64,000 nt of DNA. Source: Mesostigma viride. Lineage: Eukaryota; Streptophyta; Mesostigmatophyceae; Mesostigmatales; Mesostigmataceae. Under the pieces are notes generated by a model. It was not told the origin of the DNA and ran no database searches. It saw only the letters and a list, made by a program, of their open reading frames with translations. Of this stretch, positions 1 through 64,000 are shown one piece after another. Location of the stretch: NCBI GenBank assembly GCA_009746045.1, contig RPFO01000448.1, positions 2,465,009-2,529,008 on the forward strand, given 5' to 3'. The position numbers and the translations under genes were made by a program. The first letter of the stretch is position 1, and the number at the start of each line of letters is the position of its first letter.

Positions 1-1210
1 TGCCTGTTCCTATGCTCGGACGCAGTGAGCTGAATGTAATTTATGCCTAACAATACCCTCGCAGGCCTGACGGTATTCGTGCTAGAGCTTATCTTTTGCT
101 ATAACACGGGCCTGTACGCTTCTGAGCTGGGAAGCAGCATAGGTAGCAAGGCTGGCTCTGGAGGTTCCAGGGAGAGAGAAAGCCCTGTGAAATATCATGA
201 AGACGTATGGTTTGCCGTGTGCACTCGCGTAGTCTTCCCTGCCCACCCCCCCCCCCCCCCCCCACTACCACCACAACACACGCACACACGGCGCACAAAA
301 GATTTCCCGACCAGATTTCGCCCGTTGGTGTACGAGGGTTCATCAGATGTTGGAGGCAGCCACACTGATGCTGGACTCCCTGGCAGGCCGAGCTGCTTTA
401 TATATAGTCTGGCCTGCGCATGGCTGTCTGCCATTGCACTGCTATTCTTAGCTATGGAAGTTCATCCCTGCACGTGCAAGACATCTCAGCATTGATGACT
501 TCTAACAGAGAGCATCTTCTGGGGCCTTCACTCCGTTCTCTCACACTGACCTGCAAGTATGCTTGATTGCCTGCATGCAAGGTGCAACAGAATTAGTAAC
601 CTGGTATTGAGATTGTTTAATAATAACAAAGGATTGAGATTTTGTATCTACAGCTTCCATTCCTGTGTAGGCAATGGGAGCAGAGGGAGGCGTGAAGGGA
701 GAATGGGTGGGGCAGGGGGCCTTGGGGAGGGGGGGGGGGCAGTGTGTTGAGATACAATGCAGGACCAGGGGTGCGGGCGAATCACGGCATGCCATGTATT
801 GGCTGTGTGTGTGTCTCTTCTTCTGGCTATGTGCTGCCATTTTGCATGGTCCTTCATGCCCTCAGTGCTCTGCTGTGTGGCTCATCTTTGTCTATATATT
901 CTTTGTATTGGCTGTGAATGAGCCTTTCACTGTGGTTGGTCGTCTCTGAAATGAGCTACTTTTCATGGCATGCTTCTGATGTGCTCGTTCCATTAGCGCA
1001 AGTATTTCGGGCCTGCATGTCGCATAGCCTTAAATATGGAGGGAGTCTAATTAGGCACTACTTGTCCCCGAGAGGTTGCCACAGGCCCCAACCAACATTG
1101 GATCGGTCTATCCTCTTACGTACTCGTTCGTAGCTTGCGCCGCACGTGTCATGAACACGCCGCCTTCATGCCTCGCTCCTGCTCCCAAACCCCCGCGTCT
1201 CTGCCCCCAG
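1..1210. other. Upstream region of the FAM210-like gene, no exon resolved
   Basis: This stretch must hold the 5' exons or promoter of the FAM210-like gene that follows, unless they lie outside the window. I could not tie any open frame here to the family. A C homopolymer run lies at about 245-263 and a G run near 729-740. A GT-rich stretch at 800-830 is low complexity. One copy of a dispersed motif ending in a GTTGTCTC-like sequence lies at about 411-432. Confidence 0.5.
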
Positions 1211-1794
1211 GCGTTCACTTCCAAGGGCGACAACGGCGCGCCCAAGTCGGACGGCGCCAAGGGCCTGCTCGCGCGTTACGGCAGCGCTTACCTACTCACC
1301 AGTATCTCGCTCTCCCTCGTCTCCTTCTCACTCTGCTACGTGCTCGTGGATAGCGGCGTCGACGTGGCGGCCCTGCTGGCAAAGGTAATGTGAAGTGCAA
1401 AGCATGACACTGTATAGTCAGGTATGTGGTAGGACGCTCGTTGGGTGTATGGTAGGCGGCTCCTTGGATGCAGGGTAGCAGGCAAGCTCATTGGGTGTAC
1501 GGTAGGCGGCTCCTTTGATCTATGGTAGGAGGTTCATGCAACAAGCTCTCATAGGACCATCGTTAAACTTGTTTTCCTGTCTACATGCCTGGTTATCCCT
1601 GGATGTGGCAGGTGGGCATCCAGGTTGACTCCGACTCCAGCATGGAGCAGGTTGGCACGGTGGCGCTCGCGTATGCTGCCCATAAAGCGGCATCTCCCAT
1701 CCGTTTCCCACCAACCGTGGCTTTGACTCCGATCGTGGCACGCTGGATGGGCAAGAACATGGATGAATCGGGCGATGCCGATGCCAAGAAATAG
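1211..1794 (+). CDS. FAM210/DUF1279 domain membrane protein, last two exons
   Basis: This is a small membrane protein family of mitochondria and plastids whose biochemical role is poorly defined. Exon A is 1211-1384 (acceptor CCCCCAG, donor GTAATG) and exon B is 1612-1794, ending in TAG; both are in phase 0. Exon A encodes the DUF1279 start (LLARYGSAYL) and a hydrophobic helix (SISLSLVSFSLCYVLV) followed by GVDVAALLAK. Exon B encodes the conserved tail AYAAHKAASPIRFPPTVALT and ends in a polar stretch. Together they give 118 residues, which covers the whole domain. The 5' exons, expected to hold an organelle targeting peptide, were not identified. The intron contains a duplicated stretch of about 55 bp. 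AATAAA at 1826-1831 is a good polyadenylation signal 32 bp after the stop. Confidence 0.92.
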
Positions 1795-1825
1795 AGGATG
1801 CCCAAGGCATGCCACTACGATCAAT

Positions 1826-1831
1826 AATAAA
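1826..1831 (+). promoter_or_regulatory. Polyadenylation signal AATAAA of the FAM210-like gene
   Basis: A canonical hexamer lies about 30 bp after the TAG stop of the FAM210-like gene, at the usual spacing for 3' end formation. Confidence 0.6.
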
Positions 1832-2236
1832 AGCCTACCACCACTGAGAGTGAAATTTTCCCTTTTGGGGGTTAATGTCAGACTTCTGTGTCAGATAAGT
1901 GTCAGACTAATTATTCAAATGGTAATTTTCAAATGATCGACATGTCTATATCAAGTGAGACAACTATAGTGAGACATGTTTTTATGTGTGAATAAAATGG
2001 ATCATGTACATAATATGCGCATTTGAACGCCGTGATGCCAGCTAGCTGTTAATTAAGTGAGACAACTATGTTGAACTTTGGAGGAATTAAACTATAGGCA
2101 CCACTTTTTTTTCCCCACCCACCACGACAAGGCTTTTTCTGGCAGTACCAGGTTAAGCATGAGCCAAACATCGCCTCATGCATGCCACGTACGTACGCTG
2201 AAATGCATGCATGACACAATATCTATATTGGGATTT

Positions 2237-2410
2237 GCAAGTGCTGGGTGCAGACATGGAGGCAGGCGGCCCAACCGGGCCCCCGGCCCCGCACCGCCCA
2301 TGTCAGCGGCGGACTACCTCGCCCCCCCGCTGACCGGCCTGCTCGGCGACCCGTCAGACATGCCTCCTTTCACCTCCCGCGAGGTCATCAGGAGGCGCAA
2401 GGCGAGATGA
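2237..2410 (+). CDS. Possible 3' terminal exon of an unrecognised gene
   Basis: A GC-rich open stretch begins after an acceptor-like GGGTGCAG (2244-2251) and ends in TGA at 2410. Its frame contains APPMSAADYLAPPLTGLLGD and ends in a basic tail (REVIRRRKAR). Codon content resembles the GC-rich exons of the other genes here, but I do not recognise the protein and found no partner exon. It could be a relic or chance. Confidence 0.25.
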   Translation, partial: ASAGCRHGGRRPNRAPGPAPPMSAADYLAPPLTGLLGDPSDMPPFTSREVIRRRKAR

Positions 2411-3361
2411 AGGTGCCGCGGCTGGCAGCGTCCTCTGCTGCCACGTCAGCAACTCTAGCTCAGAGGCTGAAGGCTGCCATGGCGCCCCCGCCCCCCCCAC
2501 ACACACACATTAATTAGCAGAATTCCTTTGCTGACGTAACCAGCAAGCAACTGGCAGTTATCGTCAAACAGGCAGCCAAGACTGCCGCCACTGCAGTCAG
2601 GTGTCACAAAATGCACATGGCTCAGTTACGACAACGCAATATCATCAGGACTCAACAACTTGGGGATTCCAGGTCGGCGAGCACCCGAATGAGACGGCTC
2701 AAGAACTTACCGAGGCACTGCGAGGCTCGGCGTTCTTTGGGGTGTTGCAGCTCCGCAACAGTGCATGCTGTTATCGAGAGGGCCATCCGACTGCCAGCCG
2801 TCCGAGCTAGCTTGGCCTGGTTCTTGTCACCATATGGCCTCCATATGAACGACAAGCGGCGGGCCGGTCATCGGGGCCCGCCGCCTGGTCAAAATTCCAC
2901 CACCCGTTCAGCATGAACGACGACGTTGCCGGCCCAGCTGAAAGCGAGCTAGGAGCAAGGTCTGGATGGAATCACACCCGCGTCGTGGAGGCCCGGCGGC
3001 AGCATGCAGCACGTACCGCGGGGGGTCCGACGTACCGCAAATGCAGGTGCGTCTTATGCAGCTAGATGGCAGCTTCGCTGCATTCTGTAAAGGTGTTCCT
3101 ATCGACACCGGGAATCCAGAGTCTAATAAGTAGTAAGCGTCCTGCCCCTGACGGTTCCAGTAGGTAGGATGTACACCCTACCCGTCGGCTCGCGGCTAAC
3201 AGGCTTGAATCCCGGAGGGGACAGCCTCGAGCTCTCGAAAAAGTCCCCACCCGTTCCACTGACCCCCATGCATCATGCATCGACCTAGTGGACTGTTACA
3301 CATGGTGGTCGGTGCCGGTATCTTGCATGGGCCAGAACAATATAGCCAGAACAATATAGGG
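2411..3361. other. Intergenic stretch without a recognisable gene
   Basis: It contains a short CA run (2500-2510), GC-rich segments near 2820-3010 that may be decayed retroelement sequence, and several CATG/GTAC-rich palindromic clusters just upstream (2180-2215). No supported gene was seen. Confidence 0.4.
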
Positions 3362-3547
3362 CTGTTTCGAAACGTTAAGTGAGATGCCTTCGGATCGCGA
3401 GACTCACACAGCCGCGAAATCATGCCAAAGGTCCTATGTTCGATTCCTTGCTGGTCGCTACTAGGCTTTCTTACTTTCTGTGTTTCGCGGAATCTCAGAT
3501 TTGGGCAGCTAGCGTTTTCACGTTAATGTTGCTTTCTGACGACAATG
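3362..3547 (+). repeat. Dispersed repeat copy 1, possible tRNA-derived SINE
   Basis: About 185 bp are shared almost base for base with 8690-8872, same strand. The unit starts with the palindrome GTTTCGAAAC and contains GTTCGATTCC, which fits the RNA polymerase III B-box consensus GTTCGANTCC. A TPsi-arm stem is only partly formed and no clear A box was found, so a SINE origin is inference. The copies diverge abruptly at both ends, as expected of a mobile unit. Confidence 0.6.
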
Positions 3548-3844
3548 TAAGATCGGTTGATATTAGTTAGATTCGGCTACGTCCTCTAGGTTAGTACGTC
3601 ACACTACAACCAGATTCCAGCCATGGTCAACCTGCCTACTGCCTAGCTACTTCGGCGATACTAGAATATCGCGTAGGTCCGTGCGTAGTACTCCTGCGCA
3701 CTATAGGTCTAGTGGTGAGTCATCTTCTATAGATTCAGCAATATCGGTGTATCATATTGGTGCGTTGTATCATATTCGGTATGGCGGGGACCCCCGGGGA
3801 GGAGTTATCCGACAGTCAACTAGCCTGGGTATGGCTCAGAACTA
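3548..3844. other. Spacer without gene
   Basis: AT-rich spacer with a short duplicated phrase (gtatcatatt) near 3748-3776. No coding signal was seen. Confidence 0.4.
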
Positions 3845-4063
3845 ATATGCTATATGCGATCTGGACTATCCGGAACGAGACGGTTTTCAAAGTGCGGCAC
3901 GCCGTGCACTGAGTACACCAAAGCCGCCGTGGTGAGGCGGTTTATCTTCCTCTGGAACTCAGCAATGCGTCGCGCTTGGCTCTTGGCGCAAGAACAATAC
4001 AAGGTGTGGGACCCCGGGCCCAACAATGACAGGCCCAGCCCCTTGGCGCTCTTCCATGCTCTC
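3845..4063 (+). mobile_element. Non-LTR retrotransposon C-terminal relic, interrupted by the hAT element
   Basis: The translation reads YAIWTIRNETVFK in one frame, then after a 1-nt shift continues through FIFLWNSAMRRAWLLAQEQY. The AIWTIRNETVF pattern resembles the zf-RVT tail that follows reverse transcriptase in plant-type non-LTR elements. The frame reaches the hAT insertion at 4064 and resumes at 5519, continuing into the sequence after it until a stop near 5567. One internal stop or frameshift shows it was already dead. Confidence 0.45.
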
Positions 4064-5518
4064 CAGTGTACAGCCATACGCAATACGCAATCATACGGGG
4101 CCCATGGGTATGGTGTATAATACGCCATACGGGGTATAATACGCAAATCATACGGGGACTCTTGAAAATGCTGTTTTTTGCATGGTTCAGGGGGGTCTTC
4201 AACATTCTGACCAATCAGGCATGTTTTTTTTTGTGTTCTTGCAACACCACTTGCCTTTATTTAACACATCATCACATAATATTGCCGTTGCCGTCGCTGC
4301 ATGCCTACAAATACAAGCATTGTACATCTGTTGTTATTAATAATGTCTGTAAATAGCACAAAATAACAAAGTTGTATGCACAATCAGTGCACACCTGAAA
4401 AGGATAGTAACACAAGTAGATATGCATGCACATTGACACTTGCAGTGGTATAGAGATCGCTGCCACCATTACTGTATGTTGAAGTTAAAAAACCATGCCA
4501 TCACTGCATGGAATGGCTATACTAGGACTGAAATACTGCACATGGTCAGTCGGCCAACTTGCCAAAAGTAATAAGACATTGTGCCAGAAACAGACATCTT
4601 GCCTACTCGTGGTAGGCCACCATGCAATATTGATCTACATGAAGCAAGAATCCATACGGGCTGCCAACAATGTGGCTAGCGTGCAGGATAGCATGCATGC
4701 CAGCAACCCGACCCAGCTTCCCTAAACCATTAACACATATGGTACGGTGGCTGGCTAGCAGCAGCCTGCATGGCTAAATAAGGCATTTATGTGCATCGCG
4801 AGTCACACCAAATACCCCGCAGCCTGCGACGTAATGCCTCCGGCGGCCTCTTGCACTCGCTCACTCTTGCCTCCTTCGCATACGTAGCGCCCATGATATG
4901 GCGGGTGCTAGCCTTGCTCGGGTGGTAGAACCCGAGAATTTTGCATCCAAAAGTGTGCACGTCACTGAGCTAGTAGTTACCTGTCGGCTGCCCTTTCTTG
5001 TTGAGAGTCTGTTCTTTCACGATGTGTGTCCAGACAGTCTCGAATACGGCCTGCATCTCGTCGGCCCCATTATCATCGTGTTCCATAGACCCACACCATC
5101 ACCGTCGCTAGCCATGGTGCCTGGATGTCAATTGTGCTACGATTAATTAAATGTTAGGTGCCAGATGCGCGCCCTTGTTGGCAGACAACATAACTTCGTC
5201 ACCTAATTTCCTCGTCCTTCGTCAGTCCTAGACCCTAGTCCGACACGCAGCAATCTGCAGCAATGCACGTACAGTCGTACATGCACGGCCAGCTTGGCAC
5301 CTGCATCTAGTTCCGGCTCCACGTGCCGTCCAAAATGATGCCAGAAGCTACTTCGAACGAGGTTCATACGCAAAAAATACGCAAAAAATACGCAATACGC
5401 AAAAAATACGCAAACAATACGCAGTGCGTATTTTTTTTCCCATTTTCATACGGAAATCTTGCGTATGGCGTATAATACGCGCCATACGGCGTATTATACG
5501 CCGTATGGCTGTTCACTG
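4064..5518. mobile_element. Non-autonomous hAT-superfamily element with intact TIRs and 8-bp TSD
   Basis: The two ends form a 17-bp terminal inverted repeat with one mismatch, CAGTG(T/A)ACAGCCATACG. The CAGTG start is typical of hAT elements. The element is flanked by a perfect 8-bp direct repeat, ATGCTCTC, at 4056-4063 and 5519-5526, the target duplication length of this superfamily. Both subterminal regions (about 4071-4160 and 5368-5510) are packed with TACGC repeats in both orientations, including a hairpin near the right end with 14-bp arms at about 5467-5502. Such arrays are the usual binding sites for hAT transposase. The 1.2-kb interior holds no transposase-like frame, so the element depends on an enzyme encoded elsewhere. 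Confidence 0.92.
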
Positions 5519-5526
5519 ATGCTCTC

Positions 5527-6237
5527 CTGGCTGGGACAGAGCAGGGTGTTTACTTGCATTCCTCACGGTGACCTTACGCGCGTCACTTGGCTCCCCTGGT
5601 CACATAATAATGCTCCTTTCTAAACCTTTCACCTATCACACTACCCTCAGTGGGTAACCAGCTGGTCGATACGTGGTACCTACATGGTTTTTGGCACTTT
5701 TTGACCCCTGAAAATGAAAAAAATCATAACTCATAGACCACAACTCCAAATACCCTCAACCCAGGTGCCACGAATATCTACACTTCAAGGGCTTTCAGAA
5801 TATGCAATAATATCCCGAGTCCATTCAGTGCTTTGCAAGATATTAACTGCCAAAGTTGGACAAAAGACGATCATTTTCAGGCAAGAAAAAGTGAACCTAC
5901 CCCTAAAATCCAGGGCAGGGTTTTAAACATTATTTTAATGATTAGATAATTTCAATTGATAGTCCAGGGGTCCCCAACCAAGGGGGGTGCACTCAGAAAT
6001 GCATTCTGACCATGGCACCACGCTCATATTGACACATGGGTACGAGACGCTAAAATGGGGGAAAATGACATGTCAACCCCTTACTCCTTTCAGATAAGTT
6101 ACACGTCGTGTGGGGCATTGCACATGATGCCAGCATGAAATAAACATCATAAACAATAAAACACACCCTGTGCAAGCTTAAAGCTGACCTAGGCCACGCA
6201 CAAACTTCGTGCCTTGGCCGCGGTGCCAGTGGCCCCA
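5527..6237. other. Spacer between hAT element and piggyBac pseudogene
   Basis: No convincing gene. An AT-rich open frame at 5714-5926 lacks any family signature. Some of this may be the 3' flank of the piggyBac-type element; I could not locate its terminal repeats. Confidence 0.4.
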
Positions 6238-8376
6238 TCAGCCCGGCTCAGCATGCAGATGCACGTTGCATTCTGTGCATGTCATGTTGATCTTGCTGTC
6301 CTCCTTGCATGCAGCGCACCTCTTTTTCACAGGGCTCACACCTGGAGCATGGATAGCAGCCTGGGCAAAGACGACCTTTGGCTTTCTCCATGCCAGGCGG
6401 GCAGGACCGTTGTCAGGGCGCCTGGCCCTCTTGTCCATCTCCTCAGCTGCAAACAGCATCTCCCTTGCCAGCTGCGCCCTGAATTCCTTTTGGCTAGTGA
6501 AAGCATCATCGCCCCGCTGGAGCTGCTGGTACTTGTAGGCAGTGACCACCGCCAGGTTGATGAGCCACAGAAACGTGCGGTGCCACGGGCGCCTCGTGAC
6601 GATCTCCATGTTGCAGTTGGCACCCAGCTGGTCAAACCGGTCCACCCCGCTCTTGTGCTGATCATAGAAGGACTTGACAGTAGGGATGACTACCTCCTCG
6701 AACTCACGGTCCAGTCGGTCCTTAATTCTTGTTCCACCGTTCCTTGGTCACAGGCTCGTCGTTGTCAGGGTTGCCATGCCTGGTGGAGTAGAACCTCACC
6801 ACCTTCGTGTCCACGTAGGTGAATGCAGAGAGTGCCTTGCCAGTGGCAATCTCCCTCATCCTGTGCATCATGTCACCACGCACCATACCCTGTGCCTTTG
6901 CCTCCTGGTCGGTGATGTTGATGTCAGCAGGGTAGCACTTCTTGTCCTTCCTGACCGTGCCCACATAGAACAGCCCCTTCTCAGCTAGCCACTCAGCGAG
7001 CGGTGCGGAGCTAAAGAAGTTATCTGCCACAACTGTCGCGTTTGGTGGCAGCCTAGCATAAACCTTGTGCACCAAGCCTGCCACCCACGTGGCCCCAGTA
7101 GCCTTCCCACCTGCCCCAGCTGCCAGCAAGCCCAGCTCCTCGTGCGTGGGCAGCCCCACCGACCACCGCTGACCGCCCAGAAAAGGAATGAAATAGAGCA
7201 GGACACCTAGCTGTTTGCCCACATGCAATGGCGTAATGCTTTACCCCCCAGCGCGAATGCGAGGGCTTGTCTGGCATGTACTGACGAATATCATTCTTGC
7301 CCCTTGTGAACTCCATCGACTCATCCACAGCTACCACCCCGCTTGGTGTGAACGTGCCATTGCACAGGTTGCCCTGAATGTGCTCGATCATCCTACGTGA
7401 ATACCACATGGGGTCATAGTCAGGGTCGTCCTTTGCCATTACGCGCTCGTCTCCGCTGACATCCCTCACACTCAGATTGCGCAGAATATCCTGAAATCTG
7501 TTGAGTGTCATGATGGCCTGAATGCTTGCTAGACCAATATAACAGTCGCTAGACCAGTATGTGGCGAAGCTACCCTTGTGCCAGTGAATGGACATCAGCA
7601 GCAGGCAGGAGATGAAACGGAGGAGCTCAGCAGACGTGCAAGGCTCCCAAGTGCGCCCCTTCTTACTCGCGGCAGCCAGATCGTCCCGGCGCCCTTGCGC
7701 CTTACGGTTGGTCCACTTCGCCACCATGTCGATGAACTCAATGTGCAGCACCAGATGGAAAAATGCGAGGCATGTCAAACCCTCTCCCCTCTCATGCAGC
7801 TTTGCACGAGGAGGAGGTTCTTTGGCCGCTGCCGGCATGTCCAGATCGTAGCCTCCCCACAAATCTGCCCCTTCTTGACCATCGGCATCGCTCGTGCCCT
7901 GCCCCGCAGGCCGGTGCCTGGCCACGGCGCCCCCCACTGCCTTGCCCACCGCCAGCAGACCTTCCGCGCTTTGCAGGGCGCACCCCGTCGTCACCATCAT
8001 CGTCGTCCCTCTCATCTACCTCGTCACTCTCTGGCTCAGAATCATCGGCATCGTCTTCGTCGCTCTCTGAACTGCAGCTATCGGAGTTGTCGCCAACCTC
8101 CTTGAAGTTTTTCCTGCCCTGATCGTTCCACCATTTCTCGCACTGGGACTTCTTGTACCACCAACTATTGCCGTCATCCTCGAAGGTCAGCTCCATCTTG
8201 TACCCATCCCGGCCACCGCCAGCGGCACAGGCCGTCACGATACCTACGTAGTCATTGCCCGGGTCGCTAAATTCGATGCCGGGAACGCGCAAAACTCGCC
8301 CTATCCACAATTTTCGCAAGGAAGGCGCCATAACCTTCCCGCGCTCAAACGGACCGATTTCGCGCGAAAATGTCAC
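6238..8376 (-). pseudogene. piggyBac-type (DDE_Tnp_1_7) transposase pseudogene 1
   Basis: The minus strand reads through a full-length piggyBac-like transposase in several frames. From the N-terminus there is a small folded module (about 8330-8130: WIGRVLRVPGIEF, then DYVGIV and SWWYKK), a long acidic Ser/Asp/Glu tract (8110-7990), the catalytic core, and a Cys-rich C-terminus (CAACKEDSKINMTCTECNVH) of the kind that binds terminal repeats in this family. The three catalytic aspartates sit in VAVDESM, VVADNFF and SGVDRFD, so the active site residues survive. Frame breaks occur near 7950, 7220 and 6723, and the last exposes a premature TAA. No intron explains them. It is therefore a decayed but fairly recent copy. 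Confidence 0.85.
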
Positions 8377-8689
8377 ATGATAATTTCCTTTCCCAGGCTA
8401 TATTTTACAGGCTATGGGGAATTACCCCCCCAACCCTATACTTTTTCTGAATGCTCACGAGTTCCTGGACACATTGGACTACTTGCCACCGTCACATCTG
8501 GCGCGGCGCTCGCGGAAATTCGCGAAATGTGAGGGGTACCCAAACTGGGTGCTGTAGCACCCAGTTTACGGACCATTCCGCCTAACGATATTCCTATTGG
8601 TTAATAAAAAATACCCATTTACCCGGAAAATTCAGCAATATCGGACATATTGGCACCCCTCTCCGGTAAAGAGGTTTTTCGCAGTTGGC

Positions 8690-8872
8690 CTGTTTCGAAA
8701 CGTTAAGTGAGATGCCTTCGGATCGGGAGACTCACACAGCCGCGAAATCATGCCAAAGGTCCTATGTTCGATTCCTTGCTGGTCGCTACTAGGCTTTCTT
8801 ACTTTCTGTGTTTCGCGGAATCTCAGATTTGGGCAGCTAGCGTTTTCACGTTTCAATGTTTCTGACGACAAT
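8690..8872 (+). repeat. Dispersed repeat copy 2, possible tRNA-derived SINE
   Basis: Near-identical to 3362-3547 on the same strand, including the GTTTCGAAAC palindrome and the B-box-like GTTCGATTCC. The main differences are point changes and a short indel close to the 3' end. Confidence 0.6.
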
Positions 8873-9262
8873 ATAGCTTTAAGCAGTAAAATTTGCAACA
8901 CCCCAAGTTACGCATGCATGCTGGATTACCTCCGCCTCTGCGCTGTGCATTCATCCCCGAATACCCGGCAGTGGCTGACACCCAACTGTTTTGTCCTCAA
9001 TTGAGGACGGTGCGATACTGTTAATAACTCACTCCAAAAAATTTTATTAAATATGGTTTTTTGAACCATGCTCATACATGATATGTAAATGACATGTCCA
9101 ATATGCTTAACATCCACAATATCTGCCCATGCATTTGCTATATCCGATCATGCGTTGTGAAAGTCAAGCACGCGCGCAGGCGGCGACCAAGAAACAGCCC
9201 CCCCCTATAGTGCATGAGAGAACGGGCTACAAACTCAATGGGATGATGCTAGCAAGTGTCCT
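8873..9262. other. Spacer without gene
   Basis: Contains the perfect palindrome TCCTCAATTGAGGA at about 8993-9006, seen again at about 16281-16294. No coding signal was found. Confidence 0.4.
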
Positions 9263-11554
9263 TTACACATCAGAAGATGTGCCCGTGATGTGGGCCTTGT
9301 AGCACGCGCACCTGTGCTTAATTGCCCGCCAGAGGGCGCACACACGTAGTAGACATTCTTGTTCAGCGTCGAGCACGCACTCCTTGCAGCTGAACCATGC
9401 AGCACGTACTTCATGTGGCACAGCTAGGTAGCACCGCTTCTGCTTCTTCACCCTCTCGAGGGTGTGACCGCTGCCCCCCAGCAGGAGTGGTGTGACCGAC
9501 GTCCTGGTGGGTCGCTGCCGGCGGCCCCCCCCGCGCACAGGGCGCGGCGGCGCGCCCTGCCACCTCGAGGTAGTGGCGGTATGACGCGTTGAAGCCGGGG
9601 ACCACCATGCGCATGGCGAAGAAGCCGTTGGTGTGAGCATGGTGGACATGCTCTCCGAGATCTCACGCGTCTTGTAGTTCTTGGTGTGCCATAATATGCC
9701 GCTCATCGCCATGCCCCGATGCCCGAGCCCTGCCACAGCTGGTTGTTCTGATACGTCGATGCCACCCATCTGGGTGCGGTACAGCTCCCAGATGGGTGAT
9801 GATGCTGTGCATCCTCCCATCCATGCATGCGGTGGTCCATGCAGTACGTACTTCTCCTGCTGGTTGCCCTGCAGCGTGCATGGTGGAGCTGCCACGAGGC
9901 CACAAGCAGGAGGGGCAGCTTGCATGGACATGTGACCATGCACACGTACGCATATAGATGGGCATGGTCTCCTTGTTAGGCAGCGGCACCGCGTCGCCTT
10001 GTACGCCACGTGCTGCCCGCGCGTCTTGAGGTCCGCCATGAGCGCATGCATCCTTGGGGAATTGTTCTAATGTGGCCCGTCTTGACGTTGAGCACCCCGT
10101 ACGTGCATGCCCATCCATGATCGAGATGGGACAGGGCCACCACGGACTTCGCTGCTGGGTGATGATGCTGTGCAGCTAGCCTTCCATCTGCGGTGGTCCC
10201 GCCAGTACTTCTCGATCCTGCTGGTTGCCCTACAGCGTGGTGGAGCACGAGGCCACAAGCAGGAGGGGCAGCTTGGACATGTGACCACACGCATAGATGG
10301 GCATGGTCTCCTTGTTATATAGGTGCCCAGTGGCACCGTCGCCTTGCTTGTACGCCACGTGCTGCCCGCGCGTCTTGAGGTCCGCCATGAGCGCATCCTT
10401 GGGGAAGTTCTTGTGGCCCGTCTTGACGTTGAGCACCCCGTACGTGCCTATCTATCCATGAGATGGGACAGGGCCACTGCACGGACTTCACCGAGCCGGA
10501 CCACGAGTCCGCGATGAGGATGTCGCCCTTGCCCGCCCAGGCACCGAGCCGAACCACGAGCCGCAACGTGAGGCCAGTGGAGTTGCCCCACTCTGCATTG
10601 TGACTCCTTGGTCCCGGCTCATCATGGCTGCGGCCCCGGCCCTCCTGAATCTCCATGCCGATCAGAATGCAGGACTCGGCCGGCTGCATCCGCGATGGTC
10701 TTCAGCTCACGGCCGATCGGCTTGGGCTTTATTATACGATCGAGCGACCACCATGAGCCCCGGCATCCCCTTCCCCAGCCTTAGGTGATCATGCTCTCGT
10801 CCGCGACGAGCAGCGAGCCAGGTGAGACCCCAGACTGCAGGTGCCTGTTCACAGTGTCATACCAGCCCCTAAATGCAGCAAAGTCATCATTTTCTGCAGC
10901 ATCCTCCTTGGGGGGGAACCCGAAAGTCCATGTCATCCGCTCGAATGTCCTGCGGTCCATGAAGCGCTTGAAATTGTTATATCGACAGTGCCGTTCTTCT
11001 CCCAGTAAACTTGGTAACCACCGATCGACAGCAGGGAGAGCCATCATCAAGCAGCGCACGCCAATGAATTGCCAAGAAAGATCCACGGCGTTACCTCCCA
11101 GCCGGCACCATAACCCTTGTCCTGGCCGACCTTGGTCATGTGGCGACAGAAATCAGCTCGACGCCACGGATGAAAAAGCGAACAAACGCAGACGGATCCG
11201 ACGTGCGCGCCTCGGTAAATTAAGCCGACCAAGCTCGCCTTCTTGAGGTCCGCCGAGAAGCTGGCTGCGCGAAAATCGGTCCGGATTGTGGTTTTCGTGG
11301 TCGACCACTGAGGAATGAAGAGCGGGGACGCACCATCGCCAGGCCTGTCCGTGATTATAAACGGTCCCAAACGTCAGGGGCGTGCTGGCGCTCATCGTCG
11401 GAGTCGGTCAGTCGATTTCGTCGGCAAAACCATCCTCCTCCGACTCAGGCTCCACGACAGGAGGCTCCGTCTCAGAGCTCGGCCCTGCACATGCCGCAGC
11501 GTCAACATCCATAGGAACGATCGCCGAGCTCCCAGACCCGGAATATGGCAGGAG
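9263..11554 (-). pseudogene. piggyBac-type (DDE_Tnp_1_7) transposase pseudogene 2, different clade
   Basis: A second minus-strand transposase of the same superfamily, too different from copy 1 to be a recent duplicate. An acidic N-terminal region (about 11554-11400, VVEPESEEDGFADEID) precedes the core. Recognisable steps are GVRCLMMALPAVDRW, SLLVADESM (first Asp), IKPKPIGRELKTIADAA, ILIADSW (second Asp), FPKDALMADLKTRGQHVAYK, and QMGGIDVSEQ (third Asp). A CKEC-type C-terminus follows, with a stop near 9263. Many frame shifts are present. The block around FPKDALMADLKTRG occurs twice because of an internal tandem duplication, so the gene cannot be functional. Confidence 0.75.
9798..10500 (-). 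repeat. Tandem duplication of about 350 bp inside transposase pseudogene 2
   Basis: Unit A (about 9798-10158) and unit B (about 10159-10500) align along their whole length, both starting GATGATGCTGTGCA. They differ mostly by 4-bp insertions such as GTAC, GATC, CATG and TATA, discussed in the findings. The duplication repeats the segment encoding FPKDALMADLKTRG. Confidence 0.8.
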
Positions 11555-12338
11555 CATGTCGAGGGGCGTTTGAGAGCAAAATCCTTGCACGCATGGGCCT
11601 TCTTGGTGAGATTAAGCTGACCGCCCACCGCCTCCCCCGCGCGCGGGGTAAGGCAGGCGGGCGCCTCCGCTTCTTCTCATCTTTGAGAGCCCAGCGGACA
11701 AGATTTCGTTTCTCAGACGCCGCAAGCGGCTCGAGAACACTCCCTTCACCGTGGACGACGACTTGAACCTGGCGCAGCAACAACGGCGACGGGAGCTATG
11801 GCCGACCTACCTCCAGCTCCGGCAGACCAAGGCGGGCCAGCTGGTGTACTGGAAGGGGGCGCGGCCATCTACGTCGGCCACAAGCCCTGGCACGCGACCC
11901 CCTCGACCACCGCGGCCCCAGCGACCCCAGAAGCCCGGCCAGCCTAGGGGAATACAGCAGCAGTAGTGTAGAATAGTTAGACAGTGGCCTTTGTACATGC
12001 ATGCCCGCCTACTACAGGCACTATACCAGCTGAGGCCTAGCCTTTTTAGTCATGTACATGTGTGCCTATCATGAGCCACCCTCCAGATGATGCCTAGCTT
12101 TATTTTATTATGCCGTGCCCATGCAGGGAGTCACTCTCTGCTGAGAAGCCATGCCCTAGCTCTTGTATAGCTATGCTGATCTTCCCCACCTATGACGGGC
12201 TCCCCTTAGCTGGGTGTTGCCCGAGACTCTGGGTGGTGCAGGTGCCCTAGTGCACCTAGAGCAAGTGTTGTTTACATTCTTACCCTTGCAGGAAGTAGCT
12301 TAGAATGTATTATAGGCCATATGCCCCTTCTCTGGGCT

Positions 12339-12397
12339 ATTAATTAATTAATTAGTAGGAACAGAACTCCGTTGGGAGTATCTGTAGCACATATCCC
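12339..12397 (-). repeat. Retroelement 3' terminal hairpin with (TTAA)n tail at the palindrome centre
   Basis: Read on the minus strand it runs GTGCTACAGATACTCCC-AA-CGGAGT and then a TAATTAATTAATTA tail. The same arrangement recurs on the plus strand at 15735-15795 and, more loosely, near 16405, 18265, 18370, 23915, 24050 and 44730. Confidence 0.6.
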
Positions 12398-12846
12398 TGA
12401 GAAGGGGCATATGGCTTTTGATACATTCTAGGCTACTTCATGCAATTAGGGTGGGAATGTAAGCTACCCTTGCCGTCTAGGTGCACCATGCAGGGCACCG
12501 GCACCCTCATGATCTATCACGCTATGCCCAGCTAAGGGGGAGCATGTCATACATGGGGGAAGATCATCATGGCTATACAAGAGCTAGGGCATGGCTTCTC
12601 AGCATGCAGAGAGTGACTCCCTGCATGGGCACGGCATAGTAAAATAAAGCTAGGCATCATCTGGAGGGTGGCTCATCATAGGCACACTGTCATATGTACA
12701 TGACTAAAAATGCTAGGCCTCAGCTGGTATAGTGCCTGTAGTAGGCGGGCATGTACAAGGCTACTGTCTAACTATGCTACACTACTGCTGCTGTATTCCC
12801 ATAGGCTGGGGCTTCTGCATGGGGTCGCTGGGGCCGCGGTGGTCGA

Positions 12847-13059
12847 AGTTAGGTTAATATTTGTGCGGAAACCTTTTGCCACTTGGGCTTCTCAGGTTCC
12901 GCACAATATTACCGGCGATAACCACTCGCCGGTACACTCAAGTTCACGCCGGCTTGAACTTGAGTGTACCGGCGAGTGGTTATCGCCGGTAATATTGTGC
13001 GGAATTAACCTGAGAAGCCCAAGTGGCAAAAGGTTTCCGCACAAATATTAACCTAACTG
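12847..13059. mobile_element. 213-bp fold-back (near-perfect hairpin) element with TCGA target duplication
   Basis: The element is almost entirely a hairpin: two arms of about 100 bp with an 8-nt loop (CACGCCGG). The ends read (A)GTTAGGTTAATATTTG and its complement. It is flanked by TCGA at 12843-12846 and 13060-13063. The other arm of the large palindrome has the uninterrupted target (CCCTCGACCACC near 11900), which confirms an insertion and the boundaries. The only length difference between its two arms is an extra TTAA in the right arm. Confidence 0.88.
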
Positions 13060-13429
13060 TCGAGGGGGTCGCGTGCCAGGGCTTGTGGCCGACGTAGATG
13101 GCCGCCCCCTTCCAGTACACCGGCTGGCCCGCCTTGGTCTGCCGGAGCTAGCTGGAGGTAGGTCGGCCATAGCTCCCGTCGCCGTTGTTGCTGCGCCATG
13201 CACCTGGTCAAGTCGTCGTCAAGGGTGAAGTGAGTCTTCTCGAGCCGCTTGCGGCGTCTGAGAAACGAAATCTTGTCCGCTGGGCTCTCAATTAAAGATG
13301 AGAAGAAGCGGAGGCGCCCCTGCCTTACCCCGCGCGCGGGGAAGGCGGTGCAGGCGGTCAGCATCACCAAGGAGGCCCATGCGTGCAAGGATTTTGCTCT
13401 CAAACGCACGTGCAAGCTTCTCGGAATTC

Positions 13430-14769
13430 TCATCTTCCTCCATATATATATCCCGCGGGTGGTTCACTGGCTCCGTGGCGCTCCCCCCCACTTGGTGCGG
13501 CTTGCCGCGGAAGGCCATGACGAGCGCATTCAGGCCGCCTTGCAGGTGCTCCTCCCCGGCCCTAGCCTGCCAGCTCACTCCATGCGCTTGGCCACCCTCC
13601 CCTGCCGCATGGGCGGGTGTGGGCTCACCCGCGCCGCCCGCCTCGCCCCCGCCGCCTTCCTTGGCTCTGTTGCTCAGGCCTGGGCGGAGATCCGCCGGTT
13701 GGTCCCCAGCGCCGTCAGCGCCATTCCCGACTTGGTCACCCCATCCCCCTTCCCCTTTGTGCAGGCTGTGCAGGATTCTTACCTCGGGATCCAGCAGGCT
13801 TGCGACCTCGTCCGCCCCGCTCAGGCCGTCCACCGTCGCCTGCCCCGGGGCACGCCCGGCGTGTCCACTGTCGTCAGTCCTAGTGTCTTCCCTGCCTGCG
13901 TTCATGAAAAACAACAAAAGACCTACGCGGGTATACTACACTGTGCCGACTGGATGGGTCTGCATGCGAGCTTGAACGATCAGGGGAAGGCTTGGCTTCA
14001 CTCCGTTTCCCTTGAGGGGAGCGTGGGGTCCGCATTCCTGCGCGCCCTCCCCATGAGCCCTTTGTTCACACTGGTTCCGGCCCTTTACGCCATCGCTCTC
14101 CGCCACCAGCTCTTTGCCCCGCAACCTCTCATCACGGCGGGTGCGTCCTGCGGCAGCTGCGGGCTTGCTCTGGATACTACTGGGACGCACTACATCGCGT
14201 GCATGGGTGGCCAGCAGAACCAGAACTGGTTCCTCTATCTCCATACCGCTCTCCTCCGGGTGGTGTGTGCCATGGTTCGGTCGGTCTTTCCCCACTCCAC
14301 CATCAAGTGCGAGGACGCGGATGGGGCCGCCCTCTACTCACCCAACCATCGCCCCGATATTACCGTGCTTGACTACGACGGGCAGGGTTGCCACCTGCTC
14401 ATCGATGTCTCCGTGGCTCGGCCGCTTTCCGGTCGCCACATCCTCCGGGCGGCTGTGGATGCCGGCGCTGCTGCCGCTGTGGCTGAGCGCGACAAGTTTG
14501 CCTCCTACGGCAATGTGGGGCCCCACCGGGTCATCCCCTTTGTCCTTGAGGAGTTCGGGGCCATGGGCCCCAAGACAGCGGAGTTTTTCCACGAGTGCTG
14601 CCAGCGCCGTGAAGACCGCCTCGACCTCGAGGGTCAGACCGCCCCGTGGTCGGCCCGCACGTGGTCCTCGTATTGGCGGCAGCGTCTGTCACTCGCCCTC
14701 ACTCGCACCGTGGCTGATGTGTTATTCCGCCGCACCCGGGCCGACTTTGTCGCGACCCATGCGGTCTAG
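13430..14769 (+). mobile_element. Non-LTR retrotransposon 3' ORF fragment with restriction-like endonuclease domain
   Basis: One open frame of about 445 residues ends in TAG at 14769. It lacks reverse transcriptase motifs, so it is the C-terminal part of a 5'-truncated element. A zinc-knuckle-like CGSCG...GTHYIAC block lies near 14147-14206. It is followed by a PD-(D/E)xK-like order: RPDITVLDYDG (about 14350), LLIDVSVARP (14396) and AERDKFASYG (14482). This matches the restriction-like endonuclease of R2/NeSL-type elements, which nicks target DNA for reverse transcription. The frame is intact, GC-rich and unlike the AT-rich flanks. The 5' junction lies at the end of the large inverted repeat. 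The exact clade is inference. Confidence 0.72.
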
Positions 14770-15164
14770 ATCCCTTCCAGGCCTGCATGGTGGGCCGGCA
14801 GCGCTGTTGCTGCGTGTAGTTTTGTGATGTATAGTTAGTTGTACCTTGTGCCGCTGGCGTGATCCTTGGATGTCTGTGTCAGATTACTATTAATTTCTTC
14901 AGGGTTATTCTCCCAGTTATCGGGTTTTTCCTTATGTTGCATGCCTATCTCACCTCCGTAATCTATCATTCTCAATGAATATATATATATTAAAAATATA
15001 ATTACTTACAGCAGAGTGAAATCACTCAAACCAAAGCAAACGCCCAGCTATAAACCTATATACAGAGCCATGTCAAAGCTCTATACTACCATAAGACCAA
15101 TGGAAACGCCTAACGGGAGGAACCTAATAGCCCTGCTGCACCGCAAAATAAATATATATATATA
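14770..15164. other. 3' flank of the endonuclease ORF
   Basis: Probable 3' untranslated region of the retroelement fragment, becoming AT-rich, with an (AT)n tract at 14978-15002. No gene was found. Confidence 0.4.
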
Positions 15165-15555
15165 TGTCGAAGTTCTTGAGGATGTCGTTGAGGCTGCGCT
15201 TGGCGAGCTCGGCCTCCTCGCGGAGGTACGTCAAGCGTATGCCGCTGGAGCTGGGCTGCGACGGCGGAGGTGGTGGAGGTGGTATGTTGCTTAAGCATGT
15301 CCGCCCAGGTCGTGATGGGAGGAGCATCGCCGGCCAGGCCAGCAGGGGCTGGCTTGGCGGCAATGTGCCGCTTGGGTTCAGGCGACGCTGCTGGCGAGGC
15401 GAGCCCGCCGAGGGGGCTGGGCGACCACTAGAGCTTGGCTAGTGGCGCCGCTGCCTTCTGGGCCGGTGGGCGAAGCTGCAGCCGGAGCTGCAGACGTATT
15501 TTCATTGCTGAGCGCAGCCGCCAGGCTGCGTTGCGTCGAGAGGCGTTTGCTCATC
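15165..15555 (-). pseudogene. Retroelement ORF1-like relic
   Basis: The minus strand begins MSKRLSTQRSLAAALS near 15555 and continues as an Ala/Pro/Ser-rich N-terminus. After a frame change it reads RLTYLREEAELAKRSLNDIL near 15235-15175. A low-complexity lead followed by a short helical region looks like the first ORF of a transposable element, but the family is not certain. A related copy of the 5' half lies at 47750-48065. Confidence 0.35.
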
Positions 15556-15690
15556 GTATATTGCGTAACAGCTGCGGAAAAATATATCAGCACGTGCGTC
15601 GTAGAAAAACGCGTCGATCGTGATATTCACGGCTAAATTCGGTGCTCAAACGTGAAAGTTATGAGCTCCGCCGTCAGCCATGGCTACCTC
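15365..15690 (+). repeat. Dispersed repeat, copy 1 (pair with 47750-48065)
   Basis: About 320 bp align with 47750-48065 in the same orientation, including CGCTTGGGTTCAGGCGACGC at the start and GAGCTCCGCCGTCAGCCATG at the end. Several small indels separate the copies. Confidence 0.75.
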
Positions 15691-16539
15691 GTGGCTCCGT
15701 GGCTCGTGGCCATGGATGATATCTCTGGGCTATATGTGCTACAGATACTCCCAACGGAGTTATGTTCCTAATTAATTCATTAATTAATTAATGTCGAGGG
15801 GAATGGGTATGATTGTCTTATCAACATATCCCAGCGAACATTAACTTTCCCGTCATCCTGCAGGTTTTTCACAGTGCCATGCAAGATAAGAGTATCCGGA
15901 TTGCACTTTTTCTTGCGCGGGCTAGCTGCATGCATGCACGGACCACCTAGCAGCACCGCGCGATCCTGCAGGCTCGTCAAAACAACTGGCTAACGCGCTC
16001 ACACGGTCCTTTGGCCTGAGAGCCGCCATGCATGGCTCGGAAATAATTGCAAAAACACTCAATCCGGATTATTAGCACGAAATGCCAAAATAGGTTCTTT
16101 TCTCCACCACATAATTTACAGGTACGGACGGATCCTGTCGACCGGCCCCAGTACTGCGCCGCGCCGGGTACCGAGTCCATTTTCGCGGGAAAAGGGTCAG
16201 ATCATGACTGTTGGGACCAAGGTTTCGCGCCAATACCTGCTGCTGAAGCTATAGGTGTTGTCCTTACTGGGAGGATTTTGTCCTCAATTGAGGATTATGT
16301 GAGTTTGGGGCACCAGAGCAGCTAGGCGGCTGCCACTGGGCTCACATCCTACGCTTGCAGGACAATGTGGTACAATGATGCGATACATATGAAGGACTTT
16401 TAAGGGGATTAAAAGCACTCCGGTGCTCCGTGACTCCCCATGCACGGGAGCACGAGTATAATTTCCCGATTTCTGGCCTGCGCTGGTTGTCTCCTTGATA
16501 ACTAATAAATTAATGATGAGATGAAAAGCACTTATCCCC
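15691..16539. other. Mixed transposon debris without intact ORF
   Basis: Contains the retroelement 3' hairpin with TTAA tail (15735-15795), a second TCCTCAATTGAGGA palindrome (about 16281-16294), another hairpin end near 16400-16460, and one copy of the GGCCTGCGCTGGTTGTCTC motif (16475-16493). No supported gene. Confidence 0.45.
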
Positions 16540-17095
16540 CCATTTCCATAGATATTCCCCATATTTCGGATGAGATTAGGCAGCATAGGATCTAGCATTT
16601 GTAGGACATCTTGCCCGAACCAGTACGTCAGGTAGACACCGCCCTTAATTGGTCTGGCCGGCCGGCCCCCAGCGGTTTGGCCAGCCATGCAGGACAGACG
16701 CCGGCATATCCTGACCTGGCCTCCAGGCCCCCAAGGACACTGCGCCGCCGCGGGCGGGTACGCAGACCTGCTGGATGAACTTCTTTACATATCAGTTGCT
16801 GGCGACCTAGTGGTCCCGGCCAGCCCAGTTTGAATAACGCACATTTCCTCCCTCTAGCTCTCTGGCAGTGGACTGCTAACTATGCAGGACAATAATTATG
16901 TATATAGAGGTGCATGCATGCACATGCATGGAAGACCATATTGTCCAGGTCCACACGCCAGAAACTGTGGGCAAGCCCCCCTCCCCCAGGCATCCGGAAG
17001 GGGCACTTTGCTGATCGAGTAGAGTAGCTAGGATTAATCTTGAAGCTTAGATTATTCGCTTAGAGTTAGCTTATACTTACTTACTACATACCTGT
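16540..17095 (+). mobile_element. Non-LTR retrotransposon 3' fragment, copy A
   Basis: Corresponds to the end of the reverse transcriptase ORF and its 3' tail: it aligns with 17790-18230 from the GGATGAGATTAGGCAGC segment to CGCTTAGAGTTAGCTTA. It is 5'-truncated and not translatable. Its differences from the neighbouring copy are dominated by 4-bp palindromic insertions (see findings). Confidence 0.75.
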
Positions 17096-17187
17096 TCATT
17101 ACTGTCGTGGATCACGTTATGCGCCGGGCACGTGCGCGCTTTACTGCTCCGAGCCCCGTGATGATGTGATGATGTCCAAGCCGGCGG

Positions 17188-18235
17188 CTTGGACATCATA
17201 CTAACGAGCGCGAACATGGCGGCGGGTGGCCCTGGTTACAACCTGTCCGACCTGATTTATGCGGATGATACCACCCTCATCGAGCGCCCCGACTGCACAT
17301 TCAGACCTGGCAGCCTGGACTGTCTGGGCTTGGAGGCGCGGGCAGTGGGGTTGGAGATTAGTGTCAAAATGGAGGCGATGGTGGTTGGGGCAACCAGTCG
17401 CCCACCGCTGCCGCGGCTGCTAGACGGGAAGGAGGTCGAGTTCCGTGATCGCTTCAAACTGCTGGGGAGCATGCTCCCTGACACCGCCGACGATGTCGGG
17501 ACATCCGCATCGGCCTGACCTAGCTGGGCTCTAGAGGCATCGGTCGCTCAAAACCTACTGGCAAGCTCGAAGGCCCTGGGCGAGCACCGCAAGCGCATGC
17601 TCCTCAAGGTCCTGGCTGGTCCTCACGGTGCTCACCTATGGCGCCGAGGAAATATGGACGCTCACGGACACGCTGGCCACACGGCTGAACGGCATGCACG
17701 GTAACCAGGATGCTCCGGCCAGGCCCTGCTGCATGAACGTAGGGTTTTCCACACATAGGTCATTAGGGTCTTTGTATACCCGGGTATGGCCTCGCATTTC
17801 GGACGAGATTAGACAGCGTAGGATAGCATTCGTAGGACATCTTGCTCGCACCAGTCAGGTAGACACCGACCTCGGTCTGGCCGGCCCCCAGCGGATTGGC
17901 CAGCCAGGGCGGCTTGTCCTGACCTGGCCTGGCCCCAAGGACATTCCTAAAAGGGTAGGTAAACATGTCATGACGGCTACCCACAGCAGTTGTTGGCTGA
18001 CCTAGCTAGTGGTCCCAGCCCCGTTTGATCGAACATCACATTCACTCCCTCTCTCTTGCTTGGACTGCTATGCAGAACAAGAAGAGGAGGAAGACGATTG
18101 TCCATGCAGGCTCACACGCCAGCCCCTGTGGGCAAGCTCCCTCCCCCCAAGAGGAAGGGGCGCTTTGCTGAGTAGAGTAGCTAGGGTTTTCTAGCTAGAT
18201 TAGATTAGCTTAGAGTTAGATTAGTTCGGTTTCGC
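17188..18235 (+). mobile_element. Non-LTR retrotransposon, 5'-truncated reverse transcriptase copy B
   Basis: Begins within the reverse transcriptase palm domain. DLIYADDTTL (17251-17280) holds the catalytic YADD box. The thumb-like region AVGLEISVKMEAMVVG and FKLLGSMLP follows. After frameshifts near 17515 and 17625 comes VLTYGAEEIWTLTD, and then QRRIAFVGHLARTSQVDTD before the stop at 18003-18005. The order matches the fuller copy at 22426-23700. The 3' tail carries the CTAG-rich stretch and leads into tandem terminal hairpins. It is a dead copy, typical of incomplete target-primed reverse transcription. Confidence 0.85.
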
Positions 18236-18240
18236 GGCTT

Positions 18241-18440
18241 CGCCCACCTCCATCCATCCAGCAAGGGAATATGTGCTACATGATCTCCCAAGGGAGTCAT
18301 GTTATAATTTAATTTTAATTTAGCTTGGCTTAGGTTTCGCGCCGCTTAATTCGCTCACCCCCACCCATCATGGAATACGTGCTACATGATCTTCCAATGG
18401 AGTCATGTTGTAATTAAACTTTTCAATTTTTAATTTAGTA
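18241..18440 (+). repeat. Two tandem retroelement 3' terminal units with hairpin
   Basis: Two related units (about 18241-18311 and 18336-18440) each hold CATGATCTCCC-AA-GGGAGTCATG or a close variant, forming a strong stem-loop, followed by TTAATTT-rich tails. The same doubled arrangement ends the element at 22426. Confidence 0.65.
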
Positions 18441-18529
18441 ATAAGGGTTGAAGGTTCCTTTGCTCTGTATCGGCACCCGCGTGACACAGTCACCTGCTAA
18501 ATAATTAAATAATGGAAAAGCTAGATCAA

Positions 18530-18625
18530 AGACAAGGCCATATCTGCATTGGCCCATGCAGGTTGTAGAGGACAATGATCCCCCCGCAGTGGGGAAGAAG
18601 CGCATCTCCCGCCATGGGAAGAATG
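18530..18625 (+). mobile_element. Short retroelement tail fragment
   Basis: Matches the last part of the element at 23690-23770 (GTAGAGGACAATGA, then CCCCGCAGTGGGGAAG). Only about 90 bp are preserved. Confidence 0.5.
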
Positions 18626-19044
18626 CACGGCGTGACCGCTAGTAGGGCTTGGCACTACCTGCTACATGGCATGTCCCTTGGCTGGTTACAAGAACAAGGG
18701 GTCGCCTGCCGACCCCGGCAACTACAGAGGGGACCGTGTGCATTCAAAGTGCCACAACGGTATGAAAGTGCCAAAAAATGCCCTTATAAGCCCTACATGG
18801 AGCAAATTGAGTCCAAACATGCTAGATATTGGTAGGCAGCATGTCCAGGACACCAGTAGAAGGAATTTGACTTTCCAGAATTTTCCGACGTCGGTTGGTC
18901 TATTTTTGGCATGTCTATTTTTAGCAACTTTCCAGATTTTAATATAAACAAATACCATTTAGTATGCAAATAAAGAGCTCCTGGCCTGGCTATTTGCAGG
19001 TAGGCTAATGCTCATGCCTACCAACTGTGCACCAGGTCCCATGG
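18626..19044. other. Spacer without gene
   Basis: AT-rich, no recognisable coding signal. Confidence 0.35.
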
Positions 19045-19575
19045 TCATCTGACCTCATTTGGTGACAAACTGCCACCAAATGCTAGCAAAAACGCACTGT
19101 TTCACCACATCACATTGCAGTTTCCATAGAAGATGTGTTCAGTCGAGGCTGGAAATTTGCAATCACATTGCACATCATAAATGTGGACATGGCACAAAAA
19201 ATCAGGTCCATCGTACTGTATTTGGTAACAAAATGCCACCAAATGCTAGCAAAAATGTGCGTTTTTCGCGTTTTTTAGACACATTTCATGACAGTTTTCA
19301 TACAAGATGTGCTCAGTTGGGGCTGGAAACTTGCAAGCATATTAAATATCATCATTGTAGACATTGCACAAAAATTCAGGTCCGTTGTACTTCATTCATT
19401 GACAGCTCGCTACCAAATGTGAGCAAAATGTGCGTTTTTTGCATTTCCGCCACATTTCTTGCAGTTTCCCATGCCAGATGTGCTCAGTTGAGGCTGAAAA
19501 CAAGCGCGCATGTTAATCATCATCATTTCAGACATTACACAAAACTTCAGGTCCATCAAGTGTCATTGGGTTCAC
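19045..19575 (+). repeat. Three tandem units of about 175 bp
   Basis: Units start near 19058, 19220 and 19400. Each carries TGCCACCAAATGCTAGCAAAA or a variant, then CAGATGTGCTCAGTTGAGGC-like sequence, then ACAAAAATTCAGGTCC. Identity falls from the first pair to the third. An open frame happens to run through all three units, but its Cys/His-rich translation follows from the repeat and I do not treat it as a gene. Confidence 0.75.
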
Positions 19576-20117
19576 TGGTCCATGCAACACCTGCCAGTTT
19601 CCAGCTAATCACTCAACCTTGGATGCAAAGTTCTTTTGTAACGGTATGGCCAACTCCCACCAACTGTGTTGCTAACTGTTCAGACCTTGCACAGATAATA
19701 TAACACAACTTTTGTGACACATAGACAAAGATATATGAACATGATGAACAGTGGCTAGACATGGCTGTATATATGTCCATGCTCAGGCAATTTTCAGTAG
19801 GGGCTTGTTAGACATAAGAACTGCCAGCTGTCACGTTCGCTAGCATGATCAGTTCAAACCCACAGCATGCACGGTAGTCGCAAACTCAGCTTGGCAATGT
19901 AATAATCTAATCATGCCAGGCATCTTGGCCGTCGGCATGGCTGCGATGTGTTTTGTGCGCCTTGATTCGGTAGCAGCACATCCCTTGGCAACCGGCCCGC
20001 CTGACTAAGGTTGCCACACATGGTCCTCTGCATCACCATGGATGTCCCCATGTCCCTGTCTCTGTTATAGGGGTTCACGTTGCTGGCAATGCAGCTTCCA
20101 AGTTGGACTAGATCTCC
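19576..20117. other. Spacer without gene
   Basis: No supported feature. Confidence 0.3.
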
Positions 20118-21183
20118 TCAGCCAGCGCTGTGGTGCATAGCCAGACAGCTCATACACTGCTCAGTTGCTACCTCGAGGTTGCCGGCTTGAAATGTGCCAC
20201 CAAACAAAGGACTGCACTTGGCCGCCATCATACCTAGCATGAAGAAGCCACTGCACAACCCCGGTGAGCCGCTTGGCCACCATACCGCAGTTGTCTTCAA
20301 CAGATAGTGCAAGGCCAATGGCCTCTTCACAGGCGCGTGCCTTGTGCTCATGCTCTTGCTCTGGCCCTTGTCAGCATGAGATGCATGCCCTTGCATGCTT
20401 CACCATGTTTCTCCAAGCCATCCGTGACTACTTGCTTCAGAAATGTCATTCAACTCCTGCACGTCCTCAGCCAGACTGTCAAACTAGCTGGTGCCCCATC
20501 CCTCACTTTGGTGAGGACTGCGATTCTGGCTAGCAGCTTAGCGATCGTGCGTGGTTGTGCCTGAGTTTCTGGGTGAGTGGCAGTGGCATTGGAGCAAGAG
20601 TTGTTGAGCATGTGCGTGTGTCTATCCTCTTGACAAACAACCCCTCGCACCCCTGACATTGAGGAGTTTGGCCATGTGCCAGGTTGCCAGAATTCCGCAA
20701 ACATGCATCATAGGGAAATAAAGGATGGCTGGTTGTGCACACGACATGAGAAAACAAAACACACATACCTATCAGGAGGGCAGGCTTGGGTTGCTTCATT
20801 GGCGCTGGTTGCAGCGTGCGTAATAATAGCCCGCCATTGGCTTATCCACCCGTGCCCTTGGCAAGCACGCACAGCCTGAACTGCATGAACTGCATGGATG
20901 CGGCCGTCCAGGATGCCCTCTGCTCATCATTCAGGGGTGTGAAGGCAGCTTGGGTGCTGGCGTGTAAGGCAGCTTGGGTGCTGGCGTGCAAGGCAGCTTG
21001 TGCATCAGTGTTTGCCGCCCGGCCGTGTGGCAGCACAGGTAGCTGGCCTAGCCCGGCCACTGTCCTCTCTCCGCTCTCACGCAATATGCCACCCTCTCCA
21101 CAAACCATGACAGTTCTCATGTGCATGCATGTCTTAAGATGCTTGTTGAAGGCAGATGCTTTCAGCTTAGAGATGGTGGGCAC
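20118..21183 (-). pseudogene. Degraded minus-strand coding relic of unknown family
   Basis: A minus-strand frame starts MPTISKLKASAFNKHLKTC at 21183 and ends at 20842 after an 8-residue duplication (QAALHAST twice). Further frames at 20704-20450 and 20396-20118 may continue it. The KLKASAFNKHLKTC start resembles the DNA-binding leader of some transposases, but no catalytic motif was found, so this is a guess. Confidence 0.25.
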
Positions 21184-21346
21184 GTATGCAGTGGGTGTTA
21201 TGGACTCACAAGCATGTACGTGAAGCCATCAAGCATCCAAGAAAGCCACCAATTGCTTCTGGGTTTTCCATCAATCTTCGTGGTCAACCATGTCATGCAA
21301 CATTACTTGCCGTGAGCACAATGCCAATAAATTGCAGCATGTACAA

Positions 21347-21960
21347 CTAGAGCAAAGCAACAGCTTGTGATCCATAGCCCTGCCTGCAAATCATTGCCAT
21401 CGGCGGCAATAGCGCTGCAAGGCTGCCAGCCAGCCCGTAATATCTTGCCCGCAATCCATCATGCAACCTTCCTAATATCCGTGTGAAGAATTCCTTGACA
21501 TCCCTAGCCTCTAAGGTAACCTGTACGTCGCTGATGTGAAGAAAAGGCTCGCCATGAAACCGTAGCTCGCTATACGATTCATGACGCACTTCCCGTAAGA
21601 TAAGAAGATGACCAAAAGAGAAACTCCGGAGATGGGGAACTGGTAACATATTCATCCGTGACAAGGTCAGGGCTTCAACAAGGAGTGAATTCGCCCCTAG
21701 ATATGAGTATGGGAACATACCGCTCGGAGGTATCCATGTCTGCCTTGCGCTTGATGTCTGTTTCGCACACCCCGCCGCAGAAAGTCGTTCCGGCATTCAC
21801 CTGCTGACCGCAGTTTGTGCATGTCCAGAGGCTGATAAAAGCCCCAACATCGTGGGCGTCTTTAGAGTCCACAAAGCCTGCATTAAACATGAAGTTCGGG
21901 CAAACGCAGATATATACGCAGGATGGGTCTGCCAAGCCTGACGCAGCCTTGAAATTGGTC
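21347..21960 (-). CDS. Unrecognised ORF pair with a zinc-ribbon-like motif
   Basis: On the minus strand one frame (about 21935-21715) contains WTCTNCGQQVNAGTTFC, a CxxC...C pattern that suggests metal binding. A second frame (about 21705-21347) continues with HLRSFSFGHLLILREVRHES and ends at 21347. The two frames can be joined only by a very short intron or a frameshift near 21710. Composition looks coding. I do not recognise the family, and it may be a pseudogene or transposon cargo. Confidence 0.3.
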
Positions 21961-22425
21961 GGAAATATGCGGTAGCTCAGGAAAAAAAAATTGCAGCGGT
22001 AATGAAGAAAGTCGTTCGGTCAAAGTCTTTAGAATTAAAAAATGCGCCGCTTGTGATCGAAACCCCGATCTTAGGGCGCACTTCATCGGGAAAATTTTTT
22101 GCTGCGGTCAGGTGGGGTCGAGAGAAAATCTACGACCATTCAGGCACCCACCTATGAATGACGCAACATGCTGTTCGATTCCTCAAATTTTATGGCGAAA
22201 AAAAAACAGTGGTGGATCGAATAACACCCTAGGAGGATAATCGTAAAATTTCAGCCTTGATAGTGCCTTTATACACGCTCAGCATGGCCTGCCAGACCGC
22301 CATGCCTGTCGCCCGGAATTCGGTCACTTTCGTGCACGCGCACACCAAAAATCGCATTTGGCGCCACTTTTCGGGTACCGCTTACGAGGGCAGATTTTGG
22401 CGCGGCTCGTACCCTCAAGCTTCTT

Positions 22426-23770
22426 ATGCGGCTCATCCTGAACCGCCTGCGCACGGCCCTGGACGGTCACCTCAGCGAGACTCAGCACGGCTTCCGTTCA
22501 GGTCGCAACACAGTACAGGCGCTCTTCGCTACTCGCCGCCTAGTGGAGGAACTGCAACGCCTTCAGCCTGGTGAGTCCCCTTTGCACCTTGTGCTGGTGG
22601 ACTTCATCAAAGCCTTCGATTCGGTTTTCTGGCCTGCGCTTTGGGACATCCTCGAGTTGTTCCGGATCCCCCGCCCCCTGATTGCTGTCATCCGCAACCT
22701 GTATGAAGGGTCCACCACTTCGGTGCGCACTTCTTACGGGACCACGCCCCCATGATGCCCTTTACAGAAGGGTGTGTGGCAGGGCTGCGTGCTGTCGCCC
22801 TACCTGTTCATTATTGTTGTCGAATACGTAATGATTCAGGCGCGCAAGCGATTTGCCCGCATCGTGGGCAGGGAACCAGGAGTGCAGGTTGCTAACAAAT
22901 TCTGGCATGGCGGTGCGGACACGGAGATTCGGCTAGCAGACATCATTTACGCAGACGACACCACCCTCTTCGAGGACACTGAGCACGTGCAGACATGGCT
23001 TGACTGCCTGGCTCTCGAGGCCCGCGCGCAGTGGGGCTTGAGGTCAGCAAGAAGACAGAGGCCCTGGCGGTTGGGCTTACCAACTCACCGCCGCCCCTCT
23101 ATCTCCTAGACGGCTCTCGAGTCCTGTATCGGGACCGCGTTAAGCTGCTGGGCAGCCTGCTCCCCAGCTGCGAGGTTGATGTGGACCATCGCATCTCCCT
23201 CGCCTGGCACGCTTTACGCCAGTACCGGGCCCTGTGGCGCAAGCCCCTGGGCAAGATCGAGAAACAGGACCTGTTCAAGGTCCTCATCCTTCCTGTTCTC
23301 ACGTATGGCGCCGAGACGTGGACCCTCACCGCCGACCTGGCCCGCAAGCTGGACGGCGCGGTCACCAACATGCTGCGTTCCATTTTCAGAGTAGGATATG
23401 CTGCTCATGTCCGCAATGAGGACCTGTACCAGGGCATGCCCTATATCACCAGCACCATTAAGCAACGCCGCCTGCAGCTAGTAGGGCACCTAGCTCGCAC
23501 CAACCAGGTAGACACCTCACGTGGCCCCCCGCAGGACTGCGACCAGCCCAGCCTGGCCGGCACCTCCTGACGTGGGCTGGGCCCAGTGATGTTAGACGCC
23601 GCAAGGCCCGCACCTTCAAAGAACAGCTAGTCGAGGACATGGGGGGCCTAGGCCTCTCCGTGATTTGGAAGAAGATGATGGACAAGGCCAAGTGAGCCCA
23701 GGTCATAGAGGACAACGAGCCCCCCCCAGTGGGGAAGCGCCCGCGTGTGCAATCCCGCGGGAGGCACGCC
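22426..23770 (+). mobile_element. Non-LTR retrotransposon with reverse transcriptase, 5'-truncated and decayed
   Basis: The reverse transcriptase (target-primed DNA synthesis) is well preserved: LSETQHGFRSGRNTVQALFA, then LVLVDFIKAFDSVFW (first catalytic Asp), GVWQGCVLSPYLF, IIYADDTTLFED (catalytic Asp pair), VKLLGSLLPSCEVD, VLTYGAETWTLTADLA and QRRLQLVGHLARTNQVDT. A premature TGA at 22753-22755 lies in frame, and a 1-2 nt shift near 23035 separates ARA from VGLEVSKK. The 5' end including any endonuclease is missing. The 3' part ends near 23770 in a Pro-rich tail. Confidence 0.9.
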
Positions 23771-23869
23771 AGATAGCTCCCCCTAGGGCAGCGTGCGGCT
23801 GCCTAGATAGATGTTGTAGTTAGAATGCTGTTAGATAGATGTAGTATGTAGCCAATGTAGATAGATTAT

Positions 23870-24108
23870 ACCGGTAGGAATGTTTGCACCCATCCATCCA
23901 TCCATCGGGGTTAATGCTCCGTGACTCCCCAACGGGAGCACGAGTCTAATTAATTAATTAATTAATTGGCTGGTTGGTTTGGGCATTAGATATCGATACA
24001 ACATAGAACCGGTAGGATTGTTTGTCCATCCATCCCTTCATCGGGCCAGGTAATACTCTGTGACTCCCCGCTGGCAGCACGTGTTTAATTCATTAATTAA
24101 TCTCATCC
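23870..24108 (+). repeat. Tandem retroelement 3' ends with hairpin and (TTAA)n tails
   Basis: Two units (23870-23970 and 23999-24108) share CCGGTAGGA(A/T)TGTTTG, CATCCATCC, and a hairpin GTGACTCCCC-AA-CGGGAGCAC (or variant), each ending in TTAATTAATTAATT-like tails. They lie directly downstream of the reverse transcriptase copy. Confidence 0.65.
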
Positions 24109-24535
24109 TGAATTGGACTCGACAAACGTACGCGGATATACTAAGTGAGACAACTATACTTAATTAGATAACAGCAGGCTCAAGCCACGCGGGATGGTCG
24201 GGATTCTAATATCCAGGATGTTGGCCTGCGCACGCACTGGTACGTTGTAGCTTGATCATTGATATGTCCAGACCTGAGCAAGCATTAATGAATTCTCTAG
24301 CCTTTCAATGTCAGTTGAACGAAGTTTGATTGACGAAGCTTGATATTGGTTCACATTAGGCATGCTTCACAGGCTGTACACTGTATGGAGAAATTTCTCA
24401 TAATACCATTGGAATCGGTTGCTGTTACTGCACACGATGCTCCCAACACTGGAAAGGAGACACTTAAACCCATTTGATACCAGCACCAATCACTACGGCA
24501 ATTTCCAATGGATCTGCCCAGCATGTCCAGATTTG
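24109..24535. other. Spacer between retroelement and SAS-6 3' end
   Basis: Contains one AAGTGAGACAACTAT motif (24142-24156). The last part is probably the SAS-6 3' untranslated region. No gene. Confidence 0.4.
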
Positions 24536-27500
24536 TCAACCATTACTGGCAACTGTGTGGAGCGACGGCGGGGGAGCAGCTAGGCCCGAGCCTTGCTGTA
24601 GCCAGGAATGCCCCCCCGCTTGGTCCACGGATACCTGTGGCCGGGTATACTTCAAAGTGGATGGCTCATTAGACGAGCTGGAAGGCCCCGTACCTGGTGG
24701 CTTATAAGTGACTTGGGGGCGCCGGTAAGCTGCCGTGCCTGTCATTGGTATCGATGAGCCCACAGTGGCAGAACCCCCTGCCTTCTCTCCTACTGCTGCC
24801 CCCGGTAGCCCTGCCGTTCCTGGAGCGGAAGCCGGGTGGAGGCCAGAACAGGATGATCCGGAGGTAGGCAGGGTAAAAGGTGAAGGAGACACGTCGGAGA
24901 GTGACGGCTTGAAGGTGTATCGGGATGGCCCACCCAGGACGGTGCCGAGGCGACCCAGCTGGGCATCGTTGACTTGGGAATTGAGCCACCTGAAAAAGAT
25001 TTTCATGGGAGGCAGGACACAGCAGGCAAGGCAACGGAAGGGTTGACCGTGGATGAATTAATCGTGGTACAGCAGGATTATACACAAGCAGAAGCTAATT
25101 TGTTGTCAAATAAGGGTATTGTGGGTCGCTCCAAAAAGATCTGAAAGGGACTATGGAATAAGATAAGCCGTTGTACACAAGGTTGCATCTTACCATTCTG
25201 GCCGCCAGAGGGATGAGAAAACATTGTTCTGAAACAACGACAGCTGGCAAGCAGGTGTCCAAGCAACCAAGACATGTGAGGCGGCTGGGAGTCGAGGTAG
25301 GCTTGACATTCCCAAGTGCAGGGTTTGACAAAAATTCCAAGTCCATCTTGGTTGTTACATGTATCTGGGCTGCTGGGCAGCGCTTCGGCAGAGACTTGTA
25401 TGAAGAATGCTTAACCTGGTGAAACCTTCAGCGGTTATAGTAATGAGACAACCGGCATATAAACCAGGTCGTCCAAATCTTCCACATTTCAGGCCTGCAC
25501 TGGCTGTCTCGCTGGTATATGGTCATTTCGATGATAGTGATAGTGACAGAAAGACGAATGGTTGTCTCACTTGCCTGTGGTGATAGTGATAGTGAGGGGC
25601 GGCATCCTATCCGGCTGCATGCAGGTACGACAATGCGCTGGTGCTGAAGAAGAGGACAGTGCACAAGTTTTTCCTTGTAACAACAGCTAGGGTATGCATC
25701 TCACATGGCTGCGACAAATACTAGTATATTTGACACACGTGTGCACTGGCCATGTAAGAGGAACCTCCCGTACCTGCCCTGCCTGCCTCCTTATTATCGC
25801 TGAAAACAACGTGCCAAAAAAAAGTCTCATACTTGGGTGCTAGTTTCACTGGTTTTCTCATCTACGAGCATGCTGTCTAGGAGGCCATGGGTGACATGCC
25901 AGGCCCTGCCCCATAAACTCTGGGGTCAGCGAAGAGGTAAGTTTGGCCTCTCTCTAAAGAGCGCAACTCACTGGATCATCTGCTGGTTTGTCTGCAGCAA
26001 CTTCTGTGCTTCCTCTAGCTTGCCCTTGAGGTCCTGAACCTGCTTGCCCACAGCAGGTGGCCACGACGGCCAGCAGGGTGCAATCAGATGGGAGTCAGTA
26101 TAGCAGGAGAGTCAGAAGAGAAAGTTAGGCATCAGGGAATGAAAGCATGAGTGACTGAAGGGAGTGCGAGTCAGAAGAGAACGCCCTCATATACAAAGAA
26201 AAATAAATAACATGTTAATGATGAGAGTCGTTAGGTGGCAAAGGGCCAGGATAACCACGCAAGCACACATACACAATGCGAGCACCAGAGGGGATTGGGA
26301 ATGGAGGAGAATTTCAGAGAGTGATTATAAATATTAAGAAAACTCCAGAGATGTACTAGGAATTGTCACAGATGTTTCATGGCAGTTCCTTTCCTCGAGC
26401 TCCAATGCTGGGATTGCAGTTGCCTTCCCGGCATTGTGAACCGCTCTAAAGCGTTTTGCTCGCCATGTTCAAAGTGAACAAGGGCACACGTAACGTTTGT
26501 CACGGGCAGATAGTCTGGCTGGGTACCTGGTGAGCAGGTTGACCACCGAGCCCACTCCACCGCTTGAGGCCGACCCCCTCCTGCCGCTTTGCACGGCAGC
26601 CCCTGCTTCAAAACTGACTCGGCTCTGCATTTCAGGTTCCCCACATATTTCGCTCTCGCCCTGACACTCCCATCAGCAAGCCTATCTCTTCGTGTGTGCC
26701 AGCAGGCCAATGAGAATCGGCATCTGAAAACATGTCTACCCACATGGTTGTCTCTTAATAATAGCAATTACAATAACAATAATCACGTAGGCTCTGGTGG
26801 ACTCTTGACATCCACGCACCGTCGCCTTGAGCAGGTCACACTCCTTGCACTTGGCCTCGAGCTCCTGCCTCGATCGCATGAGCTCGAGGCTGGCCTTGTC
26901 GAGCGCGGCCTGTCGATCCACGAGCAGCTGCTCCTGCTGCGATAGCACAGAGGACTTGAGCTTGAGCTTGGACTTGGCGTTGCGCACGTCCGACTGCGCA
27001 GGATGCCGGGTGAGGTGGTTGGCCACATGCATGGGTGGGTGGGGAATGGGGGGATTGGGGTGGGTTAGGTTATGTGGGTGGGCACATGGTTTCAGGGGGG
27101 CACATGAATGGGTAACGCACGTGGGTGCATGCGGTGGTTGGTGTGGGCATGTGCATGACCTTGCTGCATCTGGTGGCAAGCCGCTAATTAGGCTTGCAGT
27201 CGACTAACCACCAGAGAAGTTGTCCCTTCCCCCTGCCTCCCCTGGTTGAGCTTCGCAGGGCTGCACTTGTTCGGTAGCCTGGAGGGGCAGTATCCACACT
27301 TGGTCAAGATATTGACTGAACCTAAGAATCATTGGCTGACCAATGAGACACGTGACTCCATGGGAATGCCAGGGATCCTCGTCATGACTTTCTGTGCCTA
27401 TCCACCTGCCAATGATGTGCATGTAGCTGTTGTTCCCCTCTGCCTGCCCACCTGCAGGTGCCCGACGGTCTGGTTCCCCTTGGTATGCCCAAACAACCTG

Positions 27501-30500
27501 CCAATGCTCCAATGAGGCTTGCCCTTCTTGAGCCCAAACAGCCTACCAATGCTGCCATGAGGCTTCCCCTTCCTGTGCCCCAGCCACCGGCTGGTGCTCA
27601 ACGACCTAAACTGCCCCTATTCTGCCCCACCCACGTGCATGTGCTCAATGGTCTAACAGCCCCCAACTTGTCACACCCACCTGCAGGTGCTCGATGATCT
27701 GGTTCCCCTTCTTGATCTCGGCCGCGCTGAGCGCCACGCGTTCCTCCTCGCGCATCAGCGCCGACCGGGTCTCCTGCAGCGCGGCCTCGAGCGCCCCCCT
27801 TTGCAAGGGGAGTACATATAAACAATATACTTTTACTGGGAAGGGTAAGTTGCAGGATATGATTAATTGATATTGAGAACGTTTCTGAACTATACATGCA
27901 GGTGAACATGAGCGAGACAACCAGCGCGGACATGACATTGTGAAGCAAGTATATTGATGGAGGCAAAATTGATTGTCAAAACACCTTAATTATATGCTCA
28001 GGCTGCAGCCATCCTCACTCCCCCACAGCCCCCTCTTCCGCCCATCCACCTTGCCCACACACCATGCCCACGTGCATAAGGTCTGCCAAGGCAATGGCAG
28101 TCCGGACCACTTCCATGACAACATCGTGGACGCTGCGCTAATCAATGTCCAAGCCACAAATATCGAGATCAATTATTAAACACCTCATTCATAGAAAGAG
28201 GGACAGATACATGCAGGGGAGGGGGCTATTATACCAAGTCGCGAGGAAATGACTGCACAATTGGCATGGCAGGTAAGAAGCGATAGCCCGTAGCAGCCAC
28301 AAGTATGCACAGCGAGCACGGGAAGGCTATATAAGGTCATTGCTTGTTTTCATGTATTATTATTCACCTGTGTGAGCTGGCAGCCTCAGCCTGCGCGGTG
28401 AGGTTGGCGATAAGGCCATCCTTGTCCTTCACCTGATGGGACCAGCCAGGTGGTTGGACAGGTGCAGGGCGCACGCACAGGCCAAATGTGCAGATGAGAT
28501 GCCTGTTAGATGCTGCCATGAAGGCAGCTCAAGCCTGCAGGGAAACATGGTCATTTGCCAGTAATGATCCTAGCGAGCGCTCCATGTGCATGACAATGTG
28601 TGATGGGCCATGCTACACCATGGGAGAGGCGACTGCCCTAACAGGTCGCAAGCAGGAACTGCCATATAAACTTGTCAATTGATCTGAAGATAAAGCCAAC
28701 CGAACGCAAACTCTGGAGGAGAGCTCACCAGCTGGAAGGACCAATAGTTTCAACTATGTGCCAATTTGTGTGCGTAAGAAGCCAACAGATGATGCCAGAC
28801 TGGAGACATGTCCTGTGCTGCTGCCTGCCAATAGGATGCCCATCTACAAAATGTAAGGGCAACCCTTATAGACAAAAAATCAATGCAGAGCTGAGGTGCG
28901 AATATGTAAACATGAATACAGATATGTATGGTTATAACATACGCATACAGACTTTGATGACTCTCTCAGCTAGCTTCATCCTCCCTGGTCTTCTTGCATC
29001 CCAAAATTCCCTGCCTAGTCTTGCTTACGCACCGAAGTATTCATTCTGGACTACTGTATGTATGATATACTATGTGCGGACCTTCCAGATGTTGCGGCCT
29101 GCGCTGGTCGTCTAATTGCTATATAATGTGTGGTGATACCAACCGGCCACCCAGCACTGCTCGTCCACCTACCTCCTGCTCGAGCGCGCTGAGCCGGATG
29201 AGGTGCTGGTGGAGCGACTTGCCGACCTCGTGGTGCTTGCCGTCCAGTCCCAGGTTGTCGTCGCGCAGCTTCTGGCACTCGGCACGCAGCGCGCTGGCGT
29301 CCGCCTCGCTGCCCCGCAGCTTGGCACCCAGCTCCGCCACCTTCATCTCGAGCGAGTACTTGCAGTCGGTCAGGGAGCGCACCTGCAGGGGGGACGGCGC
29401 GCCGGGCGCCGCGGGCACGGTATTCATGGGTCGATTCAAGAGTCACAAGGGCATTTATCGATGTTGCCTTGCAGCCGCAAGGCACGAAGAGCAGCATTGG
29501 TTCATATCTAGCAGTGTCATGTTTATCATCCTGGCCTGCGCTGGTTGTCTCATGGACATCGAGTAGCGCATAGTTTCTCAAGGGCAAGGCATCCCACTTG
29601 TGGCAGTAGAATTTCCGCCTACAGCCATCGGTGGTAAATATGCCGTGTCTTCCCCAGACTACAGGGTTTCCCCCCAGATCTCATGATTCCCCGCAACTTT
29701 GATCATCATTTAGAATTATGATAGTGGTATGCAATTACAATCATCTCATGAAACTACAAATAATTACTACAATAGACATATAATTTTAAAACAATAAGAA
29801 CTACCTACCAGAAGTTATTGTTATCAGTCAGGAAGATGTTAGATTATATCTGTTGTTTGTAATGGTCCCCAGCATGCCCCCACCTGCTCGTCCAGCTTTG
29901 CATTAGAAGCCACAAGCCCTGCGTTCCGCTCCTCCAGCTTGGCCTCCGCCTCGGCGCGCGCCTGCTCCAGCCGACTGGTGGCCTGAGCAAGCTGGGCCAT
30001 CGCCTGGAAGTGGGGTGGGGGAGGGGGGAGGGAGCGGGGGCACGACAAAGAAACAGGACAAGGGCACGGAACGATGAGGAGGGACAAGGGGGCGGGATAA
30101 GGGGCCGGTGCAAAGGAGGGGGACGAGGGATGAAGGATGAGGGATAAGGGATTAGGGATACGGGACCAGCAACAAGGGGTGAGTATGTACTAAAGTAGTA
30201 CAAATTTGTGTCTCCCATTTCACAAAGGAGTCAAGTAATGATTGGGAGTGTGCCATGGACATACCACCAGTAAAGGGTGATTTGCACATACCGCCCGATG
30301 GGCAACAGAAGCGATAGCAGCGGCCACATCAGCAGCCAGTTCCACTTTTCTGGCTCTCCCTAGCAGGCAGGCTCCTTTTCCACAAGTGTGAAACAAGTGG
30401 GAGCGCTTTCGCTAGCAGCGAAAATCATTCACCAAGCAGCTTGGAATATTTCAGAAGCAGCCAGACTCCGCCAGTAGCAGACAGGCTTTGCGCAAGCCGC

Positions 30501-30872
30501 TTTGGGCCTTGTTGGCCGCCATGCTCCCTCATTACGTTGGATATATTTAAAGAAGCCACAGTGACTATTCTCCTCACCTCCTCCTTGGTGCGCGAGAGCT
30601 GCAGCGCATGCTCCGCACGTGTCTCCATCAGCAGCGATGTGTTCTGCTCGCGCAGCTGGGAAAGCTCGCTGGTGGTGGTCATGAGATGGGGTGGGGTGGG
30701 TTGAAATGTGCGTGGGAGGGGTGGGGTGGGGAAGTTAGATGTGGGCAGTGGAAGTGGTGGAAGGGTCAGGGGGGGAGAGAGGGGGGCGAGGAAGGGGGGA
30801 AGGTTGCAACGGGAAAGGGTGGGTGGGTAGGAGGTGTGGAAGGCTTGTGATTTGCTGGGATTGGTATGTGTG

Positions 30873-30952
<80 letters not shown>

Positions 30953-33190
30953 AGGCGGAGGGTGGGTGGGCGGGCGGGCGGGCGGGCGGGCGGGCGGGCG
31001 GGCGGGCGGGCGGGCGGGCGGGCGGGCGGGCGGGCGGGCGGGCGGGCGGGTGAGTGAGTGTGTGTGTGCGCGCGCCTGTGTGTTTCTGCCAGAATACGTG
31101 AAAAGGTGGGGAAACAGACCGTGAGCACTTCAGGCAGCGCTTCGCATGGGCTAACTTAAGGACTGGCTGGCCATGGGAATAAGGGGTCACGTGGTAGAGA
31201 CTACAGGAGATAGCCACGATGAAACCGAAGCATACCATCAGTACCGCTGCACTGCCAGCATCAATCCCAGGAGACTACTTATCTACCGTTTTCCCACACT
31301 GCCAAGTAAAAGAATCCAATGAGAGGCTTTCAAGCTTATCAAATGGCGTCCAGATTTGAGACACTTGGCATAGCCGGGCAATGGCCAGACAAACTATTTC
31401 CAGGGATTGAAGCTAGCTCTAGCAACCTAGATGAGCAACGAGCCGAAAGAGGGCAATACCTGCATAGGAGGGGAGCTAGCCATGAACCTCAACCAACAAT
31501 ACTTGTGGTTGAATCCCAGCTTCAGAAAGTAAGTGGACTTTACACCCCATTTTGGTTCCATTTGGTTCCATTTGGTTCCATTTGGTTTCATTTGGTTTCA
31601 TTTGGTCCCATTTGGTCCCATTTGGTCCCGTTGGTCCCATTTTGGTCCCATTTGGTTCCATTTGGTTTAATTATGTTATTTATTTACTATTTATCTTGTA
31701 CATGTTGTATATGTTATTTCTGTTAGGTATGATATTTACTAATTATTTATGTTGTACAAGATGTAATTTACCAGGTAGGCATTCCATTCCATGACACCCC
31801 ATTGGCTCCCTAGGCTATTTGTGGTTCTTACCTCCGTTGTTTCTCATTCTCCTCAGATAGCCCGTCAATCGACTCGTTCGCGCTGGTCAGCCGGGTCTTC
31901 AGCTCCGTAATTGCAGCCTGCGCCCCAATAACAACCGTTCGACGTGATCATAGCACACAATTATAAGGCTGGCCAGTTAGGGTAGGTCTCTGGTAGGGTA
32001 AGGGTAGTACGGTAGGTGGTATGGTAGGTGGGTCTCTGGTCTTGCGAGTTGCACCACTGTAGTAGGCGAAAGGGCTGATGTCTATCTCCAGCATACTATG
32101 TTGTGGACATTGGCTTTGCCTCTGACACCACATGCACCCTTGGTTCAGCATCATGTACAACAATGCACTTTACAGCCATGCAAAGGGTTAATTTTATGGC
32201 AATCAGAGCGCAAAACGGTAAGGGAATCCACAAGCATTGCTAATGTGTTCTTCACACTTGTCTTTCAATCACAATCATGCTAGAAAAGCTAAGTGAATGA
32301 CATATGTGGTAGGTATATGGACAGTGCTGGTTGGCCTCATAACAGTATACAGAGATACAGAGATGTAAGGACGAGAGTACAACTGGCAGGCATAATATAA
32401 CCAGGCATGGCACCAAACAAACGACAGGATACGATTCAGCAACATGTAAACTCTAGTACATATTATTGCTGGCATCCTTCATGATAGCGAGGCCGCAAAG
32501 CAGTTCTACAAACAAGTGCCCACTTACCAGAGCGTCCAGCACGCGGCTCGCTAGGTATTGCTTTATGGCCGAGTCGTTGCCAGGCCGGAACAAGAGAGAG
32601 ATGTGGCAGAGCTGTTTGAAGTGATTGGTCTCTATGATGCTGAAAGTTGATTCTCCATGCCGCAGAGATAGGACCGCGACGAACCTGCATCCGCATTAAA
32701 TGTCCTGCAACGGGGTGTCATTATTATGATGTGATTGCTGAAGGTGAACAGTTGACCTCAACGCGAAGAAATGAAAAATGGGAAGTGAGATTCAAAGTCT
32801 AATCGTAGCAACAGGCCATCCGCGCGACATGCACCTAGGATTAATCTCCTGAGCCGATTCGATGCATAGCTCGAGGAGCTCCACCATTTTTGACGGAAAT
32901 GTGGAAAAATCTACCAGTATACTCTGTTCCGCCTTCAGGTTCAAGAAATCATCCTCGTTAACCTCCATGGTGTGCAAGAAAAATAAATCACGCTCATTTG
33001 TGACCTGCATCCGCAGCCACCTGGTGCAGCGGTTGCTGTGAAGCGTGGTCTGTTTACTGCTGCCCAATGCCATCCGAATGGTAAGATTGTCAGGCTTGCT
33101 GTCTCCTCCGACATGGGTGACTTTAATAGGGCATTCCTTTTCAAACACGATTGTTATATCTTCAGAAACATTGGACGGAGCCCTATCCAT
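24536..33190 (-). CDS. SAS6: SAS-6, centriolar cartwheel assembly protein (11 exons)
   Basis: SAS-6 forms the nine-fold hub of the centriole and basal-body cartwheel. Exons (minus): 33190-32835, 32684-32528, 31917-31832, 30668-30578, 30003-29884, 29382-29173, 28432-28368, 27798-27681, 26993-26820, 26039-25972, 24989-24536. They sum to 1899 nt, or 632 residues, with every phase matching; the human protein has 657. The N-terminal head includes FFLHTMEVNEDDFLNLKAEQ and then ETNHF, where F141 matches the phenylalanine that locks head-to-head dimers (human F131). Exons 3-10 encode the long coiled coil (for example LRDDNLGLDGKHHEVGKSL, KSKLKLKSSVLSQQEQLL). The last exon joins as MIQ-WLNSQVNDAQLGR and encodes a Ser/Pro-rich tail. 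The start has a good context (CAAAATGG). The family call is firm; splice edges are hand-read. Confidence 0.95.
27440..27680 (-). repeat. Degenerate tandem copies of the SAS-6 exon 8 donor junction
   Basis: Immediately after exon 8 the intron repeats the exon end. The best copy at about 27448-27490 reads GGGAACCAGACCGTCGGGCA then CCTGCAG|GTGGG, against GGGAACCAGATCATCGAGCA then CCTGCAG|GTGGG in the real exon. Weaker copies lie near 27515, 27565, 27610 and 27650, giving translated echoes such as KKGKPHWSIG of the genuine KKGNQIIEHLQ. Confidence 0.75.
30871..31055. repeat. (GA)n followed by (GGGC)n microsatellites in SAS-6 intron 3
   Basis: About 40 GA units (30871-30950) are followed after a short gap by about 20 GGGC units (30966-31050). 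Both lie between exons 3 and 4 of SAS-6. Confidence 0.95.
31551..31667. repeat. 10-bp minisatellite in SAS-6 intron 3
   Basis: About eleven units of CCATTTGGT(T/C) with small changes, in the same SAS-6 intron. Confidence 0.9.
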
Positions 33191-34030
33191 TTTGAGAACC
33201 CCAGATCAACTTCGCCCTTCTATTATACTAGGCATTGCCAAACTAGAAGCATCTCCATCTCCATTCGCATCACTTCACGTCAAGAGACCTAAACCATTTA
33301 TGCCACCATTGTGAAACGGCGTTTCCTTAGATCAGCCTTCTTCCGATTTCGAAGCAATGAACGACGTCAACTCAAGGTACGAACAAGACGAGAGCAATCG
33401 CATTTGGTGACATATATATATGGCTGTCGACGGATTATCGTCAACCATTATTCTTACCAGCTTCAAAATTGGGCGCCAAGTGTTTTCCCGCCAGGCTGAC
33501 CAGTCCCTTCCGCGCGTGTGTGAACTCGAGTGTGTGGCCCCTTCGACTTGCCGGAAGCAAAACGTCAACTCCCACGTAAACCGCGCCGCGCCGCGCCGTG
33601 CGAAGCTGTACCAGTCGCCGATGCGGATTGGTCCAAACTGCGCACTTGGGACACATGGCTGATGAATGCGCACTTATAACCAAACATTTCCACGTGGCAT
33701 TACCATGTGGTGATGGAAGTAGGAAAGATGACACGGACATGTCCGCGCAAGGCGGTGTGAACGTACTGGCGCATGCCACGAACCTCGAACGCGATGATGG
33801 CTGTCCAGTCACAAAAGCCACGAAAACTCGCGTGCCTGAAAGTCTGGCTTTCCAACCAAGGTCATGGCCACTGCAAAAATCTAAGGGCGTCTCGTGGCAT
33901 TAAACCAAACGTTTGTTAGGTGAAAATGTGCTTGCCGCAGTGCTGAGCATTTTGATGACGAATTAATTGAGTCTGTAAAGTTGGTAATTGCCCCGCTATC
34001 GCTCACGAGAAGTGCAGCAGAAAGCGGCCA
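33191..34030. promoter_or_regulatory. Shared 840-bp region between divergent SAS-6 and TBC genes
   Basis: The start codons of SAS-6 (minus) and the TBC gene (plus) face away from each other across 840 bp with no other convincing gene. Such spacing is compatible with a bidirectional promoter. An AT run (ATATATATA near 33412-33420) is present, but no specific transcription factor site could be assigned. Confidence 0.5.
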
Positions 34031-37000
34031 ATGGGCAGCACTAACCAAGACTGGGTATACCTTTCTCCTACAGAATTCGATGTAAGAAAAATTGCGGATG
34101 CCGATGCTTACGGGCTCATAAAAAGTCAACGCGTAGAGGAAGAGGTATGCTTTGGATTCGGCACGTTTCCTTTCCCGTTGACGCGTACAGACGATGATGG
34201 TCGCCCCTCGGCTGCATTGCCAACTATCTGCTATTGCGTGGAATTGTATCACGCCCTAGTGATCCACCGCTTGCTGTGGTCGTTTTCATTCCATATGCCT
34301 TTTTGCCGGCCCTGCCCCCTAATTTTGCGTCCACAACCTAATCCGCTTGAAATGCATTTCTGTGGCATTCCTCATTCCGAGTGTGCGCACCTGTGTCCCC
34401 ACACATCTCAGCTGCGCAAACCAGTCATCTCGCTGAAGAACCTGCGTAAATTAGCGATGGACGGCCTTCCCGAGAATGGCGGGCTGCGCTCCAAAGCTTG
34501 GAAGGTGAGCCCGCGCCAACCTACGGCATGGACTTGATAAGCTTCTCGTGATGCAGCGATGTATCGTCGATAGGTGTCGCGTGCGCATGAATGGCATATA
34601 TTACATAAATGGCGTCCGTGTGTGACAATTTTGATGGGATACTTGTCAGGGGGCCACTGTTGTCCCCTGGTTGCGCACATCCAATAATTCTGGTTGCATC
34701 AGATACTCTTTTGAAGTGGGCATTCTCTCCCCAAGGGTTTGCCTACTACACGGGAGGCTTTGCGACCTAAGCGGGCGCGACCTAGCTAACACTGGCACTG
34801 AAGATAATCTTAAAGCCATAAGAAAATAACGATGGGGAGAAATTCTGGGCAGTCTTGCCCGGCTCTCTCGCCATGACCGTAAGAGATGCCATCACTTCCA
34901 TGGCAAGAATGGTTGGCCACATGTGTGGCCGGCAGTCTCATTATTGTCCCTTTTGTTCTAAACACTCCTTCCCCAGGCCACTTTTTGCCTAATCAGTCCT
35001 CACCCAAATCCACCATGTTCCTAACAGTTTGTGCTCCATCGCTAGGGGTTTACGCAGAGCAATGACTGAGGACAAGAAAACATAATAACTTTCGACAACA
35101 GCAGTTACTTACGACAAAAGAGCTTGGCGTGCCGACCATCTGTGGGCAATTGTGAGAATGCACTTCCTCAACTTGGTGGCATGACCAACGGAGCTGGTGG
35201 GTACGACCACGAGTCGCCATCAGCGATGGCGTAAAGGAGCATATACGAGGGGTCAAGATGCGGGATAGGTAGGCAGTTGCGGGGGGTCACCCTGCAATTG
35301 CCGTGTGCATTTTTTCCCCATGACACATGTATGGCCATATGTATGATACATGTATGGCCACATGTATTGCCCATGGCACATGTATGGACATATGAATCTT
35401 GCTGGCTTGAGTGAGCAGGTTTTGTGCGTTGCGTTTGGATCACTTTTGGACCCTCGATGGCGCTGCTCTGCTCCTTTCATTTCTCGGAACGCCACCCCTC
35501 ATGTATCTGCCACGCCGTCACTATGACACTATGACACCATGACACCATGACACCATGACACCATGACACCATGACACCATGACACCATGACACCATGACA
35601 CCATGACACCATGACACCATGACACCATGACACCATGACACCATGACACCATGACACCATGACACCATGACACCATGACACCATGGCACCATGACACCAT
35701 GACACCATGACACCACGACGCGATGACACCATGACATCATGTGCTCATCATGATAATGTTTACACCGCTATGGCGCGGGTCACAATGACGGCTATGGTGA
35801 TACTGCGTGGTCACTATGCCACGACCACCAGGTGCTGCTGGGATACCTGCCTCCTGAGACGGCGGCGTGGCCGGCTGAGCTGGCGACCAAGCGCGCGCAG
35901 TACCGGGACTTTTGCAAGGAGCTGTTTGTCAACCCGGTGCGCAGATGCTACAGGATTAGGGTGTGATGGCTTGATGGTTCTGTGATGCTCTATCAACCCG
36001 GTGCATAGGGGCCACACCGTTAGGAGGTTGCTACAGGATTAGGGTGTGATGGCTTGATGCTTCTATGATGCTCTATCAACCCGGTGCATAGGGGCCACAC
36101 CGTTAGGAGGTTGCTACAGGATTAGGGTGTGATGGCTTGATGGTTCTATGATGCTCTATCAACCCGGTGCGTAGGGGCCACACCGTTAGGAGGTTGCTAC
36201 AGGATTAGGGTGTGATGGCTTGATGCTTCTATGATGCTCTATCAACCCGGTGCGCAGGGGCTACAGCAGTAGATGTGCCTACAGCAATCGTTGTTCCATT
36301 GGGCGGCAGCAATAGCGAGCACAGCAGATCGAGAACACCAGATCGAGAACAGCATAGCGAGCACAGCAGATGGAGAACACCAGATCGAGCACAGCAGATC
36401 GAGAACACCAGATTGAGCACAGCAGATCGAGAACACCGTGTGGAGCACAGCAGAGGGGTCGAGGGACGTTGTGAAGTGGCAGCGGCAGGTCTCATATAAT
36501 GGCATGGATGCATTCCCTGTTAGAACGGTGTACACATTTTTGCAATGTCATTAGTAACCATTAACGACATAAAGTAATAATCTAAGCATCGTGACTATCA
36601 CAAATTGGCGTTACCTTATCATCATCATTATCATCATTATCATCGTCATGGCTGTTTTTATACTACCGAATGTTAACGATCGCTTTTAGTATCTCTTACT
36701 TATTACACCTGGCTACTGCGCCCCCCATACGCGCGACTTTCTTGGGTACGCAAATTCAACGTTTTGATCCCTCCGTTTATAATCTTTTTTCATGTTTCAA
36801 CCCCTCCATAAAATTTTCCTTCAGAGAGACTTGATGGGCAACGCCATCAGTCGAGACCCCTTCTCCTCCGACCCCAGGCGCAGCGACGCCATTCCTGGTG
36901 CTGCTCCCTCGGCCAGGCCTGACGCAGGCAACGGCTCAGCCAATGATGATGGCGGATCTGGCGGTGATGGAAGTGGGGCCACACCCTTGGGCTTTACCAT

Positions 37001-40000
37001 CCTGGCCGGAGGGCCATCAGGGGGCGGCAAGCGGTCAAGCGTGGAGCTTGAGGATGGGGACTTGCGGCGGGAGAGTATGGCGATTGGTGACGGCAGTGGT
37101 GGCAACCCGTTGGATGACCACCCGCTGAACGTGGGCGCGACCAGCAAATGGAACAGCTATTTCCGGGTAATGGACCTTTGTTTCTGGCAACTGTAGTTAA
37201 CGGGCATGACTGAGCCGAGCTTGCCATTCCCCCCTGCTGTCACATGATTTTATTTAATTTTTTTCTTCCCCCCACCCACCCACCCCCCTCCCCTGGCTTC
37301 TGAAACGGGATTAATGATTGCGTCGGGTAGTGGTTATTTGGTAATTGCTGCTCGTTTTGATGCTGCTTGCTTGAGACCTTGCGTCGGACAATGTTCAGGG
37401 GACAAGAATGACATGTTGCTGTCCACTTTATATGATCACACATAGTGACGCACATTTGTTATCATCATGACGTTATTAGCATTGTGTACTTTTTACATAG
37501 CACATGTTTGTTAAGTGTATGCCACGATGCCTGTATTGATATTCTTTACAGGATGCAGCTAAGCGTCGCTGTTGGTGATGAGGGGGCCAAAGGCTGGCCC
37601 TCTGATGTGTGAAAGTTTTTGGGATGGCCCAGTTGGATTGTTGCGAAGCAACGCCCCATTCCTCAGAGCTTGCTCCGCGGCCAAGCTCATACCTAGCAAT
37701 ACATGGCAAAACGCTGCTAGCACCTGCCTACCCACCGTCCCTCCCTCCCTCCCTCCCTCCCTCCCTCCCTCCCTCCCTCCCTCCCTCCCTCCCTCCCTCC
37801 CTCCCTCCCTCCTCCCTCCCTCCCTCCCTCCTCCCTCCCTCCCTCCCTCCCTCCTCCCTCCCTCCCTCCTCCCTCCCTCCCTCCTCCCTCCCTCCTCCCT
37901 CCCTCCCTCCCTCCCTCCCTCCCTCCTCCCTCCCTCCTCCCTCCCTCCCTCCCTCCCTCCCTCCTCCCTCCCTCCCTCCCTCCTCCCTCCCTCCCTCCCT
38001 CCCTCCCTCCCTCCCTCCCTCCCTCCCTCCTCCCTCCTCCCTCCCTCCCTCCCTCCTCCCTCCCTCCCTCCCTCCCTCCCTCCTCCCTCCCTCCCTCCCT
38101 CCTCCCTCCCTCCTCCTCCCTCCTCCCTCCCTCCCTCCCTCCTCCCTCCCTCCCTCCCTCCCTCCCTCCCTCCCTCCCTCCCTCCTCCCTCCCTCCCTCC
38201 CTCCCTCCCTCCCTCCTCCCTCCCTCCTCCCTCCCTCCCTCCCTCCTCCCTCCTCCTCCCTCCTCCCTCCCTCCCTCCTCCCTCCCTCCTCTCCCCTCCT
38301 CCCTCCCTCCCTCCCTCCCTCCTCCCTCCCTCCCTCCCTCCCTCCCTCCCTCCCTCCCTCCCTCCCTCCCTCCTCCTCCCTCCCTCCTCCCTCCTCCCTC
38401 CTCCTCTCCTCCTCCCTCCCTCCCTCCCTCCCTCCCTCCCTCCCTCCCTCCCTCCCTCCCTCCTCCCTCCCTCCTCCCTCCCTCCCTCCCTCCCTCCTCC
38501 CTCCCTCCCTCCCTCCTCCCTCCCTCCCTCCCTCCCTCCCTCCCTCCTCCCTCCCTCCCTCCCTCCTCCCTCCTCCTCCTCCCTCCCTCCCTCCCTCTCC
38601 CTCCCTCCTCCCTCCCTCCCTCCTCCTCCCTCCCTCCCTCCTCCCTCCCTCCCTCCCTCCCTCCCTCCCTCCTCCTCCTCCCTCCCTCCCTCCCTCCTCC
38701 CTCCTCCTCCCTCCCTCCCTCCCTCCCTCCCTCCCTCCCTCCCTCCCTCCCTCCTCCCTCCCTCCCTCCCTCCTCCCTCCCTCCCTCCTCCCTCCCTCCT
38801 CCCTCCCTCCTCCCTCCCTCCCTCCCTCCCTCCCCCCTCCCTCTCTTACTGTGCTCACCGTTCCTTATCAAGTGCGACCATGTATCCTCATGGGTTGCTG
38901 CTCGAATGTCCAAAGAAGGAAATCTAGCCCTGGCATGGTTCCACTAGCGTGGTCTTTATTCTTTTAGTTTCCCTATTGTCAGTAATTATATTGGCAAACT
39001 CTAATCTGTGGGTTGCTTCGTTTCCTCTGTACGGAGAACAACTACTTATAAGAACAGTGGCCTCTCTTGATGGTGGATGGCTTTACTGGCATTCCTCTGG
39101 CGTTCCTCTGCTGGCATATTCACTGAGATTTCGCCGGCATTCTCGCTTTCGTTTATTCGGCGTTACTTTGGCATCCTTCTGGCGTTTACACGGGCATTTC
39201 TCGGGCGTTTGTTTGGCTCAGGACAATGAGGAGTTGGAGCAAATTGACCGCGACGTCAAGCGCACGCACCCAGACATGCACTTCTTCAACCAAGGGGATG
39301 AGTGTGCGCACGAGAACCAGGTGGGGGCAGTAGGAGAGGAGAGGGTGGGCGTGTGCACGAAACAAGAGGGTGTTGCGTGCGGATGAGGCCCCTCACCCCA
39401 TTTTCCGCTATCTTCAGCAACCCCTCCCCCCGCCACCCCCCCAACTCTTTGCCTGCTGATGCCTGTCGGGCTTCCAACCACCCACCCATCCAACCGCCCC
39501 CTAACCCCCTGCATGCATGAGGGTCGCGCAACGCGATGCTTCCCCCGCCCGTGCCCGTTCTAATGCTTTCTCGCCCACCCACCCTGCCATACGTCGCCAA
39601 CCCTCTGTCTCTGCGGGCACCTTCACCCCTTGCCCTTCACGCGCAGGAGGCCCTACTGCTTTCTTATTCTCTTTCTGCTGCTGTTTTTTTCCTCCCCGCG
39701 CACCTTACCGAACCCGCCCGCGCACAGGATACTTCAAGCATTCACGCATTTCTAATTGCACTCTCTTTCTGCTGGTATCTGTCTCCCCCCTCACACACCG
39801 CCCCCCCACCCCACCCACACACACCTTCTCCCCTCACCCCACAAGCAGGAGGCGCTCAAGCGCGCACTCTTTGTGTTTGCCAAGCTGAACCCTGGCATCC
39901 GCTACGTGCAGGGCATGAATGAGGTGCTGGCGCCGCTCTTCTACGTGTTCAAGAATGACCCCGACAAGGACTTTTCAGTGAGTGGCAATAATGGAATTTG

Positions 40001-42964
40001 TAAGGTTTGGGTGGTGTACTAATGGGGGATAAAAAGGTTTTTGTCTTACCTTCCTTCTTACCTTCAACTGAGGCATGGGATGGTTGTTTGAAGATCACGA
40101 AGAGGAGTTTGTGGTGAGGGAGGAGATGGGAGGTGGGTGGTGTATTAGCAGTTGGGTGGTGGATTAGAGGGAAGGCAGGTTCCGATAACTTTCCGGTGAG
40201 GGAGGAAATGGGATGGAACGGTTGGGTGGTATATGAGGGGTTGGGCTGTTAATGCGAGTGGAATGAGGTAGTGTTTCTTACTAGTTTGGCCTTTGTTCAT
40301 CTGTGCAAATGGGTCCCTATGTGTTTTGATCGGTGTGTTCCACTTGCCAGGACAAAATAGATAGAGCCCACATGCTTTTGCATGCGCTGTTTCATCCGTG
40401 CATGCGTGTATGCGTGGATGGGTGCGCCTGCCTGCATTGCTGTGCATCGTGTGCGTGCGCTCGTGCGTGCGTGGATGTGTGCCGTGTGCCAGGACAATGC
40501 GGAGCCGGACGCCTTTTTCTGTTTCGTGCAGCTGCTGGGAGAGTTCCGGGACCATTTTTGCAAGCAGCTGGACAACAGCGAGGTGGGCATCCACTCCACC
40601 ATGGCGAGGCTCATGGAGATGCTGCGGCAGCAAGATCCCCAGCTGCACCACCACCTGACGAACGTAGCCAAGGTAAGCAGAGCTGCACCACTACCTGAGG
40701 AGCGCAGCCAAGGTAAGCAGGCGGCATTGATTAATGCGGCATTGATATATTTGAGTGATTAAACTTATTACAGCAGCCAAGGTTTTGGCAGCAATGATAA
40801 TGGTCGTAAGGGTGAGGGGACACCACGACCTGATGAACGTGGCCAATGTAAAAGGCAACAATAAGAAGAACTGATAGAAATAAGAACTAAAAAGATGAAG
40901 TAAAAATGGCCCACGTGGGGGGTACACTGACAAAATGATGAGGTTGATGGGTGCCACTCCCCGATGAATGTGGAAACACACACGTTGGAAGGCAACATTA
41001 ATGATAAATAGTGTTACGTCCCCAGATTTACACTCTCCCCAGATTTAACCTGAGCGACGTAGCGAAAGATCAACTGTGTCAGTATTAGGACAAATCAAGG
41101 TGGCCTAATGCAGTTGCGCTTCACGACTGGGGTCGTGAGATATCTGGCACCGCGACTTGATGCCAAGCTAATTAATACACACTTATAATGGCTAGCAAGA
41201 CCATTTACAAATGGATAGTTGCCCCAGGTTCAATGTGTAGGCTTAACCGCACTTAACATTCATCAAACCAAGAGGACGAGACCTTCGTCCTCGGACCAAT
41301 TTCAGTCACCTAGGTGCGCTACCGACGGCGGAACTGGTAAGCAGGCGTGGTGCAACGGGCACCGACCTTCCAGAACCTACCAAAGCACCACTCACAAGAT
41401 TCTGTTTGGCATCTAGGGCCGACCCGGCCCTGAGAAGATCTTGTACCGCAACCTAGGCCCAAAATAACTAGTCCGAATCACACAAACTATCTCAATTTCA
41501 TACCAAAGTCCCGAACTACGGACAAATCCCCAAATAAGTCCCGAAATGAGTCCTAAAGTCCCACGGACTATGGAAGCAAGCCAAAAGCACAATTAATTTC
41601 ATTGTTGCGCCCGTTCGACAAAGGGTCGGGCCGCAACAAAAAGCTCATGAATAACGATCAAATAAACTAATGATTAAAATAATAATTCGCATTATAGCAG
41701 CCAAGGCGGCTGACAACTGTGGTAAGGGTGAGGGGCACCACCAACTGATGAGTGCGTGACTAAGGGGATGGCCGCATTAATAATCATATACTACTAAGTG
41801 GCCAAGATCCGATTCATGGTGGTTGTCACGAAAATGATGGCGTTTTTCGCGAGTTCTGTGGTGGTTGTCGCAAGAATCCTGAACTAACCTGCATTGATCA
41901 ACTCAATGAACATTGAGATTGCTTGGGTCAACCTGATAGGCCTGCGTTGATGTGCTTGAAACCATTATGGGACACTCTTGAAGTGTACTAGCTATAGCTA
42001 CCTTCACAGATTTGCTGCGCTGCACACCAACGGTCCTACAAGTGCGGCTTTGGGGGGCCGCAGTTGTGAGGCCTTTATGAGCTGGTGCACAAATTCGGCT
42101 TGCCATGGATTTGAGGTTAGCTTTGACAGCTAAGGCGCCTCGCTGTGCCATGCGATGATGGCCAGGCACTTTGGACTTTGGGCTAAAAGAGTCTTGTTTG
42201 GCTTGTACTTGTCAGGTGTATGACTACAGCTGATGAGCAAGGTTAGAAAGGTTTTTTTGGTAGGGGCTGCAAGTTCCACAAGGGAAATGTTTGTTCTGAA
42301 CGTGGTCGGTTTTGTGGCAGGTGTGTGGTAAGTTGGTTTCACAGGTTACGTTTAAGATAAGGATCTAAGGATCAAAGGATTTCGGGATTTTGGACAGCAT
42401 TGCTCAGTTAACGCTGGCCGCTTTTATAATTGCCAGAAGTCTGGGTGAATAGATATCTGGTAATAACCTCGAACGCACATCATTTTATTATATTCCTAAA
42501 CATGTCGTCTCCTTTTTTGCTGATACGCGGACCTTTTCATTTTGAGTTCACCATCTTGAACGATTGGCAGAAGACATGGCATCCACTGCTATGCTTATGC
42601 TACCGTCGGTGACTCCTTGTGCTATTGAGGTGGCTCCTCAAACAGGGGCATATCTTGGGTGATCAAGGGAAATCCACGGAATCGATTTCGGCCTTTTTCT
42701 GATTTTATCCCTGCTCCGTTCGCCCTACTGTCTCCCACCCCTTCGTGGCCCTGCCTTGATGCCTCCCCCCCCACCTTCCACCCACCCCCCTCATTTATTT
42801 GCCGCCACCACCACCACCACCACCACCACCACCACCACCACCACCACCACCACCACCACCACCACCACCACCACCACCACCACCACCACCACCACCACCA
42901 CCACCACCACCACCACCACCACCACCACCACCACCACCACCACCACCACCACCACCACCACCAC

Positions 42965-43024
<60 letters not shown>

Positions 43025-46000
43025 TGCCACCGCCACCACCACCACCACAACCACAACCACAACCACAACCACAACCACAACCACAACCACAACCACAACA
43101 ACAATGACAACGACGACAGGTCAACCCCCAGTTCTACGCGTTTCGATGGCTCACGCTGCTGCTGACGCAGGAGTTCTCGTTCCCGGACTTGCTGCGGCTG
43201 TGGGACTCGTTGCTGAGCGACAGCGTGGGCATCATGGTGCGTGGGTTCAATTTGTGTTTTGTGTTGTGTTGTGTTGTGTTGTGGGTGGGTGGGTGGGTGG
43301 GTGGGTGGGTGGGTGGGTGGGTGGGTGGGTGGGTGGGTGGGTGGGTGGGTGGGTGGGTGGGTGGGTGGGTGGGTGGGTGGGTGGGTGGGTGGGTGGGTGC
43401 GTGGGTGGGTGGGTGGGTGGGTGGGTGGGTGGGTGGGTGGGTGGGTGGGTGGGTGGGTGGGTGGGTGGGTGGGTGGGTGGGTGGGTGGGTGGGTGGGTGG
43501 GTGGGTGGGTGGGTGGGTGGGTGGGTGGGTGGGTGGGTGGGTGGGTGGGTGGGTGGGTGGGTGGGTGGGTGGGTGGGTGGGTGGGTGGGTGGGTGGGTGG
43601 GTGGGTGGGTGGGTGGGTGGGTGGGTGGGTGGGTGGGTGGGTGGGTGGGTGGGTGGGTGGGTGGGTGGGTGGGTGGGTGGGTGGGTGGGTGGGTGGGTGG
43701 GTGGGTGGGTGGGTGGGTGGGTGGGTGGGTGGGTGGGTGGGTGGGTGGGTGGGTGGGTGGGTGGGTGGGTGCAACGGGTGGGTGCAAGGGGTGGGGTATT
43801 AGGGTGCATGCGTGTGTGCGTGCTTGGACGGCGCGTCTTACGTGCTTTGGAGGGGACAGGAGGGGGGAGAGGGAAGGCATGATGATAAATTGCGTGCACG
43901 TGAAATAAATTAATAATTGATCAACTTGCTGTGTGTGTGCAGGTCCATGTGTGCGAATCTGATGTGCAGGCGTGGTGTGGATTGTAGTCTTTGTACATGC
44001 TTGCTGTGTGTATGTGTTTGTGTGTTTGCAGGCGGGCTTATATGTGTGGGTGAAGGGGTGGGTTGCATGAACACTGTGAGCGCTTGTGTGTGTGTGTGTG
44101 CTTGGGGTGTGTGCGCATGTGTGTGGGCGCGCGTGCGCGCGTGGAATGGCTGTGGGAATGCAAGATGGAACACAAAGTACAAAAAGGAGTCAAATTAGCA
44201 ACGAATGATATTTATCATCAGGGGGGCCTTTCTTATGTCAGAGGCTGGCAGTGAGCTGTGGTGATAACTCACACACCATACACAGACTGCTTCTACACTA
44301 ATGTAGTACTACTGTAGTCTATACTACTGTAGTCTATACTACTGTAGTCTATACTACTGTAGTCTATACTACTGTAGTCTATACTACTGTAGTCTATACT
44401 ACTGTAGTTGTAGTATAGGGCGTGCACTTCTTTCATGATGATAAATATATAGTAGTATATGGTCCTTAAGTGCCCCACGATGATCCTTCAGTGATTCTTA
44501 AATTATATACAGATTGTGATACGATGAACGCTGCGTGCCCTGCATTGGTGGGTCCTCGTTGCTGGCTCTGTGGTCCCCCCGTCAGAGGGTGGAGAGAGCG
44601 CATTAATGAATGAATGACCTAATTAATTAATTAATTCATTAATTAATCAATTAACACGTAACTACAGAGGGGGGATGTTTGATACCAGCCAGTGAGAAGG
44701 GCTTTCCATGACAACCAGCGTGCTCCGCGACTCGCCGACGGGAGCGCGAGACTGATTCATTAATGACGACCTGTCCATGCTATCATGATCCATTTGCTCG
44801 GGCCTCTCGGGCCATGCCTGTCCCCATGTCCACCACGGGTTGAACAGTCTCGGCCCTTTTGATGGAAAGCTCTTTCGTTGCTCGTAGCAGCGCCGCGATC
44901 ATATCACCATTTTTCTCGTTCCTGTTCTATCACTGCATCTGTACCATCTACCTGTAGCACGTAATCGCGATTCCCTCATTCCATGCTGCCTCCTTTTGTT
45001 TTTTTACTCGCGGTTGTCCCTGTGTGGCATATCTGTATGCTGCCACGGCCACAAGATGTGCCCACACTTGGCTCTGTAAATCAATCAATCAATCATTCAT
45101 GGAACTGATCTACGGCTTGGGATCTACGGTTCGGTCGTATTGGTCTCTCCTGTTGTGGATGGGGAATCTTTGCCATGCACGGGGGTTGGGACATGGCATG
45201 ACCTTGCCACTGCCGTGAGCTGGGTTGGGCTTGGGCGTGTGGTGGATGTGGGTCATTTGAATATCAAATAGAAGATTCAACTTGGGACATGCCATGTGGT
45301 TTCGGTGGGTTGGGATGTGGGACCTTGCGTTATGACCTCGTCCCCAAGCACAGCCGATGCTGCTCAACACGTGCTGCAGCATGCTGCTGTATGTGCGGGA
45401 GACGCTTCTTGTGGGTGACTTTGTCGACAACCTCAAGGTGCGCTGTATGTAATTAAATGTTGGATTCCTTACGATCAAACACCTCAAGGTGCGCTGTTGA
45501 GAGCTATATAGAGGGTTGCTTACGCTCGAGGACCTCCATGTGCAGTATTGTGCACTATCTATAGCTATATACTACTAAAGAAATAGTTACGTTTGACGCC
45601 CTCAAGGTGCACTATCTATAGCTATATACTACTTCAGAAATAGTTACGTTTGATGACCTCAAGGTGCGCTGTGTATTGCTACTACTATTCATAGAGTTAC
45701 TTACGCTTCACAACCTCAAGGTGCACTGCACATCAATTAGCATTTCAAATGGCAGATATGGCAACTGTATATGGTAGAGGTATGGCCCGCCTGCAATGGT
45801 CATTGTCTTGGTCAGGGGCTCTTACATTTATTGTTTTATCTTTCATTTGGGAACTCTGCCCCTCTGGTAGCATAAAGAACTAACTGAACTATAGCCGTTG
45901 GTTCACCACGGAAAGACAGAAGGCACATGTTAGCACATGTTGGGCCTTTGTACTTGGTGGCCTCTCTCCCAAACTTCCAGCCGAATGATGGTTCCTAGTT

Positions 46001-46959
46001 ATGGATCGGTCGGAGTATTTTACTACTACTTCAAAAGGCAATTATGGAACTCACTAGAAGCAATTGTGGAACTCGCTGGGTGTCTACTAGGGCTTGGAGT
46101 GTTCAAAGTCAAGCCAGGTCAAAGTCAAGCCAAATTTTCTGAAAGGTGCTGCAGATACAACATCACTTAATATTTGCGCACTAGGCATTAGAATAAGAAA
46201 GCCAACCTGGTCTTGCTTTATTGGCATCTTCGTTGGTGGGCATCCATTGAACTCTTGGTCGCAATTCCACATGTTCCTTGGCAGGATGTCTTGTCCCAGC
46301 TAATGATGGTCTCGTATAATTGTCCTCTTTACTACGGCAAATGTATGATACTTCCACTCATTTCCATCATCCTGGACGACTCGACGAACGTAGATAAGAT
46401 TACAGCAGGCTTGAGCTCCCATGGTCCGAATTCTTCCAGATTTCTGGCTTGCGCTGGTTGTCTCTTCGAAACTAATATGGAATTTTATGCGGGTTATGTA
46501 GTCAGCTTGTTCACCTGTGGCCGTCACCTACATACCACTAATTGCGTTCACCTGTGGTCACATATATAACTGATTTCTCTTCTCCATGAATACATAGCTG
46601 ATTGTGCTCATCTGTGGCCAGTGTGCTAGGTAATTACTTGCGTACGTGTCATGAGCATGGGCATGCCACGGAGTACTATGCTAATCTCATTAGAATATAA
46701 TTACACGAAAGTTACAAATATCGTCTGCATCAGTGTACTACTGGTTACCGATACTGCTGCCACCTCAAGTGTGTTTGTAATGCGGTTAAAGAACTTACGG
46801 GATTTCTCTGTTGTTGTTTCTGATGCGTAATAATTTTGTTTTGTTTCTGTTGGTATCCTTTCTTTTGGACATGCCCGGCAGCTGCTGCAAAAATACCCAC
46901 CATGCGATGTGAAGGAGATCGTCCGGGTAGCACAGTCTTTCGGCACGCAAGCGCGTTAG
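34031..46959 (+). CDS. TBC1D13-type Rab GTPase-activating protein (10 exons)
   Basis: TBC proteins speed GTP hydrolysis by Rab GTPases on membrane-traffic compartments. Exons: 34031-34144 (predicted first exon), 34412-34504, 35832-35936, 36825-37166, 39222-39320, 39849-39977, 40493-40672, 43120-43236, 45354-45437, 46882-46959. All are phase 0 and give 446 residues plus TAG. Both catalytic fingers are present: IDRDVKR (the IxxDxxR arginine finger, R232) and YVQGMNE (the glutamine finger, Q272). Family anchors run in order: [19 protein letters not shown] across exons 2-3, [83 protein letters not shown] and [10 protein letters not shown]. Exon 4 has a disordered Gly/Ser-rich insert typical of algae. 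Introns are swollen by repeats. Exon 1 is the least certain part. Confidence 0.93.
35518..35740. repeat. 8-bp minisatellite (ATGACACC)n in TBC intron 2
   Basis: About 25 nearly perfect copies lie about 90 bp before the acceptor of exon 3. The open frames on its minus strand follow only from the repeat. Confidence 0.95.
35930..36252 (+). repeat. Tandem copies of the TBC exon 3 donor junction (about 83-bp unit)
   Basis: The exon 3 end plus donor, CAACCCG|GTGC, recurs at 35930, 35994, 36078, 36160 and 36243 (spacings 64, 84, 82 and 83 bp). Each unit after the first also carries AGGAGGTTGCTACAGGATTA or most of it. Only the first copy is the real exon edge. Confidence 0.9.
36310..36455. repeat. 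Minisatellite of about 17/34 bp in TBC intron 3
   Basis: Alternating GAGCACAGCAGATCGAGAA and CACCAGAT phrases, about eight units. Confidence 0.8.
37738..38845 (+). repeat. 1.1-kb (CCCT)n/(CCT)n pyrimidine tract in TBC intron 4
   Basis: An essentially pure pyrimidine strand of CCCT units with interspersed CCT units, about 1,100 bp, on the sense strand of the TBC transcript. Long open frames on both strands (Ser/Leu/Pro and Arg/Glu/Gly) are artefacts of the tract. Such mirror-symmetric sequence can form triplex DNA. Confidence 0.97.
40641..40720 (+). repeat. Tandem duplication of the TBC exon 7 donor junction (40-bp unit)
   Basis: The last 32 bases of exon 7 plus the first 8 of the intron (40641-40680) are repeated head to tail at 40681-40720 with a few changes. 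Both end CAGCCAAGGTAAGCAG or GTAGCCAAGGTAAGCAG, so the intron starts with two equally good donors. Weaker echoes lie near 40777, 40838 and 41697. Confidence 0.9.
40721..42806 (+). other. TBC intron 7, repeat-poor part
   Basis: Intron sequence with degenerate echoes of the exon 7 junction and no recognisable gene on either strand. Confidence 0.45.
42807..43103 (+). repeat. (CCA)n, (CCG)n, (CAACCA)n compound microsatellite before TBC exon 8
   Basis: About 54 CCA units pass into CCG and then ACCACA-type units and end about 16 bp before exon 8. It forms the 3' part of intron 7. Confidence 0.97.
43281..43773 (+). repeat. (GGGT)n array of about 122 units after TBC exon 8
   Basis: An almost perfect GGGT run with a single GCGT interruption near 43399 starts about 45 bp after the exon 8 donor. 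On the transcript it would be a continuous G-quadruplex-forming RNA. The strand-specific open frames (Trp/Val/Gly or Thr/His/Pro) are artefacts. Confidence 0.97.
44303..44408. repeat. 15-bp minisatellite TACTACTGTAGTCTA in TBC intron 8
   Basis: Seven near-perfect units; each contains the palindromic core CTACTGTAG. Confidence 0.93.
44600..44775 (+). repeat. (TTAA)n run and retroelement 3' hairpin relic in TBC intron 8
   Basis: TTAATTAATTAATTCATTAA (about 44620-44640) is followed by GTGCTCCGCGACTCGCC then GACGGGAGCGCGAG, matching the 3' hairpins of the retroelements at 18 and 24 kb. Confidence 0.55.
45428..45735 (+). repeat. Tandem copies of the TBC exon 9 donor junction
   Basis: The exon end CAACCTCAAG|GTGCGCTGT is followed in the intron by related copies near 45479, 45530, 45597, 45653 and 45712, spaced about 50-65 bp. 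Each is preceded by a TTACG phrase. Several keep a perfect CTCAAG|GTGC junction. Confidence 0.88.
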
Positions 46960-48623
46960 CTGTGCGCCAACAACTGGAGAGGTCATGATCGGAAATACTG
47001 GGTGATCAAGCTGTTTTTAATGTCAACAGGACTTTCCTTTATTGCTGCTGAAGGGCAGCTTGGAGCAAGCTCTCCGTGCTTCTTTGCTTGGGAAGATGGG
47101 ATTCATATTGCAGCTTTGTATAGCAGCACTCGCTTCCTATTTTGGCTGGACATGGCTTGACTTGCCATCCAGTAATCCGCGCGTGCCCTCAGGATGTTTT
47201 GGCACCCTCATGGTACATTATGCCCTCACCCCTCATATCAAGGAGACAACCAGTGCAGGCCTCATATTCTGATCAGACACTCCGCAAAGGTGAAAACCTT
47301 TGCGTTCAGTGCCGGGCCGCGGAAAACGCGGAAAACGCGGAAAACGCGGCCTCATATGATGATGTGAGAGGCATGTACTACTTATTTTGACCTACCCTGG
47401 TCCATCACCTCTATTCGCCCCATCCGAGGGATCGGGCCGTTGCTTGCATGGAATCGATCACGTGCACGGAATCGACACGTTAATTAATAAATGAGCACGT
47501 GACTGCTGGAAAGCAGGGCCTTGTAATTATCATGCCACACTGATTGGTTGCTGTCCGCTGCCGGCCTGTTATATGCATCCTGGTTGTCACTGTCATATCT
47601 ATATAAGTGAGACAACTATTCGCGAATCGAGGCGTGCGATCCAAAGAACACGCAGGCCAGGAGGCGATCGTGGCTGAGCTTGTCAAAAAAAGCCGGGCTG
47701 GCTGGCGTCAAAGTAGTACTCCTCCCAAGTCGGCTCGGCAGGGCGACTGCGCTTGGGTTCAGGCGACGCGCTGCGGGCGAGGTAAGCCCGGGGGGCTGGG
47801 CGATCACTAGGGCTTGGCTAGTGGCGCCGCTGCCGTCTGGGCCAGAGGGCGAAGCTGCAGGCGTATTTTCATGGCTGAGCGCAGCCGCCAGCTGCTGCGT
47901 TGCGCGGAGGAGCGTTTGCTCGCCATATATTGCGTAATAGCTTCGGAAAATTATATCAGCGTGTGCGTCTTAGAAAGACGAAGCGATTGTGATATTCACG
48001 GCCGAATTTAGTGCCCAAACGTGAAAGTTATGAGCTCCGCCGTCAGCCATGGCTACCTCGTGAGCTACCTCTTGAACGGAGCAAGCTGTCCTCCCATGTC
48101 AAAGAGACAACGTAATCCCCCTATGGCATGCCCGCCATACTCTGATTTCCCCCGCCATACGTACGTTCAACAATTTAACGCAAATATGGAATGGCTGTCT
48201 CACTACACGGCCGGAGAAAAAGGTTACAGATATAATTATTCAACAATGTGTAGAGGGCATTCCAAAAGAATAATTAACTTTACACTACTATCTGATCAAA
48301 AGCGCCTCCACAGAGATAGCTCGACTCTAAACCACCAAAAGCCTTAACAATATTTCAAGAAACAATACCACTTGACATATACACGCCAGCTGAGAAGGGG
48401 AAAGCCAGCAAGCAAGGCCTGCAAAGCCCGAATCGTGCACGCGCCAGCAACGACAGGTGACCGGTACTACCACACAATGCTTAGTTAAGGTGACCCCCAC
48501 CCATGGACAGACAAGGCAAGCATTGGTTGGCACATGTGCTCAAGACAATAAACAGAGATATTCTCCGCGCGCTACATCCAGTCTGCCGAGTCTGGGCCTA
48601 CAAAGGCCGGTCCACCGGCGATA
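46960..48623. other. Intergenic region between convergent TBC and SEC14-like genes
   Basis: The TBC gene ends at 46959 and the SEC14-like gene (minus) ends at 48624. A short GCGGAAAAC repeat lies at 47320-47350, the GGAGACAACCAGTGCAGGCC motif at 47242-47261, and an AAGTGAGACAACTAT motif at 47604-47618. A dispersed repeat occupies 47750-48065. No supported gene. Confidence 0.5.
47750..48065 (+). repeat. Dispersed repeat, copy 2 (pair with 15365-15690)
   Basis: Same orientation as the copy at 15 kb, sharing the CGCTTGGGTTCAGGCGACGC start and the GAGCTCCGCCGTCAGCCATG end. It diverges by substitutions and small indels. Confidence 0.75.
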
Positions 48624-51600
48624 TCAAATCGAGGTCAACCGCCGGCGCGCCCCCATCTCCCCCAGCACGCGTATCAGCCGCTGCCGCATGGTCGCGGTGA
48701 ACGCGAGCATGACGAGCATGAGCACGGCGATCGACATGACCACGCTGCGTGTGGACAGGTGGCGCCGTGGGAGCAGCCCATGCAGCAAGCCCCCCGAGTG
48801 CCGGTGGTGGCCTCCATGCGTGCCCTGTGGGTCTGGGAGGTGCACCCCTGTGACCACACTGCTGCCATGGCTGCTTCCTACCAGTGACCCCTCGGCAGGC
48901 GTGATGCCGCCGTGGCGGGGCCCCTCGGGGCACTCGATGACGCAGCGGGCGCAATCACACGCGCCGCCATAGAGCCGCGGCAGGCAGGCCTCAGAGACAT
49001 GGTCAAACAGACGGCGGTGCTCGTGGCGTCCCACGACGACGATCTTCTGCTGCGTGATCGGGTGCAGCCACGCCTTGACGGCGGTCACGACCAGGTTGAG
49101 AGTGGGGGAGGCGTCGGTGAGGAGCATGCGCTTGAGGCGGAGCGGGTAGTTGTGGGCAAGTGTGCGCGCGATGCCTTTCACGAGACCCAGCGGCGCGTTG
49201 GTGATGCCCACGCCGGAGCAGTCCATGACCACCACCATCTGCTCGCGCTGCTCTTCCTCAAACAGGCATGCGACCGCGTACTCGGTTTGGCTGACTGCGG
49301 GGTGATAAAGGGGGGGGCGCGGTTGGAGGAGTTGTGTGTGTGTGTGTAAAATTGAGAGAGATAGAAAGCAAAAGGAAGTGGGTTCATGTATGGACAGAGG
49401 GGGAAAAGAGGATCGGAGGGGTGGCTAAGGGAGAATGATCAAAATTACAAGTCCATTTCAAAAACGGCATGCCCTCCCCCCCCGCCCCCCACCCATCATT
49501 CCCGTCAGCCCCGCCCCGCCCCTCCCCGCCCCGCCCCGCCCCGCCCCCCCCCCCCCCATCCCATCCCGACAATGTTGGCATCATGTCGGCCCACCATGTT
49601 GGCAGCATAGGAAGCCATGCATGTGTGCACACATATGATGGGAAAGAATCCTTCCCTTCCTCACCCACCCCACCCCCACCCCACCCCCACCCCACCGCCC
49701 TCCCAACCCCATCCCAACCCCATCCCACCCGCATCCCAACCCCATCCCAAGCCCATCCCAACCCCATCTCAACCCCTCACGTACTGATGGCCTCGATGAA
49801 CCGCGCGTGGTGCAGCCTCCGGTTCTTGAACGCATCGAGCGCCTCCCCCACTTTGATCACCAGCACGGGCTCCCCCGCGAGCCCCTCCTTGTGCCAGTAC
49901 ACGAGCTTGCTCCAGCTGGTCAGCTCGGCCGCGGTCATGAACGTGTGGCCGCTGCGCCAGGCCAGGTGGGAGCGCACGCGGCGCGCGGCCACGCGCACGT
50001 CCATGCTGGACACACGCATGTAGCGGAGCAGCTCGCCGCCCTCCATCCTGGGGGAAGAGGGCGAGATGCCAGGGATGAGGGCGGGGTGGGGTGGGGTGGG
50101 GTGGGGTGGGGTGGGGTGGGGTGGGGTGGGGTGGGGTGGGGTGGGGTGGGGTGGGGTGGGGTGGGGTGGGGTGGGGTGGGGTGGGGTGGGGTGGGGTGGG
50201 GTGGGGTGGGTGGGGTGGGGTGGGGTGGGGTGGGGTGGGGTGGGGTGGGGTGGGGTGGGGTGGGGGAATAAAGTGGTGAGTAGTCGAAAGAGGTTATCAC
50301 TCGCCGCCCTCAATCATGGGGAAAGATGGCTGAATTCCAGGGGTGAGGGCGCGATGCCAGGTATGAAGGCAGGATGAGTGCGGAGTCGTAGGTGCGGGGA
50401 AGTCCAGGGGTTACAAGGGGTGAGAGAAAGGTTGAGGAGTAAAGGAGGCAACATCAACCAATGGGATTTAAAAAATCGCTCACCACCCTCCATCCTGGGC
50501 AGTGGGTGAGGTGCCAGGGATGAGGGGGGGGAGTGACGATGTCGGGCTGGGTGCGGGCCTCATGGGTTGAGAGGGTGAGGATATAGCGTGGAAAATGCGG
50601 TGAGGAGGGTGTACCGTGGATAAAGTAAGTGGGATTTAGTCGAAATGAAAATACGGTGGCAAGGACCAATCCAAAGGGGTAATCTATTTACCGTCGTCCA
50701 TCCTGGGGAAGAGGGCTAACTGCCATGGGGTGCAGTGCCAGGGAGGAGGGTGGGGTGATCAGGGGGGGGGAGTGAGGGCGGGGGAATGAGGGCGGGGGAA
50801 TGAGGGCGGGGGGATGAGGGCGGGGGGATGAGGGCCGGGTGAGTGTCGGGCCGAGGGCTAAAACAAAGGAGTTGAATAAGGGTGAGGGTGTACCACCATG
50901 TAGCGCCATGCGCGGGCAGGCGGGCCAACAATCTCGCTGCCTGCTCCCAAGGGGGCCAAAGGCACCCGCAGGCAGTCTAGTACCAGGATAAAAAGCCTAG
51001 ATACTTCTTGGCAGGCAACCTGCTGATTGACAACTAATGTCATTTGTTGCCCTTTGTTGGCAACCTGCCAGTTATCAATTCAGCATGTTCACTCTCGCTA
51101 CGCGATTCATAATCCGTTCACGCTTGTGTGGCGCAAGCAGCTTGCAGGACGGTAGGGGGGCAAGTGTAATCCGTTCACGCTTGTGTGGCGCGAGCAGCTT
51201 GCAGGACGGTAGGGGGGCAAGTGTAATCCGTTCACGCTTGTGTGGCGCGAGCAGCTTGCAGGACGGTAGGGGGCAAGTGTAATCCGTTCACGCTTGTGTG
51301 GCGCGAGCAGCTTGCAGGACGGTAGGGGGGCAAGTGTAATCCGTTCACGCTTGTGTGGCGCGAGCAGCTTGCAGGACGGTAGGGGGGCAAGTGTAATCCG
51401 TTCACGCTTGTGTGGCGCGAGCAGCTTGCAGGACGGTAGGGGGGCAAGTGTAATCCGTTCACGCTTGTGTGGCGCGAGCAGCTTGCAGGACGGTAGGGGG
51501 GCAAGTGTAATCCGTTCACGCTTGTGTGGCGCGAGCAGCTTGCAGGACGGTAGGGGGGCAAGTGTAATCCGTTCACGCTTGTGTGGCGCGAGCAGCCTGC

Positions 51601-54600
51601 AGGACGGTAGGGGGGCAAGTGTAATCCGTTCACGCTTGTGTGGCGCGAGCAGCTTGCAGGACGGTAGGGGGGCAAGTGTAATCCGTTCACGCTTGTGTGG
51701 CGCGAGCAGCTTGCAGGACGGTAGGGGGGCAAGTGTAATCCGTTCACGCTTGTGTGGCGCGAGCAGCTTGCAGGACGGTAGGGGGGCAAGTGTAATCCGT
51801 TCACGCTTGTGTGGCGCGAGCAGCTTGCAGGACGGTAGGGGCGCAAGTGTAATCCGTTCACGCTTGTGTGGCGCGAGCAGCTTGCAGGACGGTAGGGGGC
51901 AAGTGTAATCCGTTCACGCTTGTGTGGCGCGAGCAGCTTGCAGGACGGTAGGGGGGCAAGTGTAATCCGTTCACGCTTGTGTGGCGCGAGCAGCTTGCAG
52001 GACGGTAGGGGGGCAAGTGTAATCCGTTCACGCTTGTGTGGCGCGAGCAGCTTGCAGGACGGTAGGGGGGCAAGTGTAATCCGTTCACGCTTGTGTGGCG
52101 CGAGCAGCTTGCAGGACGGTAGGGGGGCAAGTGTAATCCGTTCACGCTTGTGTGGCGCGAGCAGCTTGCAGGACGGTAGGGGGGCAAGTGTAATCCGTTC
52201 ACGCTTGTGTGGCGCGAGCAGCTTGCAGGACGGTAGGGGGCAAGTGTAATCCGTTCACGCTTGTGTGGCGCGAGCAGCTTGCAGGACGGTAGGGGGGCAA
52301 GTGTAATCCGTTCACGCTTGTGTGGCGCGAGCAGCTTGCAGGACGGTAGGGGGGCAAGTGTAATCCGTTCACGCTTGTGTGGCGCGAGCAGCTTGCAGGA
52401 CGGTAGGGGGGCAAGTGTAATCCGTTCACGCTTGTGTGGCGCGAGCAGCTTGCAGGACGTTAGGGGGGCAAGTGTAATCCGTTCACGCTTGTGTGGCGCG
52501 AGCAGCCTGCAGGACGGTAGGGGGGCAAGTGTAATCCGTTCACGCTTGTGTGGCGCGAGCAGCTTGCAGGACGGTAGGGGGGCAAGTGTAATCCGTTCAC
52601 GCTTGTGTGGCGCGAGCAGCCTGCAGGACGGTAGGGGGGCAAGTGTAATCCGTTCACGCTTGTGTGGCGCGAGCAGCTTGCAGGACGGTAGGGGGGCAAG
52701 TATAATCCGTTCACGCTTGTGTGGCGCGAGCAGCTTGCAGGACGGTAGGGGGGCAAGTGTAATCCGTTCACGCTTGTGTGGCGCGAGCAGCTTGCAGGAC
52801 GGTAGGGGGGCAAGTGTAATCCGTTCACGCTTGTGTGGCGCGAGCAGCTTGCAGGACGGTAGGGGGGCAAGTGTAATCCGTTCACGCTTGTGTGGCGCGA
52901 GCAGCTTGCAGGACGGTAGGGGGGCAAGTGTAATCCGTTCACGCTTGTGTGGCGCGAGCAGCTTGCAGGACGTTAGGGGGGCAAGTGTAATCCGTTCACG
53001 CTTGTGTGGCGCGAGCAGCTTGCAGGACGGTAGGGGGGCAAGTATAATCCGTTCACGCTTGTGTGGCGCGAGCAGCTTGCAGGACGGTAGGGGCGCAAGT
53101 ATAATCAGTTCACGCTTGTGTGGCGTGAGCAGCTTGCAGGACGGTAGGGGGGCAAGCTGGGCAAGCTCCCCTCAAGCATGAACAACAACAATAAAAATTG
53201 TGAGCACATCCAACAGAGACAAGGGGCATGGAATCGCAAGGCCTTACCACGGCGGCACTGTGATGTGCTCCGCAGCGAGCGCGGCCGTCAGGCTGCGCAC
53301 CGCCGCATTCTCCTCCTCAGTGTGCAGGCTAGGGGGGCAGGGCAAACACAGAACAAGTTTGTGGGGCAGCAAAAACAATTAAGATCACTAAGCTCCCAAC
53401 AAGACCAGCATTTGCTTGAATACAATAAGTTGAGCCCTGCCACAAATGCAGCAGTTAACAGTGGCCTTAAGGTTTCTCAATCCGCACGCGGAAGCAAGAA
53501 GCCTCCAGGATGGGAGGGAGGGGAAAGAAACAATTGTAGATCATTGCCAGCCTAGCTTTCTTAAGGCATGGTCCGCCGACACACAAGCTGACATCATCCT
53601 AAATTAAGTAACACCGGCATGCGTCACAGGCCGGCCTGAACAGTGCTGAAAACGCCACTACAAACAACGTGGTCACGCACCCCCAGGCTAGCGCGTTAAC
53701 CGTACAGGTAGTTGTACAAAGTTCCCAAGACTGACAAACATAAAACTCGCCCATCGACCCCTTGGACCGGTCCGAATCCACTACACAATAATAAGTCACG
53801 ACTCACTAACAAAACCAAATCAGTCAAAGATTCGTTAAGCAACCAGCCGACCCTACAGGTCCCCAGATGATCTCAGCCGGTGCAACCAAATACGAATCTT
53901 TGCAAGCAAGTCGTATAAAACCTACAATTAACTTTCTCGGACCATTAATTAATAGCCACCGACCCTTATAAACAACCGGGTCATCCAAGGAGAATTCAGG
54001 CGAACATGAAACCCTTTGTACAAATCGAATTTGTCAGCCCATGTCGCAGACAGCCTTCCTCATGCAGGCCAAGGCATAGCGGCCCTATCTTTCCCGCATG
54101 TGTTAATTAAACTATATTCAGAGAAAACCGATTAGTTTATTAACAAATAGGGAAAAAGCTCACAAGCTCGCCTAGAGCAAGTTTCTGGGCCAGTAAAGGA
54201 CAAGCTGATAAGCCCCCCCCAAAGTTTAGCCCCCCCCCACACACACAGGGGAAAAAAAATAATAAAAAAAATGATGGGGCCGAGTACAAGTTAAATGGGC
54301 GATATATGACATGTTTACAGGCCAACAGGAAAAAATTTACGGGCCAGGGTAACAAGGGCCAGCAGGGATCAACAGGGGCAAACAGAAAACGGGATCCTTG
54401 ACCAGCAATCGAGTTGAACTTTTTATGGGGGGCGGGGACAGAGAGCCCCAGCCATCACAAGTCTATGCTTTTACAGTGTCGGGGTATGATGGACGTTTGC
54501 ATGGAGCATAATTCCAGGTATAGAGGGGGGTGAAGTGTAGGGGTGGGAGGATAAGAGAAAGGAGCGGTACTTATCAGAAGCACAGCAAGGACCCTGCATC

Positions 54601-54907
54601 TGTACTAAAATGGGGAAGCATACACCTGACGTAGAAGATATAAGCACAACTTCCTACCCCCAGCCACCTCCCCAGCATACCAAACACATTAAACAGCGAA
54701 CGGGCTACTGCCCACAGAAATAGAATGCAGACAACCGGAATGAACCATCTCAAACACGACCCTGGTATCCCCTGCCAGGTGACCTCACCTGGCCACCCGC
54801 ATGATGCCTCGTGAAGTCGCCTGACGCTGCAACCGCCGGCGCTTGTTGCGGGGCAGCCAGGGGAAGAGCCGCGAGAGGATGGGTGACACGAGCGTCAGCG
54901 CGGCCAT
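48624..54907 (-). CDS. SEC14-like CRAL-TRIO lipid-transfer protein with C-terminal membrane helix
   Basis: SEC14-type domains bind a phosphoinositide or other hydrophobic ligand and move or present it between membranes. Exons (minus): 54922-54789 (first ATG at 54907), 53328-53248, 50047-49785, 49294-48624; phases agree at each junction, giving about 377 residues. The N-terminus is hydrophobic then basic (LFPWLPRNKRRR). The helical CRAL-TRIO lead reads EEENAAVRSLTAAL and ELLRYMRVSSMDVRVAARRV, followed by HKEGLAGEPVLVIKVGEAL. The lipid-binding core reads QMVVVMDCSGVGITNAPLGL, HNYPLRLKRMLLTDASP and QKIVVVGRHEHRRLFDHV. A predicted transmembrane segment near the end (MSIAVLMLVMLAFTA) precedes a basic tail, suggesting membrane anchoring. 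The third intron-exon boundary is duplicated upstream, and one intron holds 3.2 kb of repeats. Whether 54907 is the true start or an upstream exon exists is open. Confidence 0.85.
50083..50268. repeat. (GGGGT)n pentanucleotide array in SEC14-like intron 2
   Basis: About 37 GGGGT units with one 4-bp irregularity near 50208, lying close to the acceptor side of the intron (CCCCA on the transcript strand). Confidence 0.97.
50290..50760 (-). repeat. Copies of the SEC14-like exon 3 acceptor junction
   Basis: The real acceptor region at about 50035-50085 (CCCTCATCCCTGGCATCTCG, then CCCCAGGATGGAGGGCGGCG on the minus strand) has degenerate copies at about 50290-50360, 50480-50530 and 50690-50750. Each contains the exon start (GAGGGCGGCGAG or GGATGGAGGGTGGTGAG) and the preceding CCCTGGCA phrase. 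They lie 5' of the true acceptor in the transcript. Confidence 0.8.
51109..53155. repeat. 57-bp minisatellite, about 36 copies, in SEC14-like intron 2
   Basis: The unit contains CCGTTCACGCTTGTGTGGCG, CGAGCAGCTTGCAGGACGGT and a run of six G. Copies are nearly identical; three carry five instead of six G (near 51270, 51896 and 52237). The two outer copies have extra changes. Because 57 is 19 codons, stop-free frames run through it on both strands; these are not genes. Confidence 0.97.
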
Positions 54908-54980
54908 GGGCTTGACCACCGCCTGGGGACGTCGCCAAACAGTGGAAAAGTGGCGAGATCAGCCAGCAGTGAAGGCGTCG

Positions 54981-55061
54981 TGACGTCATCAGCCAGCAGT
55001 TAAGGCGTCATGACGTCATCAGCATAGTGACAAGCAGCAGAGTAGAGGCACAGTGACGTCA
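54981..55061. promoter_or_regulatory. Three TGACGTCA (CRE/bZIP) palindromes upstream of the SEC14-like gene
   Basis: Perfect TGACGTCA octamers lie at 54981-54988, 55011-55018 and 55054-55061, about 75-155 bp upstream of the first ATG of the minus-strand SEC14-like gene. TGACGTCA is the consensus for bZIP factors of the CREB/TGA type. The first two sit in a 30-bp tandem duplication, so part of the clustering comes from duplication. Confidence 0.55.
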
Positions 55062-55480
55062 TCCAGCAGGAGTAGAAGAGTGGTAACGTCGGCGAGCCGG
55101 CGCAACGGGCGAAAGGATGAGGGAGAAAAACATTCCACACTAGGGCATGGCCACGTAAAACCGTTCACATCCTAAGTTGCGTTCTGATCAAATGAAAGCA
55201 CACACACAGACAAAAAACTAAGGAAAAAGAAAAAACAACGTCAATAAAACTAAGATGTTAAACCCAACGTGAGTGGAGCTGTTTGAATGGACTATCTATG
55301 CTGCTACTACTTGGTGCAGTGGCCACAAGCCACGGAAGTCCAAGTTAAAACATGGGTGCAACTCATGCAGACTGCAACCCATGCAAACCCAACTTTAAGT
55401 CGTGAAAAGCTGCAAACATATACTAGACAACAAGGACAACCTACGTTACGAAGCAGGAAATTGCATGGAAAACAGACCAA
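55062..55480. other. Spacer upstream of the SEC14-like gene
   Basis: No gene seen. It may hold upstream promoter sequence. Confidence 0.35.
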
Positions 55481-55483
55481 CCC

Positions 55484-55544
55484 TAAATCCTAAACCCTAA
55501 ACCCTAAACCCTAAACCCCAAACCCTAAACCCTAAACCCTAAAC
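55484..55544. repeat. Interstitial telomere-type repeat (CCCTAAA)n
   Basis: About eight units of CCCTAAA, one with CCCCAAA and one TCCTAAA at the edge. This is the Arabidopsis-type telomere repeat (TTTAGGG on the other strand), used also by some green algae, and differs from the Chlamydomonas TTTTAGGG type. It is internal, since ordinary sequence and a gene continue on both sides. Confidence 0.93.
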
Positions 55545-56035
55545 GAGGGAGTCCGAACGAATGGAATGCCAAAAAAATGTATATAAACAAAAATAGGCTG
55601 ATACATAAACAAAACTTGGATACACTTAAGTATAATTAGATACAAAGCAGGCAAAGCCAATCCATGCGAGCGCTCGCCCTCGCACTGGCACCTGGGGTCA
55701 CCCTGGCTCTTACCAGAGTCATGCCAGGCAGGGAAGGGGGATGTTCACCTGAGCGAGAACTGCTGCAAATGTCTATGAATGGGCTGCAAAGGCTGGTCAC
55801 GTCAATGAAGGAGCTACGAAGGCCGGTTATTTCAATAAACGAGCTACGAAGGCTGGCTAAAACAATAGCTTTAACGGCCCTCCCTTTCCCTAACAATGAC
55901 CATGAGGCCCACAGTGTCCCTGTGCCATCTATACATGGAGGGGATTCAAACCTGTGGAACTAGGAAGCTGCGATTTGCTCAACAAGGGAACTACAACCTG
56001 ATGAACTTGAGGATTGCAATCTGTGTGAGGAGCTG
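55545..56035. other. Spacer without confirmed gene
   Basis: A short internal tandem repeat of about 27 bp lies at 55795-55865 (GAGCTACGAAGGCTGG-type units). No family signature was seen in either strand. Confidence 0.35.
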
Positions 56036-56149
56036 CTAAGGTAGCTGGTCAATAACTGAGATGTATAGGCACACCATCACAGGACCAAAACCATGGTATG
56101 ACGACACGCTAGAATCGGTGGAAGGCTCCTGAACGCTTAAACCAGATGT

Positions 56150-57059
56150 CGAAATCTTACCAATATAGGCGACAAATGACCAGGAATGTTCCTCTTCAAA
56201 AGGGAAGCGGTAAAGGTGCCTCCACAGAGCAGCTGGAAACTGCGCCACAAATGGGCAGGAAGTACCCGGCTCAGCGCCTCAAGCACTGCCACCTTGGTCG
56301 CCAGCTGTGCCGTCATAGCTCCGCTATCCAAACCTTCTGGCCTTTTTGCTAGAACCTCCGTCACGAAACTACTTGCGATATAGTTACCAATCATTGAAAA
56401 TTCAATGTCATCGAGCCGCTAAAAGTTAAAGCCCTGTACGAGATGACTTCCGTCGCCAAGCGTGCTCCATGTGGCCGTGACGCCTCTCTTCGTCTGCATG
56501 CTAAAATGTTTTTCTTTCGTCTGCACCAGGAAGAGAAGCGATACTTTCGGCTACCGTCGTCGCGCGGCAGGCATTTCTTTCGTTCCACCGCAAAGCGTCT
56601 CACGCAAACAGCAAACACACTAGGAGGCACACGTGGACGGACCGCAAAGCAATTTATGGCAAGGATAGATAACGCTAGGCTGCATATTTAGTTCGTGCAT
56701 GCCCCTACGTTCTGGCCTGCGCTGGGTGTATCATTGACATGTGAACGTTGCAAACGTGACCGCATACATCAACCCTCCCAGTAATGATCACAGAATTTTC
56801 GTGGCTTTGCTAATGTAGCCTCTCGAGTAAATCTCCACATCCGCATCGAGAGCCGAATTTTCCCAATCCAACATGTCCCCAAAATTGACGATTCGTAAAA
56901 TAGCCAGGTGCGGCGAGGGCTCGGGCACACGCGGCTTACAATGCGTGCCTTTTCCGAACAAGCGGTGGAATTCTTGCGACTGTGCACTGTGCAGGGCTGG
57001 CACTGCTAGTCTGCTACAGTAGTGTTCCAGCTGTGCTGTGCTGGCAGCATGCGGATCGC
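56150..57059 (-). CDS. Possible minus-strand gene pieces of unknown function
   Basis: Coding-like frames on the minus strand: one downstream of the TTAA element (57059-56788) contains LFGKGTHCKPRVPEPSPHLA and ends at 56788. A second (56394 to about 56210) contains TKVAVLEALSRVLPAHLW, with a related frame reading LYRFPFEEEHSWSFVAYI up to a GTAAGA donor near 56150. Continuity between them was not established and I do not recognise the protein. Confidence 0.3.
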
Positions 57060-57800
57060 TTAACACGTCGTACGTCAAAACTCAGTCCTAAAAATAGGAC
57101 TGAGTATGCCAACTTTGAGATCATGTAGCGGTAAGGGTAGGGGGGTACCCCATATGTTTGATATGCATCAGAGCACTCAATATCATGCTAATGCTTGGGC
57201 ATATGCCTAAAAAATCATATGTTGACCAAATCATGTAAAATTTTACAAGGGTGTCAACCCATGCTCGCGATTTGGCAATTTTCTGTGGAAGGACGAGTTG
57301 GGAAAATTCAATAAAATCCATATGCATGTTGAAAAAATATAGGCGTGTAAACAATATAGTTCTTGAAACATGGCAAAAAACTGGGCTCAATTTGGCCACA
57401 GCCTCTACCTGAAACTCACCAAAAACCACCAGCCCTAAGAATGGGTTTCGAGGTTGCTAGCAATGTGCAAGCATGTAAGTGCGGTCATACTACACACCAC
57501 CGTGGCAACCAACCATGCCAATCAACTCATTTCCCTTCTAGCATAACAGGAAAACATACTTGCATCATCATATTGCAGTTATATTATACCTTAGTATATG
57601 TGTGAGAGCCTATGCACGCACGTAGGGAATGGGCATTGATACCTACCTACAAAGGGTTTTATTATGAGCCTTAACCACCAATATAATGGGTAGGTTAAGC
57701 ATATTTCAATTGTTTTTAACAAGAATAGAGATGGCTAACACTGTTTTGCCTTGCCATGGCATGGCCAACATACTTGCTGGCACATGATGACAGTGGTTTA

Positions 57801-58217
57801 TCACCAAGATTCTTCACTCACCCGTATAAGCTTGAAAGCACGCTGGATGCAGCCCATGGCCATACAATCACGCAGTATGAACGTAGCAAAAGAATAACTA
57901 ACATCTATGAAGGTATTTAAACCCATACAGCGCCTAAAAAACTGCAAAAGTACACTAGGGTAAGGCAAATGCCTGGTAACATCATAAAAAATGGGGGGTT
58001 TAGAGAGGGGCAGGCAACGGTCAAGAAAGCGCATCAAGATTCGAAACTGACAGCGCCTTGCAAGCTCAAACTCATGTAAGAACATAACAAAACGATGAGG
58101 TGACGATATTTCAGCTTTACCGTGCACGGATGGCGTTATCTTGGCCCAGGCGGTGCCCGCAAAAGTGACACTTGCGGCACACAAACCATGACATGACAGA
58201 GTGGTCGAAATAATCAA
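57801..58217 (-). CDS. Unrecognised ORF inside the TTAA element
   Basis: 138-codon frame containing FELARRCQFRILMRFLDRC and YDVTRHLPYPSVLLQFFRR. It is AT-rich like its surroundings. It could be element cargo or chance. No family recognised. Confidence 0.25.
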   Translation of the reverse strand: MIISTTLSCHGLCAASVTFAGTAWAKITPSVHGKAEISSPHRFVMFLHEFELARRCQFRILMRFLDRCLPLSKPPIFYDVTRHLPYPSVLLQFFRRCMGLNTFIDVSYSFATFILRDCMAMGCIQRAFKLIRVSEESW

Positions 58218-58309
58218 ATCTTTACTGCCACTGACTTAATTCTACACACATGCATGATAATAAGTAGAAAGAAGCATATAAACCCTTCGAACTGCACCGT
58301 AAAGTAAAT

Positions 58310-58531
58310 TTAGTCATCAATTCCGTCAACCTGCCTGGTCGCAGTTTTTTCCAGCAAGAGCAGTGCCGACACCTGGTAAATCGCATCCCCGGGAGCTAAA
58401 AATTGGTTTGTGTCATCTTTAGGACATATAAAATCTATTTCCTGGGTTTTACCAGCTAAATCGTCCGCAAACGTAAACTGCATGCATGGGCGCAAGCCGC
58501 CATGGCTAGGTCGTGCATTTCCGGAACTCAC
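58310..58531 (-). CDS. Unrecognised small ORF inside the TTAA element
   Basis: 73-codon frame starting MSSGNARPSHGGLRPCMQ and ending at TGA/TAA on the minus strand near 58310. The composition is compatible with a real small protein (acidic, FADDLAGKTQEIDF), but I do not recognise it. Confidence 0.25.
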   Translation of the reverse strand: MSSGNARPSHGGLRPCMQFTFADDLAGKTQEIDFICPKDDTNQFLAPGDAIYQVSALLLLEKTATRQVDGIDD

Positions 58532-58912
58532 GTTTCACGTGAAAAAGTACCCTTACCACCTGTACTTTGACCGTACATTTAGCCGCCCAAACAAAATCCA
58601 AAAAAATCGCAAAAATATGTCTAAGAAAGGTCATTTCACGTAGTATTTGAATAAATTTTGAGGGAATTTTTTTGACAAACATTCCGACTTGGGCGAATTT
58701 TCTACGAAACCCAAAAACTCAGTCCTAAGAATAGGACTGAGTTGAACTCAGTCCTAAGAATAGGTGCAGTGACGAACGACGTGTTAAAAACAAGGGCGAC
58801 GTGTGCGCGGTACCTTGAAGTATGTTGTAAGTACGGCTGAATTGGCATGGTGAAGTACAATGGAGGCGGGAGCTGTTGTTGTTGTTGTTGTTGTTGTTGC
58901 CCACGCCGCACA

Positions 58913-59297
58913 TGGGCAGCAGACTGAGCAGAGAGTTGGAAACGGCCGAGGGCCAGGACACTGAACAGCATGCCATCACAAACATACAAGAAACAAAGAT
59001 ACTCAGCGGGGACATGTACGAATGCATCATTGGATACACCCAGACGGAGCTGTACTCGCTGGAGAAACGCCTCTCTGCTGCGAGTAGCGACTATCGACAA
59101 CACAGCCAGGCATTCGTACTGTACAGTAAGCCGAGGTCAGCGATCTCCAGTCCACCCTGGATTGGGCGGATCAAGTCCTGGCGATGTCTCGTACCACGAA
59201 GATTGCCTAAATATTGCCCTGGAATCACCAGAATGCATTCAAGCCGCAAATTTTATCCCAGGACTGGAGGAGTGGCCCACACTGGCCTTTGGCTGAC
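58913..59297 (+). CDS. Possible two-exon gene of unknown function
   Basis: A frame from ATG at 58913 reads MGSRLSRELETAEGQD, ETKILSGDMYECIIGYTQTE and LYSLEKRLSAASSDYRQ. A GTAAGC donor near 59128 and CTCCAG acceptor near 59151 would splice it to a second frame, GDVSYHEDCLNIALES then FIPGLEEWPTLAFG and TGA at 59297. The implied intron is unusually short. The family is unknown; it may instead be a frameshifted relic. The poly-CAA/GTT run at 58875-58900 lies just upstream. Confidence 0.35.
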
Positions 59298-59576
59298 CTT
59301 GGCGTCACTTCGCAGCCACTCGTTCGTGAAGCCGTATCTCCGTTTTAGGTTGCCAGGTTAAGGTTTGAAATGGAAGTTGGAGTTCCTGCCACGATTGTGC
59401 CTAGTTTTACACACACAGGGAAACACAGATGATGCTGAACATCTGGAATAGCTGAACAAAAACGCCGTAACCGCTCGTGGTCCTTGCGATGGCGCCCGAG
59501 TAATCCTCATCCGGAGAAGAACACCCCCGTCCTGCTGCGGCTGTTTGGACGATTGTAACTATGTTTGTAAGAAAAG

Positions 59577-62500
59577 ATGGCTGAGGGCTTCATGCCCTCG
59601 AGATCGATTCTAGACATGGATTCCTACATGTTAATAGAGGAAGAGTCGAAGTTTCTGGAGGACGAGGCGATGATGGAATCGCTGGTCGCGGAACCCCAGA
59701 CAGGACAATTCGACCTAGGGGAAATAAAAGATGGGAATAACAGAGACGGCGCCACTGCCAGCACATCGGAATGCGAGCTTATGGGGAATGTGCTCTCATG
59801 GAGCGGTGTCAACGATTTTTCATGGTGTGTACTTGGCTTCGGCAGGGTCGTCGTTACCTCGTTCTCTATGCCACCGTTAGACCTTTAGTGAATTGCACAG
59901 GTTACATGTTCGAGGCTTTCAGGTACATGAAATCAATTTATTATTTCTTGTTGAACGTGTATACGAAGCCCAGGCCTATGCGGACTTGAAGCAGAATCGA
60001 AACAATACATTTAGCAACCTTAGCGCCAAAATGACAAAACGTCGTTATTATTACCTCTTGGGGCAATGAAGCAATGCAGCACTTGATTTACGTCGCCGTG
60101 GGGTTCTGCCGATGTGGCCAGGATGCGCTGTGCTTGCCCAGTTGATCGTAGCTCACGCAACAAGGCGCTACTTAGAGATACGCTTTCTGCCGTACTGGGA
60201 TGTTCGATTTTTATTATTAGTGAGGAGAAAAGCCGTGTCATGCTACTTTTTACGCGCCGCACGTTCATAGTCTCTTCGCGACGGCGGGAGTCGTTCGGGC
60301 GGGGTTGGGGAGGGGTTGGTGAAGGGAGAGGAAGAGGGGAAGGGGGCCATGCTTGTCAAATACAGATCACCAGCCAGGTTTTGCCAGATATTTCAGTGTG
60401 CGACACAGTAGTTTACAAGGCTAGACGGGATCATGTTAGCAAATGGAGGGATATTGAAATAAACTTTTTTCTTTTTTTGACCCCTTCCGCAACACCCCCC
60501 CCCCCCCCCCTTTTTCTCAAATTTATTACTGGAAGTTTGTGGTGTCTTTGAGACAGTTACGGCGATATGCCATATTTCCCCTCCCTTCATCCCTCTCTGT
60601 GGCATGAGAGCATGGCATGGCTTTATGGGAAAGGACAGGTCAACGGGTTTTTAAGTCATATTTCAGGCAGGTTAGGATGCTTCGCAGCGGTTTGCCACTT
60701 TGTAAACATTATTGTCATGGGCGAAGTCATGGTTCAGGGGAATACCGCGTCATTCTTATGTGTGGGGCTTCCATGGTGATTTGTTGTGAAGTTGCTGTCC
60801 CCTCTTCTTTCCAGCATGGTGGAGCACATAAATGTTGTCTAATGAACAGATGCACGGTATTACTGCGTGGTGGGGGAGGGGGGAGGGGAGGGAGGGAGGG
60901 GGGAGGGAGGGGAGGGAGGGAGGGAGGGGAGGGAGGGGAGGGAGGGAGGGAGGGGAGGGAGGGGAGGGAGGGGAGGGAGGGGAGGGAGGGAGGGAGGGGA
61001 GGGAGGGGAGGGAGGGGAGGGGGGAGGGAGGGAGGGAGGGAGGGGAGGGAGGGGAGGGAGGGGAGGGAGGGGAGGGAGGGGAGGGGGCGAGGGGGCGAGG
61101 GGAAGGTAGGTCCCCTCTCTTTCTTCTCTTTCTTGCCCGCCCTAAATTTTACCCTGCCTTTTTTCCCAAGAATTACTATTACAGGAGCAACGATTTATAT
61201 TTAGACAAAGCTGAATTGGGCGTTGGACTTGCCAGCAGTTTAAACTTGGGTACTTGCCAATTGGATTGCAGTAGACAACTAATGTCCTTTCCCTCGTGTG
61301 TTTCTGGCAAGAGAACGAAAATGCAGTGTCTGCAAGAAAATCTGTCAGCTTGTAATTTATGTCTGACTGCGCACATACATAGCACTGTAGAATGCAGAGC
61401 CTTCTTCCAGGTACACTAACCAGAACAGCCTGAGAAAGAGGCGGAAAATGAGATCCCAGATTTATCTTGTAGATGGCCATAAAATAAACCTCTGTGCTCT
61501 ATTTTTCTCTTTTTTTTGTTCGCTGCCGCAAGAGGGAAATCAGTATCGACAGTCTCTCTGTGCTTTATGCTCCTATGGAGCAGCTGGCTGTAGGAAAGTA
61601 CACGTAGAGTGGCTACGTAGCGGTGCCTGTGCCATTGATGCAGTTACTTGTGAAGTTGTGCTCAGGATGTGGTGGACAGGCCGCCTTGAATCCTTGAAAA
61701 ATAACATACACCACTTGGCAATTATTGTCCACTTCTTACCTGCTTGCTTATAACAACCTAATCGGGGTGGTTGCCTGGGGGTAGCCGTGACAGCTACTGG
61801 ACTCTCTGGATGCGCAATTAGGTTAGCTGTCATTGCCATTCATCTCGAACACAAGCGCAGATGCACCCAGTTAGCGAATACCTAGATGTCCGTCCGTGTG
61901 GCCTGCCCTTCTCCCATCATTCTCCCCCCCCACACCCTTTGCAGGCTGCAAGAGCCCAATCTGGGCCTGCCCCTCTCCAGCGCCGCAGCGCAGGGTGCCC
62001 AGCTGGGCTTACTGGACAGCGAGGGATCCCCTGCCACGATGGTGGTCACCGACCGGCTCCTCTCCGTGATGGACGCGGACTCAGGGGGCGGTGCCCCCGC
62101 CCGGAGTGGGGGCAACAGCCCAAGTTTTGCATCAGCCGGGATCAATGGGCGGAGCCGGGAGGGGGGCAGGGCCGGGGGGGAGGAGTCGAGTGGGCATCTA
62201 GGGAAGCGGCCCCATGGCCATAGTGCCTTGGGCATGATTGCGGAAACGGAGGTCGGGCCGGATGCGAGCGCGGGCAGGAATAGTCGGGGCCCGGCCGCCA
62301 GTAATCATGTCCAGGGTTCGGGCTCATCCCAGCATGCGGGCTCCAAGAGTGCCAAGGGGGCAGCGGGTGGGGGTGACAAGCAGCTGGGGGGCGGCCGGCG
62401 GCGCTCTGTGGGGGCATCAAAAGGGCAGGCGCAAGGGAAGGCGTTTGACGAGGTGATGATGCCGTCGGCGGTTGCGCGGCAGGTGGACAACGCGTTTGAC

Positions 62501-64000
62501 CACTCGCGGGGCGCGTTTGCGGGTGGGGGGCCAGGTATGTGTGAGGGGGGTTATTTTTACAATTTTACTGTCTCAGGCTACAACATGACTCAGGAGGGGG
62601 TCGAATAAGTAACTTGGTAGCTTGGGTACTTGAATTCATTACGTAGAGGTTTTGTCGATGAAGAATTTGAGTTAAGCGCGTGTGCCTTTGTTGGGGTGCC
62701 GAGAAGCACCGTAGAATGTACCTTAGCACCCTAGCCCCTCTGCAATGTGAGGGAGAACGGTCAAGTTCGTTGCCCAGGGACGCCACGTCCACTCACAGGG
62801 ACTATTGTGGAGGTTGTGGCACGTAGGGGTCGTGGCGGTTCAGCACAGTGGTAAGGGTTTTGGGAGTCCTGCCATGTCTTTCATACAACGTGGTTTACGT
62901 GACAGCTGGGTGTTGGGCAGCTGGTTTCATCATGACCGCTCGCTTGCGAGTAGATGACAGATAGGCAAAGCAGATAGCCCGGTGGTTGAGGTCGGGGTCT
63001 GCTTAGTTTTCATGCATGGGGTCTACTCATCTTCGCATGCCATGTCCTGATGGTGTCGACACAGAGATGTATGGTACCAGCCGATGTGGTTGGGGGGAAC
63101 CGCCGTTGCCAGCCTGGCGATGTGTCGCTCATGTGATTGACAGCGAGCTCCCCCCTGATCTGATATGCCCCCCATTTCCCTCTCACTTCTTCCTTCTACC
63201 CCTCCTACCCCTCCTACCCCTTCCTCCAAACCCTTCCACCTACCCCTTCCCCCTACCCCTTCCTCCTAACCCTTCTTCCTACCCTTTCCCCTACCCTTTT
63301 CTCCTACCCCCAACCTGGTGTTGCCACGGATGCTTCCTCCTCCTGCAGGCATGGCCGGCGACGAGGACATGGAGCGCATCTGGCCCGCCGGGTCGCTGCC
63401 AATGGCCACGCGCCAGCTGGCGTGCGGTGCGGACGCGGCCGGCACGGATAACAGGGACGGGTGCCGGGCAGAGGACAGCGGTGGGGACGGGAGCGGGAAC
63501 GCGAGCCGCCGGCGCAGCGACAGCACGGCGAGTCGTGACGGACGCAGCATCAGTGGGGACGGGGCAGTGGGCGGCGGCCGCCACAGCAATAACAGCAGCA
63601 GCAGCATCAATGACAACAAGGGCAAGGGGGGGGGCGGGGACGGTAGCGGGAGCGTGCAGGGCCCCCAAGGGCCCCAGGGCACCAACCACAGCGACGGCAC
63701 GGTGGACACGGGCATCCGGGGCGCGCCGCCGGATGCCCGGGGAGGGGGGGCAAAGGGGGGGGCGGGCGACCGGGGAAAGGGTCATGGCGGCAAGCTGGCC
63801 GGCTTGTCTGCGCTTACGGGCCAGGCAAGGGCAGGGGCCCGCAGGGAGGCGCTCGCTGACTCGTGTGGGAGCGCCGCCGACGAGCTCCAGGGGGGTGACG
63901 TGGCGATGCCGCAGCAGCCGCCACAGCAAGAGGTGTTGACGCGGGGACAGGAGGACCCGAATCACCGGAGTGATGCGGAGGGCCCGATGGGCAGTGGCGG
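59577..64000 (+). CDS. Uncharacterised gene for a long disordered Gly/Ser-rich protein, 3' end beyond window
   Basis: Exon 1 59577-59824 begins MAEGFMPSRSILDMDSYM and is acidic (EEESKFLEDEAMMESLV). Exon 2 61945-62534 (acceptor TTTGCAG, donor GTATGT) joins in phase and encodes a Gly/Ser/Ala-rich low-complexity chain. Exon 3 starts at 63349 (acceptor CCTGCAG), restores a Gly codon across the junction (FAGGGPG then MAGDEDMERIWPAGSLP), and stays open to the window end. The exons are GC-rich against AT-richer introns, supporting real coding sequence. No domain was recognised. Exon 1 may belong to another gene, because the 2.1-kb first intron was joined only by phase. Confidence 0.5.
60480..60510. 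repeat. C homopolymer run
   Basis: A run of about 20 C near 60495-60510, next to a T-rich tract, within the putative first intron. Confidence 0.8.
60869..61100 (+). repeat. (GGGA)n/(GGGGA)n purine tract
   Basis: About 230 bp of GGGA and GGGGA units, again on the sense strand of the surrounding gene model, similar in kind to the CCCT tract in the TBC gene but with opposite strand bias. Confidence 0.95.
62625..63348 (+). other. Intron 2 of the disordered-protein gene
   Basis: Contains a pyrimidine-rich run of CCCTTCCTCCTA units (about 63195-63310) leading to the acceptor CCTGCAG. No gene on either strand. Confidence 0.45.

Follow-up and report, generated by a model that had tools for sequence, protein, structure and literature searches.

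Palindromic 4-bp Insertions of Uniform Form in Repeat Copies of Mesostigma viride, Possible Excision Footprints of a Hairpin-Forming DNA Transposon

Two neighbouring copies of a retroelement, located in a 64,000-nucleotide stretch of the genome of the unicellular streptophyte green alga Mesostigma viride (the whole stretch is referred to below as the window), raise the question why length differences between repeats in this genome are so often palindromic tetranucleotides, and what kind of process could have left them. The original prediction, made from the letters of the window, was that nearly all 4-bp differences between the two copies are palindromic and result from fill-in or trimming of ends with 4-nt self-complementary overhangs.

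Sequences and Counting of Indels

The sample for the indel counts consisted of the window, 29 related loci (3.2-3.5 kb each) and further stretches of the genome, together about 280 kb (a little of it N) of about 440,000 kb; the assembly comprises 439.9 Mb in 2243 contigs. Two proteins of the window gave one database match each; both matched proteins are named jgi/Mesvir1, with 96% identity across 20% of the query in one case and 63% across 40% in the other. Self-alignment by BLAST yielded 2531 usable alignment rows, from which similar sites were merged into distinct indels; simple-sequence alignments were excluded prior to counting, and a gap was retained only where 8 well-aligned bases flanked it on either side. 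A stricter complexity filter, applied early for several preliminary counts, also removed alignments longer than about 700 bp, and the final counts, which include 462 4-bp indels, are free of that loss. Comparison is possible between repeat copies only. For the polarity of the changes, 31 sequences (29 loci and two overlapping stretches of the window, in 41 aligned pieces) were compared with a LINE 3' consensus, which carries one misjoined inverted stretch at about positions 309-440.

Scars in Retroelement Copies A and B

Copy A (16563-17073, forward strand) and copy B (17279-18264, forward strand) were both delimited with the family consensus, copy A also by its alignment to copy B, as 3' parts of a LINE carrying several scars each. 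Copy A and the 17796-18223 portion of copy B showed 67.5% identity in alignment. In a related LINE copy of the window an RVT_1 match (E 9e-6) that falls short of the curated Pfam cut-off was located at 22774-23106.

Compared with the family consensus, copy A carries insertions of ACGT (16625-16628, GT to GTACGT), CCGG (16816-16819, CC to CCGGCC), CTAG (16854-16857, CT to CTAGCT) and GATC (17013-17016, GA to GATCGA), as well as a change of TT to TTAATT with adjoining differences at 16645-16651. For copy B, insertions of AGCT (17522-17525, CT to CTAGCT), GATC (18027-18030, GA to GATCGA) and CATG (18103-18106, CA to CATGCA) were found, together with a CTAG (18002-18005) adjoining a CTAG that was already there. 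The predicted palindromic character of the 4-bp differences therefore stands for ACGT, TTAATT, CTAG and GATC in copy A and for CTAG in copy B, while two further cases are not clean: the LINE consensus already reads GGCTGGCCGGCC at the GGCC run, and the CATG at 16688-16691 is mixed with other changes. Four palindromic insertions, namely CCGG in copy A and AGCT, GATC and CATG in copy B, had been overlooked. Both copies also show non-palindromic length differences against the family consensus, among them a 4-bp insertion, CTAA, at 16876-16879 of copy A.

Excess and Exact Form of the Palindromic Indels

With 462 distinct cases in about 280 kb, 4 bp was the commonest indel size in the self-alignments, compared with 382 indels of 1 bp, 426 of 2 bp, 257 of 3 bp and 99 of 5 bp. 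Under some placement 165 of the 462 were palindromic and 297 were not. The placement-corrected expectations are 8% for random deletion and 12% for tandem duplication, and when random or tandem 4-bp insertions were planted in repeats and passed through the same BLAST pipeline, 47/660 and 47/578 palindromes (7-8%) were recovered. The predicted excess is thus confirmed over both expectations and over the simulations, and the palindromic 4-bp indels are real. Palindromes made up 17 of the 29 4-bp indels in repeat pairs at least 90% identical. Among stretches chosen without a retroelement query they made up 12 of 14, 20 of 29 after more stretches were included, and 24 of 57 once the complexity filter had been relaxed to its final setting, which admits more repetitive rows.

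The pattern is more specific than palindromic character alone. When w stands for two bases and rc(w) for their reverse complement, the longer allele contains w·rc(w)·w, as in CA to CATGCA, for 142 of the 462 4-bp indels, where random positions predict 5.1; the simulated repeats yielded 16/660 and 28/578 (2-5%) palindromes having a 2-base repeat of this kind. The repeated unit is strongly restricted in length. A 1-base w was found in 70 of 426 2-bp indels (22 expected, with palindromic dinucleotide duplications included), a 3-base w in 2 of 87 6-bp indels and a 4-base w in 0 of 64. In the 83 exact w·rc(w)·w cases, CA/TG (34) and GA/TC (18) were the most frequent units. Full tandem duplications accounted for 40 of the 462 4-bp indels and for 20 of the 165 palindromic ones. 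One-sided products, i.e. 2-bp insertions making w·rc(w), were also above expectation (24% versus 13%), with 81 cases in a further count. Besides the dominant even palindromes there may be a minor odd class, as odd arms of at least 3 were seen in 48 of the 297 non-palindromic 4-bp events, about 32 being expected.

The form of the scar depends on whether w is self-complementary. For TA, AT, GC and CG, ww was found 36 times and www twice, while the other units gave 81 cases of w·rc(w)·w and 19 of ww, 5 homopolymer ww being set aside (Fisher P 7e-17 for ww versus w·rc(w)·w).

Polarity and Flanking Bases

Relative to the LINE 3' consensus, the 31 sequences showed 60 4-bp gains and 1 loss, and 184 insertions and 19 deletions over all indel sizes. 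Half of the distinct 4-bp gains (30/60) were palindromic, and 27 of these 30 had the dinucleotide repeat. Each of the 30 was confined to one of the 31 compared sequences, which indicates that the scars arose after the LINE copies had dispersed. Their density corresponds to 30 palindromic gains in 14.5 kb of aligned retroelement copies.

The bases beside the scars are not random. Of the 83 exact w·rc(w)·w events, 41 had C directly before w, 41 had G directly after it and 18 had both; for palindromic ww events the corresponding numbers were 18, 13 and 9 of 36. For comparison, 1-bp indels gave 101, 97 and 35 of 382, w·NN·w gave 8, 7 and 3 of 29, and ww of other, non-palindromic w gave 3, 5 and 1 of 19. 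When the expectation was conditioned on w and its neighbours, C-w-G on both sides was found in 18 of 78 events against 6.7 expected. Since w·rc(w)·w and palindromic ww share their C and G flanks, one process probably makes both. The footprint of a DNA transposon with a 2-bp duplication should combine a 2-bp direct repeat around the scar with a symmetric target preference, and both were found here, the latter as C-w-G. These flanks are not exclusive to the scars, as they also occurred at 3-bp tandem duplications (C before in 10, G after in 10 and both in 6 of 20), which might be products of the same cutter acting with a 3-nt stagger. The one-sided 2-bp class showed them weakly, with 30, 20 and 10 of 81 against 25%, 25% and 7% around palindromic tetramers generally.

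Occurrence of the Scars in the Window and in Other Repeats

Many scars were found in a tandem duplication at 9793-10489 that has no match to the retroelement consensus. It consists of a first half (9793-10150), with CATG and GATC scars, and a second half (10156-10489), which differs from the first by 22 substitutions and in length at 15 places. Errors of the retroelement reverse transcriptase were rejected as the source of the scars because they are also present in this duplication. A piggyBac-like gene, suggested for 9793-10489 by its reading frame, was not confirmed by Pfam (one 65-aa piece) or by BLASTP against the nearby and a M. viride transposase. The nearby fragment lies at 7053-8015 on the minus strand and matches the Pfam transposase family DDE_Tnp_1_7 (E 2e-27), which we take to be of piggyBac type.

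Two facing arms at 11566-13407 are probably copies of one retroelement family. The outer pair (11566-11907 and 13059-13407) differs by 10 substitutions in 333 aligned bases, and the length differences between the facing arms comprise TTAATT, AGCTAGCT, CATGCATG and two TGCATG events, in addition to 2-bp and other events. One of the arms contains a near-perfect fold-back element of 212 bp (12847-13058) with a 5-bp duplication, GTCGA.

Scars were absent from a 634-bp repeat pair, which had 45 substitutions and a single 1-bp gap, and from a 174-bp satellite, which had 1-bp gaps only. For the LINE stretch at 22700-23500 the genome holds 39 or more further copies that are 98-99% identical, which indicates that the family was recently active. 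Of the 40 best matches, 36 span 796 bases; an equal length is compatible with balanced changes, and a list of best matches only is biased against indels. Four young copies were aligned: the window copy, a second one with the prevailing length, and two selected because their length differed. The length changes among them were an ATGATG, a single A, a GC/CG change and one close to CATG, none of which is a clean w·rc(w)·w. Either the process is uneven in place or time, given these scar-free repeat pairs and young copies, or the samples are small.

Proposed Mechanism and Related Systems

The scars are, with some reservation, considered probable excision footprints of a hairpin-forming DNA transposon with a 2-bp duplication, the elements themselves probably being gone since. 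A cut-and-paste element would insert with duplication of 2 bp (w) on both sides and later leave, and at excision both flanking ends would be sealed as even (blunt) hairpins. A nuclease of the Artemis/SNM1 type would then open each hairpin 2 nt past its tip, so that one end would carry the 4-nt overhang w·rc(w) and the other the overhang rc(w)·w, both always self-complementary. Annealing through the shared 2 nt followed by fill-in would give w·rc(w)·w. With a palindromic w the overhangs would anneal over all 4 nt, so that w·w alone would remain; as w·rc(w) and rc(w)·w pair over 2 nt for ordinary w and over all 4 nt for palindromic w, the switch to ww is what overhang annealing predicts. Blunt joining would produce w·rc(w)·rc(w)·w, which was found in 0 of 87 6-bp indels; this result also favours annealed overhangs. 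The supposition of an unusual signature of the cut-and-repair type was borne out, and ends with 4-nt self-complementary overhangs fit it well, while their origin would lie in the opening of hairpins beside the break and not in a palindromic cut site.

The alignments directly support the form and polarity of the insertions, the switch that depends on w and the preference for C-w-G sites. The hairpins, a nuclease opening them and a transposase as the cutter, CACTA-like or RAG-like in behaviour, would explain these observations. In about 280 kb no inverted-repeat element with a 2-bp duplication was found, and the cutter is therefore one that we infer. Another 19 insertions, each supported by two or more alignments, were present in the same sequences; one of them, of about 714 bp (locus L020), has a 2-bp overlap, without inverted ends and without C-w-G. 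Scans of the window and of all stretches for terminal inverted repeats with a 2-bp duplication gave no convincing element among the candidates listed, which were for the most part microsatellites or palindromic words lying within long inverted repeats. DRMBL domains, typical of the SNM1/Artemis family, were located over the cut-off at two places in the genome, either of which is a putative hairpin opener.

Several known systems share part of these features. Target duplications measure 8 bp in hAT elements and 2-3 bp in the cut-and-paste CACTA/CMC DNA transposons, V(D)J coding joints are formed without one, and topoisomerase II leaves 4-bp tandem duplications of any sequence (the human ID17-type signature). 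The short duplication is a likeness to CACTA/CMC, no CACTA element having been identified here, and the excess of 4-bp insertions is a likeness to topoisomerase II, from which the scars differ in being w·rc(w)·w, with X to XX in 40 of 462. Footprints of hAT elements (Ac/Ds, Tam3) resemble the scars by the palindromic P-nucleotide insertion at the joint, seen here as w·rc(w)·w in 142 of 462. However, the hAT duplication is about 8 bp (5-8) whereas the repeated unit here is 2 bp (2/87 for a 3-base and 0/64 for a 4-base w), and the hAT palindrome is odd and centred on the complement of the base beside the element, whereas even palindromes of an almost fixed 2-nt length dominate here. V(D)J coding joints lack the duplication, while here w stands on both sides. 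Their likeness, with RAG and Artemis as the enzymes, lies in hairpins opened mostly at 2 nt and in the P nucleotides; Artemis is described as opening hairpins mostly 2 nt from the tip, and P nucleotides in coding joints as having an average length of 2 (PMC3528771). For Ac/Ds, P-nucleotide excision scars are described as the rule and attributed to hairpinned flanks, and the Artemis-related Pso2 as involved in hAT excision in yeast (PMC5873905). No account of 2-bp even-palindrome footprints at C-w-G was found in titles and abstract openings of the open-access literature; P-nucleotide footprints are already known, and to our knowledge their uniform 2-bp, even-palindrome, C-w-G version leading the indel spectrum seems undescribed.

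If the transposon reading is true, ordinary genome sequence of an alga placed close to the root of the plant lineage would preserve the geometry with which hairpins are opened (2 nt from the tip) and overhangs anneal, and hairpin-opening events could be counted in great number. The rule, w·rc(w)·w for ordinary w and w·w for palindromic w at C-w-G, could be scanned for in any genome as a trace of past hairpin-type transposition of elements that are gone, and the scars would point to a cutting enzyme worth identifying.

Alternative Explanations

A host nuclease or domesticated transposase could act with no mobile element involved, cutting C-NN-G with a 2-nt stagger mainly in repeats, the ends being hairpinned and repaired by the same scheme; taken to its extreme, this would amount to a defence against transposons through frameshifts, in the manner of repeat-induced mutation. 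The form of the scars, the switch and C-w-G suit this explanation equally, as do the density of scars in some repeat copies with absence from others and the failure to find an inverted-repeat element with a 2-bp duplication in about 280 kb. A plain break without duplicated w, however, predicts a two-sided rc(ab)rc(cd), which fits 5 of the 297 non-palindromic 4-bp events, and action on repeats only would rest on data in which only repeats can be compared, so that we regard this explanation as unlikely, though a credible contender. Distinctly unlikely, in our estimation, is a broader proposal, that an undescribed hairpin-forming cutting enzyme (2-nt stagger, C-NN-G preference) wrote uniform w·rc(w)·w scars across the genome, perhaps with no transposon left, and acts much like repeat-induced mutation but through insertions that shift the reading frames of mobile elements. 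In that case there could be hundreds of thousands of scars, if 30 per 14.5 kb is typical.

Template switching or fold-back priming, in replication or in reverse transcription, yields inverted repeats, and many scars do lie in retroelement copies. It predicts many lengths, yet a 2-base w dominates; a loop-free 2-nt fold-back should in our judgement be hard to form; and it leaves C-w-G and the scars outside the retroelement unexplained, which makes it an improbable source. The originally predicted breaks with palindromic 4-nt overhangs, filled in to give duplications or trimmed to give deletions, agree with the reality of the palindromic excess, and topoisomerase II breaks giving 4-bp duplications are known. 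This model fails because the short allele usually lacks the tetramer: full tandem duplications (X to XX) make up 20 of the 165 palindromic events, gains outnumber losses by 60 to 1, and w·rc(w)·w is not predicted, leaving the model very improbable. An artefact of assembly or alignment might be suspected from the noisy long reads, polished with short reads, that are described for the published M. viride assembly (PMC6947507), if that is the genome analysed here. The same-pipeline simulation gave 7-8% palindromes, though, and base-level errors are not expected to obey w·rc(w)·w, C-w-G and the switch at self-complementary w; we can hardly credit this explanation.

Other Insertions and Elements

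Besides the palindromic scars, a minor class of insertions consists of ACTGA (10 cases) and CTGNC (12 cases), mostly at CA(G) sites, and is partly made of odd palindromes (CACTGAG, CTGNCAG). Duplications of the triplets CTA/TAG and 5-7-bp insertions of direct-repeat type were also present. All of these classes look like footprints of other elements.

Further mobile elements were noted in the analysed DNA. An element at 4064-5518 is hAT-like, judged by its inverted ends (CAGTGTACAGCCATACGC...) and by an 8-bp duplication, ATGCTCTC, that is perfect. An inverted-repeat element of about 527 bp lies inside a retroelement copy (L022:973-1501), with a 3-bp duplication, TTA, by our reading. Short tandem tails such as AATT, ACTT and ATTTC terminate the retroelement pieces inserted in L011, L018, L020, L030 and other loci, and several of these pieces have overlaps of 5-17 bp at the target. 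At 51110-53156 the window also contains a 57-bp minisatellite of 36 copies (98% matches), and at 55479-55544 an array of AACCCTA that resembles plant-type telomeres.
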